Source: Croceivirga lutea
GTDB taxonomy: Bacteria > Bacteroidota > Bacteroidia > Flavobacteriales > Flavobacteriaceae
Direction: 5' to 3'
Assembly (NCBI RefSeq): GCF_014235875.1
Contig: NZ_JACJUK010000001.1
Coordinates: 558,001-622,000, forward strand
DNA: 64,000 nucleotides
The translations under genes were made by a program, and so were the position numbers. Below the pieces are notes generated by a model. The model ran no database searches. It was given only the letters and a program-made list of their open reading frames with translations, and was not told where the DNA came from. Positions within the stretch are counted from its first letter, which is position 1. Each line of letters starts with the position of its first letter. Shown piece by piece: positions 1-64,000 of this stretch.

Positions 1-1
1 T

Positions 2-400
2 TTTCAGTTTCATCAGCTGTTACCAGAATTTAATGCTTTAGAAAATGTTTGTATTCCTGGTTTTATTCAACAAAGACCTAAAAAAGAGGTGGAAGAAAAA
101 GCATCAGAATTATTAGAATTTTTAGGATTATCGCATAGACTTCATCATAAGCCCAACGAACTATCTGGTGGTGAACAACAACGGGTAGCCGTGGCTAGGT
201 CTTTAATTAACAATCCTTCTATAATTTTGGCTGACGAGCCTTCTGGAAATTTAGATTCAGAAAGCGCAGAAAATTTACACCAACTATTTTTAAAGTTAAG
301 AGATGATTTTGACCAAACTTTTATCATAGTAACACATAACAAAGAATTAGCTGATTTGGCAGATAGAAAACTAACTATGGTAGATGGTTTAATTGTATGA
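2..400 (+). CDS. lolD: ABC transporter ATP-binding protein, LolD-like (5' partial)
   Basis: This is the C-terminal 132 residues of an ABC ATPase. The frame is open to the left edge, so the first in-frame ATG at 89 is internal. Visible elements in order are the Q-loop ([16 protein letters not shown]), the signature [15 protein letters not shown], Walker B with D-loop ([11 protein letters not shown]) and the H-loop ([11 protein letters not shown]). The Q-loop followed by '[11 protein letters not shown]' is typical of LolD, which powers release of outer-membrane lipoproteins from the inner membrane with LolC/E. Another MacB/FtsE-type exporter ATPase cannot be excluded, because the Walker A region and any permease lie outside the window. 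Its TGA overlaps the next ATG by 4 bp, so the two genes are probably co-translated. Confidence 0.8.
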
Positions 401-966
401 AAAGAACATTTGAAAGAATCCTAGATTTTATAAAGAATCCAAAATACGTTTCTTATTCTGATGCTCCTGGCGGCTATAAATGGAAGTTGTTTTCACACAT
501 TCTGGTGCTTTGCCTAGTGCTAGGGATTTTAACCTCTATGTTTACCAGTATTCTACTAGAGGTAATTCTTAAAATAGACCTTGGTGGACATGAGATGGAA
601 GAGTTATTAGCTAATAGTTCTTTACTACTAGTGTTTTTTTTAGCTGTAATTGTTGCTCCTTTATTTGAAGAATTATTCTTTAGAGGAGGTTTATCTCTGT
701 TTAAAAATAATCCTAATTTTAAGTGGATATTTTATGCTAGTGCAGTGTTATTTGCCTTAGTTCATATTACAAACTTTGAATCCTCTACCACGGTTTACCT
801 ACTAACTCCTTTACTAGTTTTACCACAATTAATTTTAGGATTTTTATTAGGCTATATTAGAGTACGATTAGGTCTTCATTGGTCAATACTATTACATGCC
901 TGTTATAATGGTATATTGTTTTTGCCCGTAGTAATTTTACAATTATTAGGAATACCTATTGAATGA
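397..966 (+). CDS. CPBP family intramembrane metalloprotease
   Basis: This 189-residue polytopic membrane protein carries the CPBP (CAAX protease and bacteriocin-processing, Abi) motifs. The Glu-Glu-x3-Arg signature is [10 protein letters not shown] (E91, E92, R96), a second-motif histidine lies in ALVHITNF (H123), and the last motif is LLHACYN (H167, N171), so the catalytic set looks complete. Hydrophobic segments lie near residues 33-60, 74-90, 111-125, 133-155 and 165-188. The substrate is unknown; members cleave prenylated or peptide substrates in the membrane. It overlaps lolD by 4 bp upstream and the next gene by 4 bp downstream, so the three are likely one transcript. Confidence 0.85.
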
Positions 967-1727
967 GATTACAAGAGTTAAAAGAATTTTTAGATGAAAA
1001 GGCTGCGTATTACGAAAACCGCACTTTTTTAGATACTGACCCCATTCAGATACCGCATCATTTTTCTAAAAAAGAAGACATTGAAATTTCCGGATTTTTA
1101 ACCGCTACAATTGCTTGGGGAAATAGAAAAAGTATTATTACTAATGCCACAAAATTAATGGCGTTATTTGACAATGCACCTTATGACTTTATACTAAACC
1201 ACTCGAAAGCAGATTTAAAGGCCTTAGAATCATTTGTGCACCGAACATTTAATGACGATGACCTTACATATTTTATAAAAGCATTAAAAAACATTTATCA
1301 AAATCATAATGGTTTAGAAAATGTATTAACGCCACATTCTAAAGCTGAAAACTTACAAGAAAGCATAACAAAATTTAAGTCTACTTTTTTTGAATTAGAA
1401 CACCCAGCTCGTACAGCAAAGCATGTTTCTAATCCTGCTACAGGCTCTGCTGCCAAGCGTATTAATATGTTTTTACGTTGGATGGTTAGACCCTCAAAAA
1501 ACGGAGTAGATTTTGGTATTTGGACACAAATTAAACCCTCCCAACTTTCTTGTCCCTTAGATGTACATTCTGGCAATGTAGCTAGAAAACTCAAGCTTTT
1601 GAAACGAAAGCAGAATGATGCCAAAGCGCTGTTAGAGCTAGATAAAAGCTTACGCAAATTTGACCCCGTTGACCCTGTTAAATATGATTTTGCATTATTT
1701 GGATTAGGGGTATTTGAAAGATTTTAA
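963..1727 (+). CDS. TIGR02757 (DUF2400) family protein
   Basis: A 254-residue soluble protein matching the TIGR02757 family seen widely in Bacteroidota. Recognisable stretches are the N-terminal 'DPIQIPHHFSKKEDIEISGFLTATIAWGNRKSII', the central 'KRINMFLRWMVRP..GVDFGIW' and the C-terminal 'FDPVDPVKYDFALFGLGV'. The central stretch recalls helix-hairpin-helix DNA glycosylase folds, but the family's activity is not established and I assign none. The start overlaps the CPBP gene (ATGA). Its TAA at 1725-1727 overlaps the stop of the convergent peroxidase gene through a shared TTAA, leaving no room for a terminator. Confidence 0.85.
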   Translation: MRLQELKEFLDEKAAYYENRTFLDTDPIQIPHHFSKKEDIEISGFLTATIAWGNRKSIITNATKLMALFDNAPYDFILNHSKADLKALESFVHRTFNDDDLTYFIKALKNIYQNHNGLENVLTPHSKAENLQESITKFKSTFFELEHPARTAKHVSNPATGSAAKRINMFLRWMVRPSKNGVDFGIWTQIKPSQLSCPLDVHSGNVARKLKLLKRKQNDAKALLELDKSLRKFDPVDPVKYDFALFGLGVFERF

Positions 1728-3565
1728 TTACTACTTTCAAATTGTTTGTCTGTCAATGTTTTCATAAAAGCAATTAGGGCCTTAGACTCTGTAGTTGATA
1801 AGTGTAAAGAATCTGGCGGTAACGTTTGTAGCGGAACATCTAAGCCCATACCAGCACCACCACCAACATTGTAGAAATTTACTACCTCTTCTAAAGAACT
1901 GTATACCCCGTTATGCATGTATGGAGCCGTCAATTCAATATTTCTAACTGTAGCAGTTTTAAAAAAGTTTTTACGTTCTTCAACCTTGTATGGTAAATAT
2001 TGGCCGGGGTCATCATCTAATACCGGATGTTCAAAACTAGCGTTCATAGGAACTCCTAAATTCTCGAATTCAGTTTCCATATATTTTGGTGGAACTGTAC
2101 CGTTGAATGCGGGTGGAAAATGGCAGGTTGCGCAGGCAGCCTTACCCATAAATAAATTAAAACCAAGTATTTCTTCTTTAGTTAAAGACTCTTCCTTCTC
2201 CTGCATATTTCTATCAAACTTAGAATCAAAAGGTGCCAAGCTCCTTATATAGGTTGCAATGGCGTGTCTAGCGTTCCAATTGGTTGCCTTACCATCGTAC
2301 AACTCGTTGAATGCAGATGTATATTCTGTACTATTGTTGATTATTTGCTCAATGGAGCTCAAATCCATATGAAATTCGTCCACGTCATTAACCACATTAA
2401 CAATTTGGTCTTCTAATCCTGTAGCTCTTCCATCATAAAACATGGTTTTCTGAAAAACTGCATAGGTTAAAGTAGGTGAATTTCTTTGTAAAGCTTTACC
2501 ATTTGCACCTTTGGCAATTTTGTTACCATCTGTAAATGCTAGAGACTGCACATGACAAGTAGCACAGCTTATTGATTTTGAAACTGATAAATTAGTATCA
2601 TTAAACAACTGCTTGCCTAAAGCAATACGTTCAGCTGTTATTTCTGGTGAACGTGGTAATGCAAACTTTTTAATATTAAAAAAATCTTTATCAAAAAGAT
2701 TCTCCGCAGTCGGATTTAATTCTCGTGAAGTATTTAAAGCAATTTTCCAATGATTGGCCACTTTATTAATTAATGATAGCTGTTTGTTGGTATGATTTTT
2801 AATAAACGAATACCTATCAAAACTATCAAAATTACCTGCTTTCAAAGTAGCTATGGTTAATTCAATTTCTTTTTGAAAATCCTTATAAATACTGGTATCT
2901 ACGAATGTTTCTTCATAGATGAATAAAACTTTTTGTAGTGTTTGATAATTGTATATAGCTTCCTGCAAAGAGTTGGCTAACATCGGCGAGTCAAAACCTG
3001 TAATGCCTTTAGTGGCAACGTTAACAATAGCATCTCTTATCATTTTAAGATGGTGCCTGTCACTTTGCCGAATTAAAATATGATTTTTTCTAATGTATGG
3101 TATTCTAACTTTAAGATATGCTAAAGTGTTCTGGAGTGTTTTATTATCTACTGCTTCATCAGCAAAAAGCGTTTCTTCTAATACTTGGTAACTTTTTGGT
3201 TTTAAAACCTTTATATCTTGATAATCATCGATTTCTACTTTTAACAAATTAGGAGCATTCATTGACAAATAATTTTCATAATCATAAGCAATGAGCATTG
3301 GTTCAACTCGTTTATACCACTCTCTACTTTTAAGAAAATACTTCTGGTTTTCTTCGATACTAAGCGTAGTATCTAATTTTTGAATAAAATAAGATGCGCT
3401 ATCTAGGGTCTCAAAATAATAGTTTCTAATATCCTCATTGAATAAAGAAGTAGATTTTTCAGAAACTACCCTTGCAGGTTTAGCAACTTCCTTTTTGCAT
3501 GATAGCAATGTACAGCTTACTACTAAAGACAATACAAATAGACCTTTTTTACACATAGAAATCAT
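1724..3565 (-). CDS. di-haem cytochrome c peroxidase/MauG-like lipoprotein with imelysin-like N-terminal region
   Basis: The C-terminal half is a di-haem cytochrome c peroxidase/MauG-type module with two CATCH haem c sites (about residues 334-338 and 478-482) and the usual 'LGKQLFNDTNLS', 'RNSPTLTYAVFQKTMFYDGRA' and 'APYMHNGVYSSLEEVVNFYN' motifs. The N-terminal 300 residues are helical and resemble the imelysin/ICMP fold, including 'KPKSYQVLEETLF' where imelysins have GxHxxE, though here without the histidine. A lipobox (LLSC) predicts a periplasmic lipoprotein. I start at ATG 3565 because the longer ATG (3595) lies inside the terminator hairpin of the upstream PhoX-like gene; ATG 3556 is also possible. 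Peroxide detoxification or metal-linked redox work is inferred. Confidence 0.8.
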   Translation of the reverse strand: MISMCKKGLFVLSLVVSCTLLSCKKEVAKPARVVSEKSTSLFNEDIRNYYFETLDSASYFIQKLDTTLSIEENQKYFLKSREWYKRVEPMLIAYDYENYLSMNAPNLLKVEIDDYQDIKVLKPKSYQVLEETLFADEAVDNKTLQNTLAYLKVRIPYIRKNHILIRQSDRHHLKMIRDAIVNVATKGITGFDSPMLANSLQEAIYNYQTLQKVLFIYEETFVDTSIYKDFQKEIELTIATLKAGNFDSFDRYSFIKNHTNKQLSLINKVANHWKIALNTSRELNPTAENLFDKDFFNIKKFALPRSPEITAERIALGKQLFNDTNLSVSKSISCATCHVQSLAFTDGNKIAKGANGKALQRNSPTLTYAVFQKTMFYDGRATGLEDQIVNVVNDVDEFHMDLSSIEQIINNSTEYTSAFNELYDGKATNWNARHAIATYIRSLAPFDSKFDRNMQEKEESLTKEEILGFNLFMGKAACATCHFPPAFNGTVPPKYMETEFENLGVPMNASFEHPVLDDDPGQYLPYKVEERKNFFKTATVRNIELTAPYMHNGVYSSLEEVVNFYNVGGGAGMGLDVPLQTLPPDSLHLSTTESKALIAFMKTLTDKQFESSN

Positions 3566-3581
3566 AGGTTTTTTTAGATGC

Positions 3582-3612
3582 AAAAAGGTTCCCATTTTCA
3601 GGGAACCCTTTT
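3582..3612 (-). terminator. Rho-independent terminator of the PhoX-like gene
   Basis: Inverted repeat with 7-bp GC-containing arms (GGTTCCC at 3587-3593, GGGAACC at 3601-3607) around a 7-nt loop. On the minus strand it is followed by a run of T (plus-strand A run 3582-3586). It lies 22 bp after the stop of the PhoX-like gene and just before the peroxidase start. Confidence 0.8.
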
Positions 3613-3633
3613 GTTTAAACTTTTATTTAAAAA

Positions 3634-5184
3634 CTATCTTGGAAGACCTGTAATCTTAAACAAGAATGAACCTTCTAATCTTGCCGCATCTTCAGAAATA
3701 GCTGTTGGATCAACAAACTTTAGACCATCAGCTCTAACTGCTGAATCTGGAGTTGTAGAAAAATTCCATCCGTGAACCTGAGCACCACCAATAAATGTAG
3801 GTTCAGAAGCACCAATGATATCAGTAACGTCTATTAAACCAGTAATTTCCCACATATTTTCTGTTGTACCATAACCTAAACCAGAAGCAACAATTTGGTT
3901 ACATTCCATAACTTCTTTAACTGTTCCGTTAGCAAGATCATACTGCCATAGTTTAGCGTAACCAGAAATAGCTGGGTTTAAATCAGCATAACCATTTGGA
4001 TCTTCTTGTACGTATGCATAGTTTTCTGTAACTACAATGTTATCAGGAGAATGCATACCGTCAGCTTTACCACCAATTTTATCACCATCCATAATTACAG
4101 TTATTTTAGCATCACCTGTTGGGTCTTCTGGGTTTAATTCTAATTTGTAAACACGACCAAAAGAAGTACCTCTATTAGCTAAATCAGGGTTATCTCCTCT
4201 AATTCTACCAGTAGCGTTGAAAAACACGTTTCTTTGGTTCTCAGCAGAACCTCTTTGCCAATCAATATCTTCAATTCTTTGGAAACCAATTGCAGAAGAA
4301 TCAATTGCCTCTTGGTTAAGTTCAGCAATTGTTCTTTCTGTTACCTCAACCCACTCAACATCGTAAGTTACGTCTTCGGCCATACCCATTTCAAATAACT
4401 GACCACCTTCATTTGGAGCAGTTTCAACAGGATTCTTACCTCTTAATACGTACAATTTACCACCGTAAAGGTCACCTCTAGAACCAACATACATTCCAAA
4501 GTGAGCTTCTGGGTAAGTGTTGCTGCTATCATCATCACCCATGAAAACCACAGTTTGTGAAGCATAAGCATCTTTACCAATTACTACCGCATTTTCTGTA
4601 GACCATTCACCTAAAGAAGGTAGTCTTTCAGCTTCAACTCTATCTTCTGTAGGACGAAAAGGGTTAACCTTGTATACACCTTTAGCATTACCACCCCATT
4701 CACCACCAGAAAGATAAAGTGGGCCAAAACCATGTTCTTCTAAAGTTACTGAAGATCCAGAACATTGCGCAGTAAATGCTGTTGCAGTAGCGTTAACAAT
4801 GTAATCCCCTTCAATAGGCTGTAAATCAGAATTCATTTGAATTCTGGCAATTGAGTAGTCTGCTTCTAAGTTGTTGATGAAGGCATAAGTACCGTCACCG
4901 TTAGGATATAATGCAGCACCATCCATATATGAGCCATATACAAATGAAGAATCTGCAGGCAATATATCAGCAGAAGACATTATCATTTCTAATTTTGCTG
5001 AGCTAGCAAAATCTCCTTTTAATTCGAATACTGAATTTGGAATAACAGAGCTAGTTAACGCCTGTTTTTCTTCAGTTCCTGGATCTACATCATCGCCGCC
5101 GCCGATGAAATCGTCTAATTCTTGGCAAGAAGTTGCTAAAACAGCTGCACTTGCACAAAGCAATAAATTTTTTAGTGTTCTCAT
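3634..5184 (-). CDS. PhoX-like (DUF839) lipoprotein
   Basis: A 516-residue predicted lipoprotein: 'MRTLKNLLLCASAAVLATSC' gives a signal with lipobox ATSC. The body matches the PhoX/DUF839 beta-propeller family: 'RIEDIDWQRG', 'VFFNATGRI', 'GRVYKLELNPEDP', 'HSPDNIVVTENYAYVQEDP', 'ENMWEITGLIDVTDI' and 'GGAQVHGWNF'. True PhoX is a calcium/iron phosphatase. Whether this divergent homologue keeps all metal ligands cannot be judged by eye, so I call it PhoX-like. It is an acidic surface or periplasmic protein transcribed ahead of the peroxidase gene and separated from it by a terminator. A possible -7 element (TATTTTTG on the minus strand, 5224-5231) lies about 40 bp upstream, without a clear -33 TTG. 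Confidence 0.75.
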   Translation of the reverse strand: MRTLKNLLLCASAAVLATSCQELDDFIGGGDDVDPGTEEKQALTSSVIPNSVFELKGDFASSAKLEMIMSSADILPADSSFVYGSYMDGAALYPNGDGTYAFINNLEADYSIARIQMNSDLQPIEGDYIVNATATAFTAQCSGSSVTLEEHGFGPLYLSGGEWGGNAKGVYKVNPFRPTEDRVEAERLPSLGEWSTENAVVIGKDAYASQTVVFMGDDDSSNTYPEAHFGMYVGSRGDLYGGKLYVLRGKNPVETAPNEGGQLFEMGMAEDVTYDVEWVEVTERTIAELNQEAIDSSAIGFQRIEDIDWQRGSAENQRNVFFNATGRIRGDNPDLANRGTSFGRVYKLELNPEDPTGDAKITVIMDGDKIGGKADGMHSPDNIVVTENYAYVQEDPNGYADLNPAISGYAKLWQYDLANGTVKEVMECNQIVASGLGYGTTENMWEITGLIDVTDIIGASEPTFIGGAQVHGWNFSTTPDSAVRADGLKFVDPTAISEDAARLEGSFLFKITGLPR

Positions 5185-5408
5185 GTTAATTTTACGTTTG
5201 AAAAAATATTAAAGGATTCTTAACAAAAATACCTTTCAAGACTCTTTACTCGTGTAAATTAAACATGGTCATAAATTGAACTAAAGATCAAAAAAACGTT
5301 AAAAAGTTAACGAAATGTTATTAATTAAATTGATTCTTAATAAGGGTATAATGAATAATGAACTAAACATACTTTTAACCTATTTAACATCAACACCATA
5401 GCTATTAA
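5185..5408. other. AT-rich intergenic region
   Basis: 224 bp between the Gfo/Idh/MocA gene and the PhoX-like gene, both on the minus strand. It should contain the PhoX-like promoter (candidate -7 box at 5224-5231). I see no hairpin terminator for the Gfo/Idh gene and no convincing small ORF. Confidence 0.5.
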
Positions 5409-6542
5409 TTAATCTCCAAAACCATAATTGGCCGGCAAATCTAAAATAACTTCACTGCCCTTATTTGCAATAGAATTGTAAATAGCTTCAATGATAATCA
5501 TATCTCTTTTCCCCATTTCTCCTGGAGCTAAATTGGGTGTGTTAAATAGAATATGACTTGCAAAATCATCCATTTGTAGTTTTTGCTGGCTTTCATGCGG
5601 AAAATTAAACTCACCTTTTGAAGAATTACCATGTAAAGGTCCATAATTATTAGCTGGTTCTAATTCAAACCAACCCTCTGTACCTACAGCATGTAATCTA
5701 TTACCGCCAAAATTATGAGAAGTAGTCATATTTGCTACAGCTCCACTCTTAAATTTAAACTGCGCTGTAATAGTTTCATCAGTAGCTTTAAAATAATCTG
5801 GTCTCGTACTAAATTCTTGGGCAGAAACCGCAATAGGATTTTCTCCTGTAGCGTAAATGGCACTTTGAAAAGCATAAACACCCATGTTTACCAATGCACC
5901 TCCACCAGACAACTCTTTATTTAAACGCCATTGCTCAGGATTTCCTGTTGAACGATACGAGGCATCGGCGGAAACATATAAAATATCTCCAAATGTTTTT
6001 TCTTTTACGTAACGCTTTACTTCTTGTGTGTAGGGCTCTGAATGTAACCGGTAACCCATACCCAATTTAACACCCGCCTTTTTACAAGCATCAATTATCT
6101 CATCACATTCAGTAACATTCATTGCCATTGGCTTCTCACAAATAACATGTTTGCCAGCTCTCGCTGCTCGTATTGAAAATTCAGCATGCATTGAATTTGG
6201 TAATACTACGTAAACAATATCTATATCATTATTGTCCTTTATAGCATCAAAGTTTGAATAGTTGTATATGTTGGTTTTGGGTATGCCATATTTTTTTGCC
6301 CAAATAGCTTCTTTTTCTGGTGTTCCAGTAACAATGCCCGCAAGATAACAGTGTTTAGTATCTTGTAGTGCAGGAGCTAATTGGTAGGTACTATAACTAC
6401 CTAAACCCACTAAGGCAATTCCCAATTTTCTATCTTGTTTGTTATTTTTAGTATTTGCCATTACCATATTTGAAATTAAAGCTGTTCCTGCTAAACCTTG
6501 AGTTAGTTTGGCATTAAAACTTCTTCTGTTAATTTTTTTCAT
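5409..6542 (-). CDS. Gfo/Idh/MocA family oxidoreductase with Tat-like signal
   Basis: A 377-residue NAD(P)-dependent sugar oxidoreductase of the Gfo/Idh/MocA family. After a Tat-like leader (MKKINRRSFNAKL, twin Arg then Ser-Phe, followed by a short hydrophobic stretch) comes a Rossmann segment 'KLGIALVGLGSYSTYQLAPAL', the family EKP motif in 'HVICEKPMAMN', and the C-terminal beta-sheet domain. I start at ATG 6542 because it begins directly at the Tat signal; an upstream in-frame start at 6575 adds 11 non-conserved residues. Export with bound cofactor, as in glucose-fructose oxidoreductase, is the likely reason for a Tat leader. The substrate is unknown. It is divergent from the S10 carboxypeptidase operon. 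Confidence 0.85.
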   Translation of the reverse strand: MKKINRRSFNAKLTQGLAGTALISNMVMANTKNNKQDRKLGIALVGLGSYSTYQLAPALQDTKHCYLAGIVTGTPEKEAIWAKKYGIPKTNIYNYSNFDAIKDNNDIDIVYVVLPNSMHAEFSIRAARAGKHVICEKPMAMNVTECDEIIDACKKAGVKLGMGYRLHSEPYTQEVKRYVKEKTFGDILYVSADASYRSTGNPEQWRLNKELSGGGALVNMGVYAFQSAIYATGENPIAVSAQEFSTRPDYFKATDETITAQFKFKSGAVANMTTSHNFGGNRLHAVGTEGWFELEPANNYGPLHGNSSKGEFNFPHESQQKLQMDDFASHILFNTPNLAPGEMGKRDMIIIEAIYNSIANKGSEVILDLPANYGFGD

Positions 6543-6641
6543 CCCCAATAGTTTCTTTAAAGATAGCCAATACAATTAGTTATAGAACAAAAGTGTAATG
6601 CTTTAAAATTCATTATTTTTAGAACTATCAAAAACCAACAA

Positions 6642-8129
6642 ATGAAAAAATTTATCACTTTAATCATTGTATTTCTTTTCACCATTACAGGCTTTGGTCA
6701 AGAGCGTAAATTGCCAATAGACACTACCGTAACCACACAACATAGCGTTACTATTAATGGACAATCTATTTCTTATACCGCAACTACAGGTACGCAACCT
6801 GTATGGGATGAACATGGTAAACCAACAGCAGCTTTACATTACACGTATTACACTCGAAACAATATTAAAGACCGTGCTTCAAGACCGTTACTATTTTCTT
6901 TTAATGGAGGTCCTGGTTCAGGTTCTGTTTGGATGCACTTAGCCTATACTGGCCCGCGGGTATTAAAAATTGATGATGAAGGATATCCTGTACAACCTTA
7001 TGGGGTTAAAGAAAATCCGTTCTCGGTATTAGATGTTACAGACATTGTATATATAAATCCGGCAAATACAGGATACTCTAGAACCATTCCTGAAAGTGGA
7101 AAAGAAGTAGATAGAGAAAAGTTCTTTGGTATTAATGCTGACGTTAAATATCTAGCGGAATGGATGAACACCTTTGTAACTAGAAACAACCGCTGGCGTT
7201 CTCCAAAATATATTATTGGAGAAAGTTATGGGGGTACACGTGTAATGGGATTATCACTAGCCTTACAAAACCAACAATGGATGTATTTAAACGGTGTAAT
7301 CATGGTTTCGCCTGCAGATTACAAAGTAATTAGAGTTGGAGGACCAGTTTCGAGTGCACTAAATTTACCCTATTATACCGCGGCAGCATGGCATCACAAA
7401 AGATTACCATCAGACTTACAAAGCAAAGACCTAACCGATGTCTTACCAGAGGCAGAAGAATTCACAATTAATAAACTTATACCAGCAATTGCGAAGGGAG
7501 GTTTTATTTCTGATAATGAAAGAAACGAAATTGCGCAAGCAATGGCCCGTTATTCTGGATTGAATCAAAAAGACATCATCGACCAAAATTTAGTGGTTCC
7601 AACTTCATTTTTCTGGAAGCATTTATTGAAAGAAAATGGGGGTTATACAGTTGGTAGATTAGACAGTAGGTATTTAGGTATGGATAAACAATTATTTGGT
7701 TCAAGACCAGATTATAATGCTGAAATCACTTCTTGGCTGCATAGTTTTACGCCAGCTATCAATTACTATTTACAAGAAGAGTTAAACTACAAAACAGATA
7801 TTAAGTACAATATGTTTGGCCCTGTGAGACCTTGGAATAATGAAAACGATAATGTGCGAGACGATTTAAGACAAGCTATGGCACAAAACCCGTACTTAAA
7901 TGTATTAGTACAGTCTGGATATTATGATGGTGCCACCACGTATTTTAACGCAAAATATACCATGTGGCAAATAGACCCAAGTGGTAGAATGAAAGATAGA
8001 ATGGAATTTAAAGGTTACAGGTCTGGTCATATGATGTACTTGCGCCGTGAAGATTTAAAACAAGCTAATGATGACATTAGAGCTTTTATTCAAAGAACCC
8101 TAACCAATGGTGAATCAGCAAAATATTAA
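6642..8129 (+). CDS. S10 family serine carboxypeptidase, secreted
   Basis: A 495-residue alpha/beta-hydrolase of peptidase family S10 with an N-terminal signal peptide ending near GFGQ. The oxyanion-region motif is NGGPGSGSVW (about 89-97), the nucleophile is in GESYGGTR (S195), Asp is in VQSGYYDG (D429) and His is in YRSGHMMYL (H463), so the triad appears complete. S10 enzymes remove C-terminal residues from peptides at acidic pH. Periplasmic or secreted peptide degradation is inferred. The next gene starts 2 bp after the stop, so the two are surely co-transcribed. It is the first gene of a plus-strand run reaching about 15.3 kb. Confidence 0.9.
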   Translation: MKKFITLIIVFLFTITGFGQERKLPIDTTVTTQHSVTINGQSISYTATTGTQPVWDEHGKPTAALHYTYYTRNNIKDRASRPLLFSFNGGPGSGSVWMHLAYTGPRVLKIDDEGYPVQPYGVKENPFSVLDVTDIVYINPANTGYSRTIPESGKEVDREKFFGINADVKYLAEWMNTFVTRNNRWRSPKYIIGESYGGTRVMGLSLALQNQQWMYLNGVIMVSPADYKVIRVGGPVSSALNLPYYTAAAWHHKRLPSDLQSKDLTDVLPEAEEFTINKLIPAIAKGGFISDNERNEIAQAMARYSGLNQKDIIDQNLVVPTSFFWKHLLKENGGYTVGRLDSRYLGMDKQLFGSRPDYNAEITSWLHSFTPAINYYLQEELNYKTDIKYNMFGPVRPWNNENDNVRDDLRQAMAQNPYLNVLVQSGYYDGATTYFNAKYTMWQIDPSGRMKDRMEFKGYRSGHMMYLRREDLKQANDDIRAFIQRTLTNGESAKY

Positions 8130-8131
8130 TT

Positions 8132-8710
8132 ATGAATACACCAAAATTAACAACGTTATTCCTTATCCTTTTTATTGGCATTATCAATGCACAAGATATA
8201 CCTTCGAAAGAATGGCAAATAAATACTGCCTTAATGGCCGTGCCAACTGATTTTAGAGATGGTGCTAAAGTCTATGGCTATGACCAAAAAGGCAACTTTG
8301 TAACCTTAAAGGAAGGAACTAACGATTATATTGCTTTGGCAGATACTCCTGGTGACGATAAGTTTTCAACAGCTGCCTATCATAAATCTTTGGATGAATT
8401 TATGGCACGTGGTAGACAATTACGAAAAGAAGGTAAAGATGGAAATCAAATTTTCGATATAAGAGAACAAGAAGTACGAGAAGGTCGATTAACTATGCCT
8501 GATAAAGCTACACTATGTGTGTTTACAGGTACCATTAATGAAACTACGAAAGAAATTGATAATCCGTATGTGCGTTATGTGTTTTATATTCCATTTGCTA
8601 CAGGAGAAAGTACAGGTCTACCCACTACCCCAACACCGCCTGGTCATGCATGGTTAATGAACCCAGGGACTCATAGGGCACATATAATGATTACTCCCCC
8701 ACAACAATAA
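8132..8710 (+). CDS. secreted protein of unknown function
   Basis: I do not recognise a characterised family. The 192 residues start with a signal peptide (MNTPKLTTLFLILFIGIINAQ). The mature part is mixed alpha/beta with two stretches that look conserved: 'YIALADTPGDDKFSTAAYHKSLDEFMARGRQL' and, near the C-terminus, 'PPGHAWLMNPGTHRAHIMI', where two His in an xGHAWLMNPG/GTHRAH context could bind a ligand or metal. There is no lipobox and no transmembrane helix beyond the signal. It sits 2 bp after the carboxypeptidase, and its stop overlaps the start of the CAT-like gene by 1 bp (TAATG), so a shared pathway with those two enzymes is plausible. Confidence 0.75.
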   Translation: MNTPKLTTLFLILFIGIINAQDIPSKEWQINTALMAVPTDFRDGAKVYGYDQKGNFVTLKEGTNDYIALADTPGDDKFSTAAYHKSLDEFMARGRQLRKEGKDGNQIFDIREQEVREGRLTMPDKATLCVFTGTINETTKEIDNPYVRYVFYIPFATGESTGLPTTPTPPGHAWLMNPGTHRAHIMITPPQQ

Positions 8711-9336
8711 TGAAAAAGGTAGAATTTTCTAATGCTCACAGACAAAAGCATTTTGATTTTTTTAATGGGATGAATCATCCACATTTTAATATAACTGCCA
8801 ATGTCAATGTAACTCCTTTATTAAATAAAGTTGATAGTGAAAGTTTACCCTTGAATTTTACAATTGTACACGCACTGGCCTTAACAGCTAACAATATCAA
8901 GGAATTTCGATGGCGAATACATGAAAATGAAGTTTTTGAATATGATACAATTCATCCTTCTTTTACTGTTCCAACAAAAGAAACAGACGTATTTAGTTTT
9001 TGTACTGTAGACTTTTCTAAAGAATTAAAAACTTTTATAGAAGATGCTACAAACGTAAGAGAAAAAATGAAGACAAATCCTTCAATCGAAGATGAAGAAT
9101 ATAGAGCTGATTATCTATTTATGTCTGCCATACCATGGATTAGTTTCACAAGTATTCAACATGCAATGAGTTATCATCCTCATGATAGTGTTCCAAGAAT
9201 TAGTTGGGGTAAGATTTTTGAAAGTGATGGTCAAAAATTAATGCCATTGGCAGTGCAAGCACATCACGCCCTTGTTGATGGTAATCATATGGGTAAATTT
9301 TTTACTGACTTTGAGGAATATATAAATTCCTTTTAA
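8710..9336 (+). CDS. chloramphenicol-acetyltransferase-fold (CatA-like) acyltransferase
   Basis: A 208-residue protein aligning by eye along the whole type A chloramphenicol acetyltransferase family: 'RQKHFDFFNGMNHPHFNITANVNVT' near the N-terminus, 'KEFRWRI' (about 64-70), 'PSFTVP', 'IPWISFTS', and the catalytic HHxxxDG motif as HHALVDG (H185, H186, D190, G191). Acetyl-CoA-dependent O-acetylation is expected. The acceptor is unknown; the context (carboxypeptidase, SGNH hydrolase, glycosyltransferase) does not point to antibiotic resistance, and many Bacteroidota carry such homologues chromosomally. It overlaps the upstream gene by 1 bp and is followed after 20 bp by the SGNH hydrolase. Confidence 0.85.
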   Translation: MKKVEFSNAHRQKHFDFFNGMNHPHFNITANVNVTPLLNKVDSESLPLNFTIVHALALTANNIKEFRWRIHENEVFEYDTIHPSFTVPTKETDVFSFCTVDFSKELKTFIEDATNVREKMKTNPSIEDEEYRADYLFMSAIPWISFTSIQHAMSYHPHDSVPRISWGKIFESDGQKLMPLAVQAHHALVDGNHMGKFFTDFEEYINSF

Positions 9337-9356
9337 CTCTAATAAACTAAACATAA

Positions 9357-10049
9357 ATGAACTTTTTAAAAAAATCAATAGTATTGACAATGATAGCTTT
9401 CGGTCTTTTTTCATCAAAAAAAACAAATGCGCAAGATTGGCCTAACTTGGCAAAATATCAAGAAGCCAATATGCAATTAGCAGAAACCGAAAATATGGGT
9501 AATCGTGTTGTTTTTATGGGCAATAGCATCACTGAAGGTTGGAGCAATGCAAATCCAGATTTTTTTAAAGAAAATCCGTATATAAATAGAGGTATTGGCG
9601 GCCAAACAACCCCACAAATGTTACTTCGTTTTAAACAAGACGTTATTGATTTAAAGCCAAAAATTGTAGTGATTTTAGCAGGCACAAATGATATTGCTGG
9701 TAATACAGGACCAATGACTTTAGAACAAATTAGAGATAATATACTAGGTATGGTGCAATTGGCTGAAGCTAATGACATAGTACCAGTGGTTTGCTCAGTA
9801 CTTCCTGCATATGATTACCCTTGGAGACCAGGGTTAGCACCAAATGTTAAAATACCGGCATTAAATGAACTTTTAAAGGCAATGGCAAGAGCTCAAAATA
9901 TACCATACTTAGATTATTTTGCAGCCATGACAGATGAAAGAAATGGGTTGCCCAAAGCCTTAACTACAGATGAAGTGCACCTAACCAAAGCTGGATACAA
10001 TGAATTAGAAAAACAAGTACAGCCATTATTAGCCCAACTTCAAAAGTAA
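9357..10049 (+). CDS. SGNH/GDSL-type hydrolase, secreted
   Basis: A 230-residue secreted esterase of the SGNH hydrolase superfamily. A signal peptide ends near TNAQ. Block I is VFMGNSITEGW (nucleophile S57), block II is RGIGGQTTPQML (oxyanion Gly), block III is LAGTNDIAG (N111), and block V is TTDEVHLTKAGY (D205, H208). It likely deacylates a glycan or lipid, with the acetylxylan-esterase/lysophospholipase-like branch as closest guess. It lies directly downstream of the CAT-fold acyltransferase, so an acetylation/deacetylation pair is possible but unproven. Confidence 0.9.
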   Translation: MNFLKKSIVLTMIAFGLFSSKKTNAQDWPNLAKYQEANMQLAETENMGNRVVFMGNSITEGWSNANPDFFKENPYINRGIGGQTTPQMLLRFKQDVIDLKPKIVVILAGTNDIAGNTGPMTLEQIRDNILGMVQLAEANDIVPVVCSVLPAYDYPWRPGLAPNVKIPALNELLKAMARAQNIPYLDYFAAMTDERNGLPKALTTDEVHLTKAGYNELEKQVQPLLAQLQK

Positions 10050-10073
10050 TTATCAAAAATTTAAAGCACTAGC

Positions 10074-11069
10074 TTGGTAAGTATTGTTATCCCATTTAAA
10101 AACACAGAAGCTTTTCTTGCAGATTGCTTAGACTCTATTTGCATTCAAACGTACAATAATTGGGAGGTTCTTGCTGTTGATGATGGTTCAACAGATTCTA
10201 GTTCGCAATTAGTAAGAAACTATTCACTTAAAGACCCTAGAATTAAAATCTTTAAAAATGAAGGTAACGGTATTATTCCTGCGTTACAAACAGCATATAA
10301 AAATGCTTCTGGAAAGTTTGTTACCCGAATGGATTCTGATGACATTATGCTTCCGACCCGTTTGGAATATATGGTGACAAAATTAGAAGAACATGGTACC
10401 GGTCATATTGCTGTTGGTTTGGTAAAGTATTTTTCAAACCGTGGTATTAGTGATGGTTATGACAGGTATGAAAAATGGTTGAACAATTTAACCCAATTAG
10501 GAACTAACTTTTCTGAAATCTACAAAGAGTGCGTAATACCCTCTCCCTGTTGGATGGTTTATAGAACAGATTTTGACGCCTGTGGGGGTTTTGAACCGCA
10601 ACGATATCCTGAAGATTATGATTTAACATTTAGGTTTTTTGAAAACCAATTAAAAATAATTCCCTGTGATAAGTTGCTTCACTATTGGAGAGATTATGAT
10701 ACCCGAACTTCTCGCACACATGAACACTATGCCCAAAATTATTTTCTAGATATTAAAATAGATTACTTCTTAAAACTATCCTATAATTCAAATAGACCTC
10801 TTGTAATATGGGGCGCAGGTTTTAAAGGAAAAACCATTGCAAAAAAATTAATAGCAATTGATATTGATTTTATTTGGTTATGTGATAATCCTAAAAAAAT
10901 TAATAAGGCTATTTATGATAAAAAAATGAATCATTTTTCAATGTTAGAGTCGCTTAACAATCCTCAAAGTATAGTGACCGTGGCTAATGAAGAAGCGCAA
11001 CAAAAAATTAGAGCCTATTTAACTGGACTACAACAAAAAGAAATGACAGATTATTATTTCTTTTGTTAA
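10074..11069 (+). CDS. family 2 glycosyltransferase with C-terminal Rossmann-like domain
   Basis: A GT-A fold GT2 enzyme (331 aa). The start is TTG at 10074; an in-frame stop 12 bp upstream makes it essentially the only start. The N-terminus is 'VSIVIPFKNTEAFLADCLDSI', with 'AVDDGSTDSS' (nucleotide binding), 'RMDSDDIMLPTRLE' (DxD region) and 'GFEPQRYPEDYDLTFR' (ED acceptor/catalytic motif). From about residue 240, 'LVIWGAGFKGKTIAKKL...WLCDNPKK' forms a small Rossmann-like region seen appended to some GT2 proteins. No transmembrane helix. It transfers a sugar from a nucleotide donor to an unknown acceptor. It lies 24 bp after the SGNH gene. Confidence 0.9.
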   Translation: MVSIVIPFKNTEAFLADCLDSICIQTYNNWEVLAVDDGSTDSSSQLVRNYSLKDPRIKIFKNEGNGIIPALQTAYKNASGKFVTRMDSDDIMLPTRLEYMVTKLEEHGTGHIAVGLVKYFSNRGISDGYDRYEKWLNNLTQLGTNFSEIYKECVIPSPCWMVYRTDFDACGGFEPQRYPEDYDLTFRFFENQLKIIPCDKLLHYWRDYDTRTSRTHEHYAQNYFLDIKIDYFLKLSYNSNRPLVIWGAGFKGKTIAKKLIAIDIDFIWLCDNPKKINKAIYDKKMNHFSMLESLNNPQSIVTVANEEAQQKIRAYLTGLQQKEMTDYYFFC

Positions 11070-11131
11070 GGGAAATAAAAACCGAAACCCACCAAGCACT
11101 ATTATTTTATATTTGGAAAAGAAAATCGCTA

Positions 11132-13048
11132 ATGCAGTTCAAACACCCTGAAATTCTTTGGTTTCTTCTTTTACTGCTTATACCAATATTGGTACATCTT
11201 TTACAATTACGAAAATTTAAAAAAACACCATTTACCAACGTAGCTATGCTACAAAAGGTAATTGCAGAATCTCGTAAAAGTAATTCATTGAAAAAATGGT
11301 TGTTATTAAGCACCAGACTATTACTATTAGCTGCTTTAGTATTTGCATTTGCACAACCATTTAGTGCAAAAGAGACCGCTTTTTCTCCCAGAGAAACCGT
11401 GGTGTATTTAGATAATTCTTTTAGCATGCAGGCAAAACAAAACGGAATTTCTTTACTAGAGCGTGCAATTCAAGATTTTCTAAAATCTGTACCTGAAACT
11501 TCAACATTTAGTTTATTTACCAACTCCGAATCTTTTAAAAATATTGATGTAGCTCAAATTCAAAATCAATTATTGCAAACAGAATTTGTGCCCAAACAAT
11601 TGTCTATTGAAAATATACTTTTAAAGGCTAACACCCTATTCACCAAAAATGAAGGGAGCATTAAAAATTTAATTCTTATCTCAGATTTTCAAAATTCGTT
11701 AGGTTCACTACCTAAGAATATCGACAATTTTAACTTAAATCTAATTCAATTAAAACCAGATTCCAACCAAAACTTGGCCATTGATTCTGTTTACGTAGAA
11801 AGCCAGAAAGGTAATCAGTTAGAGTTAGCTGTTATTGTTAAGGGGTTGCAAGAAGACCAAACCGTACCCATATCACTTTACAATAAGGAAAAACTAATTG
11901 CTAAAAACGCCATTAAGTCTAAAAAAGAAGCTATTTCTAAGGCCATTTTAAGTTTACCGCTTCAAACGGCTATTCAAGGAAAGTTAGAAATTAAAGATGG
12001 TTCATTGTCTTACGACAATTCCTTTTATTTTAATCTGGATGATCAACCTAAAATTAAGGTGTTAAGTATTACTGCTAATGATGCTAACTTTTTAAATAGA
12101 ATATTTACTGAAGATGAATTTGATTTTATAGAAAGTAAAATTGAACAACTAGACTATAGCAATATTGCAAACCAAAACTTGGTAATTTTAAATGAACTTA
12201 CTACCATACCCTTAAATTTACAAGCATCGCTAAACGCCTTTGAAAAAGATGGAGGCTCCATTGTAATTATACCTTCGAAATCTATTAATAGCAGTTCTTA
12301 CAACACCTTATTAACACAACTATTCGGAGTTAATATTTTGGACACCTACGCTAACGAAGTATCCGTTAACAAGATTAGTTTTGAACATCCTTTGTATACC
12401 AATGTTTTTGAAAGAAAAGTGGAAAACTTTGAATTTCCTTATGTGAAAAAACACTACGTATTAGCTAACAGCAGTTCAAAAATATTAAGCTTATCTAATG
12501 AAAATGCGTTCTTAATTGGTAAAAACAATAATTACCTTTTTACCGCTTGGTTCTCTGAAGAGAATACAGATTTTAAAGAATCGCCTTTAATTGTTCCAAC
12601 TTTTTACAAATTTGGTGTCAATAGTTTAAAAATGCCAACAATGTATTATACCATGGGTAAAGAAAATAGTATGGCAACAGTTACTACCCTTGAAAAAGAC
12701 CAGATAATAACAGCTAAAAATAAACAAGAAGAATTTATTCCTTTTCAACAATCGTACACAAATAAAACCGAATTATCTTTTATAGATAATCCCACAAAAG
12801 CAGGAATATTTTCGATTGTAAAAAGCGAAGATACCTTACAACATGTAAGTTTTAATTATCCTAGAAATGAAAGCGAGCTAACCTATCAAACCCTTTCTTT
12901 AACAAGTGCTACTATCAACAATTCTGTAAGTGAATTATTTTCAAAAATAGCTTCTGAAAATTCTATAGATGCCTATTGGAAATGGTTTGTTATTTTTGCC
13001 ATGGTCTTTGCACTTGCAGAGTTGCTGATTCAAAAATTTCTTGCATGA
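11132..13048 (+). CDS. BatA-domain, VWA-like membrane protein
   Basis: The first 90 residues match the BatA N-terminal membrane domain (TIGR02226): 'MQFKHPEILWFLLLLLIPILVHLLQLRKFKKTPFTNVAMLQ' then a second helix 'WLLLSTRLLLLAALVFAFAQPF'. A VWA-type fold follows with a MIDAS-like DxSxS (YLDNSFSMQ). The C-terminus ends in one more helix. I use ATG 11132; an earlier in-frame codon at 11063 lies in the end of the GT2 gene and gives a non-BatA extension. These proteins (638 aa here) are common in Bacteroidota and distinct from the aerotolerance bat operon; the function is unknown. The stop overlaps the next start by 4 bp. Confidence 0.85.
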   Translation: MQFKHPEILWFLLLLLIPILVHLLQLRKFKKTPFTNVAMLQKVIAESRKSNSLKKWLLLSTRLLLLAALVFAFAQPFSAKETAFSPRETVVYLDNSFSMQAKQNGISLLERAIQDFLKSVPETSTFSLFTNSESFKNIDVAQIQNQLLQTEFVPKQLSIENILLKANTLFTKNEGSIKNLILISDFQNSLGSLPKNIDNFNLNLIQLKPDSNQNLAIDSVYVESQKGNQLELAVIVKGLQEDQTVPISLYNKEKLIAKNAIKSKKEAISKAILSLPLQTAIQGKLEIKDGSLSYDNSFYFNLDDQPKIKVLSITANDANFLNRIFTEDEFDFIESKIEQLDYSNIANQNLVILNELTTIPLNLQASLNAFEKDGGSIVIIPSKSINSSSYNTLLTQLFGVNILDTYANEVSVNKISFEHPLYTNVFERKVENFEFPYVKKHYVLANSSSKILSLSNENAFLIGKNNNYLFTAWFSEENTDFKESPLIVPTFYKFGVNSLKMPTMYYTMGKENSMATVTTLEKDQIITAKNKQEEFIPFQQSYTNKTELSFIDNPTKAGIFSIVKSEDTLQHVSFNYPRNESELTYQTLSLTSATINNSVSELFSKIASENSIDAYWKWFVIFAMVFALAELLIQKFLA

Positions 13049-14301
13049 AAATACTTCTTAAATCTGCTACCATAGTTGATAAAAGCAACCCAAAAATTCA
13101 TCTTAAAAAACGAGATATTTTAATAGAAAATGGCATAATAAAGTCAATTGCTACAAAAATTGATGCCAAAGAAAAAACGCAAGAACTAAAACTTAAAAAT
13201 TTACATGTAAGCCTGGGTTGGTTTGATAGTAGTGTAAGCTTTGGAGAACCAGGTTTTGAAGAACGAGAGACTATAACCAACGGACTAGTTACAGCTGCAA
13301 AGAGTGGTTTTACAGATGTAGTTTTAAATACCAACACTAATCCAAAACCTGATAGCAGTTCAGATATCATTTTTTTTAAAGAAAAATCAAAGAATCACTG
13401 TACCAATCTACATCCATTAGGATGTTTAACCGTAAATAGTGAGGGTGAAACTTTAGCCGAACTTTTTGATATGAAAAATGCTGGTGCCATTGCATTTTCC
13501 GACTTTAAGCACAGCATAAAAAACACCAATCTTTTAAAAATTGCATTGCAATACACTCAGAATTTTGATGGGCTTGTACTTTCATTTGCTGATGATAAAA
13601 GTATAGCTCCTAAAGGTGTGATTAATGAAGGCGAGGTTTCAACTAAGCTCGGTTTAAAAGGTACTCCAAATTTAGCTGAAGAGCTACAATTAGTTCGAGA
13701 TTTATACTTGTTGGAATATACAGGTGGCAAGTTGCATGTACCTACAATATCTACCGCAAATTCTGTAAAGCTTATTGCCGAGGCTAAGAAAAAAGGGTTA
13801 GATGTAAGTTGCAGTGTAGCAATTCACAATTTATTTTTTAGTGATGAAGAATTAATTGGTTTTGAAAGTAATTTCAAGGTTAAACCAGCCTTACGAACTA
13901 AAAAAGACACTAAAGCATTGCAAAAAGGATTGCTAAACGGTACCATCGATTTTGTTACTAGTGATCATTTACCAATTGATATTGAGGAAAAGAAAGTAGA
14001 ATTTGACCATGCTGCATATGGTACTATTGGTTTAGAAAGTGCTTTTGGAGTTCTTAACAAGCTTTTTTCAACAGAAGAAACTATAGAATTTTTAACCAAG
14101 GGCCGAAACCGTTTTGGTATAGCTATTCCAACATTTGCTGAAGGTGAACCAGCTTGTTTAAGTTTATTTAATCCGGATGAAGAATTTGAATTTTCTACTT
14201 CACATATCTTCTCTACATCCAAGAACTCAGCATTTATAGGTAAAAAGATGAAGGGTATTGTATATGGCAGTATCAATAACAACAAAATAGAACTACATTG
14301 A
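13045..14301 (+). CDS. dihydroorotase-like amidohydrolase, probable pseudoenzyme
   Basis: A 418-residue homologue of class I dihydroorotase (PyrC), aligned over its full length ('GFEERETITNGLVTAAKSGFTDV', 'TISTANSVKLIAEAKKKG', 'VTSDHLPIDIEEK', 'ESAFGVLNKLF'). Metal ligands are lost: the HxH expected before 'GEPGFE' reads SVS in 'FDSSVSFGEPGFE', and the second His of the DHxPH motif is Ile (SDHLPI). It is therefore probably catalytically dead and may have a structural role, as non-catalytic DHOases do with aspartate carbamoyltransferase in other bacteria. The start ATG 13045 overlaps the BatA-like stop (ATGA); an upstream in-frame codon at 12976 lies within that gene. Confidence 0.85.
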   Translation: MKILLKSATIVDKSNPKIHLKKRDILIENGIIKSIATKIDAKEKTQELKLKNLHVSLGWFDSSVSFGEPGFEERETITNGLVTAAKSGFTDVVLNTNTNPKPDSSSDIIFFKEKSKNHCTNLHPLGCLTVNSEGETLAELFDMKNAGAIAFSDFKHSIKNTNLLKIALQYTQNFDGLVLSFADDKSIAPKGVINEGEVSTKLGLKGTPNLAEELQLVRDLYLLEYTGGKLHVPTISTANSVKLIAEAKKKGLDVSCSVAIHNLFFSDEELIGFESNFKVKPALRTKKDTKALQKGLLNGTIDFVTSDHLPIDIEEKKVEFDHAAYGTIGLESAFGVLNKLFSTEETIEFLTKGRNRFGIAIPTFAEGEPACLSLFNPDEEFEFSTSHIFSTSKNSAFIGKKMKGIVYGSINNNKIELH

Positions 14302-14627
14302 AAAAATCAGAAGTTGAGACTGGTAAAACAGCAGCAATAGTGAGTTACTTAACTATGATTGGTTGTATCATAGCCATTTTCATGAATTTAGAACCAAAAA
14401 ATAGTTTTGCCAGATTCCATATTAGGCAGGCCTTTGGTACACACCTCACTTTTCATGCCTTAGCTATTTTTTTTAATTATTCAAACATTCCGTTTGCCTG
14501 GGCCGGACTTTATGTTTTTTACCTAATTCTATGGGGTTACGGTTTTTGGGCTGCTATAAATGGTAATAAAAACTTAATTCCAGTATTAGGCACTTATTTT
14601 CAAAAGTGGTTTACATTTATTCAATAA
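14298..14627 (+). CDS. DUF4870/Tic20-like small membrane protein
   Basis: A 109-residue integral membrane protein with three hydrophobic segments and the loop 'EPKNSFARFHIRQAFGTHLTF', which matches the DUF4870/Tic20-like pattern (xFxRFHxRQA). The start is a TTG at 14298 overlapping the TGA of the upstream gene. No ATG is available near the N-terminus before the conserved 'GKTAAIVSYLTMIG'. The function is unknown; related proteins are small multi-span membrane proteins. It is 9 bp upstream of the alpha/beta hydrolase gene, so part of the same operon. Confidence 0.8.
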   Translation: MKKSEVETGKTAAIVSYLTMIGCIIAIFMNLEPKNSFARFHIRQAFGTHLTFHALAIFFNYSNIPFAWAGLYVFYLILWGYGFWAAINGNKNLIPVLGTYFQKWFTFIQ

Positions 14628-14636
14628 ATACTTACG

Positions 14637-15296
14637 ATGTCCCAACCTTCTCTCTCCCTAGAATATTTAATAAGACCTGCCAAAGAAGGAATTTTAAATC
14701 CGAAACCATTATTCATGTTTCATGGTTATGGTAGTAATGAAGAAGACTTGTTTTCTTTTGCATCAGAATTGCCAGAAGAATTAGCTGTAATTTCTGTACG
14801 AGCACCTTATAAATTAGAACCCTTTGGTTACGCATGGTATGCCATTAATTTTGATGCAGAACATGGTAAATGGAGTGATGATAAACAAGCAATTGAATCT
14901 AGAGAAAAAATTGTAAATTTTATTGATGAAGCCTGTGAAGCTTTAAAGTTAGACACCAATGCTGTTTCGCTTTTAGGATTTAGCCAAGGAACCATTCTCA
15001 GCTACGCAGTAGCACTATCTTATCCAGAAAAAATTAAAAACGTTATCGCTTTAAGCGGATATATAAATACTGCAATTTTAGCGGAGGATTATCAAGAAAA
15101 AAAACATGAACGTTTAAATTTATATGCATCACATGGTCAAGTAGATGCTGTAATTCCTATAGAATGGGCACAAAAGGCACCAGAAATATTAAAAAAACTA
15201 GGAGTAAACTATGTGTTTGAAGAATTCCCAGTTGGGCACGGTGTGGCTCCCCAAAATTTCTATTCGTTTAAAAATTGGTTGCAAAGCAAAATTTAA
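14637..15296 (+). CDS. alpha/beta hydrolase, phospholipase/carboxylesterase family
   Basis: A 219-residue cytoplasmic esterase of the phospholipase/carboxylesterase (Abhydrolase_2) family. It has 'FMFHGYGSNEEDLFSFA' (oxyanion region), nucleophile elbow GFSQGT, Asp in 'ASHGQVDAVIP' and His in 'VGHGVAP'. There is no signal peptide. It probably hydrolyses short acyl esters; the physiological substrate is unknown. Last gene of the plus-strand run. Its TAA overlaps the stop of the convergent 15293 gene through a shared TTAA, so no intrinsic terminator separates them. Confidence 0.88.
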   Translation: MSQPSLSLEYLIRPAKEGILNPKPLFMFHGYGSNEEDLFSFASELPEELAVISVRAPYKLEPFGYAWYAINFDAEHGKWSDDKQAIESREKIVNFIDEACEALKLDTNAVSLLGFSQGTILSYAVALSYPEKIKNVIALSGYINTAILAEDYQEKKHERLNLYASHGQVDAVIPIEWAQKAPEILKKLGVNYVFEEFPVGHGVAPQNFYSFKNWLQSKI

Positions 15297-15787
15297 TTGC
15301 TTCGAGCATATAAAAGATGGTCTAATAAGGTAAAATCGATACTTAAATCATCATTTAATTGGTATTGAATTACCAAATCTCCCCAGTATTTTCCATCAGA
15401 AAAATCAGCAAGTATCCATTTGTGATTTAAGACTTTTATTTTGTTAATCTTAAAATCACTTTCCATTCCTTCATAAGGAATTAATTTATTATCACCCTTT
15501 TCAAAATTGGTTTCTAATAACTGGTCTTCAATATATCTGCTAGGATTTTCAAGATTTAAATGGTCATAATATGCAAGGGCATCATCATTATTTTCCAGCG
15601 AAAAATATTGCATATCTAAATAGCGTAACTGAACATTTCTAATAGAATCTCTTAATAGTTCATTTGATTCTGTTAGCTCTTTTATGGTTTCAGCACTTGA
15701 AGTCGCTGTTTTATTACCTCTCATAGCCAGATATAGCGCAATTAGTGCAGAAAACACAAATAGATATAAAAAAATATTCTTCTTCAT
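15293..15787 (-). CDS. single-span membrane protein of unknown function
   Basis: A 164-residue protein with one N-terminal helix (MKKNIFLYLFVFSALIALYLAM), a short coiled-coil-like segment (about 30-55, 'SSAETIKELTESNELLRDSI') and a globular C-terminal domain, 'KINKIKVLNHKWILADFSDGKYWGDLVIQYQLNDD'. I recognise no named domain; hydrolase-like labels given to such proteins have no motif support here. The gene starts 2 bp after the stop of the MBL hydrolase gene and is certainly in its operon, which suggests an accessory role at the inner membrane. Confidence 0.75.
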   Translation of the reverse strand: MKKNIFLYLFVFSALIALYLAMRGNKTATSSAETIKELTESNELLRDSIRNVQLRYLDMQYFSLENNDDALAYYDHLNLENPSRYIEDQLLETNFEKGDNKLIPYEGMESDFKINKIKVLNHKWILADFSDGKYWGDLVIQYQLNDDLSIDFTLLDHLLYARSN

Positions 15788-15789
15788 TT

Positions 15790-16563
15790 TTAAACTACTA
15801 TTTTAAGATTATCATAAGCCAAAAATATCCCATCTGGCAATTTAGCCTGTACTTCATCATGAAAACCAAGTAAGTGACTAATATGCGTAAAATACGTTGC
15901 CTTAGCCCCTATTCTTTTAGCAAACGCTAAAGCTTCTTCCAAATTAAAATGAGAATGATGGGGCTCTATCCGTAAAGCGTTTACCACTAAACATTCTAGG
16001 CCTTGCAATTTTTGAATTTCATCCTCCTCAACTTGTTTAACATCAGTTAAATACGCAAAATCACCAATTCGATATCCCATTACCGGTAATCTATTGTGAT
16101 ATACCCTAATAGGGGTAATTAATTGTTTTCCTATTTTAAATTGTTGGTCCTCTTTTAAGGTATGAACTTTTACAGCTGGCGCTCCCGGATATCTATTTTC
16201 ATCAGCAAAAATATAATCGAATCTACGTTGAAGAGCTTTAACCACTCTATCTTCTGCATATATAGAAATATCTCCTTGTCTAAAGAAAAAAGGCCGAATA
16301 TCATCTATACCAGCAGTGTGGTCAGCATGTTCATGTGTAAATAAAATACCCTCTAAATCAGATATTGGATTCGACAACATTTGCTGTCTAAAATCTGGCC
16401 CACAGTCAATTACAATATTTTTATCTTCCCAAGAAACCAGAACAGAAACCCGTAATCGCTTGTCTTTTGGGTTATCACTAAGACAAACAGGATGTTTACT
16501 ACCAATTACAGGAATACCTTGAGATGTGCCCGTTCCTAAAAATGTAATTGAAAGTTTATTCAT
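15790..16563 (-). CDS. MBL-fold metallohydrolase, PhnP/RNase Z-like
   Basis: A 257-residue metallo-beta-lactamase-fold hydrolase. It starts 'MNKLSITFLGTGTSQGIPVIG' (I use the second of two consecutive Met codons; 16566 is equally possible). Metal ligands are in FTHEHADHTAGIDDIRPF (HxHxDH), a distal His in 'EPHHSHFNLEEAL' and 'THISHLLGFHDE'. The 'GTGTSQGIPxIGxxHPVC' opening is typical of PhnP-like phosphoribosyl cyclic phosphodiesterases in Bacteroidota; RNase Z-like phosphodiesterase is the alternative. A minus-strand -7 candidate (TAATTTTG, 16572-16579) is too close to the start to leave a normal leader. Confidence 0.85.
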   Translation of the reverse strand: MNKLSITFLGTGTSQGIPVIGSKHPVCLSDNPKDKRLRVSVLVSWEDKNIVIDCGPDFRQQMLSNPISDLEGILFTHEHADHTAGIDDIRPFFFRQGDISIYAEDRVVKALQRRFDYIFADENRYPGAPAVKVHTLKEDQQFKIGKQLITPIRVYHNRLPVMGYRIGDFAYLTDVKQVEEDEIQKLQGLECLVVNALRIEPHHSHFNLEEALAFAKRIGAKATYFTHISHLLGFHDEVQAKLPDGIFLAYDNLKIVV

Positions 16564-16571
16564 CATTTATT

Positions 16572-16579
16572 CAAAATTA
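16572..16579 (-). promoter_or_regulatory. candidate -7 element TAATTTTG
   Basis: Matches TAnnTTTG upstream of the MBL hydrolase gene, but I see no TTG at the usual distance and it leaves only about 8 bp before the start codon. The same octamer also precedes bcp and the DUF4834 gene. Confidence 0.3.
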
Positions 16580-16613
16580 TGACTTATTTGTGTAATGAAA
16601 TTGGTGAACTTGT

Positions 16614-16621
16614 TAACTTTG
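16614..16621 (+). promoter_or_regulatory. -7 element TAACTTTG
   Basis: Perfect TAnnTTTG, 19 bp before the start of the 16641 gene. A TTTG ends at 16590, giving a 23-bp spacer, longer than the usual 18-20, so the -33 part is weak. Confidence 0.5.
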
Positions 16622-16640
16622 TTAACATAAATTAAGTCTT

Positions 16641-18116
16641 ATGGGTAACCCTTTGAATAAGGACCGCGAATTTGAGAATATTCCATCAATTAAAGCAAAA
16701 ACTTTACGTATTAACCTGAACCCTAATATTTACGGTACTTTCGCCGAGATTGGTGCAGGTCAAGAAACTGCCAGGCATTTTTTTAGAGCTGGTGGTGCTT
16801 CTGGTACAATTGCAAAGGCAATGAGTGCGTATGATAAAGCGTTTAGTGATGCTATATATGGAGTAGAAAAAGATAATAGATACGTTACGCAACCAAGGCT
16901 TAAGCAAATGCTTAAATACGAAATGGACCTGGTGGAAGAGCGTATTGATAGAAAAAGTAACCCAGACTATCTATTCTTTACTTATGCAAATACTGTTGCC
17001 ACCATTGACTTTTCTAAACGATACAAGGGACATGGTTGGGTTGGAATTAAGTTTCAATTAGATCCTGACCAGAAAGAATACGATGAAATAATTCTTCATG
17101 TAAGATTTAAACAAAATGAAGCACGCTTACAACAAGAAACCTTAGGTATTCTTGGTGTAAATTTAATTTATGGGGCATATTTTAAGCATGACAAACCCAA
17201 AAAATTATTAAAATACTTGTACGATCATATTGATAAAGACACTGTTGAAATTGATATGATAAATTTTATAGGACCTAACTTTAGAAATGTTGATAATAGA
17301 CTAATTAGCTTGCAGTTAATTAAGAATAACATGACAGATGCAGTTATGTTTGGTCCTGATGGAAACAACCTTTTACCTGCCGCCGTACTTTATAAGAAAA
17401 ACATCTTAGCTCTTAGAGGAAGTTTTAGACCAGTTACTAAGGTAAATTTAGATATGTTTCAAAAATCTTACGACATTTTTGTAAGAGAGCAAACTGTAGA
17501 TCAAGAGAATACTATTGTGATTTTTGAAATTACGTTATCGAATTTATCAGCATCTGGAGAAATTGACGAGCAAGACTTTTTAGATAGGGCAGAATTGTTA
17601 AGTTCAATGGGCCATTTTGTAATGATTTCTAAATTCCAGGAATATTATAAGTTAGTTGAATACTTTAATAAATACACCAAAAATAGAATTGGATTAACCA
17701 TGGGGGTAAATAACCTCGTAGCCATTTTTGATGAGAAATATTACAGACATTTAAGTGGAGGTATTCTCGAAGCATTTGGTAAACTTTTCTTTAAAGATTT
17801 AAAGGTGTATTTGTATCCCATGAAAGACCCTGAAACAGGTCAAATTATGACGAGTAACAATTTGAGGGTACACCCTAGAATGAAAGAACTTTATAAATTC
17901 TTTAAGTATAATGGTAAGGTTATGGACATTATTGATTATGACCCAGACATTATGCATATTTTTTCTAGAGACGTACTTAAAAGGTTACGTAATGGAGAAA
18001 AAGGTTGGGAAGAAATGCTTCCAAAAGGTATTGCAAAAATGATAAAAGATAAAAACCTCTTCAGTCGAAAAGAGAATGAAGAGGTTCAAATAACACAAGA
18101 AGTAGACGATGAATAA
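16641..18116 (+). CDS. conserved cytoplasmic protein of unknown function (491 aa)
   Basis: I do not recognise a characterised family. There is no signal peptide or membrane segment. Notable stretches are the N-terminal 'IYGTFAEIGAGQETARHFFRAGGASGTIAKAMSAYDKAFSDAIYG', a central 'FIGPNFRNVDNRLISLQLIKNNMTDAVMFGPDGNNLLPAAVLYKKNILALRGSFRPVT', and the late 'YPMKDPETGQIMTSNNLRVHPRMKELYKFF'. Homologues in flavobacteria are sometimes auto-named nicotinate-nucleotide adenylyltransferase, but I see no HxGH or ISSTxxR nucleotidyltransferase motif, so I do not adopt that. Its length and apparent conservation argue for a housekeeping role. It is divergent from the MBL gene and ends 7 bp from convergent bcp. 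Confidence 0.85.
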   Translation: MGNPLNKDREFENIPSIKAKTLRINLNPNIYGTFAEIGAGQETARHFFRAGGASGTIAKAMSAYDKAFSDAIYGVEKDNRYVTQPRLKQMLKYEMDLVEERIDRKSNPDYLFFTYANTVATIDFSKRYKGHGWVGIKFQLDPDQKEYDEIILHVRFKQNEARLQQETLGILGVNLIYGAYFKHDKPKKLLKYLYDHIDKDTVEIDMINFIGPNFRNVDNRLISLQLIKNNMTDAVMFGPDGNNLLPAAVLYKKNILALRGSFRPVTKVNLDMFQKSYDIFVREQTVDQENTIVIFEITLSNLSASGEIDEQDFLDRAELLSSMGHFVMISKFQEYYKLVEYFNKYTKNRIGLTMGVNNLVAIFDEKYYRHLSGGILEAFGKLFFKDLKVYLYPMKDPETGQIMTSNNLRVHPRMKELYKFFKYNGKVMDIIDYDPDIMHIFSRDVLKRLRNGEKGWEEMLPKGIAKMIKDKNLFSRKENEEVQITQEVDDE

Positions 18117-18123
18117 GAAATAC

Positions 18124-18579
18124 TTATTCTTCTAAAAGTTGAGCGGCGTGATCTTTGGTTTTTACCTTGTCGATTACACGCTCCACTACTCCTTCTTCAT
18201 TGATTATGAATGTTTTACGATGTATACCGTCAAACTCTTTACCCATAAACTTTTTGGGTCCCCATACTCCAAAAGTTTCAATAACAGTACGGTCTTCATC
18301 TGCTAAAAGTGGAAAAGGAAATTCGTATTTGGCTTTAAAGTTTGCTTGTTTTTTTTGAGAATCTGCACTAACTCCCAACAAATTAAATCCTTTATCCTGT
18401 AATGCTTTATAATTATCTCTAAGATTACAAGCTTCAGCAGTACAACCAGGAGTGTTTGCTCTTGGATAAAAGAAAACTACTAGCTTTTTACCAGAGTAAT
18501 TAGAAAGACTAATTGTGTTACCGTCTTGGTCAATTGAAGAAAAATCTGGTACTTTATCACCTATTTTTAAAGTATTCAT
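18124..18579 (-). CDS. bcp: thioredoxin-dependent thiol peroxidase (Bcp/PrxQ)
   Basis: A 151-residue peroxiredoxin of the Bcp/PrxQ class, full length for the family. The peroxidatic Cys is in 'FFYPRANTPGCTAEACNLRDNY', with a second Cys five residues later (CTAEAC), the arrangement used by PrxQ for an intramolecular disulfide. 'LLGVSADSQKKQANFKAKYEFPFPLLADED' and 'GIHRKTFIINEEGVVE' are also conserved. It reduces H2O2 and organic hydroperoxides in the cytoplasm with thioredoxin. It is divergent from nth; a -7 candidate lies at 18605-18612. Confidence 0.93.
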   Translation of the reverse strand: MNTLKIGDKVPDFSSIDQDGNTISLSNYSGKKLVVFFYPRANTPGCTAEACNLRDNYKALQDKGFNLLGVSADSQKKQANFKAKYEFPFPLLADEDRTVIETFGVWGPKKFMGKEFDGIHRKTFIINEEGVVERVIDKVKTKDHAAQLLEE

Positions 18580-18604
18580 TATATTTTGTTTAACTATTTT
18601 AAAT

Positions 18605-18612
18605 CAAAATTA
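18605..18612 (-). promoter_or_regulatory. candidate -7 element TAATTTTG of bcp
   Basis: Matches TAnnTTTG 26 bp before the bcp start. A TTG lies 16 bp upstream (CAA at 18629-18631 on the plus strand), shorter than the usual spacer. Confidence 0.45.
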
Positions 18613-18619
18613 GACAATT

Positions 18620-19285
18620 TTGACTAAACAAGAGAAAGTAAATTTCACTATTGACAAACTACAAGAGCTGTATCCTGAAATACCAGTTCCTTTAGACCAC
18701 AAAGACCCATACACCCTATTAGTAGCGGTATTATTATCGGCTCAAAGTACAGATGTAAGAGTAAATAAGATTACGCCATTACTCTTTGAACGTGCAGACA
18801 ATCCGTTTGATATGGTAAAATTGAGCGTAGAAGAAATTAGAGAAATAATTAAGCCAGTTGGTTTATCTCCCATGAAATCGAAAGGTATTTATGGACTTTC
18901 TAAAATTTTAATAGATAAATATAATGGTGAAGTTCCAAAAGAATTAGAACTTTTAGAAGAATTACCGGCAGTAGGTCATAAAACGGCGAGCGTAGTAGTT
19001 TCTCAAGCTTTTGGTATTCCAGCTTTTCCTGTAGATACACATATTCATAGATTAATGTATCGTTGGGGATTTTCTAACGGAAAAAATGTTGTACAAACTG
19101 AAAAAGATGCCAAACGATTGTTTCCAAAGGAATTATGGAATGATTTACATCTACAAATAATTTGGTATGGTAGAGACTATTCACCTGCAAGGGGTTGGAA
19201 TTTAGAGAACGATATCATTACCATGACTATAGGTAGAAAAACGGTACTTAATCAATACTACAAAACAAAAAAGGCCGCTAAATAG
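18620..19285 (+). CDS. nth: endonuclease III (Nth) lacking the Fe-S cluster cysteines
   Basis: A 221-residue helix-hairpin-helix DNA glycosylase/AP lyase. 'LLVAVLLSAQSTDVRVNKITPLLF', the HhH motif 'LEELPAVGHKTASVV' with the catalytic Lys (GHKTA) and the catalytic Asp (PVDTHIHR) are all present, so base-excision activity on oxidised pyrimidines is expected. The C-terminal C-x6-C-x2-C-x5-C cluster loop of E. coli Nth is absent: the equivalent region reads 'WYGRDYSPARGWNLENDIITMTIGR', and the whole protein contains no Cys. The start is TTG at 18620, directly preceding the conserved N-terminus. A hairpin overlaps the stop codon. Confidence 0.92.
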   Translation: MTKQEKVNFTIDKLQELYPEIPVPLDHKDPYTLLVAVLLSAQSTDVRVNKITPLLFERADNPFDMVKLSVEEIREIIKPVGLSPMKSKGIYGLSKILIDKYNGEVPKELELLEELPAVGHKTASVVVSQAFGIPAFPVDTHIHRLMYRWGFSNGKNVVQTEKDAKRLFPKELWNDLHLQIIWYGRDYSPARGWNLENDIITMTIGRKTVLNQYYKTKKAAK

Positions 19286-19296
19286 CGGCCTTTAAT
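19264..19296. terminator. bidirectional hairpin terminator between nth and a small ORF
   Basis: Arms AAAGGCCGCTA (19270-19280) and TAGCGGCCTTT (19283-19293). On the minus strand the stem is followed by a long T run, making it a strong terminator for the 46-aa gene. On the plus strand only TTT follows. It overlaps the last codons of nth. Confidence 0.8.
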
Positions 19297-19312
19297 GATA
19301 ATTAATGCTTTT

Positions 19313-19453
19313 TTAATTCAAGATAGTCTCGAATTGTCCTCCTTGAAAATCAGAAATATTCAAGGCTTTTGAATAATTCAACAAAAATTGGATTGTTCCT
19401 TTACCAACCTTTGTTAAACCTAATGTTTGTTCTTCTGAGTAAATTTTTTCCAT
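19313..19453 (-). CDS. small conserved-looking protein, 46 aa
   Basis: A short ORF from ATG 19453 to TAA 19313, reading MEKIYSEEQTLGLTKVGKGT..., then IQFLLNYSKALNISDFQG and GQFETILN. It is soluble, without signal or membrane segment. Supports: it fills the otherwise empty 240 bp between nth and the ECF sigma gene, has the sigma gene's orientation, begins 73 bp after its stop, and ends 17-20 bp before a strong minus-strand terminator. It may be a co-transcribed partner of the sigma factor. The function is unknown, and the codon usage looks ordinary for this genome. Confidence 0.6.
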   Translation of the reverse strand: MEKIYSEEQTLGLTKVGKGTIQFLLNYSKALNISDFQGGQFETILN

Positions 19454-19526
19454 ATTCTAGCATTGTTAATTCTTTATCATTAACGCCACTAAATTGGAAA
19501 TATTGCAAGAGTCGACCTAATGCAGA

Positions 19527-20108
19527 TTAATTCGTTAAAACGATATTATTCTTTTCTACGATTTTTCGAAGGTTTATTAAAGCGTAACGCATTCTACCTA
19601 AAGCTGTGTTTATACTAACTCCAGTGTTTTCTGCAATTTCTTTAAAGCTCATGTCTTTATAAATACGCATCATCAAAACTTGCTTTTGGTCTTCAGGTAA
19701 TTCGTCAATTAAATACGTTAAATCCGTATCAATTTGTTCTTTAATCAACTGTTTTTCAGCGTTTAACTTGTCATCTTTAATTACTGAAAAGATATTAAAG
19801 TCATCACTACCTTCGAACTTTGGCATTCTTTTGTTCTTTCTAAAGTGATCTATAATTAAGTTATGCGCTATACGCATTACCCATGGTAGAAATTTACCTT
19901 CTTCACTGTATCTACCTTTTTTAAGAGTTTTAATCACTTTAATAAAGGTATCTTGGAAAATATCTTCGGTAACTTCTTTATCTAATACTTTAGAATAGAT
20001 AAAGCTTGAAATACGTTGATTGTGACGATTAATTAAGACTTCTAGAGCTTTCTCGTCTCCGTTGATATAGTTTTTTACCAGTATCGAGTCATCGATTTGT
20101 AGTTCCAT
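19527..20108 (-). CDS. ECF-type RNA polymerase sigma factor
   Basis: A 193-residue sigma-70 family ECF factor. Region 2 is 'ALEVLINRHNQRISSFIYSKVLDKEVTEDIFQDTFIKVIKTL...FLPWVMRIAHNLIIDHFRK', and region 4 is 'ELPEDQKQVLMMRIYKDMSFKEIAENTGVSINTALGRMRYALINLRK' (helix-turn-helix). I start at ATG 20108 (MELQIDDS); the upstream in-frame start at 20162 adds 18 atypical residues. No anti-sigma gene adjoins; the only neighbour on the strand is the 46-aa ORF. It resembles the widely conserved flavobacterial ECF sigma with no FecR-type partner. A -7 candidate TATATTTG on the minus strand (20238-20245) would give a leader of about 120 nt. Confidence 0.9.
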   Translation of the reverse strand: MELQIDDSILVKNYINGDEKALEVLINRHNQRISSFIYSKVLDKEVTEDIFQDTFIKVIKTLKKGRYSEEGKFLPWVMRIAHNLIIDHFRKNKRMPKFEGSDDFNIFSVIKDDKLNAEKQLIKEQIDTDLTYLIDELPEDQKQVLMMRIYKDMSFKEIAENTGVSINTALGRMRYALINLRKIVEKNNIVLTN

Positions 20109-20303
20109 ACAAATTACTTTTTTGGTTATCTCCACCACAGACCATAGCATAATAGTCTGCAAAAGATGATATTTAGTTATTAAGTTTTAAAAAAGTAATT
20201 ATCGCTGTATAGGCCTATCAGTTATTTAATTACACCCCAAATATATGTAAATGTACTACCGAGGTGAAAACATTGTTGTGATCTACTGGTTTTTAGATGT
20301 AAA

Positions 20304-20345
20304 GTGCTGCAATATATATATAAAGCACATTGCACAGTATCTTTG
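20304..20345 (+). promoter_or_regulatory. uvrA promoter region: inverted repeat and -7 element
   Basis: A perfect -7 element TATCTTTG (20338-20345) lies 18 bp before uvrA, without a TTG at the normal -33 distance. Just upstream is a short inverted repeat, GTGCT (20304-20308) and AGCAC (20324-20328) around an AT-only core. It lies where a regulator could act; the operator role is speculative. Confidence 0.4.
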
Positions 20346-20363
20346 TAAACATATTTTCGACAA

Positions 20364-23144
20364 ATGACGCTAAAAACGGACATAAATCCTAAAAAAAATA
20401 TTATCATAAAAGGTGCCAAACTACATAACCTCAAAAACATAGATGTAGTAATACCTAGAAATAAGCTTGTAGTAATTACAGGATTATCGGGTTCTGGTAA
20501 ATCATCATTAGCTTTTGATACACTGTATGCTGAAGGTCAAAGACGCTATGTAGAGAGCCTTTCATCTTATGCAAGACAATTTTTAGGCAAATTAGATAAA
20601 CCAAAAGTCGACTATATTAAAGGTATAGCGCCGGCAATTGCAATTGAACAAAAGGTAAACTCAACCAATCCACGTTCTACTGTAGGTACTACAACAGAAA
20701 TTTACGACTATCTAAAATTATTATTTGCTAGAGTTGGAAAAACTATTTCACCCCTATCTGGTAAAGAAGTTAAAAAGCATACCGTTGCAGATGTAGTTGA
20801 CTATATAAAAACATTTGATGAAGGAAGTAAGCTATTACTTCTTGCACCGGTTACTATTAAAGAAGAAAGAGACACTATAAAGTCTTTGCAATTATTTTCA
20901 AAGCAAGGTTACGCTCGTATAAAGTATAATAATAAGGTTATACGTATAGATGAAACTCCAGAAGACATTGGCAAAGAGTTTAGTCTTGTTGTCGACCGTG
21001 TAGTGGTCAAAAAGAATGATGAAGACTTTTTAAATAGATTAGGTAATGCAGTTGACAATGCCTTTTTTGAAGGTAAGGGCACCTGTATTATAGAAGATTT
21101 AAACTCAGGTAATACAAAAGAATTTAGTAACCTTTTTGAAATAGATGGTATGAAATTCTTAGAACCAAATGTACATCTATTTAGTTTCAATAATCCTTAT
21201 GGTGCCTGCCCTAAATGTGAAGGATACGGAGATGTTATTGGTATAGACCCAGATTTAGTAATTCCAAATACCGCGCTTTCTATTTATGAAGAGGCCGTTT
21301 TTCCTTGGCGTGGAGAAAGTATGAGTTGGTACCGAGATCAATTGGTAAATTCTGCATATCAATTTGATTTTCCAATACACAAGCCTTGGTTTGAATTATC
21401 AGAAGAGCAGAAACAACTAGTTTGGAATGGTAATAACCATTTTATAGGTATTCACAAATTTTTTGAGCAATTAGAAGAAAAAAGCTATAAAATTCAGAAT
21501 AGAGTAATGCTTTCCAGATACCGTGGCAAAACTAAATGCTCAGTTTGTAATGGTAAAAGATTGCGTAAAGAAGCTAATTATGTAAAAATAGATGGTAATT
21601 CCATTTCAGACTTAATAGAACTACCAATTGAAAATTTAATTGTGTTCTTTGAAAAACTCACGTTAACTGAACACGACCAAACTATAGCAAACAGATTATT
21701 AAAAGAAATAACTACACGTCTTGAATTTTTGAATAAGGTTGGTTTAAACTACTTAACGCTAAATCGAAAATCTAATACCCTATCTGGTGGTGAAAGCCAG
21801 CGTATAAATTTGGCTACAAGTCTTGGAAGTAGCCTTGTTGGCTCCATGTATATTTTAGACGAACCAAGTATTGGCCTCCACCCTAAGGATACAGAGAATT
21901 TAATTGAAGTTTTAAAATCTTTACGAGATTTAGGTAATACGGTTATTGTTGTAGAACATGATGAAGATATTATGAAAGCTGCTGATGAAATAGTTGATAT
22001 AGGTCCAGAAGCTGGTACACACGGAGGGCAAGTGGTAGCAACAGGTTCCTTCTCAGAAATTTTAAATTCTAATTCATTAACTGCGCAGTATCTTAATGGC
22101 AATTTAGAAATTGAAATACCTTTAAACCGAAGAAATTCTAAAAACTACATACAAATTATAGGGGCCCGAGAGAACAACCTCAAAAACATAAATGTAACTT
22201 TTCCGCTAAACATGTTGACCGTGGTAACCGGTGTTTCGGGTAGTGGAAAAAGTACCCTGGTAAAAAAAATTCTTTATCCTGCTATGTTAAAAGCAGTAGG
22301 TGGTTATGGTGAAAAAGCAGGTCAGTTTACCAAAATAGACGGAAAATACACGCAAATTAAAAATGTTGAATTTATAGACCAGAATCCTATAGGTCGTTCT
22401 TCTCGTTCTAATCCAGTAACTTATATTAAAGCCTATGATGACATTAGGGCCCTTTTTGCTTCTCAAAAATTGAGCAAATTAAGGGGTTACCAAGCCAAAC
22501 ACTTTTCTTTTAATGTAGATGGTGGTAGGTGTGAAAAATGCAAAGGTGAAGGAGAAATTACTGTAGAAATGCAGTTTATGGCAGATGTTCATTTAGAATG
22601 TGATGTTTGTGAAGGAAAACGATTTAAAAGAGAAGTTTTAGAAGTTCAATTTGAAGGAAAAAACATCAATGATATTCTAAACCTTACTATTGATGATGCT
22701 GTTGCGCATTTTGAAAAATTCAATCAAAAGAAAGTTGTTCAAAAATTAAAACCCTTGCAAGATGTAGGTTTAGGTTATGTAACCCTTGGTCAGAGTTCCT
22801 CTACCCTATCTGGCGGCGAAGCCCAACGTATTAAGCTCGCATCTTTCTTAGTTAAGGGAACCACTAAAGATAAAACCCTATTTATTTTTGATGAGCCTAC
22901 AACTGGTCTCCATTTTCATGACATAAAAAAACTTCTTAAATCATTTTATGAATTATTAGAAAAAGGCCATTCTATTGTAGTGATTGAACATAATATTGAA
23001 TTGATAAAATCTGCTGATTACATCATAGACCTCGGCCCTGAAGGTGGAGAAAAAGGTGGTCAGCTATTAGCTGAAGGCACTCCTGAAGAAATTGTTCAAA
23101 GTAAAGCTTCATTTACCGCTAAGTATTTAAAAGAAAAGTTATAA
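20364..23144 (+). CDS. uvrA: excinuclease ABC subunit A
   Basis: Full-length UvrA (926 aa), the damage-recognition ATPase of nucleotide excision repair. The first ABC module has Walker [21 protein letters not shown], zinc-site cysteines CPKCEGYG...CSVCNGKR, signature [14 protein letters not shown] and Walker [13 protein letters not shown]. The second module has [10 protein letters not shown], a zinc finger CEKCKGEGE...CDVCEGKRF, signature [14 protein letters not shown] and [12 protein letters not shown]. Every expected motif is present. It acts with UvrB and UvrC (not in this window). I start at ATG 20364, 18 bp after the -7 element. Flavobacteria often encode two UvrA paralogues, so this need not be the only copy. 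Confidence 0.97.
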
Positions 23145-23273
23145 ATAATCATTGATTTTCTAAATCTGTATACATGTTTAGTTAGTATAACCACTCAAGG
23201 TTAAAATTACTTGTACTTCTACCAGTATATTTAGTTTATTGATTATCAGACATTTAATTTCATTTTTGAATTT

Positions 23274-23290
23274 TTGGCACGCTGTTTGTT
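23274..23290 (+). promoter_or_regulatory. sigma-54-like -24/-12 promoter
   Basis: TTGGCACG, CTGT, TTGTT matches the RpoN consensus TGGCACG-N4-TTGCW at every position except the -12 C, which is T. The spacing between the GG and the G(C/T) is exactly right. The predicted start is near 23301, giving a leader of about 40 nt before ATG 23342. There is no TAnnTTTG element in a competing position. Confidence 0.6.
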
Positions 23291-23341
23291 TTAAACTGGG
23301 TGGGATGTAAATAGTTGCACCTAGAATTAAACCTTAATAAG

Positions 23342-24529
23342 ATGAAAAAGTTAGTACTCTTAATGGCAGCACTGGTATTCGGAGCTTCGAGTGCGAACGC
23401 TGCAACGATTGAAAATAGTACCACTGCAAATAGGTACTACAATGGCAACTCATTTATTTTTACGGAACGTGGTATAACGTTTGCCGTTTATCCTGATGGT
23501 GAATTTGATTTTTACATAGACAATCGCGTAAATGTAGGGGTTGGCGCACGAATCGGTGATGTGGGTATAACGTTTAATTCCGGTTGGGATTACAACCCTT
23601 TTGTTCAGTATGATGATTATGGTGCTGTTATACAAGTAGAAAACGTTCCTATTTTCTATGATTTCTATGGAAGAGTTTCTCAAATTGGAGATGTAGATGT
23701 TTGGTATAGAAACGGTAGAGTTCGTAGACTAGGAGGATTAAATGTATTTTATAACGGTGGTGTTATAAGTCATTATACCGGTTTTATAAATGTGTACAAT
23801 AGAAGATATATATACAGACCATTTCATAGATGGTTTGCCAGACCAGCAGTAGGGTTTTGTAACGTTTGGACCTCACCATATAGAAGATACTATAACCCGG
23901 TGAGATACACATGGCATAGACCTTATAATAATAACCTTAGAAGAAGTTATGCTCATGTTGGTAAAAGATATACTTATAATCGTAACCGAAGAGCAAAAAT
24001 TTATAGAAACGATAAGCGTGTTGCTGTAAGAGACCAAAGAAGAACCGTAGAACGAAATTCTGGTAGAACTAGTAGAGACTACGCACAAAATAGAAGTATT
24101 GATAGAAGTAGTAATACTAGGGCGTATAGAAGTGACAATACAAAAGTTAATAGAAGTAATTCTAATGCAAATAATAGAACTGTAGAACGTAGAAGTTCAG
24201 CAAGTCAGCGTAACAATGTTACGAGAAGTTCAACTAATAATAGAGGAACAGCGGTAACACAAAGAACGGTAACTCGCACTCCAAATAGAACTACAGTTAC
24301 TAAGAGAGAAATTACAAGAACTCCTGAGCGTAGAACAGTTAGTAGAAGTACTAAAACTTATAATAAGCCAGCAAGTAGAAGTACAGTAAGCAACCGTTCA
24401 AGAAATAACACTTCTAGTGTAAAAAGAAGTACAACAACACAAAGAAGAACGGTAACCAGAAGTACAACTTCTCGTTCTAATAATAGAAGTTCTGCTCAAA
24501 CAAGAACAAGAAATAGCAGAGTTCAATAA
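23342..24529 (+). CDS. secreted Arg/Ser/Thr/Asn-rich basic protein
   Basis: A 395-residue protein with a signal peptide (MKKLVLLMAALVFGASSANA). Residues about 25-165 are Gly/Tyr/Phe-rich and probably beta (short repeated 'IGDVGITF', 'IGDVDVWY', 'LGGLNVFY' units). From about 190 to the end it is low-complexity and extremely basic (RRTVERNS, RTVTRTPNRTT, SRSTVSNRSR), suggesting binding to polyanions such as DNA, alginate-like or sulphated polysaccharide, or an envelope matrix. Similar flavobacterial proteins are sometimes auto-named sperm nuclear basic protein, which is a composition artefact. I start at ATG 23342; the upstream TTG at 23315 would extend into the leader. It is driven by the sigma-54-like promoter and followed by a strong terminator. 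Confidence 0.8.
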   Translation: MKKLVLLMAALVFGASSANAATIENSTTANRYYNGNSFIFTERGITFAVYPDGEFDFYIDNRVNVGVGARIGDVGITFNSGWDYNPFVQYDDYGAVIQVENVPIFYDFYGRVSQIGDVDVWYRNGRVRRLGGLNVFYNGGVISHYTGFINVYNRRYIYRPFHRWFARPAVGFCNVWTSPYRRYYNPVRYTWHRPYNNNLRRSYAHVGKRYTYNRNRRAKIYRNDKRVAVRDQRRTVERNSGRTSRDYAQNRSIDRSSNTRAYRSDNTKVNRSNSNANNRTVERRSSASQRNNVTRSSTNNRGTAVTQRTVTRTPNRTTVTKREITRTPERRTVSRSTKTYNKPASRSTVSNRSRNNTSSVKRSTTTQRRTVTRSTTSRSNNRSSAQTRTRNSRVQ

Positions 24530-24558
24530 AGATTGTTTTTAGGTTGGTTAGTTGTTTG

Positions 24559-24600
24559 ACCCCGTGGTAAGTCTTACTTATCGCGGGGTTTTACTTTTTT
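24559..24600 (+). terminator. Rho-independent terminator after the basic protein gene
   Basis: A 13-bp stem (ACCCCGTGGTAAG at 24559-24571, CTTATCGCGGGGT at 24577-24589, two G-U wobbles) with a 5-nt loop, followed by TTTACTTTTTT. It overlaps the stop end of the convergent flippase gene. Confidence 0.85.
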
Positions 24601-26039
24601 ATAAATCTATGCAGTAGTTGATTAACCTCTTCTGAGATATTAAACCTGAACAGTAAACCCAAATACATGGCTGTAACCAAAATAGATTTTATTAGAATAT
24701 TTACAATGGCATGAAAAGGAAATTGTAAATAAGAAAAAAGTAAACCCAAAAACACCAAGGTTGACAGTATCTTAAAACTTGCTTTTGTGAATGGATGAAA
24801 ACCAAACTTGAATTTTACAAAAAATAGTTTTACCAAATTAAAAATGCAGATAGAAATAAAACTAGCAATTGCAGCTCCTTCTATACCCATTTTCGGAATT
24901 AACCATATGTTTAATACAATGGTTGTTATTGCCAACAAAACACCTAACATTAAAGTGATTTTGTAATATTTTGAGTTGTATAAAATGGAATTTATGTTTC
25001 CCAAAACCGAATCAAAAACCTTAGCGAGACCAATAAAAAAAACAATATAAAATCCCTTACTATATTCTTTGGGTAGTAAAGTATATAAATCTTTAAGATT
25101 CAAAACAATCAAAAGGAACACAATACCTGAAGCAATAAATAAAGTAAGTGAAGATTTTTGATACAATTCTTTGAGGCCTCTTAAATTTTTTTCATTCAGA
25201 AGCTTCGCTGTAAGCGGGTAAGTAATTTGATGCATAGCCCTAGAAGGCACTATAATAACAGTAGCAATGTAAACGGCTACTCCGTAAAAAGCAACATTTT
25301 CAATAGCTACATACTGGTTAATCATAAACTTATCTATTTCTAATAAGATTAAAGCCGCGGAGCCCCCTAAAATCATTAAAAAACTATAGTTCAAAATTTG
25401 TTTGGTATTGGTTGGAAAATTAAAATTTAAAACCGGTTTTCTAAGTTTATACGCATACAGTTTCATAAGTACTGTTCGCATTACGTACACCACAACTAGT
25501 GCCTTTAAAAAAAGTGCAAGGGTTAACCACTCGTAAGACAAACAAATTAGCAGAATAAGAACACAGAGTCTGGCAAAAACTTCTTTCATAAAGTTGCCAA
25601 AAACTGACTTTAATTGCACTTTACTCCAAGCATAAAAAATCTCAAAATAGGCCATACAAAGCCCAATAATAAATATGTACCAAACGTAATCTTTGGCAAT
25701 GGCATTTTCTTGGGCTAAAAAATTTGAAATATTTTCATACTTAAAGTAAATCAGCAACGCCAACGGAACTATTACCAGTAATGGGCTAAGTAACAGTAGC
25801 GTTAAAAATCCGTTTCTCTCTTCCTTTTGTTCGCTATAAAATTTTACCAAGGTATTATGAACCCCTAGTGCCAGTAAAGGCATAATAATAGCAGCGGTAG
25901 CCAAAATAAAGGTTACTAATCCATAATATGTTGGTTCTAAAATTTGAGTGTAGAGAAATAGGGTGTTTATTGCACCTAATCCAAAACCCACATACGTTGT
26001 AAGGGTATTAACAATTGACTGTTTTACTACGATTCCCAT
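24591..26039 (-). CDS. oligosaccharide flippase family protein (MATE/MOP, Wzx-like)
   Basis: A 482-residue protein with about 12-14 hydrophobic helices and the N-terminal 'VVKQSIVNTLTTYVGFGLGAINTLFLYTQIL' pattern of the polysaccharide biosynthesis/flippase family in the MOP superfamily. Expected role: translocation of lipid-linked glycan across the inner membrane. It overlaps the GT4 gene by 13 bp and is the last gene of a four-gene minus-strand operon. The substrate glycan is not identifiable from the sequence. Confidence 0.88.
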   Translation of the reverse strand: MGIVVKQSIVNTLTTYVGFGLGAINTLFLYTQILEPTYYGLVTFILATAAIIMPLLALGVHNTLVKFYSEQKEERNGFLTLLLLSPLLVIVPLALLIYFKYENISNFLAQENAIAKDYVWYIFIIGLCMAYFEIFYAWSKVQLKSVFGNFMKEVFARLCVLILLICLSYEWLTLALFLKALVVVYVMRTVLMKLYAYKLRKPVLNFNFPTNTKQILNYSFLMILGGSAALILLEIDKFMINQYVAIENVAFYGVAVYIATVIIVPSRAMHQITYPLTAKLLNEKNLRGLKELYQKSSLTLFIASGIVFLLIVLNLKDLYTLLPKEYSKGFYIVFFIGLAKVFDSVLGNINSILYNSKYYKITLMLGVLLAITTIVLNIWLIPKMGIEGAAIASFISICIFNLVKLFFVKFKFGFHPFTKASFKILSTLVFLGLLFSYLQFPFHAIVNILIKSILVTAMYLGLLFRFNISEEVNQLLHRFIKK

Positions 26040-27310
26040 TGCAAGACTTCTGCCAATTTCTTTGTTAACGCTTTTCTATGGTATTGTTCTATAGCTATAG
26101 AATTGCAAATTAATTCTCCTTTTTTAAAATCGGAATACCACTTTTCCAAAATGTTCCGTAGAGCCTTTTTATCATTTCGTTTAAAATAATATCCTGCATT
26201 ATGGTCTTCCACCATTTTACCTGCTTCCCAAAGCTCAGGGCCTATTGCTAAAATGGGTCTTTTAACTTTTAAATATTCAAACAATTTACCAGGAATTATG
26301 CCTCTGGTTTTTTTAGCATCTATCTCTAGCAATAACAGTACTTGAGATGAAGCTTGATACGAGATTACCTTATCATGCCCTACATACCCTACTTCAGTAA
26401 GATATAGCTGTAATCCGTTAGAATTGAGAGACTCCTTTACACCGTCACCAACGATTCCAATTAATTGAATTTCTAAATCGTTTTTGAATCCGTCAACTTC
26501 AACAAGCATTTCGCTAAGAACCTCCCATAAAACCTCTGGATTTCTATCTGTTAGCAAAGAACCTATATGAGAAAGCGTAAATTTTTTGGTTAACTCCATT
26601 TCTGGTTTTTCACCAACGAAACCATTGGTAATTACGTTAATACCGGTACGGGTTAAAACTTTAAATTCATCTCTAGTATTTTTACTAGTAACTACAACAG
26701 TATCCGCATTATCTAAAACGGATTTCTCTAAAGTTTTGTGTTTTTTTTGAGCCCATTTGGTAAGCTTTAATTGATTATGGTAGCCTATAGTTGTCCAAGG
26801 GTCTCTAAAATCTGCTACCCATTTAATAGCATATTTCTTTTTTAACTGTAAACCAATGAGATGAAGACTGTGCGGTGGACCAGTAGTAATCAATGTAGAA
26901 ATGGCCTCTTTTTCGAGAATATTTTCAATACTTTTTACTGAAGGTCTTACCCAATACTTTCTAGCATCTGGAATAAAAAAATTACCTCTAACCCATAATA
27001 ACAATCGCTCTAAACCTGACTGTTTATCCTTTTTTGGAATAATGCCTGAACTAATACGTTTGGTTTTTTTTCTTGAAAAAATTGATGCCCAAGAGTAAGG
27101 TTCAATTATTGGTTCTTTTATAATCTTGATGTTTGTAGGTAATTGATTTACTAAGCTTTCATCTACCAAAGGATATGTTGGGTTTTCTGGAATAAATACA
27201 ATGGGTTGTATACCATAATTGGGTAAATATTTTACAAAATTCAACCATCGTTGTACTCCAGGCCCACCTGCAGGTGGCCAATAATAGGTGATAATTAACA
27301 CCTTTTGCAT
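26027..27310 (-). CDS. family 4-like glycosyltransferase
   Basis: A 427-residue GT-B fold protein. The N-terminal 'VLIITYYWPPAGGPGVQRWLNFVKYLP' is the donor/acceptor loop of GT4-like enzymes; the C-terminal half has 'FTLSHIGSLLTDRNPEVLWEVLSEM', 'VGYVGHDKVISYQASSQVLLLLE' and 'GIIPGKLFEYLKVKRPILAIG', with the E at the usual sugar-nucleotide site. It is cytoplasmic or peripheral. It sits between YfhO (1-bp overlap, TAATG) and the flippase (13-bp overlap), so a surface glycan pathway is likely. Confidence 0.88.
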   Translation of the reverse strand: MQKVLIITYYWPPAGGPGVQRWLNFVKYLPNYGIQPIVFIPENPTYPLVDESLVNQLPTNIKIIKEPIIEPYSWASIFSRKKTKRISSGIIPKKDKQSGLERLLLWVRGNFFIPDARKYWVRPSVKSIENILEKEAISTLITTGPPHSLHLIGLQLKKKYAIKWVADFRDPWTTIGYHNQLKLTKWAQKKHKTLEKSVLDNADTVVVTSKNTRDEFKVLTRTGINVITNGFVGEKPEMELTKKFTLSHIGSLLTDRNPEVLWEVLSEMLVEVDGFKNDLEIQLIGIVGDGVKESLNSNGLQLYLTEVGYVGHDKVISYQASSQVLLLLEIDAKKTRGIIPGKLFEYLKVKRPILAIGPELWEAGKMVEDHNAGYYFKRNDKKALRNILEKWYSDFKKGELICNSIAIEQYHRKALTKKLAEVLQWES

Positions 27311-29760
27311 TAAGCTTCAGTATTTAGTTTGTTCTTTTGCTTTTCAGACCTAACAAAACCAAAAACCACACCCGCTAAAATTAATACCCCAAGAAGAATG
27401 TTACTAGCTAGAGCTATCTGACTCCCCTGCTCAACTACTTCTGGTTCAAATCGAAATTCAATTTCATGTTCTCCTTCTGGAACGCGCATTCCTCTTAAAG
27501 CATAATTCACTCTAAAATGTGGTACAGGTTGACCATCAATAAAAGAATGCCATCCATGAGCATAGTACATTTCAGAAAACACAATAAATGCATCATTTTT
27601 AGATGAATATTGGTATTTAACCACATCTGGGCGGTGATCAATAACAGAAACAGAAGCCAAAGAATCTTGTTCGAAACTACTTTTAGTTAGTTTCGGAAAC
27701 TTTTGCTGATTAACAATTGCTTCCGTTTTACTATCAAAATCTGATAACGCCTGTATTTCTTCATCAGCAGATTCTACCATCTTTATGGTATTTACAAACC
27801 AAGCAGCTCCATTTGTAGCATCATTGTATGCCGGAAAACGTTTGCCTTGTTCGTCTTCTTGAACTATATACTTAACATTAAGCATATTAAGCACTTGCAA
27901 ATTATTATTGTATAAATGAAACTCGAATAAATCTTGCAGTCTTTTTGGTTTAGCTGCATGATATCCACCAATGGATTTATGAAAATAGGATGTTCGAGCA
28001 CCGTTTACACCTTCATTTGGGTCAAATACTCTAAAAACAGAATTATCTTGTTGTATCTGCTCATCTAATCCTGAGGCTTTAAAAGGTCGTTCTACTTCTC
28101 TAGCTCGCACAAAATCTTCTGTATTTACGTAACGGGTGGCAACACCAACTAAATCAACTAAAATTAAAACAGCGAGAACTAGAAATAAGTAATTTTTTTT
28201 CAATTTATTTTGGGTATACACCCATAAAATAGCGGCTGTTAAAAGCACAAAGACTAAACTTCTTATAGTATCACTCGTATATACAGCTTCTCTGTCTAAC
28301 CGAATCATCTCCATTAACTCTTCTCCAAAGTATTGAAGATACTGTACATCATTTTGGCTTTCAAATGCAAACATTCCGTTAACCAAAAACAAAATTACCC
28401 CCAAACCAATCATTATAATTGACGTCCATTTAAGTGCACCCAATCGTTCTGTATTTGAAGTTGATTTTTTAAGAAATTGTTTAAGTCCTAAAATACCTAG
28501 TGCAGGCACACAAAGTTCTAATACAACTTGTATGGAAGATACTGCCCTAAACTTATTGTAAAGTGGAAAGTAATCAATCATAAAATTAGTAAGGGCCGGA
28601 AAATTTTTACCCCAAGAGAGTAATAGTGCTATTATAGCTCCAAACAATAGCCACCATTTATGTTTATTCTTAACTAGAAATAGGCCCAAAACAAATAAAA
28701 ACAATACCGTAGCTCCTAAATAAGCTGGACCCGCAACAATGGGTTGATTACCCCAATATAATGGCATGCTTTCTGTAAAAGACGCGGCTCTTGTTGGTGG
28801 TAGACCTTGACCGGTTAAGAACTCATAGGTTTCTGAGTCCTTACCCAAATTTTCACTATTAGAACCACCAAATAACCTTGGCACAAATAAATTTAAAGAC
28901 TCTGTAATACCGTAACTATATGTAGTAATGTACTCTTTATCTAATCCTTCTTGAACCACTTTCTCGGAACCATCGGCATTAATAGTGAGTTCAGATTTAC
29001 CCCTTGTACTCCAATCAGCATATTGTTTTGTAGCTAAAAGTCCTGTTGCGTTTGTGGCAATTGCTAAACCCACTGCTAAAATCAGAAGACCTACTGAAGA
29101 AAAATAATGAAGTATTTTTTTTTCTTTAATTGCATACACCAAATAAACAGCACCTAAAATCAAAACCAATAACATAAAGTAATAGGTCATTTGATAATGA
29201 TTAGCGCTAATTTCTAAAGCCATAGCAATAGCGGTGAGTAAAAATCCAAGAATATATTTTTTTCTAAAGGTTAGCACTATACCTGCCAATACCATAGGAA
29301 TATACCCCAAAGCATGTGCTTTTGCATTATGCCCTACCCCAAGAATAATTATTAAATACGTTGAAAAACCAAAAGCTAAACTTCCTAAAACTGCTATTCT
29401 ATAATCTACTTTTAAGGCCAGCATTAAAATGTAAAAACCCAATAGATAAAGAAAAAGATAATCTGCGGGTCTAGGTAAAAAGCGAATTAAACGGTCTAGT
29501 TTTTTTACATAGTCATTGGGGTAATTAGCACCCAACTGATAGGTGGGCATACCCCCAAAAGCACTGTTTGTCCAATAGGATTCTACCCCTGTAGTTCGCT
29601 TATAATCATCGCGTTCTTTTGCCATGCCCTTGTATTGGGCAATATCTGATTGAAAGATTGCTTTGCCTTGTAAAACAGGATTGAAATAGACTAATGATGC
29701 TACTATAAATACGAGTAAGACTACAGCGTTTTTAACAACTGTTTGAAATGTAAGCTTCAT
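27310..29760 (-). CDS. YfhO family membrane protein (GT-C like)
   Basis: An 816-residue polytopic protein of the YfhO family: about a dozen helices, an extracytoplasmic loop near 'SAFGGMPTYQLGANYPND', and a C-terminal ectodomain 'YYAHGWHSFIDGQPVPHFRVNYALRGMRVPEGEHEIEFRF' then a last helix. YfhO proteins in Bacillus and Listeria take part in glycosylation of lipoteichoic acid or lipids using undecaprenyl-linked sugars on the outer face. Here a lipid-linked sugar transferase for the neighbouring GT4/flippase pathway is inferred. It starts 25 bp after the DUF4834 gene. Confidence 0.88.
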   Translation of the reverse strand: MKLTFQTVVKNAVVLLVFIVASLVYFNPVLQGKAIFQSDIAQYKGMAKERDDYKRTTGVESYWTNSAFGGMPTYQLGANYPNDYVKKLDRLIRFLPRPADYLFLYLLGFYILMLALKVDYRIAVLGSLAFGFSTYLIIILGVGHNAKAHALGYIPMVLAGIVLTFRKKYILGFLLTAIAMALEISANHYQMTYYFMLLVLILGAVYLVYAIKEKKILHYFSSVGLLILAVGLAIATNATGLLATKQYADWSTRGKSELTINADGSEKVVQEGLDKEYITTYSYGITESLNLFVPRLFGGSNSENLGKDSETYEFLTGQGLPPTRAASFTESMPLYWGNQPIVAGPAYLGATVLFLFVLGLFLVKNKHKWWLLFGAIIALLLSWGKNFPALTNFMIDYFPLYNKFRAVSSIQVVLELCVPALGILGLKQFLKKSTSNTERLGALKWTSIIMIGLGVILFLVNGMFAFESQNDVQYLQYFGEELMEMIRLDREAVYTSDTIRSLVFVLLTAAILWVYTQNKLKKNYLFLVLAVLILVDLVGVATRYVNTEDFVRAREVERPFKASGLDEQIQQDNSVFRVFDPNEGVNGARTSYFHKSIGGYHAAKPKRLQDLFEFHLYNNNLQVLNMLNVKYIVQEDEQGKRFPAYNDATNGAAWFVNTIKMVESADEEIQALSDFDSKTEAIVNQQKFPKLTKSSFEQDSLASVSVIDHRPDVVKYQYSSKNDAFIVFSEMYYAHGWHSFIDGQPVPHFRVNYALRGMRVPEGEHEIEFRFEPEVVEQGSQIALASNILLGVLILAGVVFGFVRSEKQKNKLNTEA

Positions 29761-29785
29761 AGAATTTTATTGGAAGCCTTAAATA

Positions 29786-30046
29786 TCAGTCAATTTCTTC
29801 AAAATCTATGTATTCACCCACTTTTTTTGAAGATTTTGTTCTTTTTGAGGGGTTGTCTACAATTGTTGTATCACCTTCATTATCTGCATTTTGACTATTA
29901 TTATGGTAGCCATTAAATTGCTGTTGAAAACGCTCTTCAGTTTTTTTAACAGCAAAATTTAATAACTGGGGTCCCAACCATTTCCAAAGTATTTTGAAAC
30001 CGTAGTATACGATTAGTACTATTAATATCGTTTGTAATAAAACCAT
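29786..30046 (-). CDS. DUF4834 family protein
   Basis: An 86-residue protein with one N-terminal helix (VLLQTILIVLIVYYGFKILWKWLGP) and a charged, disordered tail ending 'KKVGEYIDFEEID', the conserved C-terminal motif of DUF4834. The function is unknown. First gene of the YfhO/GT4/flippase operon; a -7 element candidate is 20 bp upstream. Confidence 0.8.
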   Translation of the reverse strand: MVLLQTILIVLIVYYGFKILWKWLGPQLLNFAVKKTEERFQQQFNGYHNNSQNADNEGDTTIVDNPSKRTKSSKKVGEYIDFEEID

Positions 30047-30065
30047 TTTGCTTTCGCTATTGATT

Positions 30066-30073
30066 CAAAATTA
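30066..30073 (-). promoter_or_regulatory. candidate -7 element TAATTTTG of the DUF4834-YfhO operon
   Basis: TAnnTTTG match 20 bp upstream of the DUF4834 start; no TTG at the usual upstream distance. Confidence 0.45.
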
Positions 30074-30127
30074 CTTTGTAAGTATCTAAAAACTAAAATT
30101 CGTTTCATAAAATAGTATTAAAAAGCT

Positions 30128-31072
30128 ATGGTGAACCTAAAATCACTCTTAATTCTACTTTTTTTCTCAACTGCAGTTACTGCTCAGTATACAGATGTTA
30201 TTAATTCTAACAGACCTGGCAAAGCAGTTAGCGCATATGCATTGGGCAGCAATGTATTACAATTTGAGTTTGGTGGACTCTATGAAAATCAAAATCACTC
30301 CGAAAACAATACAGATTCTAATGTAATTGGTGCAGACTTAGCAATTAGGTACGGATTGTATTTTGAAACGCTTGAAGTTGTTTATGAAGGCACTTATATC
30401 AATCAAGATATTACCTTCAACAATTTCGATATAAATGAAACTAGAACAGATTTTAGACAGAATCGCTTAGGACTTAAATTTTTAGTATTTGACCCTTTTA
30501 AAAATGAAAAGGCAAATAAGCCAAATCTTTACAGCTGGCGCGCAAACAACAAGTTCCAATTTAAAAACTTATTACCAGCCGTGTCAATTTACGGAGGTGT
30601 AAACTTTAATTTAGGCGATAATCCGTTTTACCCTGAAGACGAATTACTTTCTTATAGAGCCATGATTGCCACACAAAGTAAATTAACTCCAAAATCTGTA
30701 TTAATCACCAATTTTGCGTACAACAGAATTACTACTGATTTTCCTGAACTCAATTATTCCATTTCATTTTCCCACGCTTTTAGAAATCCTAAGTGGAGTA
30801 TGTTTATAGAACATCAGGGATTTAATAGCGACCGTTATTCTGATTTGTTATTTAGAACAGGTATTGCACATTTATTTAGTCCAGATTTTCAAGTAGATAT
30901 TAATTTTGGCGGCAGTATAAAGACTACACCAACACGCTATTTTGCTTCAGCAGGATTGTCTTACAGGTTTGATATGCATAAAGATAGATTAATACCTGAA
31001 CGTAAAAAAGACCCTGAAAACCGAATCAAAAAAGGAAGTATGAAACGCAAGAAAAAGAAAAAAGACTTCTAG
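30128..31072 (+). CDS. outer-membrane beta-barrel protein, transporter (MetA-pathway) family
   Basis: A 314-residue protein with signal peptide (cleavage near TAVTAQ). The opening of the mature part, 'VINSNRPGKAVSAYALGSNVLQFEFGGLYE', followed by alternating beta-strands, is typical of the transporter/MetA-pathway barrel group in Bacteroidota. A strongly basic C-terminal tail (KKGSMKRKKKKKDF) follows the last strand. The substrate is unknown. It is divergent from DUF4834 and 67 bp upstream of the GNAT-like gene in the same orientation. Confidence 0.8.
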   Translation: MVNLKSLLILLFFSTAVTAQYTDVINSNRPGKAVSAYALGSNVLQFEFGGLYENQNHSENNTDSNVIGADLAIRYGLYFETLEVVYEGTYINQDITFNNFDINETRTDFRQNRLGLKFLVFDPFKNEKANKPNLYSWRANNKFQFKNLLPAVSIYGGVNFNLGDNPFYPEDELLSYRAMIATQSKLTPKSVLITNFAYNRITTDFPELNYSISFSHAFRNPKWSMFIEHQGFNSDRYSDLLFRTGIAHLFSPDFQVDINFGGSIKTTPTRYFASAGLSYRFDMHKDRLIPERKKDPENRIKKGSMKRKKKKKDF

Positions 31073-31139
31073 TTTTTCTTGTACAAAATCCACCTGCTTT
31101 ATAAGTATTATCCCTAATATTGTGTCATAAATATTGGGC

Positions 31140-32258
31140 ATGATTAAAGTTGTTGAAGTAACTACAAAACAAGGTCTGAAAGACTTTGTAAAGTTTCCAT
31201 TTTCATTGTACAAAAACAATAAGTTTTGGGTACCTCCAATAATTAAAGATGAAATGGAGTCTTTTAACAAAGATGTAAATCCCGTATTTAAAAATGCAGA
31301 AGCTACTTTTTTTCTAGCTTACAAAGAAAATACCATTGTTGGTAGAGTTGCGGCCATAATTAACTGGTTAGAAGTTAAAGAACAAGGACTTAAAAAAATG
31401 CGTTTTGGATGGTTTGATTTTATTGATGACCTAGATGTTTCTAAAGCTTTACTTGCAAAAGTTGCAGAAATAGGCCATACACATAAGCTCGAATTTATGG
31501 AAGGTCCTGTGGGGTTTTCAAATCTTGATAAAGTTGGTGTACTCACAGAAGGTTTTGACGAGATTGGTACCATGATTACATGGTATAACCATCCCTATTA
31601 TAAAAATCATTACGAAACCCATGAATTTGTTAAGGAAAAAGAATATTTAGAAAATAAGTTTAAAGCAGCTGCAGCTGACCCAAAGCTTTTTGAAAAAGCC
31701 AACCTACTTATTAAAAGGAGATTTAAGTTAAGAGAACTAAATTTTACGAACAGTAAGGATATTATGCCATGGGTAGACAAAATGTTTGATTTATTCAATG
31801 AGTCTTATGCTAAACTTTCCTCCTTTGTAAAGATAACCGATATTCAAAAAGAGTATTTTAAAAAGAAATACATCAGCTTTATAAACCCAGAATACATCAA
31901 ATTTGTTGTTGATGAGAATGATGGTTTAGTTGCATTCGCCATTGTTATGCCTTCATTTTCAAAGGCTTTACAAAAAGCTAACGGAAAGCTATTTCCTCTT
32001 GGAATTTTTCACTTATTACATGCACGAAAAAACAGCAAGGATGCTATTTTTTATCTCATAGGAATTAAACCAGAATACCAAAGTAAGGGGGTTACTGCTA
32101 TTATATTTAACGAGTTTTATCACACATTTAAAAAACGTGGTGTTGAGAATTGTATACGAACACCAGAATTAGAAGAGAATACCGCTATTAGACAAATGTG
32201 GAAACATTTTAATCCTATTACCCATAAAAGAAGAAGAACCTACAGAAAAAATCTATAG
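31140..32258 (+). CDS. GNAT-like acyltransferase, candidate in sulfonolipid locus
   Basis: A 372-residue soluble protein; ATG 31140 is preferred over a TTG six bases upstream. It has a GNAT-type layout: N-terminal 'LKDFVKFPFSLYKNNKFWVPPIIKDE', a strand 'TIVGRVAAIIN', the region 'KLEFMEGPVGFSNLDKVGVLTEGFDE', then a second half ending 'IFYLIGIKPEYQSKGVTAIIFNEFYHTFKKRG', which resembles the acetyl-CoA binding R/Q-x-x-G-x-A/G loop (here Y-Q-S-K-G-V-T). The substrate is not established. It converges on the alpha-oxoamine synthase gene; N-acylation of capnine or another amine lipid is a working guess from context only. Confidence 0.75.
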   Translation: MIKVVEVTTKQGLKDFVKFPFSLYKNNKFWVPPIIKDEMESFNKDVNPVFKNAEATFFLAYKENTIVGRVAAIINWLEVKEQGLKKMRFGWFDFIDDLDVSKALLAKVAEIGHTHKLEFMEGPVGFSNLDKVGVLTEGFDEIGTMITWYNHPYYKNHYETHEFVKEKEYLENKFKAAAADPKLFEKANLLIKRRFKLRELNFTNSKDIMPWVDKMFDLFNESYAKLSSFVKITDIQKEYFKKKYISFINPEYIKFVVDENDGLVAFAIVMPSFSKALQKANGKLFPLGIFHLLHARKNSKDAIFYLIGIKPEYQSKGVTAIIFNEFYHTFKKRGVENCIRTPELEENTAIRQMWKHFNPITHKRRRTYRKNL

Positions 32259-32264
32259 GTTCTT
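32234..32264 (+). terminator. hairpin between convergent GNAT-like and oxoamine synthase genes
   Basis: Perfect 9-bp arms AAGAACCTA (32234-32242) and TAGGTTCTT (32256-32264), overlapping the stop codon of the plus-strand gene. The following sequence is T-rich but interrupted, so termination strength is uncertain. Confidence 0.5.
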
Positions 32265-32290
32265 ACTTATAAATTATAAAAAGTTAATAC

Positions 32291-33550
32291 TTACTCACCC
32301 ATTGCCGCAGCTACTGCAGCAGATAATCTTTTGTAAGTACCGTTTTGCAAACGCTCTCTAATAGAAGAAAAAGCCTCAAGGGTTTCAGCAATGTCCTCCA
32401 TGGTATGGGTAGCAGTAGGTATTAATCGAAGTAAGATTAAACCTTTAGGAATAACCGGATATACTACAATTGAACAGAAAATACCGTGATTCTCTCTTAA
32501 ATCTTTAACTAGTGCCATTGCCTCAGGGATACTACCATTCAAATACACAGGAGTAACACAACTTTGAGTTGTACCTAAATCAAAACCTTTTTCACGTAAA
32601 CCATTCTGAAGTGCATTTACATTTTCCCAAAGTTTTGCTTTTAACTCAGGCATAGTTCTCAACATGTCTAATCGCTTTAATGCTCCTTTTACGTAAACCA
32701 TAGGAAGCGATTTTGCGAACATTTGAGAACGCATATTATATTTTAGATAATCGATAATTTCTCTATCAGCAGCAACAAAAGCGCCAATACTGGCCATGGA
32801 CTTTGCAAAAGTAGCTAGGTATACGTCAATATCATCTTGTACGCCTTGCTCCTCACCTGCTCCCGCACCAGTTTTACCTAAAGTACCAAAACCATGTGCA
32901 TCATCAACTAATAGTCTAAACTTAAATTTTTTCTTAAGCGCAACAATTTCTTTAAGTATACCTTGTTCTCCGCGCATACCAAACACTCCTTCAGAAATAA
33001 CAAGAATACCGCCACCAGTTTCTTGAGCCATTTTGGTAGCTCTTTCTAAGTTCTTTTCTAAACTTTCTGGATCGTTATGCATAAAAGTGAAACGTTTACC
33101 CATATGTAAACGCACTCCATCTATAATACAAGCATGACAATCAACATCGTAAACAATAATATCGTCTTTGGTAACTAAAGCATCAACTACAGACATGAAT
33201 CCTTGATACCCAAAATTTAGCAGGTACGAAGATTCCTTATTAACAAAAGCTGCTAATTCTTTCTCTAGCTGCTCATGATAATCTGTATGACCACTCATCA
33301 TACGTGCGCCCATTGGATAAGCCGAACCGTGTTCAAGCGCAGCTTCAGAGTCAACTTTTTTAACTTCTGGTAAATTGGCAATACCTAAATAATCATTAAT
33401 ACTCCAAGTAATAACATCCTTACCATGGAACTTCATTCTATTAGAAATAGGTCCTTCTAATTTTGGAAAAACAAAGTAGCCTTCTGCCTGGGAGGCCCAT
33501 TTACCTAATGGTCCTTTGTTTTCAATGATTCTATCAAATAAATCCCTCAT
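32291..33550 (-). CDS. alpha-oxoamine synthase, probable cysteate-fatty acyltransferase (serine palmitoyltransferase-like)
   Basis: A 419-residue PLP enzyme of the serine palmitoyltransferase/KBL/AONS family. It shows 'TWSINDYLGIANLPEV', 'GARMMSGHTDYHEQLEKELAAF', the ring-stacking His in 'YDVDCHACIIDG' (H139), 'VDDAHGFGTLGKTG' (D216, H219) and the Schiff-base Lys in 'ATFAKSMASIGAF' (K250). The enzyme condenses an amino acid with acyl-CoA or acyl-ACP. In gliding flavobacteria a homologue uses cysteate to make the sulfonolipid precursor 3-dehydrocapnine, and the adjacent cysteine-synthase-like gene supports that reading over a sphingolipid serine palmitoyltransferase. The start is ATG 33550, fixed by a consensus promoter whose -7 box covers the alternative TTG at 33577. 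Confidence 0.85.
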   Translation of the reverse strand: MRDLFDRIIENKGPLGKWASQAEGYFVFPKLEGPISNRMKFHGKDVITWSINDYLGIANLPEVKKVDSEAALEHGSAYPMGARMMSGHTDYHEQLEKELAAFVNKESSYLLNFGYQGFMSVVDALVTKDDIIVYDVDCHACIIDGVRLHMGKRFTFMHNDPESLEKNLERATKMAQETGGGILVISEGVFGMRGEQGILKEIVALKKKFKFRLLVDDAHGFGTLGKTGAGAGEEQGVQDDIDVYLATFAKSMASIGAFVAADREIIDYLKYNMRSQMFAKSLPMVYVKGALKRLDMLRTMPELKAKLWENVNALQNGLREKGFDLGTTQSCVTPVYLNGSIPEAMALVKDLRENHGIFCSIVVYPVIPKGLILLRLIPTATHTMEDIAETLEAFSSIRERLQNGTYKRLSAAVAAAMGE

Positions 33551-33574
33551 CTGCACTATTAATTGTATGAACTG

Positions 33575-33605
33575 CAAAAGTATATATTAGAACATGCAGT
33601 TGCAA
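33575..33605 (-). promoter_or_regulatory. consensus Bacteroidota promoter of the oxoamine synthase gene
   Basis: On the minus strand TTG (33603-33605), a 20-bp spacer and TACTTTTG (33575-33582), a full match to TTG-N19/20-TAnnTTTG. The predicted transcript start is near 33568, about 18 nt before ATG 33550. Confidence 0.75.
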
Positions 33606-33616
33606 TTAAATTTTTA

Positions 33617-33645
33617 TACAAAAAAACACCTCATTGGAGGTGTTT
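33617..33645 (-). terminator. Rho-independent terminator of the cysteine-synthase-like gene
   Basis: Arms AAACACCTC (33624-33632) and GAGGTGTTT (33637-33645), 4-nt loop, followed on the minus strand by a T run. It lies 23 bp after the stop of the upstream PLP gene. Confidence 0.85.
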
Positions 33646-33667
33646 CAAAATTTCACCACAAAGTTAA

Positions 33668-34708
33668 TTACTTTATGTATTCTATCTTTTTAGCTTCTGT
33701 CTTAGATTCTTCCTGTAAAAAGCCCTGAGATTCCATCCAATCATCGCTATAAATTTTACTCATGTAGCGAGAGCCGTGGTCAGGAAAAATTATAACAACG
33801 TTACTATCTGCTGCAAATTCGCCTTCTAAATTGTATTGAAGTGTTGCCTGCATTGCCGCCCCACTAGTATAACCCACAAACAAGCCTTCAGAATGAGCAA
33901 TTTTACGAGCCATATGGGCACTTTCTGCATCTGTAACTTTAATATAACGGTCAATAACGTTAAAATCTGTGGCAGCTGGAATTAGATTTTTACCCAAACC
34001 TTCAATTCTATAAGGGTAAATTTCTTCCTCATCAACCTCACCAGTTTCATGGTACTTTTTCAATATTGAACCATAAGCGTCTACTGCCAATATTTTAATT
34101 TCTGGATTTTGTTCTTTTAAGAAACGAGCTGTACCAGAGATAGTTCCACCTGTGCCACTACATGCCACTAAATGGGTTATTTTTCCGGAAGTTTGATTCC
34201 AAATTTCTGGACCAGTAGTTTTATAATGTGCCTCAATATTTAAGGCATTAAAATACTGGTTTATGTAAATGGAATTTGGTGTTTCTTGGTGAATTCTTTT
34301 GGCTACTTCATAATATGAACGCGGGTCATCTGCACTAACGTGAGCTGGACAAACGTAAACCTCTGCTCCCATAGAACGAAGCATGTCTATTTTATCAGGA
34401 GATGATTTTGAGCTTACCGCTAAAATACAACTGTAACCTTTAACCATACAAGCCATTGCAATACTAAAGCCGGTGTTACCAGAGGTTGTTTCAACAACAG
34501 TACTTCCTGGTTTTAGAATGCCTTTTGCTTCGGCTTGTTCAATTATGAATTTTGCTATTCTATCCTTTGCTGAATGTCCTGGATTAAAGGCTTCAACTTT
34601 TGCATAAAAGTTACCGCTAAGGTTATCTGCAATTCGGTTTAATTTAATTAGGGGAGTTTCACCAACTAATTCTAAGATATTGTTGTAAGCCTTTATCTTA
34701 TTTTCCAT
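33668..34708 (-). CDS. cysteine-synthase/CBS-fold PLP enzyme, candidate cysteate synthase
   Basis: A 346-residue fold-type II PLP enzyme. It has '[16 protein letters not shown]', the Schiff-base Lys in '[10 protein letters not shown]' (K48), the substrate loop '[20 protein letters not shown]' and the glycine loop '[16 protein letters not shown]'. The C-terminal '[20 protein letters not shown]' resembles cystathionine beta-synthase catalytic cores. Members make cysteine, cystathionine or, from O-phosphoserine and sulfite, cysteate. Placement next to the SPT-like gene suggests cysteate synthase for sulfonolipids, but cysteine synthase or CBS is the alternative. I start at ATG 34708 ([10 protein letters not shown]); the in-frame start at 34756 adds non-conserved residues and overlaps the -7 candidate. 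Confidence 0.82.
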
Positions 34709-34753
34709 AGTTAAGTTTTGTTTAGAGCGTTGAAAAAACGCCATAACGCAAGG

Positions 34754-34761
34754 CAAAAATA
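34754..34761 (-). promoter_or_regulatory. candidate -7 element TATTTTTG of the cysteine-synthase-like gene
   Basis: TAnnTTTG match 45 bp before ATG 34708, in the short gap after the oligopeptidase stop. No TTG at the normal -33 distance. If used, the TTG/ATG start at 34756 is excluded. Confidence 0.4.
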
Positions 34762-34768
34762 GTATAAA

Positions 34769-36901
34769 TTATTGAGTATGAATCTTTCCTTCTAAATCTA
34801 ATATAAAACTAAATTCTTTTGCGGTTTCTTTAAGTGCTTCAAAGCGACCCGAGGCACCACCATGGCCAGCATCCATATTGGTATCTAAAAACAATAAATT
34901 TTTATCTGTTTTGTGAGCTCTCAATTTAGCTACCCATTTAGCAGGTTCCCAATATTGTACTTGACTATCATGCAATCCTGTGGAAACATAGATGTTTGGA
35001 TATTCTTTAGCCTCAACATTATCATATGGAGAATAACTTTTTATGTAATCATAAAATTCTTTCTCATTGGGATTTCCCCATTCATCATATTCTCCAGTGG
35101 TTAATGGTATAGTATCATCTAACATGGTAGTTACCACATCTACAAAGGGTACAGCTGCGATTACACCGTTATATAATTCTGGATTCATGTTCACAATAGC
35201 TCCCATTAATAAACCGCCCGCAGAACCTCCCATGGCATATAAGTGTTCTGGGCTTGTGTATTTTTTTGATATTAAATGTTTAGAAACATCAATAAAGTCT
35301 GTAAATGTATTTTTCTTATTTAGTAGTTTACCATCTTCATACCAAGGTCTACCCAAATACTCACCTCCTCTTACATGTGCAATAGCGTAAATGAATCCCC
35401 TATTCAATAGACTTAAGCGCACCGTTGAAAAATACGGGTCCATTGTAGAACCATAGGAACCATAAGCATACTGCAATAATGGACTTGTACCATCTCTTGG
35501 AGTATCTTTATGATAAACAATTGAAACGGGCACTTTTTTTCCATCTCTAGCAGTGCCCCAAATACGCTCAGATTTGTAATTCTCTTTAGTAAACTCACCT
35601 AAAACCTCTTGCTCTTTTAATATGGTTTTCTCCTTGGTATCCATATTAAATTCTATTATGGAGTAAGGAGAAGTCATGGCGTTGTAAAAGTATCTGAGTT
35701 TATTGGTTTCAAAATCAAGATTGGTTGTTGGCCCCATGACGTAGGTTTCACTATCAATTGGTAAATAATAAGAATTAGAGCCATCCCAACGAATAACTTT
35801 CATTTTATTTAAACCATTCTCTCTTTCTGAGAGTACATACCAGTCTTTAAAAATCTCAATGTCTTCTAAGAGTACATCATCTCTATGTGGAATAAATTCT
35901 TCCCAATTATCCATAGCGGTTAGATTCTCTCCTGTTTTCATCAATTTAAAATTGGTAGCGCCATCTTTATTTGTTAGGATGTAAAAACTATCATTAAAAT
36001 GAGATATGGAATATTCTAAACCTCTAGTTCTTGGAGAGAAGACCTTAAATTCTTGATTAGGCGTATTGGCAGGTAAAATTCTGTATTCAGTTGTCATAGT
36101 ACTAGCCGAACCAATAACTAAATACTTTTTTGATTTTGTTTTATAAATAAATGTGGTAAAAGTTTCATCTTTTTCTTCAAAAACTAAAACGTCTTCTTCA
36201 ACAGGGGTACCAATAACATGTTTAAAGATTTTATCTGATCGTAAAGTAACAGGGTCTTTTTTGGTATAAAACAAGGTTTTGTTGTCTTCAGCCCAAACTG
36301 AACTACCTGTTGTGTTTTCTATTTTGTCCTCAAGAATTTCGTTGGTTTCTAAATTTTTGAATTGAATGTAATATTGTCTTCTAGAAACAGTATCTAAACC
36401 AAAAGCTGCCCATGTATTGTCTGGACTTATAGAAATACCTCTAAGGTTAAAAAAATCATGCCCTTTAGCTAATTCATTACAATTAAAAAGTAACTCGGCG
36501 GAATTCTCTAATTTTTCTTTTTTACGTTCATAAATTGGATATTCCATTCCCTTTTCATAACGCGTTAAATAGTAATATCCGTTTAATTTATAGGGTACTG
36601 AGGTATCATCTTCCTTTATTCTAGACCGCATTTCTGAATATAATGCTTCTTGAAAATCTTTAGTATGTGCCGTAAGTGTTTCGTAATATTCGTTTTCTGC
36701 GTTTAAATAGTCGATAACTTCTTGGTCTTCTCTTTGGTTTAACCAATAGTAATTATCTATACGCGTATCACCATGCTTAACCAGTTCTTTAGGATTTTTT
36801 TTAGCAATAGGTGGTTGAACTTTCATAGGCGTTTTTTTGCAAGAGGATGCAAAAATAAGACAGTTTACGAGAATACATTTTAAAAGTGAAGTAGTGTTCA
36901 T
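34769..36901 (-). CDS. S9A family oligopeptidase B-like lipoprotein
   Basis: A 710-residue prolyl oligopeptidase family enzyme of the oligopeptidase B type. A lipobox (ASSCKK, Cys about 21) suggests a lipoprotein rather than the usual cytosolic form. An N-terminal beta-propeller ('KLNGYYYLTRYEKGMEYPIYERKK') precedes the catalytic domain: 'LLQYAYGSYGSTMDPYFS', nucleophile in 'AMGGSAGGLLMGA', Asp in 'STGLHDSQVQYWEP' and His in 'DAGHGGASGRF'. Cleavage after basic residues in small peptides is the family activity. It lies upstream of, and co-directional with, the cysteine-synthase-like gene (60 bp to its ATG 34708). Confidence 0.9.
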   Translation of the reverse strand: MNTTSLLKCILVNCLIFASSCKKTPMKVQPPIAKKNPKELVKHGDTRIDNYYWLNQREDQEVIDYLNAENEYYETLTAHTKDFQEALYSEMRSRIKEDDTSVPYKLNGYYYLTRYEKGMEYPIYERKKEKLENSAELLFNCNELAKGHDFFNLRGISISPDNTWAAFGLDTVSRRQYYIQFKNLETNEILEDKIENTTGSSVWAEDNKTLFYTKKDPVTLRSDKIFKHVIGTPVEEDVLVFEEKDETFTTFIYKTKSKKYLVIGSASTMTTEYRILPANTPNQEFKVFSPRTRGLEYSISHFNDSFYILTNKDGATNFKLMKTGENLTAMDNWEEFIPHRDDVLLEDIEIFKDWYVLSERENGLNKMKVIRWDGSNSYYLPIDSETYVMGPTTNLDFETNKLRYFYNAMTSPYSIIEFNMDTKEKTILKEQEVLGEFTKENYKSERIWGTARDGKKVPVSIVYHKDTPRDGTSPLLQYAYGSYGSTMDPYFSTVRLSLLNRGFIYAIAHVRGGEYLGRPWYEDGKLLNKKNTFTDFIDVSKHLISKKYTSPEHLYAMGGSAGGLLMGAIVNMNPELYNGVIAAVPFVDVVTTMLDDTIPLTTGEYDEWGNPNEKEFYDYIKSYSPYDNVEAKEYPNIYVSTGLHDSQVQYWEPAKWVAKLRAHKTDKNLLFLDTNMDAGHGGASGRFEALKETAKEFSFILDLEGKIHTQ

Positions 36902-36906
36902 AATAA

Positions 36907-36935
36907 TTGATTATGAATGCAATGTAGTATTTTTG
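36907..36935 (+). promoter_or_regulatory. promoter of ybaB-like gene
   Basis: TTG (36907-36909), 18-bp spacer, TATTTTTG (36928-36935). Predicted start near 36942, about 13 nt before ATG 36955. Confidence 0.6.
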
Positions 36936-36954
36936 AATTTTAAAATTGAAGCAT

Positions 36955-37281
36955 ATGTTTGGAGACCTAATGGGAATGATGGGTAAACTTAAAGAAACTC
37001 AAAAAAAAGTAGAAGCCACCAAAGAACGTTTAAAAACGGTTACTGTTGAAGAAAAATCCAATGATGATAAAATCAAAGTAACCTTAACTGCAAATAGAGA
37101 AATAAAATCGATACATATTTCTGATGAGCTTTTAAGTGATAAAGAACAACTAGAAGACTATTTAATTTTAACACTGAATAAAGCTATCGACAAAGCCACT
37201 AAAATACAAGAAGCAGAATTAGCTGCAGTTGCCAAAGATGGTATGCCCAATATTCCGGGAATGGATGCGTTTATGAAATAG
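36955..37281 (+). CDS. YbaB/EbfC family nucleoid-associated protein
   Basis: A 108-residue protein of the YbaB/EbfC family: '[32 protein letters not shown]' (Met-rich start, dimerising helix), central strands '[22 protein letters not shown]', and the final '[12 protein letters not shown]'. It binds DNA as a dimer. The ATG at 36955 gives the family N-terminus; a TTG at 36946 would add three residues and lie almost on the predicted transcript start. It is 21 bp from the downstream thioredoxin-like gene, likely one operon. Confidence 0.9.
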
Positions 37282-37302
37282 TAGAACATAAAAACTTTAT
37301 TT

Positions 37303-37746
37303 ATGAAACTAGTTGTTTTAATCATAAGTCTATTTGTTTTAGTACCAGTAACGGATACTGAAAAATCTTTAGATTGGCATACAGATTTGGAAAAAGCCAA
37401 AAAGATAGCCGGTTCTGAAAAAAAGAATATTTTGGTATATTTTACGGGTAGCGATTGGTGTGGACCTTGTATTCAATTAAAGAAAGATTTATTTGAAACT
37501 TCCGAATTTCAGGAGCTATCTAGTGAATATGTTTTAGTCTATATTGATATTCCTCGTAACAAAGATTTAGTTTCTAAAAACCAAATGGAACATAACAAAG
37601 CTGTTTTTTCTAAACTAAATAAAAAAGGTGTTTTTCCACTGTTTGTTGCCTTAGACAGAAAAGGGAATGTTTTAGATGAATATTCTGGTTATAGTATGAA
37701 TGGTGAAATTGGTTATCATCTAGACTTTCTTAAAAGAAATCAATAA
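37303..37746 (+). CDS. thioredoxin-family protein, exported
   Basis: A 147-residue protein with a short N-terminal signal (MKLVVLIISLFVLVPV) and a thioredoxin fold of the Thioredoxin_7/DUF255-like type: 'NILVYFTGSDWCGPCIQLKKDLFET' gives the redox motif CGPC, and 'FPLFVALDRKGNVLDEYSGY' the cis-Pro strand. Probably a periplasmic disulfide reductant or chaperone with an unknown partner. It is followed immediately by a bidirectional terminator. Confidence 0.85.
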   Translation: MKLVVLIISLFVLVPVTDTEKSLDWHTDLEKAKKIAGSEKKNILVYFTGSDWCGPCIQLKKDLFETSEFQELSSEYVLVYIDIPRNKDLVSKNQMEHNKAVFSKLNKKGVFPLFVALDRKGNVLDEYSGYSMNGEIGYHLDFLKRNQ

Positions 37747-37780
37747 AAAAAAGCCTTGAGACAACTCAGGGCTTTTTTTT
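37747..37780. terminator. bidirectional Rho-independent terminator
   Basis: Arms AAAGCCTTGAG (37750-37760) and CTCAGGGCTTT (37765-37775), one wobble, 4-nt loop. T runs occur on both strands, serving the thioredoxin-like and OmpA genes. Confidence 0.85.
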
Positions 37781-37796
37781 ATTTGAAAGCGTTCTT

Positions 37797-38897
37797 TTAG
37801 TTATTAATTAAACGGAACTCAGTTCTTCTATTAGAAGCGTGCTCTCTTTCTGTACAAGAAACACCATCAGCACATCTGTTCTTTAATCTACGCTCACCAT
37901 AACCATTAGCTACTAATAAGCTTGAGTTTACACCTTTAGTGATTAAGTAATCAGCAACAGCTTTAGCTCTTCTTTCAGATAAACTTTGGTTAGAAGTTGA
38001 AGTACCTCTAGAATCTGTATGAGAAGCAATTTCTAATTTTACACCAGGATTTTTTTCTAAAACTGGCATTAATCTGCTATCGATTATACTCTTAGCCTCA
38101 GAAGTTAATGAAGCGCTACCTAAATTCCAGTTAATTGGTAAAGCTTGGTACTCAACTAAAGCACACTCTACTTCTTTCCAAGAAGTTAAACCACCCTTAG
38201 ATTTAAGAACTTCTTTAGTTACCGTTTTAGTAACAGCAGGTATAGTTTCTTTAATTGATTTTGCAGGCTGATCAATTACGGTTTTTGTAATTGTTTGGTA
38301 TTCTGCAGGTATAACTTCTTCAACAACCTTAGCAGGCTCTAACATAACTCTCTTGGTGTATGTTGAATTTTTAGCTGTACCAGCAATAGTTTCTACAGAA
38401 GCAGCAGAAGCTAAAACTTCAGTACTTACCGTTGTGAATTCTGCAGGATACCCTTTATAACACCAGTATCTACAATCATCTGGATTACCAGAAGCACAAT
38501 CAGGAGCTGGTGAACCAAGTTCCCATTGAGCATATGCTGGCTTAATTTCAATAGTTTCTGAACTTCTTTTAAAAGTAGCTGGAACAACTCTTAAAGATTC
38601 AGCAGCTGCTCTAGAAACATAAGATACAGTTTCTGTACCCCATTTTGCAGGTATAACTTTTAATACCTTACTTTCTTCTTTTACTAGTACTCTTTCTGTA
38701 ACTGTTTTGTATGTTGCAGGTACTACCTTTAAAACATCGTAAGCTGGTTTTACTGTTACAGAAACACTTTGATTTTCATAAACATCTGGAGTAGTACAAC
38801 GTACATAACATTTTCCAGGTTCTGGATTCGATGGCAAATCTTGTGCCCAAATAGTTGCAGTCGCTAAAAAAGCGGCAAAAAATAAACTTTTTTTCAT
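37797..38897 (-). CDS. OmpA family protein with degenerate PA-repeat region
   Basis: A 366-residue outer-membrane-associated protein. The signal peptide ends near IWAQ. The last 110 residues are an OmpA-like peptidoglycan-binding domain ('VKLEIASHTDSRGTSTSNQSLSERRAKAVADYLITKGV', 'VANGYGERRLKNRC'). Between lies an unusual Thr/Val-rich region with six degenerate units of the form V/I-P-A-x-aromatic-x-T-V-x-x-V-L (PATYKTVTERVL, PAKWGTETVSYV, PATFKRSSETIEI, PAEFTTVSTEVL, PAEYQTITKTVI, PAVTKTVTKEVL), interrupted by a four-Cys insert (DCASGNPDDCRYWCYKG plus an early CYVRC). No N-terminal beta-barrel is evident, so it is probably a periplasmic or surface linker. Confidence 0.88.
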   Translation of the reverse strand: MKKSLFFAAFLATATIWAQDLPSNPEPGKCYVRCTTPDVYENQSVSVTVKPAYDVLKVVPATYKTVTERVLVKEESKVLKVIPAKWGTETVSYVSRAAAESLRVVPATFKRSSETIEIKPAYAQWELGSPAPDCASGNPDDCRYWCYKGYPAEFTTVSTEVLASAASVETIAGTAKNSTYTKRVMLEPAKVVEEVIPAEYQTITKTVIDQPAKSIKETIPAVTKTVTKEVLKSKGGLTSWKEVECALVEYQALPINWNLGSASLTSEAKSIIDSRLMPVLEKNPGVKLEIASHTDSRGTSTSNQSLSERRAKAVADYLITKGVNSSLLVANGYGERRLKNRCADGVSCTEREHASNRRTEFRLINN

Positions 38898-39170
38898 TTT
38901 TATAGTCTTAGTTAATTATTTACAAGAGTGTTATCACTTCTTACAAAAACTTAGAAACGTCATTTTTAAAAAAGTCACAATAAAATTTTAAGGGTGACAA
39001 ATTTCTCTTAAATCTCTAATTTAAACTGCTGTGTTAAAGCATTTTAATTTTTTCACTTAAACCTAAGTTTTGTTAAAAGGGCGTGCAATGTATCCTATTT
39101 TATTAAAAAAAACTAAAAAAAAAGTTAAAAATATTGTTATGTTACTGTTTTACAATTGGTTGAACCTCTA
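38898..39170. other. AT-rich intergenic region
   Basis: 273 bp between the threonine aldolase and OmpA genes, both minus. It should contain the OmpA promoter; I found no clear TAnnTTTG/TTG pair, no hairpin terminator for the aldolase, and no convincing small ORF. Confidence 0.5.
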
Positions 39171-40193
39171 TTAGATGGAGTTTAGAACCTGTAAAAATAC
39201 TTTATGCATTTCTTGAGTATAGTCTAAATGTGTAACTAAGCGCAATTTACCCTGTCCCATTCCTATCAGAGAAATTGCATGCTTTTCAAGAATATTCATA
39301 AATTTCTCTTGGGTGATTTTACTTTCATCGAGCTCAAAAATGATAATATTTGTTTCAATGGGCTCCACCTTTTTTATAAAATTGAGTTTGGTAAGGGTTT
39401 TACCAATCTCTTCTGCCTTAGCGTGGTCTTCCGCTAAGCGTTCAATGTTATTTTCTAATGCAAATAAACCTGCTGCAGCTAAGTATCCTGCCTGTCGCAT
39501 TCCTCCACCTAAAATTTTTCGTACTCTAATCGCCTCTTTAATATGAGTTTGGGTACCCACTAAAACAGAACCTACAGGACAACCCAAGCCTTTACTTAAA
39601 CAAACACTAATAGTATCAAATAACTCACCATACTGCTTGGGATTCTCTCCCTTTCTTACAAGTGCATTCCAAAGTCTAGCACCATCTAAATGGTAAGCTA
39701 GATTATGTTTGCTACAAACTGCTTTTATTTTTTTTAATTCTTCAAAATCCCAACAAGCACCACCGCCTTTATTAGTGGTATTTTCGATACAAACTAAACT
39801 TGTCAATGGGCTATGATAAAAATCTGGCGGATTAATAGCGGCTTCAACTTGTTCGGCAGTCATCATTCCCCTATGACCATCTACCAATCTACAAGAAACA
39901 CCGCTATTAAAACTAACTCCCCCACCCTCGTAATTAAAAACATGGGCGTATTTATCACATATAAGTTGTTCTCCTGGATTGGTATGAAGTTTTATAGCCG
40001 TCTGATTCACCATACTACCGCTAGGAAAAAACAAAGCCGCCTCCATACCAAAAAGTGATGCCACCTTTTCTTCTAATGCGTTTACAGTGGGGTCTTTTTT
40101 AAAAACGTCATCACCCACCTCTGCAGAAAACATTGCGCTTAACATTTCTGATGACGGTTTTGTAACCGTATCACTAATAAGATTTATTTCCAT
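39171..40193 (-). CDS. ltaE: low-specificity L-threonine aldolase
   Basis: A 340-residue fold-type I PLP enzyme. It opens with 'INLISDTVTKPSSEMLSAMFSAEVGDDVFKKDPTVNALEEKVASLFG', and shows 'FFPSGSMVNQTAI', 'CIENTTNKGGG', 'AYHLDGARLWNALV' (PLP Asp) and the Schiff-base Lys in 'VCLSKGLGCPVGSVLVG'. It cleaves L-threonine/allo-threonine to glycine and acetaldehyde. It begins 4 bp after the zinc protease gene on the same strand, so it is co-transcribed despite the unrelated function. Confidence 0.93.
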   Translation of the reverse strand: MEINLISDTVTKPSSEMLSAMFSAEVGDDVFKKDPTVNALEEKVASLFGMEAALFFPSGSMVNQTAIKLHTNPGEQLICDKYAHVFNYEGGGVSFNSGVSCRLVDGHRGMMTAEQVEAAINPPDFYHSPLTSLVCIENTTNKGGGACWDFEELKKIKAVCSKHNLAYHLDGARLWNALVRKGENPKQYGELFDTISVCLSKGLGCPVGSVLVGTQTHIKEAIRVRKILGGGMRQAGYLAAAGLFALENNIERLAEDHAKAEEIGKTLTKLNFIKKVEPIETNIIIFELDESKITQEKFMNILEKHAISLIGMGQGKLRLVTHLDYTQEMHKVFLQVLNSI

Positions 40194-40197
40194 AGCA

Positions 40198-42579
40198 TTA
40201 ATTCATACAGTCCATTCCAATTGGTGAGCCATCTGGAATTTTTGGTGCACTATTTTCTACTTTATATTTTGAAGGGTCTTCGAAAAACTTGGTAAGTGCA
40301 ACATTATAAAGTTTATTGGTATTACTAGATTGTATTTGTTGTAGACTTTCTAATACAATAGCTTTAACCTGTGGATAAACTTCATCTGATGCCACTAAAT
40401 TCATTAAGTGCTGAAGCACTTGCCAATCAATTACATCTTTTAAACCTTTATGGTACGTTGAATTTACATTTTCTTCAAGAGTTACTTCTAGTAGTTGCTT
40501 TATAACATCTTCTAAACCTAATTGCCCCTTATCTATAGACTTTTGTTGTATAAGCCTATTTGCCCGTTCTGGGTGAAGTAATAAGCCTAAAGTTGTTGCA
40601 GCTGCTGTCTCAGCGGCCCCAAACGGGTCAAAAGAAACACCCATTTTGCTTTTAAAAGACTCCCTAGACCTAGAAAAACCAATGGCCCGTGGTGGAAACA
40701 ATTCTAGTTTATCTTCTGGAATAGCTAGAACTTTAGGGTCTAGCGTTTTGAGCACTTGCTTTAATGCATTTTCTTGAGAGAGCCTGGTTACACTCTTAAC
40801 AGCGAACTGCCCATCACCTTTTACTTTATAATTGTAATCTTGTCCACCCACAACTTTAGTCGCAGCTTCAACTTGATAACGGTGAAGAAAATAAAGCGGC
40901 ACAAAGACATCTTCTAATGTAGAATATGCCTCACCATTTCTGATATTATCTTCTGAGAAATTAGCAATTGCCGTTGCTCTAACTTTTAAAATATCTTCTA
41001 ACTCTTGAGCTGCACTATTTCCATTATCCCACAAATGAGCTAGTGCATGAGCACTGCCTTTTGGTCTTGCATCTTGGTCAGAAAGATATCGTAAGCCTTT
41101 ATCTTGCGCATTTTTAAGTATTGTATTTAGTGCTTCATTTTCATTGGTACCTTTTGGAAAATCTGAATAAGCGTAAGCAACTGTTACCTTATCCCACTCA
41201 CCAATACCAGAATCATAAGCATTAGAAAAATCAATTTTATTCCCTTTTACTTCAAATTGCGGATGAGGATAATCCATTACAGATGCCCTATTATTGGTAC
41301 TTGCAGCAAAATTGTGAGCAAAACCTAAGGTGTGCCCTATTTCATGAGCTGAAAGTTGACGAATTCTTGCTATAGCAAGATCTAGCATTGGCTTATTGTT
41401 TTTATCGTCATCTTTAAAAGGTTCGTTCATTAATGCTTGTGCAATTAAAAAATCTTGACGTATACGTAAGCTACCTAAACTCACATGCCCTTTAATTATT
41501 TCTCCTGTTCTTGGGTCTCTTACACTAGCACCGTAGCTCCATCCTCTTGTAGATCTATGCACCCATTGTATTACATTAAATCTTACATCCATAGGGTCAG
41601 CGTCATCTGGCAATATTTTAACCTGAAAAGCATCTTTGTAACCAATGGCCTCAAAAGCTTGATTCCACCAGCTTCCACCTTCTAGTAACGCTGAACGTAC
41701 AGGTTCTGGAGTACCATTATCTAAATAATAAATAATTGGTTCAACGGCTTCACTAACTTCTGCGTTAGGATTTTTCTTTTCTAAGCGATGTCTTGGAATA
41801 TATTTTTTTAGAATATGGTCTTCAACAGGGGTTGCATAATCATAATAAGAAAAAGGATAACTCCCCGAACGTGGGTCAAACTTTCGTTTTTCAAAACCAG
41901 CTTCAGGCAAGGCAATAAAAGAATGATGCTGAGCAACAGTTACTAAACTAGGGTCAGGTACAACAGAACGTATAAAACTACCTTTTGGCTCACCCTTAAA
42001 CGTTAAGGTAACGTCAAACTCAATATTTTTTGGAAAAGCTTTTGTTCGTTCAAAAGCAAATGCACTTTTAGTTTTATCTAATGCGTAATTACCCTGATCT
42101 GTACGTTTTAGACGTTGAGAAACTCCGTGAGCATCTCGCATTAAAAAATCAGTAATATCAATTAAATAGCTCCCTCTAGATTCTTCGGTTATCGTAAAAC
42201 CTTGTAAAACAGATTTTGCAAAAGCCTGTTCAACTGATTTTCGTTCCAACTCATTAGAAGTTAATGCTCTAAATTTTAAATTTGGCTGTACAAGTAATAA
42301 TTTATTACCGGCTTTTTTAAATAAAACAACCTGCTCATTTCCAAGCTGTCCCCTATCTAAACCAATATCATTGCTACCTATTCCGCTACTTAGAGAGTAT
42401 ACGTATAAAAACTCTTTGTCTAAATCATCTACTTGCAAAAACAATTTGTCTTTGGCATCATCATAATAAAAATCAAAATAACCCGTAAACTTTTGAAAGT
42501 CTTTGGTGGATTCAAAATTCTGAGCAGGTGCCCATAAAACTAAAAATAGTGCAACTAGGGAGAGTAGTATTCTTTTCAT
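40198..42579 (-). CDS. zinc-dependent metalloprotease (DUF5117/DUF4953 type)
   Basis: A 793-residue secreted protease. I start at ATG 42579 (MKRILLSLVALFLVLWAPAQ, a clear signal peptide); the in-frame codon at 42630 runs into the prfB promoter region. The N-terminal DUF5117-like part ('FQKFTGYFDFYYDDAKDKLFLQVDDLDKEFLYVYSLSSGIG') is followed by the catalytic DUF4953-type domain with extended zinc motif SAHEIGHTLGFAHNFAAS (HExxHxxGxxH) and the downstream Met-turn candidate 'ASVMDYPHPQ'. These metzincin-like enzymes are common in Bacteroidota, anchored or secreted; the substrate is unknown. Confidence 0.9.
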   Translation of the reverse strand: MKRILLSLVALFLVLWAPAQNFESTKDFQKFTGYFDFYYDDAKDKLFLQVDDLDKEFLYVYSLSSGIGSNDIGLDRGQLGNEQVVLFKKAGNKLLLVQPNLKFRALTSNELERKSVEQAFAKSVLQGFTITEESRGSYLIDITDFLMRDAHGVSQRLKRTDQGNYALDKTKSAFAFERTKAFPKNIEFDVTLTFKGEPKGSFIRSVVPDPSLVTVAQHHSFIALPEAGFEKRKFDPRSGSYPFSYYDYATPVEDHILKKYIPRHRLEKKNPNAEVSEAVEPIIYYLDNGTPEPVRSALLEGGSWWNQAFEAIGYKDAFQVKILPDDADPMDVRFNVIQWVHRSTRGWSYGASVRDPRTGEIIKGHVSLGSLRIRQDFLIAQALMNEPFKDDDKNNKPMLDLAIARIRQLSAHEIGHTLGFAHNFAASTNNRASVMDYPHPQFEVKGNKIDFSNAYDSGIGEWDKVTVAYAYSDFPKGTNENEALNTILKNAQDKGLRYLSDQDARPKGSAHALAHLWDNGNSAAQELEDILKVRATAIANFSEDNIRNGEAYSTLEDVFVPLYFLHRYQVEAATKVVGGQDYNYKVKGDGQFAVKSVTRLSQENALKQVLKTLDPKVLAIPEDKLELFPPRAIGFSRSRESFKSKMGVSFDPFGAAETAAATTLGLLLHPERANRLIQQKSIDKGQLGLEDVIKQLLEVTLEENVNSTYHKGLKDVIDWQVLQHLMNLVASDEVYPQVKAIVLESLQQIQSSNTNKLYNVALTKFFEDPSKYKVENSAPKIPDGSPIGMDCMN

Positions 42580-42618
42580 AATGAGAAAAATTTGATTTCT
42601 AAAAATAGAGAAAATACG

Positions 42619-42648
42619 TTGCGCTACCATGCTTTAATAGTATTTTTG
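42619..42648 (+). promoter_or_regulatory. consensus promoter of prfB
   Basis: TTG (42619-42621), 19-bp spacer, TATTTTTG (42641-42648), a full Bacteroidota match. Predicted start near 42655, about 9 nt before ATG 42664. Confidence 0.75.
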
Positions 42649-42663
42649 CGCGAAACTTATTTT

Positions 42664-43759
42664 ATGGTAACTACAGATCAGCATAAAGATCTTATAGATC
42701 GCCTTGGTGCGTTAAGGAGGTATCTTTGACATTGATGCCAAACTTATTGAAATTGAGAACGAAGAAGAAAAAACTTTAGTTCCCGGGTTTTGGGATGACC
42801 CTATCAAAGCTCAACTGCTTATGAAATCTTTAAAATCTAAAAAAAAGTGGATTGAAGATTTTAATGAAGCTAAGACCTTGGTAAATGACTTAGAGGTTTT
42901 AATAGAATTTTTAGAGCTGGGTGAAGTCGCAGAAGATGAGGTGAACCAAAAATTAGTGAAAGCCACAGACCTTATTGAAAATTTAGAGTTTAAAAACATG
43001 CTTTCTGATGAGGGAGATGAATTAAACGCTGTGTTGCAAATAACTGCAGGTGCTGGTGGTACAGAGAGTTGTGACTGGGCTTCAATGTTAATGCGTATGT
43101 ACTTAATGTGGGCTGAGAAAAACGGGTTTAAAGTAAAAGAACTCAACTATCAAGAAGGTGATGTTGCAGGCATCAAAACAGTAACGTTAGAAATTGAGGG
43201 TGACTATGCCTTTGGTTGGCTTAAAGGAGAAAATGGGGTGCATAGGTTAGTACGTATTTCACCCTTCGACAGCAATGCAAAAAGGCATACTTCATTTGCT
43301 TCAGTATATGTTTACCCGCTAGTAGATGATTCCATAGAAATTGAAGTTAATTCTTCAGAAATTGAAATTACCACAGCAAGGTCTAGTGGTGCTGGCGGAC
43401 AAAATGTAAATAAAGTAGAAACTAAAGTTCAATTGGTTCATAAACCAACCGGAATTCAAATTTCTTGTTCTGATTCTAGATCGCAACATGACAATAGAGC
43501 TACAGCAATGAAAATGCTTAAGTCTCAGCTTTATGAGATTGAACTTCGAAAAAAACAAGAAGCAAGAGCAGAAATCGAGGCTTCAAAAATGAAAATTGAA
43601 TGGGGTTCTCAGATAAGAAACTATGTTATGCATCCATATAAATTGGTAAAAGATGTAAGAACAGCACAAGAAACCGGTAATGTAGATGCTGTAATGGATG
43701 GTGACATTAACCAATTCTTAAAATCTTTTTTAATGATGATGGGTCAAAAAGAAGAATAA
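42664..43759 (+). CDS. prfB: peptide chain release factor 2 with programmed +1 frameshift
   Basis: Release factor RF2 (about 364 aa), which terminates at UGA and UAA. The first 21 codons from ATG 42664 end at an in-frame TGA (42727-42729) inside the classic recoding site: an internal Shine-Dalgarno AGGAGG followed by TAT CTT TGA C. A +1 shift on CTT continues in the frame starting GAC at 42728. The remainder shows the RF2 core, with the GGQ loop in '[20 protein letters not shown]' and '[23 protein letters not shown]'. RF2 thereby autoregulates: low RF2 slows termination and favours the shift. Calling from ATG 42821 loses the N-terminal domain. Confidence 0.96.
42715..42730 (+). promoter_or_regulatory. 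prfB +1 frameshift (recoding) site
   Basis: AGGAGG, then TATCTTTGAC. The SD-like hexamer sits directly before the slippery CTT codon and the TGA stop, the same arrangement as in E. coli prfB. It is one of very few strong SD sequences in this SD-poor region. Confidence 0.95.
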
Positions 43760-43812
43760 CTTTGGAATGGTTTATGTTGACTATATTGAAACACTAAATA
43801 ACTATACTTGAG

Positions 43813-44298
43813 ATGAATAAAAAACTTCAACTAGTTTTACTCTTTACTTTTTTAGGGTTAACCTCTGAAATATATGCGCAATATGGTTATGGCAATGGCT
43901 ATAATAGATATGGAAGACAAAGAAGCGGTATACCACAAGCAGAAACTCCAGCTAAAGAACCTGAGCCACTCACTGCAGAAGAATTAGTAGAAAAACAAAT
44001 GCCTAGAATTATTGAGACCTTAGAATTAGACCCTTTTGAAGAAGCTGTTGTTCGCTCTACATTAGTTAAGTATGTTCAAAAGCGAATGGAACTTCAAATT
44101 CTTAAACTTCCACCAGAAAAAATGAAAGAAGAATTTGATAAGCTAGGTAAATTACAAGATGAAGAAATGAAAGCTGGCTTACCAGAAGAAAAATTCAATT
44201 TGTATAAATCGCTTTTAGAAAACCCAAATAAAACAGAGCGAGAAGCTAAAAAGAAAAAAAAGCGAAAACGAAAAAGTAAAGATGGTGGTTCAGAATAG
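43813..44298 (+). CDS. secreted helical protein of unknown function
   Basis: A 161-residue protein with signal peptide (cleavage near IYAQ), a Gly/Tyr/Asn-rich linker (YGYGNGYNRYGRQ), a helical core 'LTAEELVEKQMPRIIETLELDPFEEAVVRSTLVKYVQKRMELQIL', and a Lys/Arg-rich tail (KKKKKRKRKSK). The core recalls the short helical sensors counting 'LxLDxxQ' motifs in CpxP/Spy-like proteins, but I cannot assign it. A -7 candidate TAACTTTG (43757-43764) overlaps the prfB stop, so it may have its own promoter. Confidence 0.75.
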   Translation: MNKKLQLVLLFTFLGLTSEIYAQYGYGNGYNRYGRQRSGIPQAETPAKEPEPLTAEELVEKQMPRIIETLELDPFEEAVVRSTLVKYVQKRMELQILKLPPEKMKEEFDKLGKLQDEEMKAGLPEEKFNLYKSLLENPNKTEREAKKKKKRKRKSKDGGSE

Positions 44299-44462
44299 AA
44301 TCACCTTTTTTGTTTTAATTGTTAAGCAAATCTTATAGGATTTTTTTGAGCCCTTTAATTCTGTTGAACATATGGTAGTTTGTGTCGTTCACATCTTTTA
44401 AAATTTATTTAACTGTAATGTGATCGAACTTTGTATAAACTCAAATTATCAAAACAACATAC

Positions 44463-46898
44463 ATGAGGTTATTACTTATTGTACTATTAACAGGATTATG
44501 TTTAAACGTAAATGCACAACGACCATCTAATCAACGGCCGACAATAAAGATTACTGGTAAGGTTATAGACAAAGACAATGGTGCTCCTTTAGAATACGCC
44601 ACTTTTGTTTTACAAAATGCCAACAATCCAGACCAAGTAACAGGTGGTATCACAGATATAGAAGGTAATTTTGAAGTAGAAGCCCCAGCGGGTAGATATA
44701 ACATTAGTGTAGAGTTTATTTCTTTTAAAACATACAGATTAGAAAACCAACTATATCGAGAAAACACTAACCTTGGTACTATTGAATTAGCTTTAGATGT
44801 GGCTAAACTTGATGAAGTTGAAGTAGTGGCAGAAAGAACTACTGTTGAACTTAGACTAGATAAAAAAATATATAATGTTGGTAAAGATTTAACCGTTAGA
44901 GGCGGTACCGTAAGTGATGTTTTAGACAATGTACCTTCTGTAGCAGTTGACGTTGAAGGCAACGTACAATTGCGAGGTAATGATGATGTTAGAATACTTA
45001 TAAATGGTAAACCATCAGCACTTACTGGTTTAAATAGTACAGATGCGTTAAGACAATTACCAGCAGAATCTATAGAAAAAGTAGAGGTAATAACCTCACC
45101 TTCTGCACGTTATGATGCCGAAGGCTCAGGAGGTATTATCAACATCATACTTAGAAGAAGTAAATTACAAGGTTTAAACGGAGCAATTACAGCAAACGGC
45201 GGTTATCCATATCAATATGGCTTAAATGGTAATTTAAATTACAGAACTGGTAACGTAAACATATTTACAAATGCTGGCTATAATTATAGAGAAAGACCCG
45301 GAAATAGTTTGGTAGATACTCGCTTTTTTGATGAAAATAGAAATTTCACCAATTCCATATTTGAAGATGAATCTAGAGAACGCTTTAGTGATCGCTACAA
45401 TGCCAATGTAGGTGTTGAATGGTATGTGAATGAAACAGCCTCAATCACCCAAACTTTGTTCTTTAGAGAATCTGATGAGTCAAATGAAACAACAAATAAT
45501 TTTAGACAAACCGATGCTGAAGGTAATGTTAGTACAGGCATACGCTTTGACCCCGAAGATGAATTAGATAACACTTTTCAATACGCATTTAATTTTAATA
45601 AACAATTTGATGGTGACTCTAGTCACAAACTAACTTTTGATTTTCAATATGAAGAAAGTGATGAAGTTGAAGAATCTTTAATTGTTCAAAATGGTTTCGA
45701 TAGTGAAAGTGTGCGCACCGCAGAAGACCAAAGAAGGGTTTTTATGCAAACTGATTATGTAAAACCAATTGGTGAATCAGGGCAATTTGAAATTGGTTAT
45801 CGTGGTGATTTTAATACGTTGAATACAGACTATGATGTGGCCTTTATTTCGCCTACAGAGGAAGAATTAGGCATCTCAAACCCAAGTAATGTTTTAGATT
45901 ATAAAGCAACCATAAATGCGGTTTATACCCAATATGGCCAGCAATTAGGTAAGTTTAACTTTTTAGCTGGATTAAGATATGAAGCAACACGATTAATTAT
46001 CAATCAGATTGAAACTAATGATTTCAACCGAAATAATTTTGATGGCTTGTTTCCCACGCTGAACTTAAATTATGAAGTAACCGAAACAGAAAGCTTTCAA
46101 TTTGGTTACAACAGAAGAATTAGAAGACCTAGGTCTTTCTTTTTAAATCCGTTTCCGTCTAGAACAAGTCCTACAAACTTATTTCAGGGTAATCCTAACT
46201 TAACCCCTTCATTTTCAAACCAAGTTGATTTAGGATATTTAAAACGATTTGATAAGATAACCGTAAATGCATCTGTTTACTTTCAGCGTGCTACAGATGT
46301 CATCACATTTATTCAAGAAGACACAGGAGATGATACCTTATTTGATGGCGAAATTGTAAGTATTCTAAGAAGAACACCTGTGAATCTTGCCAGAAACGAT
46401 AGATTTGGTTTAGACGCCAATGTGAATTACCGGCCTACTAGGAAGTGGAATACCAACCTAAGTGCCAACTTCTTTAACTTAGTTACTAGAGGTGACTTTA
46501 ACGGTCAAAATTTTGATGCAGAAAATTTAAGTTGGTTTATTAGATTAAACAATAAAGTAACGTTACCAGCTAGTATAGATTGGCAAACAAGAGTTTTCTA
46601 TCGCGGTCCAACAGAAAATGCGCAAACCAGGTCTCAAGGTATATTTTCACTCGACCTAGCATTTAGTAAAGATTTTCTTGATGAAAAGGCTTCGCTAGCG
46701 TTTAACGTAAGTGATGTATTCAATAGTAGAAAAAGAAGAAGTGATACCTCTACTCCATTCTTTGATAGTTATAGCGAATTTCAATGGAGAGTTAGAAGCT
46801 TTAATTTAGCTTTTACTTATAGATTTAATCAGAAAAAACAAAGAGAACGAGGCGGAAGAGGAGATTACGAAGGCGGAGATGAGGAATTTCAGGGATAA
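44463..46898 (+). CDS. TonB-dependent receptor with CarboxypepD_reg domain (OMP_b-brl_3 type)
   Basis: An 811-residue outer-membrane receptor. Signal peptide (ends near NVNAQ); CarboxypepD_reg-like beta-sandwich at about 25-110 ('KITGKVIDKDNGAPLEYATFVLQN'); plug at about 120-225 ('GGTVSDVLDNVPSVAVDVEGNVQLRGNDDVRILINGKPSALTG', 'AESIEKVEVITSPSARYDAEGSGGIINIILR'); then an outer-membrane beta-barrel of the OMP_b-brl_3 family to a Phe-ending strand followed by a charged tail. There is no SusD partner next door, so it is probably not a PUL receptor; peptide, siderophore or metal uptake is possible. A strong terminator follows. Confidence 0.92.
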   Translation: MRLLLIVLLTGLCLNVNAQRPSNQRPTIKITGKVIDKDNGAPLEYATFVLQNANNPDQVTGGITDIEGNFEVEAPAGRYNISVEFISFKTYRLENQLYRENTNLGTIELALDVAKLDEVEVVAERTTVELRLDKKIYNVGKDLTVRGGTVSDVLDNVPSVAVDVEGNVQLRGNDDVRILINGKPSALTGLNSTDALRQLPAESIEKVEVITSPSARYDAEGSGGIINIILRRSKLQGLNGAITANGGYPYQYGLNGNLNYRTGNVNIFTNAGYNYRERPGNSLVDTRFFDENRNFTNSIFEDESRERFSDRYNANVGVEWYVNETASITQTLFFRESDESNETTNNFRQTDAEGNVSTGIRFDPEDELDNTFQYAFNFNKQFDGDSSHKLTFDFQYEESDEVEESLIVQNGFDSESVRTAEDQRRVFMQTDYVKPIGESGQFEIGYRGDFNTLNTDYDVAFISPTEEELGISNPSNVLDYKATINAVYTQYGQQLGKFNFLAGLRYEATRLIINQIETNDFNRNNFDGLFPTLNLNYEVTETESFQFGYNRRIRRPRSFFLNPFPSRTSPTNLFQGNPNLTPSFSNQVDLGYLKRFDKITVNASVYFQRATDVITFIQEDTGDDTLFDGEIVSILRRTPVNLARNDRFGLDANVNYRPTRKWNTNLSANFFNLVTRGDFNGQNFDAENLSWFIRLNNKVTLPASIDWQTRVFYRGPTENAQTRSQGIFSLDLAFSKDFLDEKASLAFNVSDVFNSRKRRSDTSTPFFDSYSEFQWRVRSFNLAFTYRFNQKKQRERGGRGDYEGGDEEFQG

Positions 46899-46920
46899 AA
46901 CCTGATTAAAATAGATATCA

Positions 46921-46950
46921 AAAAAAAAGGAGCTAAATAGCTCCTTTTTT
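46921..46950. terminator. bidirectional Rho-independent terminator
   Basis: GGAGCTA (46929-46935) and TAGCTCC (46938-46944) flanked by A and T runs on both sides. It serves the TonB receptor gene and the convergent small membrane protein gene. Confidence 0.85.
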
Positions 46951-46953
46951 GTT

Positions 46954-47142
46954 TTATGCTTCGTTACGCGCTGCGCGTTTTGCTTCTTTACGTTCTTTCC
47001 ACATTTCTAACAAGTTGCCTCCTAACCAATAAGGTACAACAAAAGTGATTAAGAAAATCATTAACCAAAACCCTATCGTTAAAATGGTTAAAAACGCTAA
47101 AAATCCTAAATATTGGTCGAATTCTACTAAATTTTCGTGCAT
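46954..47142 (-). CDS. small membrane protein, 62 aa
   Basis: A 62-residue protein with a hydrophobic segment spanning about residues 12-42 (one long or two short helices) and a basic C-terminal tail (KERKEAKRAARNEA). It lies 57 bp downstream of the DUF2167 gene on the same strand and ends just before a terminator, which supports it over the overlapping ORF in another frame. The function is unknown. Confidence 0.65.
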   Translation of the reverse strand: MHENLVEFDQYLGFLAFLTILTIGFWLMIFLITFVVPYWLGGNLLEMWKERKEAKRAARNEA

Positions 47143-47199
47143 CAGAAATGTTATTTACATGCAAAGATATAGTAACTCTTTTAAAAATTAAAACCAATT

Positions 47200-48090
47200 T
47201 TAAGATTCCTTACTTCCAAATAATCGTTTTTTAAATGCGCCAAAGAAGCCTACTGCACCAAGGGCAATAAACTTCCAAAATTTTAAGATTACCGCAAAGA
47301 ATCCGGTTTTAGCTAAAACTTTACCTGCAACGAGTCCTCCAACGCCATAAGCAGCAACTTCATCAAAATCTGGATTAAAGTCTGTATACCTATTACCAGG
47401 ATTAAATTCTACACTGTTTAAAACATAATCAATGTTTTCTTTTACTAATGGAAGTTGATTCATTTCACTAATTGCATTCATGCTTAAATAACCTTTTCTT
47501 CCTAAAATTCTGATATCATAGTTTAACGTATTTTCATCTTCCCCTTCAAAATGTAATTCTTTAGCCCAGTGTAATTTTTTTGAACTTTCATCGTAATAAG
47601 GTTTTGAGGCCCAACCTACCATTTCTACGGTTTCATAACCCATGGCGGTTCGTGTTTTATTTGCTTCTACCATATCAGACTTCATTTCATCTAATAAGTC
47701 GTCATAATCAATATCCTTAGCATCTTCATCATCTACATACCCTTCTTCCGAGTACGTAATTTCTATAGCATAGGTAAAATCTTCACCTATGACAGGTGAA
47801 TCTTCAGGAAACAACATTCCTAATGTTTCTGCTGGTGGATTACCCCAAAGGTCTGTAAGTACTTCTTTACTTTGCTCTTGGTTTAAATATTTAAATCCTT
47901 CAGGAACGTTAATGGTGGCTAATCCGTCGGCGATAGCAATAGTTCCACGTTCAAATTGGTACGAGTTATTAATGCTGTCTGTTAGAATTTGAATGTCGGC
48001 TTCTGAAAATTCTTCAATAGCTAGGCTATCTTGTTGGCTAAAACCAAATGTGTAGGTTAAAAAGAGAAATAAAATAGTTAGGTTTTTCAT
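47200..48090 (-). CDS. DUF2167 domain-containing membrane protein
   Basis: A 296-residue protein with signal peptide (MKNLTILFLFLTYTFGFSQ) and a DUF2167 domain: 'GTIAIADGLATINVPEGFKYLNQEQSKEVLTDLWGNPP', 'LGMLFPEDSP', and 'WAKELHFEGEDENTLNYDIRILGRKGYLSMNAI'. The C-terminus has one or two helices ('GVGGLVAGKVLAKTGFFAVILKFWKFIALGAVGFFGAF'). It is probably inner-membrane anchored with the domain outside. The function is unknown. The small membrane protein 46954-47142 is likely co-transcribed. Confidence 0.88.
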   Translation of the reverse strand: MKNLTILFLFLTYTFGFSQQDSLAIEEFSEADIQILTDSINNSYQFERGTIAIADGLATINVPEGFKYLNQEQSKEVLTDLWGNPPAETLGMLFPEDSPVIGEDFTYAIEITYSEEGYVDDEDAKDIDYDDLLDEMKSDMVEANKTRTAMGYETVEMVGWASKPYYDESSKKLHWAKELHFEGEDENTLNYDIRILGRKGYLSMNAISEMNQLPLVKENIDYVLNSVEFNPGNRYTDFNPDFDEVAAYGVGGLVAGKVLAKTGFFAVILKFWKFIALGAVGFFGAFKKRLFGSKES

Positions 48091-48248
48091 AAGTAAAGGT
48101 TTGTTTAAGTAAACGTGCTACTTTCAGATTTTATTTAACCGTTTATCGAATAAGTATAATTCTTAATAAATTGAGATTTATTGCTCCTTAAAAACGGTTA
48201 TGTTTTTGTGTTCTCGTATCTTTAACCACCTAAAAATGTACGTTACAA

Positions 48249-49646
48249 ATGGCTTTTAGAATAGAAAAAGATACCATGGGTGAGGTAAAAGTACCCGCCG
48301 ACAAATATTGGGGAGCGCAAACAGAACGTTCTAGAAACAATTTTAAAATTGGAGCACCGGCATCTATGCCTTTAGAAGTGGTTTATGGCTTTGCATACCT
48401 TAAAAAAGCAGCTGCATATACCAATGCTGAATTAGGTGTTTTAAGTGAAGATAAAAGAGATTTAATTGCACAGGTTTGTGATGAGATTCTTGAAGGCAAG
48501 CATGATGACCAATTTCCATTAGTTATTTGGCAAACAGGTTCTGGAACACAAAGCAATATGAACGTAAACGAAGTTATTGCTAATAGAGCTCACGAAATAG
48601 CTGGTAAAACTATTGGTGAAGGTGAAAAAACCATTCAACCTAATGATGATGTAAATAAATCACAATCATCAAACGATACTTTTCCAACGGGTATGCACAT
48701 TGCCGCCTACAAGAAAATAGTTGAAGTAACAATACCTGGTGTAGAACAATTACGAGATACCTTACAAAAAAAATCTAAAGAATTTAAAGATGTCGTAAAA
48801 ATTGGTCGTACGCATTTAATGGATGCCACACCACTTACACTTGGCCAAGAATTTTCAGGTTATGTATCGCAACTTAATCATGGTTTAAAGGCACTAAAAA
48901 ACACCTTACCACATTTATCAGAACTGGCATTGGGCGGAACTGCTGTTGGTACAGGTTTAAATACACCAAAAGGGTATGATGTGTTAGTTGCTAAGTATAT
49001 TGCAGAATTTACAGAATTACCTTTTATAACTGCTGAAAATAAATTTGAAGCTTTAGCTGCACATGATGCTATAGTTGAGAGTCATGGAGCATTAAAACAA
49101 CTAGCAGTTTCATTAAACAAAATTGCTAACGATATTAGATTAATGGCTTCTGGGCCACGCTCTGGTATTGGAGAAATCATAATACCAGCAAACGAACCAG
49201 GTAGTTCAATTATGCCTGGCAAAGTAAATCCAACTCAATGTGAGGCTCTTACTATGGTTTGTGCCCAAGTAATGGGTAATGATGTGGCTATTACAGTAGG
49301 AGGAACTCAAGGACATTATGAGCTAAATGTTTTTAAACCAGTGATGGCGGCAAACATTCTACAGTCTGCTCAATTAATTGGTGATGCCTGCATTAGTTTT
49401 GATGATAATTGTGCTTCAGGTATTGAGCCAAATCATGAAACTATAAATAAGTTATTAAATAACTCTTTAATGTTGGTAACGGCATTAAATACTAAAATAG
49501 GATATTATAAGGCTGCTGAAATAGCTAATACAGCTCACAAAAATGGAACTACCTTAAAAGAAGAAGCTATTAATTTAGGTTATGTTACCGCAGAAGAATA
49601 TGATGCTTGGGTACAACCAAAAGATATGGTGGGTAGTCTTAAATAA
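48249..49646 (+). CDS. fumC: class II fumarate hydratase
   Basis: A 465-residue class II (iron-independent) fumarase, full length. It begins '[33 protein letters not shown]', with '[18 protein letters not shown]', '[21 protein letters not shown]', '[22 protein letters not shown]' (catalytic His) and the family signature '[16 protein letters not shown]' with the catalytic Ser loop. It interconverts fumarate and malate in the TCA cycle. It is monocistronic: a strong terminator follows 20 bp after the stop. Confidence 0.97.
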
Positions 49647-49665
49647 ATTAAAAAGCTACAATATT

Positions 49666-49698
49666 AAAAGGGCGAACCAAATGGTTCGCCCTTTTTTT
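49666..49698 (+). terminator. Rho-independent terminator of fumC
   Basis: Arms GGGCGAACC (49670-49678) and GGTTCGCCC (49683-49691), 4-nt loop, flanked by AAAA and seven T. Symmetrical, so it may also serve the convergent 49719 gene. Confidence 0.9.
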
Positions 49699-49718
49699 GT
49701 TCGGGGGGAATTCCCTTT

Positions 49719-50606
49719 TTATTTTAATGCGAACTTAGAAGTTCCCAATAATTTTAAACTATCATCATAAACATTAACCATGTAGTTACCTTCCTTAAAA
49801 TCAGAAGTTGGTTTGTTTACATAATCACAAACATCTAAAGAAGTGTTTTCATAGTAAAAGTTTGTCTCTTTAGTATACGTAATTGAAGCACCATCATCGT
49901 TAGACTTTGTCATGCTATCACCTAAAACGTTACCCTGTGGGTCTAAAACTTCTATAAAGAATTGTCTATCCCCAGCGTTTGCAATACTATTTGGACCAAC
50001 AGTAAAACATACTTTAATTTTATCTGTAGCTCTTGCGCGAGAAGTAGAAACCAGTTTACCACTGTTTCTTTCCTTAACAGCATCAACGCTTTGCTTAGTT
50101 AAGCCTAAAGTTGAACCTCTTTCTACTGCGTCTGCTAATTGTGTGTTTTGTACTACCAAAGAATCATTGAAAACAGTCTGTTTTTCTAATTCGGCGTACG
50201 TACTATCACGCTCCATGGCTAACAAAGTATTAGACTGCGAAAGTGAATCTACTTTCTTTAATAATGCTTCTCTTTCTGCTTTTAAAACAGAAACTTGTCT
50301 TCTATATCTAGATAAAGAAGAAATATCTGCTTTCATAGTATTTACAGAGTCTATATACTTTGCAATATTGTCTCTTGCTGCTACTAATTCTTCATTAGTT
50401 GCGTTACTTTCTAAAATAGCTTTATCGTATTCAGATTTAAGACTATTTAAATCTTCAACCACTAAATCTTTTTCTTGTTTTAGTGCATTAGTGGTTTTCT
50501 TTTTGTCTTGATATAAACTAACAGTGTAGATTATTGTACCAAGTAAGATAACCCCTAAAAGGCCAGCTATTACTTTTAACCCGTTGTTACTTTTTGTTTC
50601 TGTCAT
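49719..50606 (-). CDS. membrane-anchored coiled-coil protein of unknown function
   Basis: A 295-residue protein: cytoplasmic N-tail, one helix (GLKVIAGLLGVILLGTIIYTVSLY), a long coiled coil at about 35-160 ('LKQEKDLVVEDLNSLKSEYDKAI', 'LKAEREALLKKVDSLSQSNTLLAMERDSTYAELEKQ'), then a beta-rich C-terminal domain about 185-295 ('IKVCFTVGPNSIANAGDRQFFIEVLDPQGNVLG', 'CDYVNKPTSDFKEGNYMVNVYDDSLKLLGTSKFAL'). Homologues in flavobacteria are sometimes labelled ParA-like, but no Walker motif is present. A periplasmic spacer with a ligand- or partner-binding head is the best reading. Confidence 0.82.
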   Translation of the reverse strand: MTETKSNNGLKVIAGLLGVILLGTIIYTVSLYQDKKKTTNALKQEKDLVVEDLNSLKSEYDKAILESNATNEELVAARDNIAKYIDSVNTMKADISSLSRYRRQVSVLKAEREALLKKVDSLSQSNTLLAMERDSTYAELEKQTVFNDSLVVQNTQLADAVERGSTLGLTKQSVDAVKERNSGKLVSTSRARATDKIKVCFTVGPNSIANAGDRQFFIEVLDPQGNVLGDSMTKSNDDGASITYTKETNFYYENTSLDVCDYVNKPTSDFKEGNYMVNVYDDSLKLLGTSKFALK

Positions 50607-50790
50607 AATTTTTAATTTAATAATGCCTTTAGTTGGATTGCATATACCAGATATACGTCTTATCTAGACATTTGGATTTTTCAGATTGTTTTTCTTGTTA
50701 ATTTTTTTTTCATAAATAGCACTAATACACATTTTTAGACGTTTGCATTATGAATATTTAGATTCCCAAATCCCTAGTATTTACCTTATT

Positions 50791-51375
50791 ATGAAACCTA
50801 CATATCTATTTATATTTCTATTCTCAATAACTACAGTTGTAAAGGCGCAAATAAACCTTGACGCTTGCGAAAAATTGTATAACAACACAACCTATGCACT
50901 AGCGCATGCTAAAAAAGCCCTTAAAGTAACTGGGTTTGACCATCAGGTATACTATTCAGAACGTTCATTAGCTATGTTTGAAAATGTTGAGAACGAAATA
51001 GCAGATTGCGGCTGTTTAGTTGCAGAAGAAAAAAGTTATCAAGCCAAAGAAAATTTAAAAAAGGCTGTTGACCCCCAGGATTGGAAAGCAGGCCGATTTT
51101 ATACCCAAAAAGCTCTTTCAGAAATTGATGAACTTCTATTAGCACTAGATAATTGTTCAAGCGAAAATTATGTAGAACCAACAGTGCAATCTATAAACAC
51201 TAAAGAATCAACAGAAATGAATAAAAACTTAGCAGCCTTAAACACCTCTGTTGACCAAATCATTGAGTTACTTCAAGAACCTTCTAATCTTAATCTAACA
51301 GAAGCGCAACAAGATATCTATCAAGAAAAAACCAAAGCACTTTTGCAAGCCGCGTTACTAAAGCTTGAAAAATAG
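50791..51375 (+). CDS. secreted helical protein of unknown function
   Basis: A 194-residue protein; I use ATG 50791 (MKPTYLFIFLFSITTVVKAQ, a clear signal peptide) rather than 50743. The mature part is all-helical with a Cys-rich stretch ('LAMFENVENEIADCGCLVAEEKSYQAKENLKKA', 'LSEIDELLLALDNCSSEN') suggesting a helical hairpin repeat stabilised by disulfides. No family recognised. Its stop lies 1 bp from the stop of the convergent ettA gene. Confidence 0.78.
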   Translation: MKPTYLFIFLFSITTVVKAQINLDACEKLYNNTTYALAHAKKALKVTGFDHQVYYSERSLAMFENVENEIADCGCLVAEEKSYQAKENLKKAVDPQDWKAGRFYTQKALSEIDELLLALDNCSSENYVEPTVQSINTKESTEMNKNLAALNTSVDQIIELLQEPSNLNLTEAQQDIYQEKTKALLQAALLKLEK

Positions 51376-51376
51376 T

Positions 51377-53068
51377 CTAACGTATTAATTTTTTGTATTT
51401 AATACGTTTAGGCATAATATCTGAACCTAAGCGTTTCTTTTTATTCTCTTCATAATCTGAGAAAGAACCTTCAAAGAAATACACTTGTGAATCACCTTCA
51501 AAAGCTAGTATATGCGTACAAATTCTATCTAAGAACCATCTATCGTGAGAAATAATAACCGCACAGCCAGCAAAATTTTCTAATCCTTCTTCGAGCGCTC
51601 TTAACGTATTTACATCTAAGTCGTTGGTAGGCTCATCTAGTAACAAAACATTACCCTCTTCTTTCAATGTCATTGCCAAATGTAAACGGTTACGTTCACC
51701 ACCAGACAGCATATTTACTTTTTTATTTTGTTCACTACCGGAAAAATTAAACCTACTTAAGTAGGCTCTTGAATTTACTTGCTTACCCCCCATCATCACC
51801 AATTCTTGACCATCGCTAAAATTTTCCCAAATAGTTTTTTCAGGGTCAATATTGGAATGGGTTTGGTCTACATAAGCAATTTTAGCAGTTTCACCTACTG
51901 TAAATTCTCCTTTATCTGGAGTTTCTTCGCCCATTATCATTCTAAATATGGTGGTTTTACCAGCACCATTTGGACCTATTATACCCACTATACCTGCCTG
52001 TGGTAAATTAAAATTTAAATCTTCATACAATAATTTATCACCAAAAGCTTTACTTACTCCTTTAGCCTCAATAACGTTGGTACCTAAACGGGGACCATTT
52101 GGAATGTAGATTTCTAATTTTTCTTCTAATTGCTTTTGGTCTTGACTCGCTAACTTATCATAATTTTTTAAACGCGCTTTTTGTTTGGCCTGTCTACCCT
52201 TTGCGCCTTGTCTTACCCAATCTAACTCTCTCTCGAGTGTTTTTTGTCTTTTTGAAGCTTGTTTAGATTCTTGAGCTAAACGTTTTGCCTTTTGGTCTAA
52301 CCAACCTGAATAATTTCCTTTCCAGGGAATACCTTCTCCTCTATCTAATTCTAATATCCAACCAGCAACATTGTCTAAGAAATAGCGGTCGTGTGTTACA
52401 GCAATAACTGTACCTTTATATTGGGCTAAATGATGTTCTAACCAATGAACAGATTCAGCATCTAAATGGTTAGTTGGCTCATCTAGCAATAATACATCTG
52501 GTTCTTTTAATAAGAGTCTACAAAGTGCAACTCTTCTACGCTCACCACCAGATAATACAGCTATTTTCTTATCGCCATCTGGTGTGCGCAAGGCATCCAT
52601 AGCAATGTCTAACTTGGTATCTAATTCCCACGCATTACTAGCATCAATTTGGTCTTGAAGCTTGGCTTGCTTGTCCATCAACTCTTGCATTTTGTCAGGG
52701 TTTTCATAAACCTCTGGCAAACCAAACATATCGTTGATTTTGTTGTATTCATCCAAAACGGCGACAGTTTCAGCAACTCCCTCTTTTACTACTTCTAAAA
52801 CTGTTTTTTCTTCATCTAGTTTTGGTTCTTGTTCTAAATAACCAACGGTATATCCTGGAGAAAAAACCACATCGCCTTGGTAATTTTTATCAACACCAGC
52901 TATAATTTTTAATAAGGTAGATTTACCTGAACCATTTAAACCAAGAATACCAATTTTAGCACCGTAGAAAAAACTTAAATATATATTCTTAAGAACAGGG
53001 GTGTTTGCGTTTTTATACGTTTTAGTAACCCCAGACATTGAAAAGATTACTTTCTTATCATCAGACAT
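51377..53068 (-). CDS. ettA: energy-dependent translational throttle protein EttA (ABC-F)
   Basis: A 563-residue ABC-F ATPase with two nucleotide-binding domains and no membrane segment. NBD1: Walker A GLNGSGKST, signature LSGGERRRVALCRLL, Walker B DVLLLDEPTNHLDAES. Then the arm/linker ('DRGEGIPWKGNYSGWLDQKAKRL', 'KQKARLKNYDKL'). NBD2: GPNGAGKTT, signature LSGGERNRLHLAMTL, LLLDEPTNDLD. The EttA subgroup gates the first peptide bond according to the ATP/ADP ratio. It is a single gene on this strand, with a 45-bp gap to the small membrane protein gene upstream. Confidence 0.95.
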   Translation of the reverse strand: MSDDKKVIFSMSGVTKTYKNANTPVLKNIYLSFFYGAKIGILGLNGSGKSTLLKIIAGVDKNYQGDVVFSPGYTVGYLEQEPKLDEEKTVLEVVKEGVAETVAVLDEYNKINDMFGLPEVYENPDKMQELMDKQAKLQDQIDASNAWELDTKLDIAMDALRTPDGDKKIAVLSGGERRRVALCRLLLKEPDVLLLDEPTNHLDAESVHWLEHHLAQYKGTVIAVTHDRYFLDNVAGWILELDRGEGIPWKGNYSGWLDQKAKRLAQESKQASKRQKTLERELDWVRQGAKGRQAKQKARLKNYDKLASQDQKQLEEKLEIYIPNGPRLGTNVIEAKGVSKAFGDKLLYEDLNFNLPQAGIVGIIGPNGAGKTTIFRMIMGEETPDKGEFTVGETAKIAYVDQTHSNIDPEKTIWENFSDGQELVMMGGKQVNSRAYLSRFNFSGSEQNKKVNMLSGGERNRLHLAMTLKEEGNVLLLDEPTNDLDVNTLRALEEGLENFAGCAVIISHDRWFLDRICTHILAFEGDSQVYFFEGSFSDYEENKKKRLGSDIMPKRIKYKKLIR

Positions 53069-53113
53069 ATTTTGTTAGTGAGTTAAGAGTTATAAAATAG
53101 TTTTACGATAAGT

Positions 53114-53290
53114 TTACACTCTACCTTTTAAAGCATTAAAAACCCAAGCAATAGCAAAAAAACCAACACCAACTGCTGCAAATCCATATCCTGCTACTTC
53201 ATCATATTTAAAAGCTCCTAAAGCAATCATTCCAATACCAACAAGTATCATAATAATTGTAGCGTAAGCCAGAACCGTATTTTTAGTCAT
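53114..53290 (-). CDS. CAL67264 family membrane protein
   Basis: A 58-residue protein matching the flavobacterial CAL67264 membrane family: two helices ('VLAYATIIMILVGIGMIALGAF' and 'GYGFAAVGVGFFAIAWVFNAL') around 'KYDEVA', ending KGRV. I start at 'MTKNTVLAY' (53290); 53296 is also possible, and 53320 adds non-family residues. The function is unknown. It lies just upstream of ettA on the same strand and may be co-transcribed with it. Confidence 0.82.
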   Translation of the reverse strand: MTKNTVLAYATIIMILVGIGMIALGAFKYDEVAGYGFAAVGVGFFAIAWVFNALKGRV

Positions 53291-53399
53291 CGACATAATC
53301 CAAAATTTTGTGGGAGTCAAATATCGTAAAAATGAACTTTACTACCGCATACATTCGGTTTTCTAATGGTATCTTTAGGCTCGCAAAGCAACTAATTGA

Positions 53400-55028
53400 A
53401 TGGATTTAAAATTTAACAAGAACGAAGACCATAACAAACTAGAACTTTCAGAACTTAAGCGCAGACTTGCCCAAGTAAAATTGGGTGGCGGTAAAAAACG
53501 TATTGAAAAACATCATTCTAAAGGAAAATTGACGGCTAGAGAACGCATTAATTATCTTTTAGATGATGAAGAAAATGCTATTGAAATTGGAGCTTTTGCA
53601 GGTGAAGGTATGTATGAAGAACATGGCGGTTGTCCTTCTGGTGGTGTGGTCATAAAAATTGGAGAAGTTCAAGGTAAATTGGCCATAATTGTAGCTAATG
53701 ATGCTACTGTAAAAGCTGGAGCGTGGTTCCCCATAACTGGAAAGAAAAACTTACGTGCCCAAGAAATAGCTATTGAAAACAAGCTCCCTATTATTTATTT
53801 AGTTGATAGCGCAGGGGTATACTTACCCATGCAAGATGAGATATTTCCAGACAAAGAACACTTTGGTCGTATTTTTAGAAACAACGCTGTGATGAGTAGT
53901 ATGGGTATCACACAAATTTCAGCTGTAATGGGCAGTTGTGTTGCTGGCGGAGCGTACTTGCCTATTATGAGTGATGAGGCCCTAATAGTAAATAAAACCG
54001 GAAGCATTTTTTTAGCAGGTAGTTATTTGGTTAAAGCGGCAATTGGTGAAAGTATTGATAATGAAACTCTAGGTGGTGCCACAACCCATTGCGAAATAAG
54101 TGGAGTGACAGATTATAAAGCAAAAGATGATAAAGATGCCTTAGACACCATTAAAAAAATAATGGATAAAATAGGTGATTTTGACAAAGCGGGTTACAAT
54201 AGAAAAACACCAGCTATGCCTTCTAAAAAACAGGAGGAGATATTTGGAATTCTTCCAGCATCAAGAAGTGACCAATATGATATGTTAGAGATTATTCATC
54301 GATTAGTGGATAATTCAGAATTTGACCAATACAAAGAAGATTACGGTAAGTCGCTGCTAACTGGTTACGCACGTATTGATGGATGGGCTGTTGGTATTGT
54401 AGCTAACCAACGAAAAGTGGTTAAGAGTGGTAAAGGCGAAATGCAATTTGGTGGGGTAATTTATTCAGATTCTGCAGACAAAGCCACCCGTTTTATAGCT
54501 AATTGTAATCAAAAGAAAATACCCCTAGTGTTTTTACAAGATGTTACCGGATTTATGGTAGGTAGTAAGAGTGAACATGGAGGTATCATAAAAGACGGTG
54601 CAAAAATGGTAAATGCGGTAAGTAATTCAGTAGTGCCAAAGTTTACTGTGGTTATTGGTAACAGTTATGGAGCCGGCAATTATGCTATGTGCGGAAAAGC
54701 CTACGACCCAAGATTAATTTTTGCTTGGCCAAGCGCTGAATTGGCGGTAATGAGTGGTAATTCGGCAGCAAAAGTTTTAATGCAAATAGAGAAAGCTTCT
54801 TTAGAGAAAAAAGGCGAAGCCTTTGATGAAGAGAAAGAGAAAGCGCTCTTTAATAAGATAAAGTCCCGTTATGATAATCAAGTATCTCCGTATTATGCTG
54901 CCGCTCGTTTATGGACCGATGCTATTATTAATCCGTTAGATACGAGAAAATGGATTTCAATGGGCATTGATGCAGCCAATCATGCACCAATTGAGAAGCA
55001 ATTTAATTTAGGGGTATTGCAAGTGTAG
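53400..55028 (+). CDS. acyl-CoA carboxylase beta (carboxyltransferase) subunit
   Basis: A 542-residue carboxyltransferase of the propionyl-/methylcrotonyl-CoA carboxylase type. It opens 'LELSELKRRLAQVKLGGGKKRIEKHHSKGKLTARERINYLLDD', with crotonase-fold halves: 'CPSGGVVIKIGEVQGKLAIIVANDATVKAGAWFP', 'VDSAGVYLPMQDEIFPDKEHFGRIFRNNAVMSSMGI', and 'QDVTGFMVGSKSEHGGIIKDGAKMVNAV' with 'GNSYGAGNYAMCGKAYDPR'. 'FGRIFRNNAVMSSMGI' and 'PMQDEIFPD' resemble methylcrotonyl-CoA carboxylase beta subunits (leucine degradation), but substrate choice is uncertain. No biotin-carboxylase subunit is adjacent. Confidence 0.92.
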   Translation: MDLKFNKNEDHNKLELSELKRRLAQVKLGGGKKRIEKHHSKGKLTARERINYLLDDEENAIEIGAFAGEGMYEEHGGCPSGGVVIKIGEVQGKLAIIVANDATVKAGAWFPITGKKNLRAQEIAIENKLPIIYLVDSAGVYLPMQDEIFPDKEHFGRIFRNNAVMSSMGITQISAVMGSCVAGGAYLPIMSDEALIVNKTGSIFLAGSYLVKAAIGESIDNETLGGATTHCEISGVTDYKAKDDKDALDTIKKIMDKIGDFDKAGYNRKTPAMPSKKQEEIFGILPASRSDQYDMLEIIHRLVDNSEFDQYKEDYGKSLLTGYARIDGWAVGIVANQRKVVKSGKGEMQFGGVIYSDSADKATRFIANCNQKKIPLVFLQDVTGFMVGSKSEHGGIIKDGAKMVNAVSNSVVPKFTVVIGNSYGAGNYAMCGKAYDPRLIFAWPSAELAVMSGNSAAKVLMQIEKASLEKKGEAFDEEKEKALFNKIKSRYDNQVSPYYAAARLWTDAIINPLDTRKWISMGIDAANHAPIEKQFNLGVLQV

Positions 55029-55031
55029 TTG

Positions 55032-56177
55032 CTACTTGCTTTTCATGACTGCATTCTGGGTGATTTTATCAGTTACCCTAAAACTAAAATCTTTCAACCC
55101 ATCTTTTGAAAAGGTAAGTATATCTCCTTTTTTAGCACGAATTACATAACGGCCATTTGCATCAGATACTACGGATTCTTTGGTGGTATTATTCAAAACA
55201 TTGACCTCAGAAATCATTCTACCACGCATTATTACAAAGCCAGAAAGTGTAGGTTGTTTCATCTTCTTTTTCTCCGTTCTACGTTCAAAACGCTGGGCTT
55301 GTTTCTCAGAGACCATTAAATCTGACTTCACATTATATGCCATATTAGTAGGTGATAAGTATTCCCAGGCATCTTGACTTGCATACTTGCGATATGAACC
55401 ATTTCTGGCAATTGTAGCAGACAGAATGAGACCTAAATCCTCTTCTCCATATACCTGTATAAGTTCGACACTAGCTATAAAATCGTCTTTCGTATAAATT
55501 TCATAAGGTCGTAAATCAACCCTTACCATTCTATCATCTTTACGAATGGTCGTGATAATATTTTTCCCTGATGTATTCAAATTGGTTCCCGGTTTACCAA
55601 TTTTACCATCATCTTCATAAATATTGATTCTTACCAAAAGACTATCAGATGGGTTATACCATACTTCAAATTCAAACTCGTTCAGTTTTCTTAATCCACT
55701 TTTAGCAATAATTCGTGTAGCCAACTCACCTCCCAAGGCTATATTATCTTTCCAATACCCATATATTTTATCACCATAATTTCGATAGCCAATATTGTCC
55801 GGTATAAAGCGCTCACCTTTATTGGAAACCACCACTTCACTTAATTCTACAGTTTTGGGCTTCAAGACAATATCTGGATATTCATTATAAACCAGTTTAA
55901 TATCAGCAATAGGAATAAACAAGGTTTCATACCCCAAAGCTGAAAAAAGAATTTTGGCAGTAGGTTCGTATTTGTTGAGGTCTAAGTATAGGTGAAAAAG
56001 TCCATCTTCGTCACTGACTGTACCCACACCAGCTTCCTTTATCCCAATATTGACATAAGGTATTGGCTCTTTAGATTTACCGTCGATTACTCGACCTTTA
56101 TAGTCTTTTTGTGCGCTAACCGCAATTGTAAAAAGAAATATAGGTAGTAACACATACGGTATAATACTATTCTTCAT
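55032..56177 (-). CDS. secreted protein with two CarboxypepD_reg-like domains
   Basis: A 381-residue secreted protein (signal ends near VSAQ). First domain about 24-110: 'YKGRVIDGKSKEPIPYVNIGIKEAGVGTVSDEDGLFHLYLDLNKY...SALGYETLFIPI', a CarboxypepD_reg-like beta-sandwich. Middle about 130-290: a beta-rich region ('FEFEVWYNPSDSLLVRINIYEDDGKIGKPGTNLNTSGKNI'). Last about 315-381: a second similar domain ('SEVNVLNNTTKESVVSDANGRYVIRAKKGDILTFSKDGL'). No plug and no barrel. The function is unknown, probably surface or periplasmic binding. The adjacent remnant at 56247-56676 is a decayed relative of its first domain. Confidence 0.82.
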   Translation of the reverse strand: MKNSIIPYVLLPIFLFTIAVSAQKDYKGRVIDGKSKEPIPYVNIGIKEAGVGTVSDEDGLFHLYLDLNKYEPTAKILFSALGYETLFIPIADIKLVYNEYPDIVLKPKTVELSEVVVSNKGERFIPDNIGYRNYGDKIYGYWKDNIALGGELATRIIAKSGLRKLNEFEFEVWYNPSDSLLVRINIYEDDGKIGKPGTNLNTSGKNIITTIRKDDRMVRVDLRPYEIYTKDDFIASVELIQVYGEEDLGLILSATIARNGSYRKYASQDAWEYLSPTNMAYNVKSDLMVSEKQAQRFERRTEKKKMKQPTLSGFVIMRGRMISEVNVLNNTTKESVVSDANGRYVIRAKKGDILTFSKDGLKDFSFRVTDKITQNAVMKSK

Positions 56178-56246
56178 GAATTCAATTTTTTTAAAATCAC
56201 GTTTTTAATCAAAAAACTTGATAAACAAAAATGTTTTCAATTTAGG

Positions 56247-56676
56247 CTAATTAGATATGATACGGCCCGAATTCCAAACGGTGAATAGTTTTTGATTGAC
56301 ATTAGTAAGACGAAGATTAAAAAGTTTTACTTCCTTTTTTTAGCTGCACCACCATAATTTGAATTTCTAATGGCTTTAAATAAATGTTCATTGTATTACA
56401 AGCAAAAATTTTGATTTCTTTGAAGAGAAATGTTTTGGTAAGATACCCTAAAGATTCAATTTGTAAAATTGCCTCATCGCCTAACTCTCACAACCTAAAA
56501 TTCTGAATAAATTCACCTTCATCATTAGTCGTTGTCCCGATACCTTTGTCAACAAATCCTATATTGACTAAGGGTATTGGTCGTTCAGTTTTTGAATCAA
56601 TAATTTTACCCATAAAGTCTTGCTGCCCAAAAACATGAGCAGCAAAAAGTAACAATATTATGGAAATGCTTTTCAA
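56247..56676 (-). pseudogene. decayed CarboxypepD_reg-family gene with internal deletion
   Basis: From TTG 56676 an intact signal peptide and domain start (MKSISIILLLFAAHVFGQQD, then IPLVNIGFVDKGIGTTTNDEGEF) run into an in-frame TGA at 56488-56490, after which the same frame still encodes the domain ('GDEAILQIESLGYLTKTFLFKEI', 'MNIYLKPLEIQI') to TAA 56317. In another frame, 'KEVKLFNLRLTNVNQKLF' (stop 56247) matches the C-terminal end of the neighbouring 56681-58477 product (KEVKVFKLTLKNVNQVLF). So the remnant joins a paralogue's N-terminal domain to a paralogue's C-terminus, with nonsense and frameshift mutations. It begins 4 bp after the stop of 56681-58477. Confidence 0.8.
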
Positions 56677-56680
56677 TGGC

Positions 56681-58477
56681 TTATTGCATCGCCACCCTTG
56701 AAGAAGACTTTAACTTAAACAGCACTTGGTTGACATTTTTGAGCGTGAGCTTAAAGACCTTAACTTCTTTTCGCTGTGTTCTAGAGCCATAATCGTAATA
56801 AATGGTGGCCTTTAAATACGTTGGTGTTAGGCTTTTATTGCCTTGGTAGTTAATGTTTACCTGCCATGTGCCGGGCAAAGAGCCGTCAACAAGATACTCT
56901 TTTACATTATATCCAAAGTCCTTCTCACGCTCTATGGCATCTGGACTATCGAACATATTGTGCTTCCATTTATAGTATTGGTTTTCTGGATTTACAAACT
57001 GCAAGTCAAATTCGGCCTCTCCATCGTTCCACTCAAAAACCAAACGGTTACCATTAAACTCTTCTTGAGCGATGAACAATTTTTTGGCCTTTCTTTTATC
57101 AACTACAGCATCCCTCTCTAACATTAGTAAATTATTAAATTCCCTCGAAATAATCGGTCCAAAGTCGATGGTGTCCAGCTCTAAAAATCCTTCATCAATC
57201 AAGTATTCATAACGTGCATACATTGAAGCCGCTTGTTTTGGTTCCCTGATGTTACGATAGCTATTGGCCATATCCATATAGCTTTGTACATAGTTTGGCC
57301 TTAGAATAAATACTTCTTTGTACGCCTCGTTGGCCATTTCAAATCGCTGCTGTGATTCATAGGTGTAGGCCAAGGCCTTCATCAATACAGGATTGTTAGT
57401 ATAAGGCTGAAAATTATCTTCGATTATGGTATCTGCATAATCTAATTCGTTGTGGGCTTCTGCAAAATGGGTGTAGGCATCCAATAAAAAGTAGGGGGAA
57501 TTCGAATATATCTTGTGGTACTTTTCAAAAATGGCCTTAGAGTCTTCAAATGAAGAACTTGCCATAAATTCCTTCAAATAGGTGGGTGCATTTGTAGCGA
57601 CCTCCGCCCTACTGAGTTCTTTACCATCAGCGTAATTGTTCTTTAATCGAGCGCGATCAACAAAATCATTGTTATTAGGACTACCATTTATTGTATTTAT
57701 AACAACCACTCCTCCTGCCCCAAGATTACCATAAGATGCAGTAGTAGCTAAATTATTTAGAATTGCAATTCTTTTAATTCTATTTACATCAAGCCAAATT
57801 GGTGTATCAGTAAAAATTTGCCCATCTATATCAAAAACTGCAGGTAATGCACTTGTTAAGCTATTCCCAGGTCTAATTCTAACTTGGCCGCCTATTTGAA
57901 GCGGCAAGTTACCAACAGCTCCTATACCGGGTGTTGTAGCACCTGTTAGACAAGAACCTGTCACTTGTACACCAGGAAATCTATTTCTTAATAAATCTAA
58001 AATACACAAGGATATAGGATTTATTTCTTCTTCATTAAGAATACGAATATTACCAGAAGCCCTTTCTGCATCTAAAAAGCCCCAAGCGGTGCGTATTATA
58101 TTTTTGTTAATTACGTAGTCTGCCTTAAGGTCTTTTTGAGAACGTCTTTTGCTTGCTTCTACAGTAACCTCTTCTAACTCTTGAATATCTGGAACCATAG
58201 TGATGTTTAAAATTCGAGTTACATCTTCAACACGAATACGAACCGTTTTAAGACCTTGATATGAATAGGTTATTACATCACCTGTTTGTGCTTCAATACG
58301 GTATTTACCATTACTATCAGAAACCGCATTAGCTGCTTTGTCTGAAATACGTATGGTAACATTATCTACTGGAGCCCTACCATCAGTAATAGTTCCTGAA
58401 ATAATTTTAGATTCTGTTTGTTGTCCTATTAAAAAGGAGGAAAAACAAAGGGTAAAGAGGAGTAACACATTTTTCAT
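56681..58477 (-). CDS. CarboxypepD_reg, TonB-type plug and TPR fusion without beta-barrel
   Basis: A 598-residue secreted protein. After the signal (ends near LIGQ) come a CarboxypepD_reg-like domain (about 25-95, 'ISGTITDGRAPVDNVTIRISD'), a TonB-type plug (about 100-265, 'RASGNIRILNEEEINPISLCILDLLRNRFPGVQVTGSCL', 'AVFDIDGQIFTDTPIWLDVNRIKRIAILNNLATTASYGNLGAGGVVVINT'), helical TPR-like repeats (about 295-430, 'NPVLMKALAYTYESQQRFEMANEAYKEVFILRPNYVQSYMDMANSY') and a DUF2135-like C-terminal beta domain ('YLVDGSLPGTWQVNINY'). It is too short for, and lacks, an outer-membrane barrel. The role is unknown; a plug reused as a periplasmic or surface protein module is inferred. Confidence 0.85.
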   Translation of the reverse strand: MKNVLLLFTLCFSSFLIGQQTESKIISGTITDGRAPVDNVTIRISDKAANAVSDSNGKYRIEAQTGDVITYSYQGLKTVRIRVEDVTRILNITMVPDIQELEEVTVEASKRRSQKDLKADYVINKNIIRTAWGFLDAERASGNIRILNEEEINPISLCILDLLRNRFPGVQVTGSCLTGATTPGIGAVGNLPLQIGGQVRIRPGNSLTSALPAVFDIDGQIFTDTPIWLDVNRIKRIAILNNLATTASYGNLGAGGVVVINTINGSPNNNDFVDRARLKNNYADGKELSRAEVATNAPTYLKEFMASSSFEDSKAIFEKYHKIYSNSPYFLLDAYTHFAEAHNELDYADTIIEDNFQPYTNNPVLMKALAYTYESQQRFEMANEAYKEVFILRPNYVQSYMDMANSYRNIREPKQAASMYARYEYLIDEGFLELDTIDFGPIISREFNNLLMLERDAVVDKRKAKKLFIAQEEFNGNRLVFEWNDGEAEFDLQFVNPENQYYKWKHNMFDSPDAIEREKDFGYNVKEYLVDGSLPGTWQVNINYQGNKSLTPTYLKATIYYDYGSRTQRKEVKVFKLTLKNVNQVLFKLKSSSRVAMQ

Positions 58478-58557
58478 AGCAGCATAATTTTATTTTCTCT
58501 TAAGTTACTAAAAAAATGAATTACTAAATACAATATTCACAAATATTTAAAAGCTAA

Positions 58558-59904
58558 CTAGTTGCCTTGATGCGTTTTAACCCTAGGTATGACTAATAAC
58601 TCTGTCTGACGACCATTAACGTATCTAAACCCATTTTCACCAAAGAATCCTGCTTCTTCTAACATAATTCTAATATCTCTTTTCCATTCTGGAATTGTTA
58701 CCGTAGTATTTAATTCAATTGCATAAACCGTATTAGGGTTTAAAGGGTAGTTTTCTCCATCATCTTTCATGACACCTCCTTGAGCATCCCACATGCCAAT
58801 GGTAGTACCTGCAGAATGACCATATAAACCTAAAGGATGTGTATAAATTGCAGGTCTTAATCCTTCAGCTTTACCATCTGCTAAAGCTTTCGCCAAAATT
58901 TGGTTACCAGTTCTACCTGCAATCATATTTGTAGTGAGTAAATCTTGAACACGATTACCATCTTTTAAAGCATCTACCAAAAATTTAGGAGGAGCTAATT
59001 CTCCTGGTTTTCGTACATAGGCTAATTCTTGGCAATCTGTATTTAAACGTAAATATGTAATTCCAAAATCACAGTGAACTAAATCACCTGGCATAATTAC
59101 CATATCATCTGGTCTTCCAGAAAAAGAATATAAATAAGAAACCAACTCTTCACTTGTTCGTTGCACATCAACTGTGGGGTGAAACCAAGTTTCTAAACCT
59201 AAATCTGTTACCTTTTGGCGCATAAACCACTCTACCTCAGAAGTTGTGGTTACACCGGGAGTAATTACTTTTTCAGAAAATGCTTCGGCGATAATGTCAT
59301 GCGTAATATCTACTAACTGATTGTAAATAATCATTTCTCTAGTAGTGCGAGTTTCTATCCATCTAACCGCGAGTTGTTCTGCAGAAACTACTTTCTTATG
59401 AAATTTTTTAGGTAAATAGGATAAAAATTCTTCATAATCTGTTTTTACCAATCCGTCTGCTATGTTGAAATCCTTAGAAAAATTCAAACCAATTTTTTCT
59501 GGTTTACGTTCCTCTATGAGTTGAATTAATCGTTTCCACTGGTCAGGTTCTTTTTCTTTATTCCATGCCAATACAATGTTTTTTCCCACATTATACCTTG
59601 CCACTGCTAATTTTTCAATGGTATTCTTCTTTTTATCTCGATAAAAAACAAGAATTGTTCTTCTACGCGCATTTAACCAAGTAGCAGGCAGCATTGTTTT
59701 TAGAACTGGGTCTTCATTATACTCCCTAGAAATAACTACCCACATATCAATATTAGTTTGATCCATTAATTTGGGTAATAAGTCGTTAAATCGCTCCGCT
59801 AGAATTTCATCTATGACTCTAGCTCGTTCAATTTCAGGTAAAATTTGTTGTGCATTAACTTGAATAAAAATGGTAAGAAATAGAATAGAAAGTAAATTTT
59901 TCAT
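58558..59904 (-). CDS. M24 family metallopeptidase (Xaa-Pro peptidase-like), secreted
   Basis: A 448-residue pita-bread-fold peptidase with an N-terminal signal (MKNLLSILFLTIFIQVNAQ) and a creatinase-like N-domain. Candidate metal ligands are in 'LVHCDFGITYLRLNTDCQEL' (two Asp), 'THPLGLYGHSAG' (His), 'YAIELNT' (Glu) and 'RIMLEEAGFF' (Glu), so all five appear present. Expected activity is removal of N-terminal residues before Pro, or cleavage of Pro-containing dipeptides, in the periplasm. It lies between two barrel-less plug proteins; no operon overlap is seen (gaps of about 70-80 bp). Confidence 0.88.
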   Translation of the reverse strand: MKNLLSILFLTIFIQVNAQQILPEIERARVIDEILAERFNDLLPKLMDQTNIDMWVVISREYNEDPVLKTMLPATWLNARRRTILVFYRDKKKNTIEKLAVARYNVGKNIVLAWNKEKEPDQWKRLIQLIEERKPEKIGLNFSKDFNIADGLVKTDYEEFLSYLPKKFHKKVVSAEQLAVRWIETRTTREMIIYNQLVDITHDIIAEAFSEKVITPGVTTTSEVEWFMRQKVTDLGLETWFHPTVDVQRTSEELVSYLYSFSGRPDDMVIMPGDLVHCDFGITYLRLNTDCQELAYVRKPGELAPPKFLVDALKDGNRVQDLLTTNMIAGRTGNQILAKALADGKAEGLRPAIYTHPLGLYGHSAGTTIGMWDAQGGVMKDDGENYPLNPNTVYAIELNTTVTIPEWKRDIRIMLEEAGFFGENGFRYVNGRQTELLVIPRVKTHQGN

Positions 59905-59945
59905 TTAACTAATTTGTTTGGCTTAAATTACGTTAAGCGTTGCAT

Positions 59946-59971
59946 AAAAAAAAGTGCCCTAAGGCACTTTT
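59946..59971 (-). terminator. Rho-independent terminator of the VWA-plug gene
   Basis: Arms AAAAGTGCC (59950-59958) and GGCACTTTT (59963-59971), 4-nt loop CTAA, followed on the minus strand by a T run. It begins 1 bp after the stop of the upstream gene. Confidence 0.85.
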
Positions 59972-62089
59972 CTATAAAACATTTGTATAAGATTTTACTA
60001 GCCGAATAAATTCAGCTTTATACCCATTTATATCCTGCTGTAAGCCATTTTCTGCTAATTTTAAAATGTCTTCAATATTTGAATTATTTAAATATTGAGA
60101 TTTTCTTAAATGTAATCCGAACAAAGCAACAGAAGCTGCAAAAGAACCATCGGCTGATATGGTTGTATTTTGGTTGGCAACAACACTTTCAATTTCGATA
60201 CTCTTATTTCCATTTGGTTTTTTATATCTAAATTTTACCGTAAGTAATTCATTTGTAGCAATTCCTTCATTTTTAACAGTGTATTTAAGGCTATTAATAT
60301 CTTTTAAATAAGGGCTTGATACGCCAACGGGAATTACTTCATAAAGGGCAGTAACCGTGTGACCGCTACCTAATTCACCAGCATCAACCGTGTCATCAAT
60401 GAAATCTTCATCATTCAATATTCTATTTTCATAACCAATTAGACGATAAGCTTGAACCACTGAAGGATTAAATTCTACTTGGATTTTTACATCTTTTGCA
60501 ATAGTGTAAAGTGTTCCACCAAACTCTTTTCCAAATACTTTTTGCGCCTCTTGCATGGTGTCTATGTAAGAGTGGTTTCCATTTCCCTTGTCTGCAAGTT
60601 TTTCAAGTTTAGAATCTTTATAATTTCCCATACCAAATCCTAAAACTGACAAGAAAACTCCACTTTTTCTTTTTTCCTCTATGAGTTCAACCATTGCCTT
60701 ATCGCTAGACGCACCAACGTTAAAATCTCCATCAGTAGCAAGTATTACTCTGTTATTACCATTTTTAATGTAATTTTTTTGTGCTAATTGATATGCCAAC
60801 TTAATACCGGCGCCACCAGCTGTTGAACCGCCAGCTTTCAAATTGTCTAAGGCTGCAAGAATCTGCTCTTTATTAGTTCCGTTAGTTGGTGATAGAACTT
60901 CACCTGCCGCACCTGCATAAACCACTATTGAAACCTTATCTTTTTCTCGAAGTTGATTTACCAATAATTTAAATGCAGATTTTAATAATGGAAGTTTATT
61001 TGCACTACTCATAGAACCAGAAACATCTATCAAAAATGTTAGATTGGAGGCTGGCAAGTCTGTATTTTCATAGGTTTTACCTTGCAAACCAATTCGAACT
61101 AGTTGAGTAGCTGAATTCCAAGGGGTTTGAACGACTTCAGTGTTTATAGAAAAAGGATGTTTCGCTGGTTGAGGATATTGGTAATCAAAATAATTAATCA
61201 TTTCTTCAATTTTCACAGCATCTACAGGAACTTGCTGTCCATTATTAATCATTCGTCTTATGTTGCTATAAGCTGCCTTATCCACATCAATAGAAAAAGT
61301 AGATAATGGACTAAGTTGAACTCTTTCAAATTTATTCTCGGTTATTTGCGCATACTGCTCGTCTTTTTGTATTTGATAATTACCAGATTTAGTTGAGATT
61401 ACTACACAACCATTTTTAGCTGAAACACCAAATAGCTTTCTAGCCTTAGCCGGTTTGTATATGTTAATTTTTTCGATAGTTTCTGGTTTCAAATTAGCCA
61501 CTACTGTATTATTAATGGTATGGATAGGCGTACCATCTACTATATACAACGGTTGTGATGAGCCGTTTATAGAGTTAACGCCTCTAATTGTAATATTTGT
61601 GGAAGCTCCAACCTGACCATTAGCGCCTGTAATTTGTATACCAGCAGCTTTACCTTGTAAAGCATGGGTAATTGAATTATGGTACTGTTTACGTTTATTT
61701 CTTGCCAATTGCGCTTTGGTAGGAGTGCCTACAGTTGTTACTGAAGCTGTTAACGCTTTAACCGTTTTAGTTGCATAACCAGTTACAACAACTTCATCTA
61801 AGGCTTCAGAGCTTACTGTAAGAACAACGTCTATTACTTTTGAATCATTAATTCTAATTTTTTCGGACTCATATCCCAAATATGTAAATACTAGAGTCTG
61901 TCCTTTTTTGGACTGAATATTATATTGGCCATCAAAGTTTGTTTGCGTACCATTTGTGGTGCCCTCAACTACAACACTTACCCCAGGTAAAGGCCCACTA
62001 GAATCAGTTACCGTTCCAGAAATTGTAACCGTTTGTGCTTGTAAATGAATAAATAATAGTAAAAAGAAAAAAGAAAATAGACTTTTCAT
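59972..62089 (-). CDS. CarboxypepD_reg, TonB-type plug and VWA (YfbK-like) fusion
   Basis: A 705-residue secreted protein. Signal (ends near LQAQ); CarboxypepD_reg domain about 22-95 ('ISGTVTDSSGPLPGVSVVVEGTTNGTQTNFDGQYNI'); plug about 100-230 ('ITHALQGKAAGIQITGANGQVGASTNITIRGVNSINGSSQPLYIVDG', 'PETIEKINIYKPAKARKLFGVSAKNGCVVISTKSG'); then a YfbK-type region with 'SPLSTFSIDVDKAAYSNIRRMINNGQQVPVDAVKIEEMINYFDY', a VWA domain with MIDAS FLIDVSGSMS, and a DUF3520-like C-terminal part ('FAASVALFGLHLRKSQYLNNSNIEDILKLAENGL'). No barrel. YfbK-like proteins have no firmly known role. The plug fusion suggests anchoring to, or partnering with, an outer-membrane system. Confidence 0.9.
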   Translation of the reverse strand: MKSLFSFFFLLLFIHLQAQTVTISGTVTDSSGPLPGVSVVVEGTTNGTQTNFDGQYNIQSKKGQTLVFTYLGYESEKIRINDSKVIDVVLTVSSEALDEVVVTGYATKTVKALTASVTTVGTPTKAQLARNKRKQYHNSITHALQGKAAGIQITGANGQVGASTNITIRGVNSINGSSQPLYIVDGTPIHTINNTVVANLKPETIEKINIYKPAKARKLFGVSAKNGCVVISTKSGNYQIQKDEQYAQITENKFERVQLSPLSTFSIDVDKAAYSNIRRMINNGQQVPVDAVKIEEMINYFDYQYPQPAKHPFSINTEVVQTPWNSATQLVRIGLQGKTYENTDLPASNLTFLIDVSGSMSSANKLPLLKSAFKLLVNQLREKDKVSIVVYAGAAGEVLSPTNGTNKEQILAALDNLKAGGSTAGGAGIKLAYQLAQKNYIKNGNNRVILATDGDFNVGASSDKAMVELIEEKRKSGVFLSVLGFGMGNYKDSKLEKLADKGNGNHSYIDTMQEAQKVFGKEFGGTLYTIAKDVKIQVEFNPSVVQAYRLIGYENRILNDEDFIDDTVDAGELGSGHTVTALYEVIPVGVSSPYLKDINSLKYTVKNEGIATNELLTVKFRYKKPNGNKSIEIESVVANQNTTISADGSFAASVALFGLHLRKSQYLNNSNIEDILKLAENGLQQDINGYKAEFIRLVKSYTNVL

Positions 62090-62193
62090 AACAGTTGATT
62101 TTTAGGTTATTTTCAAACCTAATTATCAATACTGCGTACTAAAAATGTTAATGAGTTATCTAATAAATGTAATTAGGGAAATGCCAATATGAA

Positions 62194-63243
62194 TTAGTTT
62201 TTAATTAAGCTAGCCATTGTTTTATGCCTATCTACCTTACCAGAATCGGTTAGTATAAATTTAGGAGTAGTTAGAATAGTTTTGGGTTTTTCGAACCGTT
62301 TTAGCTTAGCGTTTATTGCCAGTTTCTTTTGAATTTCTTGTACACTTAACTTGCTTTCAATTACCAAAACCAATTTCTCACCTAACTGTTCATCTGGTGT
62401 ACCGTATACAAAATAACGTTCCTTAAAGCTCTTTGCTAGCTTAGCCTCGATAATTTCTGGAATCAATTTTATACCTCCAGAATTTATAATATTGTCATAC
62501 CTACCTAACCACTTAAATCTTTTTCTGTCGATAAGCTCTACCATATCATTGGTAACTATTTTATCGTCCGCTATTTGTGGTGCATCAATAACTAAACAGT
62601 CACGTTCATCTAGAAAAATGTCAACATGTGGTAAGGCTTCAAAATAATCAACTTGTATTGGTTTAATGGCAATGTGGGTTATGGTTTCTGTCATACCATA
62701 GGTTTCAAAACAACGGGTGGGAGCATCTAGTAACTGCTCCTTTAAATTATTGGGGAGTGGTGCACCTCCTATGATTAGTATTTTTAGCTTTTTTAATTCT
62801 GCTAGTGAATTTTGAATTTGCATAGGCACCATAGCGCAAAAATCATAGGTACGCTCCACATTTTTCAGGGGATAAACATTAGGTGCCACATAATCTAACG
62901 CTAAACCTATTACTAAAGCCCGCACTATCATCATTTTACCGGCAATAAATTCAGCAGGTAAACAAAGGAGCGCCGTATGGCCTTCTTTTAAATCAAAAAA
63001 AGAAGCTGTTGCCATGGCAGAATTCACCATTTGGGCCTTTTTTAATATAATTTTTTTTGGGGTGCCTGTAGAGCCCGATGTAAAAACGCTTAGGGTAGAA
63101 CTCTCTGATAAAAAATCTAAAATAAACTTACCTATACTTTTTTCAAAAGCTTGGTCTTTTAAACTTAAATCAGTCGCATGAGCTATTAATTCCTTTTTAG
63201 AATAGGATTGACCGTTTAGTTTAAATTTCGGATGAATCAGCAT
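62194..63243 (-). CDS. menE: o-succinylbenzoate-CoA ligase-like AMP-binding enzyme
   Basis: A 349-residue ANL-superfamily adenylating enzyme, of the short form typical of Bacteroidota MenE. P-loop-like motif 'FTSGSTGTPKKIILKK', 'ETYGMTETITHIAIK' (adenine/acyl pocket), 'KWLGRYDNIINSGGIKLIPEIIE' (hinge Asp and A8 motif), and the catalytic Lys near the C-terminus in 'DSGKVDRHK'. It makes o-succinylbenzoyl-CoA in menaquinone synthesis. It overlaps the CPBP gene by 23 bp; no other men gene is visible in the window, so another acyl substrate is not excluded. Confidence 0.82.
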   Translation of the reverse strand: MLIHPKFKLNGQSYSKKELIAHATDLSLKDQAFEKSIGKFILDFLSESSTLSVFTSGSTGTPKKIILKKAQMVNSAMATASFFDLKEGHTALLCLPAEFIAGKMMIVRALVIGLALDYVAPNVYPLKNVERTYDFCAMVPMQIQNSLAELKKLKILIIGGAPLPNNLKEQLLDAPTRCFETYGMTETITHIAIKPIQVDYFEALPHVDIFLDERDCLVIDAPQIADDKIVTNDMVELIDRKRFKWLGRYDNIINSGGIKLIPEIIEAKLAKSFKERYFVYGTPDEQLGEKLVLVIESKLSVQEIQKKLAINAKLKRFEKPKTILTTPKFILTDSGKVDRHKTMASLIKN

Positions 63244-64000
63244 CTTGCAAAGCTAAAAACTCTGCTTCGGTTTTAACGCTACCAAAAAGTTTTTCTTTCC
63301 AATTAGACCATTTGTATTTTTTGGCCATTATAAAAAGTAAAATAGGATAAATTACTAATACCGGAACTAAAACGTCCCAACCTAAAACGGGTTCAGAAAT
63401 ATCTTTGTAGATAGAATGTGTTTGAAAAGCTGTCCAGTCTGCAGTTACTAAAATGGCAGTAAAAAAGTTATTTGCAGCATGAAAACCTATGGGTAACTCT
63501 AAACCTTCGTCCATCAAAGTAAGAATACCTAGAAAAAAACCAGTACCAATATAATAGACCAAGATACCATAACCCAGTTTTTCTACTTCTGGATTAAATA
63601 AATGTAATAAACCAAACAAACTTGATGAAATCACTAAAGGTACCCACCTATTTTTAACAGCTACACCAATGCCCTGCATAAGATAGCCTCGTGTAAAATA
63701 TTCTTCAAAACTGGTCTGAATTGGCAACAATAAAATTGACAGGCCTAATAATACCAAAAAAGGCATGAGTTTAAATTGATATTCATAATTTTCTGGTGTA
63801 AGAAACACATCTGCAATGGCAATAGAAGAAGAAATTACACCCCATAAAATAAAGGCAAACCATATTCTTCCAAAATCAACCTTCTTTCTAGAAGTAGTAA
63901 AGTTTTTAAACGATAGTTTATGCAGGTATTTGACCACAACATACAATGCAACCATTGCAGCTAAAAAGGTCAACATAATTAAGAAGAAAAAATAATTTAG
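63221..64000 (-). CDS. CPBP family intramembrane metalloprotease (5' partial)
   Basis: The frame is open to the right edge: beyond the ATG at 63976 it continues as LNYFFFLI before the window ends, so the true start lies outside. At least 259 residues are visible with about 7 hydrophobic segments. CPBP motifs: 'SFEEYFTRGYLMQG' (Glu-Glu-x3-Arg), 'SLFGLLHLFNPE' (His) and 'GFHAANNFF' (His, Asn), so it appears active. It overlaps menE by 23 bp and is presumably co-transcribed with it. Its substrate is unknown. Confidence 0.82.
   Translation of the reverse strand, partial: LNYFFFLIMLTFLAAMVALYVVVKYLHKLSFKNFTTSRKKVDFGRIWFAFILWGVISSSIAIADVFLTPENYEYQFKLMPFLVLLGLSILLLPIQTSFEEYFTRGYLMQGIGVAVKNRWVPLVISSSLFGLLHLFNPEVEKLGYGILVYYIGTGFFLGILTLMDEGLELPIGFHAANNFFTAILVTADWTAFQTHSIYKDISEPVLGWDVLVPVLVIYPILLFIMAKKYKWSNWKEKLFGSVKTEAEFLALQDADSSEI

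Follow-up and report, generated by a model that had tools for sequence, protein, structure and literature searches.

What does a protein do that carries the front end of an outer-membrane transporter and ends without the barrel? TonB is understood as an opener of outer-membrane channels. If channel-less proteins also bear Ton boxes and plugs, the range of the TonB motor would exceed transport. The case examined here lies in a 64,000-nucleotide stretch of the Croceivirga lutea genome (the window, in which positions are counted). A preliminary description of the open reading frame at 56681-58477 (minus strand) had read it as CarboxypepD_reg, plug, TPR and C-terminal beta domains without a barrel, an architecture that relatives, profiles and a structural model show to be real and conserved. 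It comprises the following features.

56681..58477, minus strand: barrel-less plug protein (type A), 598 aa (ORF, domain matches, alignment, model)
58418..58477, minus strand: signal peptide, residues 1-20, without an apparent lipobox cysteine (sequence reading; model helix 2-15)
58175..58414, minus strand: NTE / CarboxypepD_reg-like domain, residues 22-101 (Pfam and fold match to 9hfj, Z 14.2)
58160..58177, minus strand: Ton-box-like motif LEEVTV, residues 101-106 (conserved in 82 rows; pLDDT mostly under 50)
57686..58099, minus strand: plug domain, residues 127-264 (SusC/RagA signature, model, fold match to 6z9a_B, Z 11.7)
57875..57979, minus strand: hypervariable plug loop, residues 167-201, with a length of 13-69 aa across family members (alignment)
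57155..57604, minus strand: TPR-like helical array, residues 292-441 (weak sequence matches, model/fold match)
56705..57073, minus strand: DUF2135-like beta domain, residues 469-591, the family's most conserved part (Pfam, alignment, model)

Pfam placed CarbopepD_reg_2 at residues 26-106 (E 4e-10, above cut-off) and DUF2135 at 534-576 (E 5e-4; 20.5 bits, below the curated cut-off of 22). In the same domain, long relatives score E 1e-10 to 3e-17, and the relative L187:5372-7924 reaches 23.1 bits against the cut-off of 22. TPR matches were weak by sequence. The Pfam Plug model did not match the window protein itself, and the plug call is based on a SusC/RagA signature at 234-262 (NCBIfam, E 0.002), the Plug matches of relatives (e.g., E 8e-22) and the modelled fold. 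Over the whole protein, the NCBIfam SusC/RagA front-end score was E 4.5e-17. Pfam detected neither VIT and VWA domains nor the YfbK_C and vWF_A N-terminal domains of the neighbouring gene product.

An AlphaFold2 model built from an 82-sequence alignment had a mean pLDDT of 88.4 and a pTM of 0.74 (for fold matches, pLDDT and motif conservation, model numbering is protein numbering minus one). Model residues 21-100 superposed on the NTE of the SusC protein BT3090 (9hfj; Z 14.2, 79 residues), and residues 134-263 on the SusC plug in 6z9a chain B, from the BT1762-63 transporter, over 110 residues with a Z of 11.7, an rmsd of 2.8 and 26% identity. Beyond the plug, the model contains helices across residues 274-463 and a single beta domain of about eight strands at 475-590, with no outer-membrane beta barrel. 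The protein is Sec-exported and presumably periplasmic.

Identity to the window protein ranges from 26% to 77% among the 81 aligned relatives, and 136 proteins of 540-660 aa from named genomes share its C-terminal domain without the VWA domain of type B (see below). Mean pairwise identity, calculated from 800 random pairs of the 82 rows, was 57% for DUF2135, 47% for the C part of the plug, 43% for the NTE, 41% for the TPR array, 36% for the N part of the plug, and 31% for the plug loop. This long loop sits where the SusC plugs of the same genome have a shorter one, and we read it from the alignment as the putative partner- or ligand-specific part of each paralog. Elsewhere in the genome, Plug matches at C13:196516-196755 and C11:122029-122286 (plus strand), in frames of 141 and 609 aa, may mark further barrel-less plugs. 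M56 sensor peptidases were considered as a second barrel-less plug family and set aside, as the one M56 protein of this genome carries no plug.

Three longer architectures share the plug-TPR-DUF2135 part. Type B (about 735 aa) has an extra N-terminal VWA, whose model matched a solved VWA at Z 13.9; type C (about 1,000 aa) has a stretch resembling CPD381, a neighbouring gene product listed below, and a VWA ahead of the plug; and type D (about 1,100-1,220 aa) has VIT and VWA there. More widely, among 296 genomes of the phylum, a long protein was matched over TPR-DUF2135 in 17, and VIT-VWA precedes TPR-DUF2135 in 15 of 15 long relatives taken from these, with the plug model matched in two; the distant, phylum-wide VIT-VWA proteins are called type V here. 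A MIDAS-type motif (DxSxS, then T/S-D-G), which we take to mean metal-dependent binding, occurs in all 42 YfbK, 34 of 44 type B, and 23 of 25 type D or V proteins, and in 1 of 11 small VWA-like slot proteins.

A quick tree was computed for the TPR-DUF2135 half from 123 rows, in which named genomes contributed a random 25 of their type A rows. V and D grouped together (support 100), most A sequences fell in another group, and B lay nearer V/D. With the phylum-wide V type as outgroup, the tree reads as cassette gain followed by losses of VIT and of VWA. Domain order, distribution and this tree thus suggest that the family probably descends from phylum-wide VIT-VWA-TPR-DUF2135 proteins. Insertion of an NTE-Ton box-plug cassette between their VWA and TPR parts would have produced type D, from which type B would have come by losing VIT, and type A, as in the window, by losing VIT-VWA.

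The motif that follows the NTE is a clue to possible TonB engagement by the cassette. L-[DE]-E-V-[TV]-V at 101-106 is 87-100% conserved per position in the 82 members (D/E and T/V counted alike), and most of it is predicted to be disordered (pLDDT under 50). Of the proteins that allowed the test, all 12 of type D had it, as did 154 of the 172 type A proteins and 30 of the 32 YfbK proteins with a plug. It is found as well in proteins with no plug after it (21 of 55 CPD381-like proteins and 6 of 10 YfbK proteins without a plug), and therefore may belong to the NTE module. The front end of the window protein is collinear with the SusC proteins of the same genome; its own motif, EEVTVEA, lacks the TG-Y seen after the SusC Ton box. 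As described in part of the Bt1763 study, the Ton box of that transporter (DEVVVTG) directly follows the NTE and is needed for transport (PMC7782687), and a passage of a recent survey, citing Pollet 2021, implicates an NTE-like domain in TonB interaction (PMC12204202).

Ton boxes also appeared, first by eye and then by count, in the VWA-TPR linkers of V proteins. Three distant VIT-VWA relatives from other families carry one without an NTE or a complete plug (L266, NEVVIVGY; L269, EEVVVTGY; L270, EEVVLLGY), and a fourth of the 13 V proteins, L271, has both NTE and Ton box in its linker; the motif is missing in the other 9. A stricter pattern, set after the linkers had been read, matched 15 of 25 V/D linkers versus 0.14 expected from shuffles (11 of 12 in D and 4 of 13 in V; expected 0.11 and 0.03), and had no match outside these linkers in about 22,000 residues. 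These naked boxes, which are followed by short plug-like scraps, may be what remains of a former cassette; profile comparison of 11 distant VIT-VWA linkers gave no plug match. At the cassette position of one further VIT-VWA-TPR-DUF2135 protein (L280:7741-10980, minus strand), residues 679-749 matched the TonB C-terminal domain (E 2.7e-5; 25.0 bits against a cut-off of 24.6). This is a single case among the relatives examined; no TonB-named NCBIfam model matched the site, and a single-sequence comparison of the region with solved structures gave no TonB match.

The preliminary description had further proposed that the protein works together with a plug-bearing VWA protein encoded about 1.5 kb away. 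The geometry and the second plug are as described: the end of the VWA gene, at 59972, lies 1,494 bp upstream of the start of the window gene, with an M24 gene in between, and the VWA gene product has the order NTE-Ton box-plug-YfbK/VWA. The surroundings are listed here, with the names menE-like, CAAX-like and acyl-CoA carboxylase being labels that we presume for such genes.

62194..63243, minus strand: AMP-ligase-like (menE-like) gene, slot border (slot comparison)
59972..62089, minus strand: NTE-Ton box-plug-YfbK/VWA protein, 705 aa, optional neighbour (domain matches, slot survey)
61778..61801, minus strand: Ton box LDEVVVTG of the VWA protein, residues 97-104 (sequence)
58558..59904, minus strand: secreted M24 metallopeptidase, steady neighbour, 58 of 60 slots (domain matches, slot survey)
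56249..56676, minus strand: debris, a broken CPD381-like gene start, then about 30 C-terminal type A-like residues (sequence comparison)
55032..56177, minus strand: CPD381, two CarboxypepD_reg domains, its relative fused to plug-TPR-DUF2135 in type C (domain matches)
53400..55028, plus strand: acyl-CoA carboxylase-like gene, slot border (slot comparison)

From 63243 down to 55032, the menE-like, YfbK/VWA-plug, M24, window and 381-aa CPD381 genes run on one strand, the first four separated by 104, 67 and 80 bp. The debris shows stops and a frame change in its CPD381-like start, and these gene remains suggest that the array has shrunk here. Among the 60 slots with both borders (out of 76 loci from named genomes), M24 was found in 58, CPD381 in 32, type B in 19 and YfbK in 10, with one to four copies of type A. 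The family is tandemly duplicated and turns over in one chromosomal slot, together with M24 and optional VWA or plug-only proteins.

Other slot contents were also observed. Small secreted plug-only proteins of 155-207 aa, some with two plug-like halves, are encoded between the menE-like gene and M24 (L178:5907-6530, L181:5823-6446, L191:871-1338, L202:4416-5036, L216:1560-2036, L237:2995-3531 and L246:1657-2151); four were scanned and matched Pfam Plug at E 6e-16 to 5e-8, and their genes occupy, or just precede, the position of the YfbK-plug gene of the window. A further slot protein type (L202:5048-6475 and L241:5030-6535) consists of NTE, Ton box and another VWA, with no plug seen. Many slots without type A/B proteins have a 587-aa gene after the menE-like gene (L072, L106, L122, L132-L134, L137, L139, L143, L144 and L155).

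The proposed pairing was examined by co-occurrence. Among 149 genomes of the taxonomic family, 41 matched the window protein at E 1e-20 or better and 35 had YfbK_C; both were present in 10, versus 9.6 expected. In 7 of these 10, the two genes lie within 5 kb, a proximity that follows from the slot shared between the menE-like and carboxylase genes, so that adjacency is largely explained by the common location. A second set was drawn from 136 genomes with a menE-like match, in which 104 loci with this gene were examined and 79 had both borders; loci on short or rearranged contigs, or whose sequence was left out, fall outside it. It overlaps with the 60-slot set in at least five loci (e.g., L038/L180 and L040/L207). 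Across these 79 slots, YfbK was independent of type A/B (6 with both, 15, 17 and 41; p = 1.0), and M24 went with type A/B (21, 10, 2 and 46; p = 1e-9), with slot counts uncorrected for descent. The typing had mislabelled L038 (742 aa) and L061 (565 aa) as type C, and two tests were recomputed with L061 corrected. In a carboxylase tree covering 76 of the 79 slots, slot contents were scattered, and the sister slot of the window (L038) has the protein without YfbK. YfbK_C was found in 2 of the 20 whole genomes behind loci holding a window-type protein, and gave no match in the genome of Croceivirga thetidis, the closest relative found (77% identity).

That the two products form a working pair is accordingly quite improbable. 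They are encoded on the same strand, 1.5 kb apart and often close by where both exist, and relatives fuse VWA to plug-TPR-DUF2135; against this stand the chance-level co-occurrence and the 50 of 60 slots that hold the protein without a YfbK gene. We therefore dropped YfbK as an obligate partner, and pairing is at most facultative. The association of DUF2135 with VWA, on which the proposal had drawn, does hold in the three fused architectures, but the fused VWA differs from the YfbK type, and one slot (L278) holds genes of both type D and YfbK-plug. A VIT-VWA protein encoded elsewhere as the missing VWA partner was likewise rejected, as VIT was found in 7 of 33 family-carrying genomes and not in this one.

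Among the remaining explanations, NTE and plug could have been re-used as stable adhesive folds only, the plug serving as a scaffold in a periplasmic complex of slot products and TonB being uninvolved. The motif in CPD proteins without a plug would fit this, as would the many non-transport proteins with NTE-like folds among the fold matches and a DUF2135 domain more conserved (57%) than the plug outside its loop (36-47%). We nevertheless regard it as unlikely, because Ton boxes are kept where the NTE and most of the plug are absent, a TonB C-terminal domain lies at the same place in L280, and the motif is conserved though predicted to be disordered. It is improbable that the protein is a decoy, whose barrel-less Ton box would draw TonB away from the transporters and in this way control how much is taken up. 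A Ton-box motif without a channel, in one to four copies per slot, would suit such a sink, yet a sink needs no TPR or DUF2135, and DUF2135 is the most conserved part. Least probable is a trans-acting plug, which would insert into a barrel contributed by a different protein and shut it. In its favour, the SusC fold and signature residues are retained in the plug, and part of a cryo-EM study describes SusC plugs leaving the barrel in vitro (PMC7782687); the length and variability of the loop and the bulk of the TPR-DUF2135 tail argue against it.

We favour TonB engagement on account of the SusC-like fold and collinearity of the front end, the conservation of a disordered motif, the Ton boxes in linkers and the TonB C-terminal domain of L280. 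On sequence and a single-chain structure, the best-supported reading, held with moderate confidence at most, is that the window protein is a TonB-engaged, barrel-less periplasmic protein. For the full reading, in which a TonB-engaged, channel-less protein of the slot family arose by cassette gain and VIT-VWA loss, we would put the probability at roughly 0.4. Through Ton box and NTE, the TonB-ExbBD motor would engage the protein in the periplasm in the manner of a SusC transporter, but with no channel to open; force or binding would instead reach the partners of the TPR and DUF2135 domains. Each paralog could owe its own partner or ligand to the long, variable plug loop, and the same system would include VWA domains, fused or separate, as an optional module for metal-dependent binding. 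A wider proposal is possible, though doubtful: Bacteroidota may hold a class of non-transporter TonB clients, namely VIT-VWA, VWA and TPR-DUF2135 proteins with a Ton box, in which the motor pulls an adhesion-type or assembly module. Such clients would be periplasmic or surface-linked, with the Ton box accompanied by NTE and plug or nearly naked, and the array in the window would be their barrel-less, VWA-free branch. Since the SusC front end is retained in the family and the other parts vary, its members also provide a soluble system for testing what NTE, Ton box and plug do in the absence of a barrel. In annotation, barrel-less proteins of this sort may easily receive the wrong label of TonB-dependent receptor.

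In open-licence full texts, we found neither a description of this protein family nor a described function for VIT-VWA-TPR-DUF2135 proteins. The closest known systems each share a part with it. SusC/RagA TonB-linked outer-membrane proteins (TIGR04056; 6z9a, 9hfj) agree with it in the order and the fold of NTE, Ton box and plug; the window protein scores 61.7 bits against the TIGR04056 cut-off of 368, has TPR and DUF2135-like domains in place of the barrel, and differs further by some 23 additional residues behind the Ton box and by its long, variable plug loop. The VIT-VWA-TPR-DUF2135 proteins of the phylum (PF08487 and PF09906) are homologous in the TPR-DUF2135 half, and type D has all parts, whereas the window protein lacks VIT and VWA, and most distant members lack NTE or plug. 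The YfbK family (PF12034, PF12450), represented here by the neighbouring gene with its own NTE-Ton box-plug, has different VWA and C-terminal domains and no TPR or DUF2135, and the window family does not need it. With BamP of the F. johnsoniae BAM complex (NF053692), one NTE-like domain is common (E 7e-10; Z 10.7 to 9n2d chain E, which we take to be BamP); membership was rejected because only residues 1-121 match, at 38.7 bits versus a cut-off of 230. Finally, part of a survey puts forward periplasmic VWA proteins that are coupled to a motor and have a TPR neighbour (PMC12204202). These transducers, in which VWA and TPR are linked to a Ton/Tol-type motor, are alike in concept; as that part of the survey presents them, they are inner-membrane proteins encoded beside motor genes, whereas the proteins described here would represent the receiver end, with Ton box and plug.
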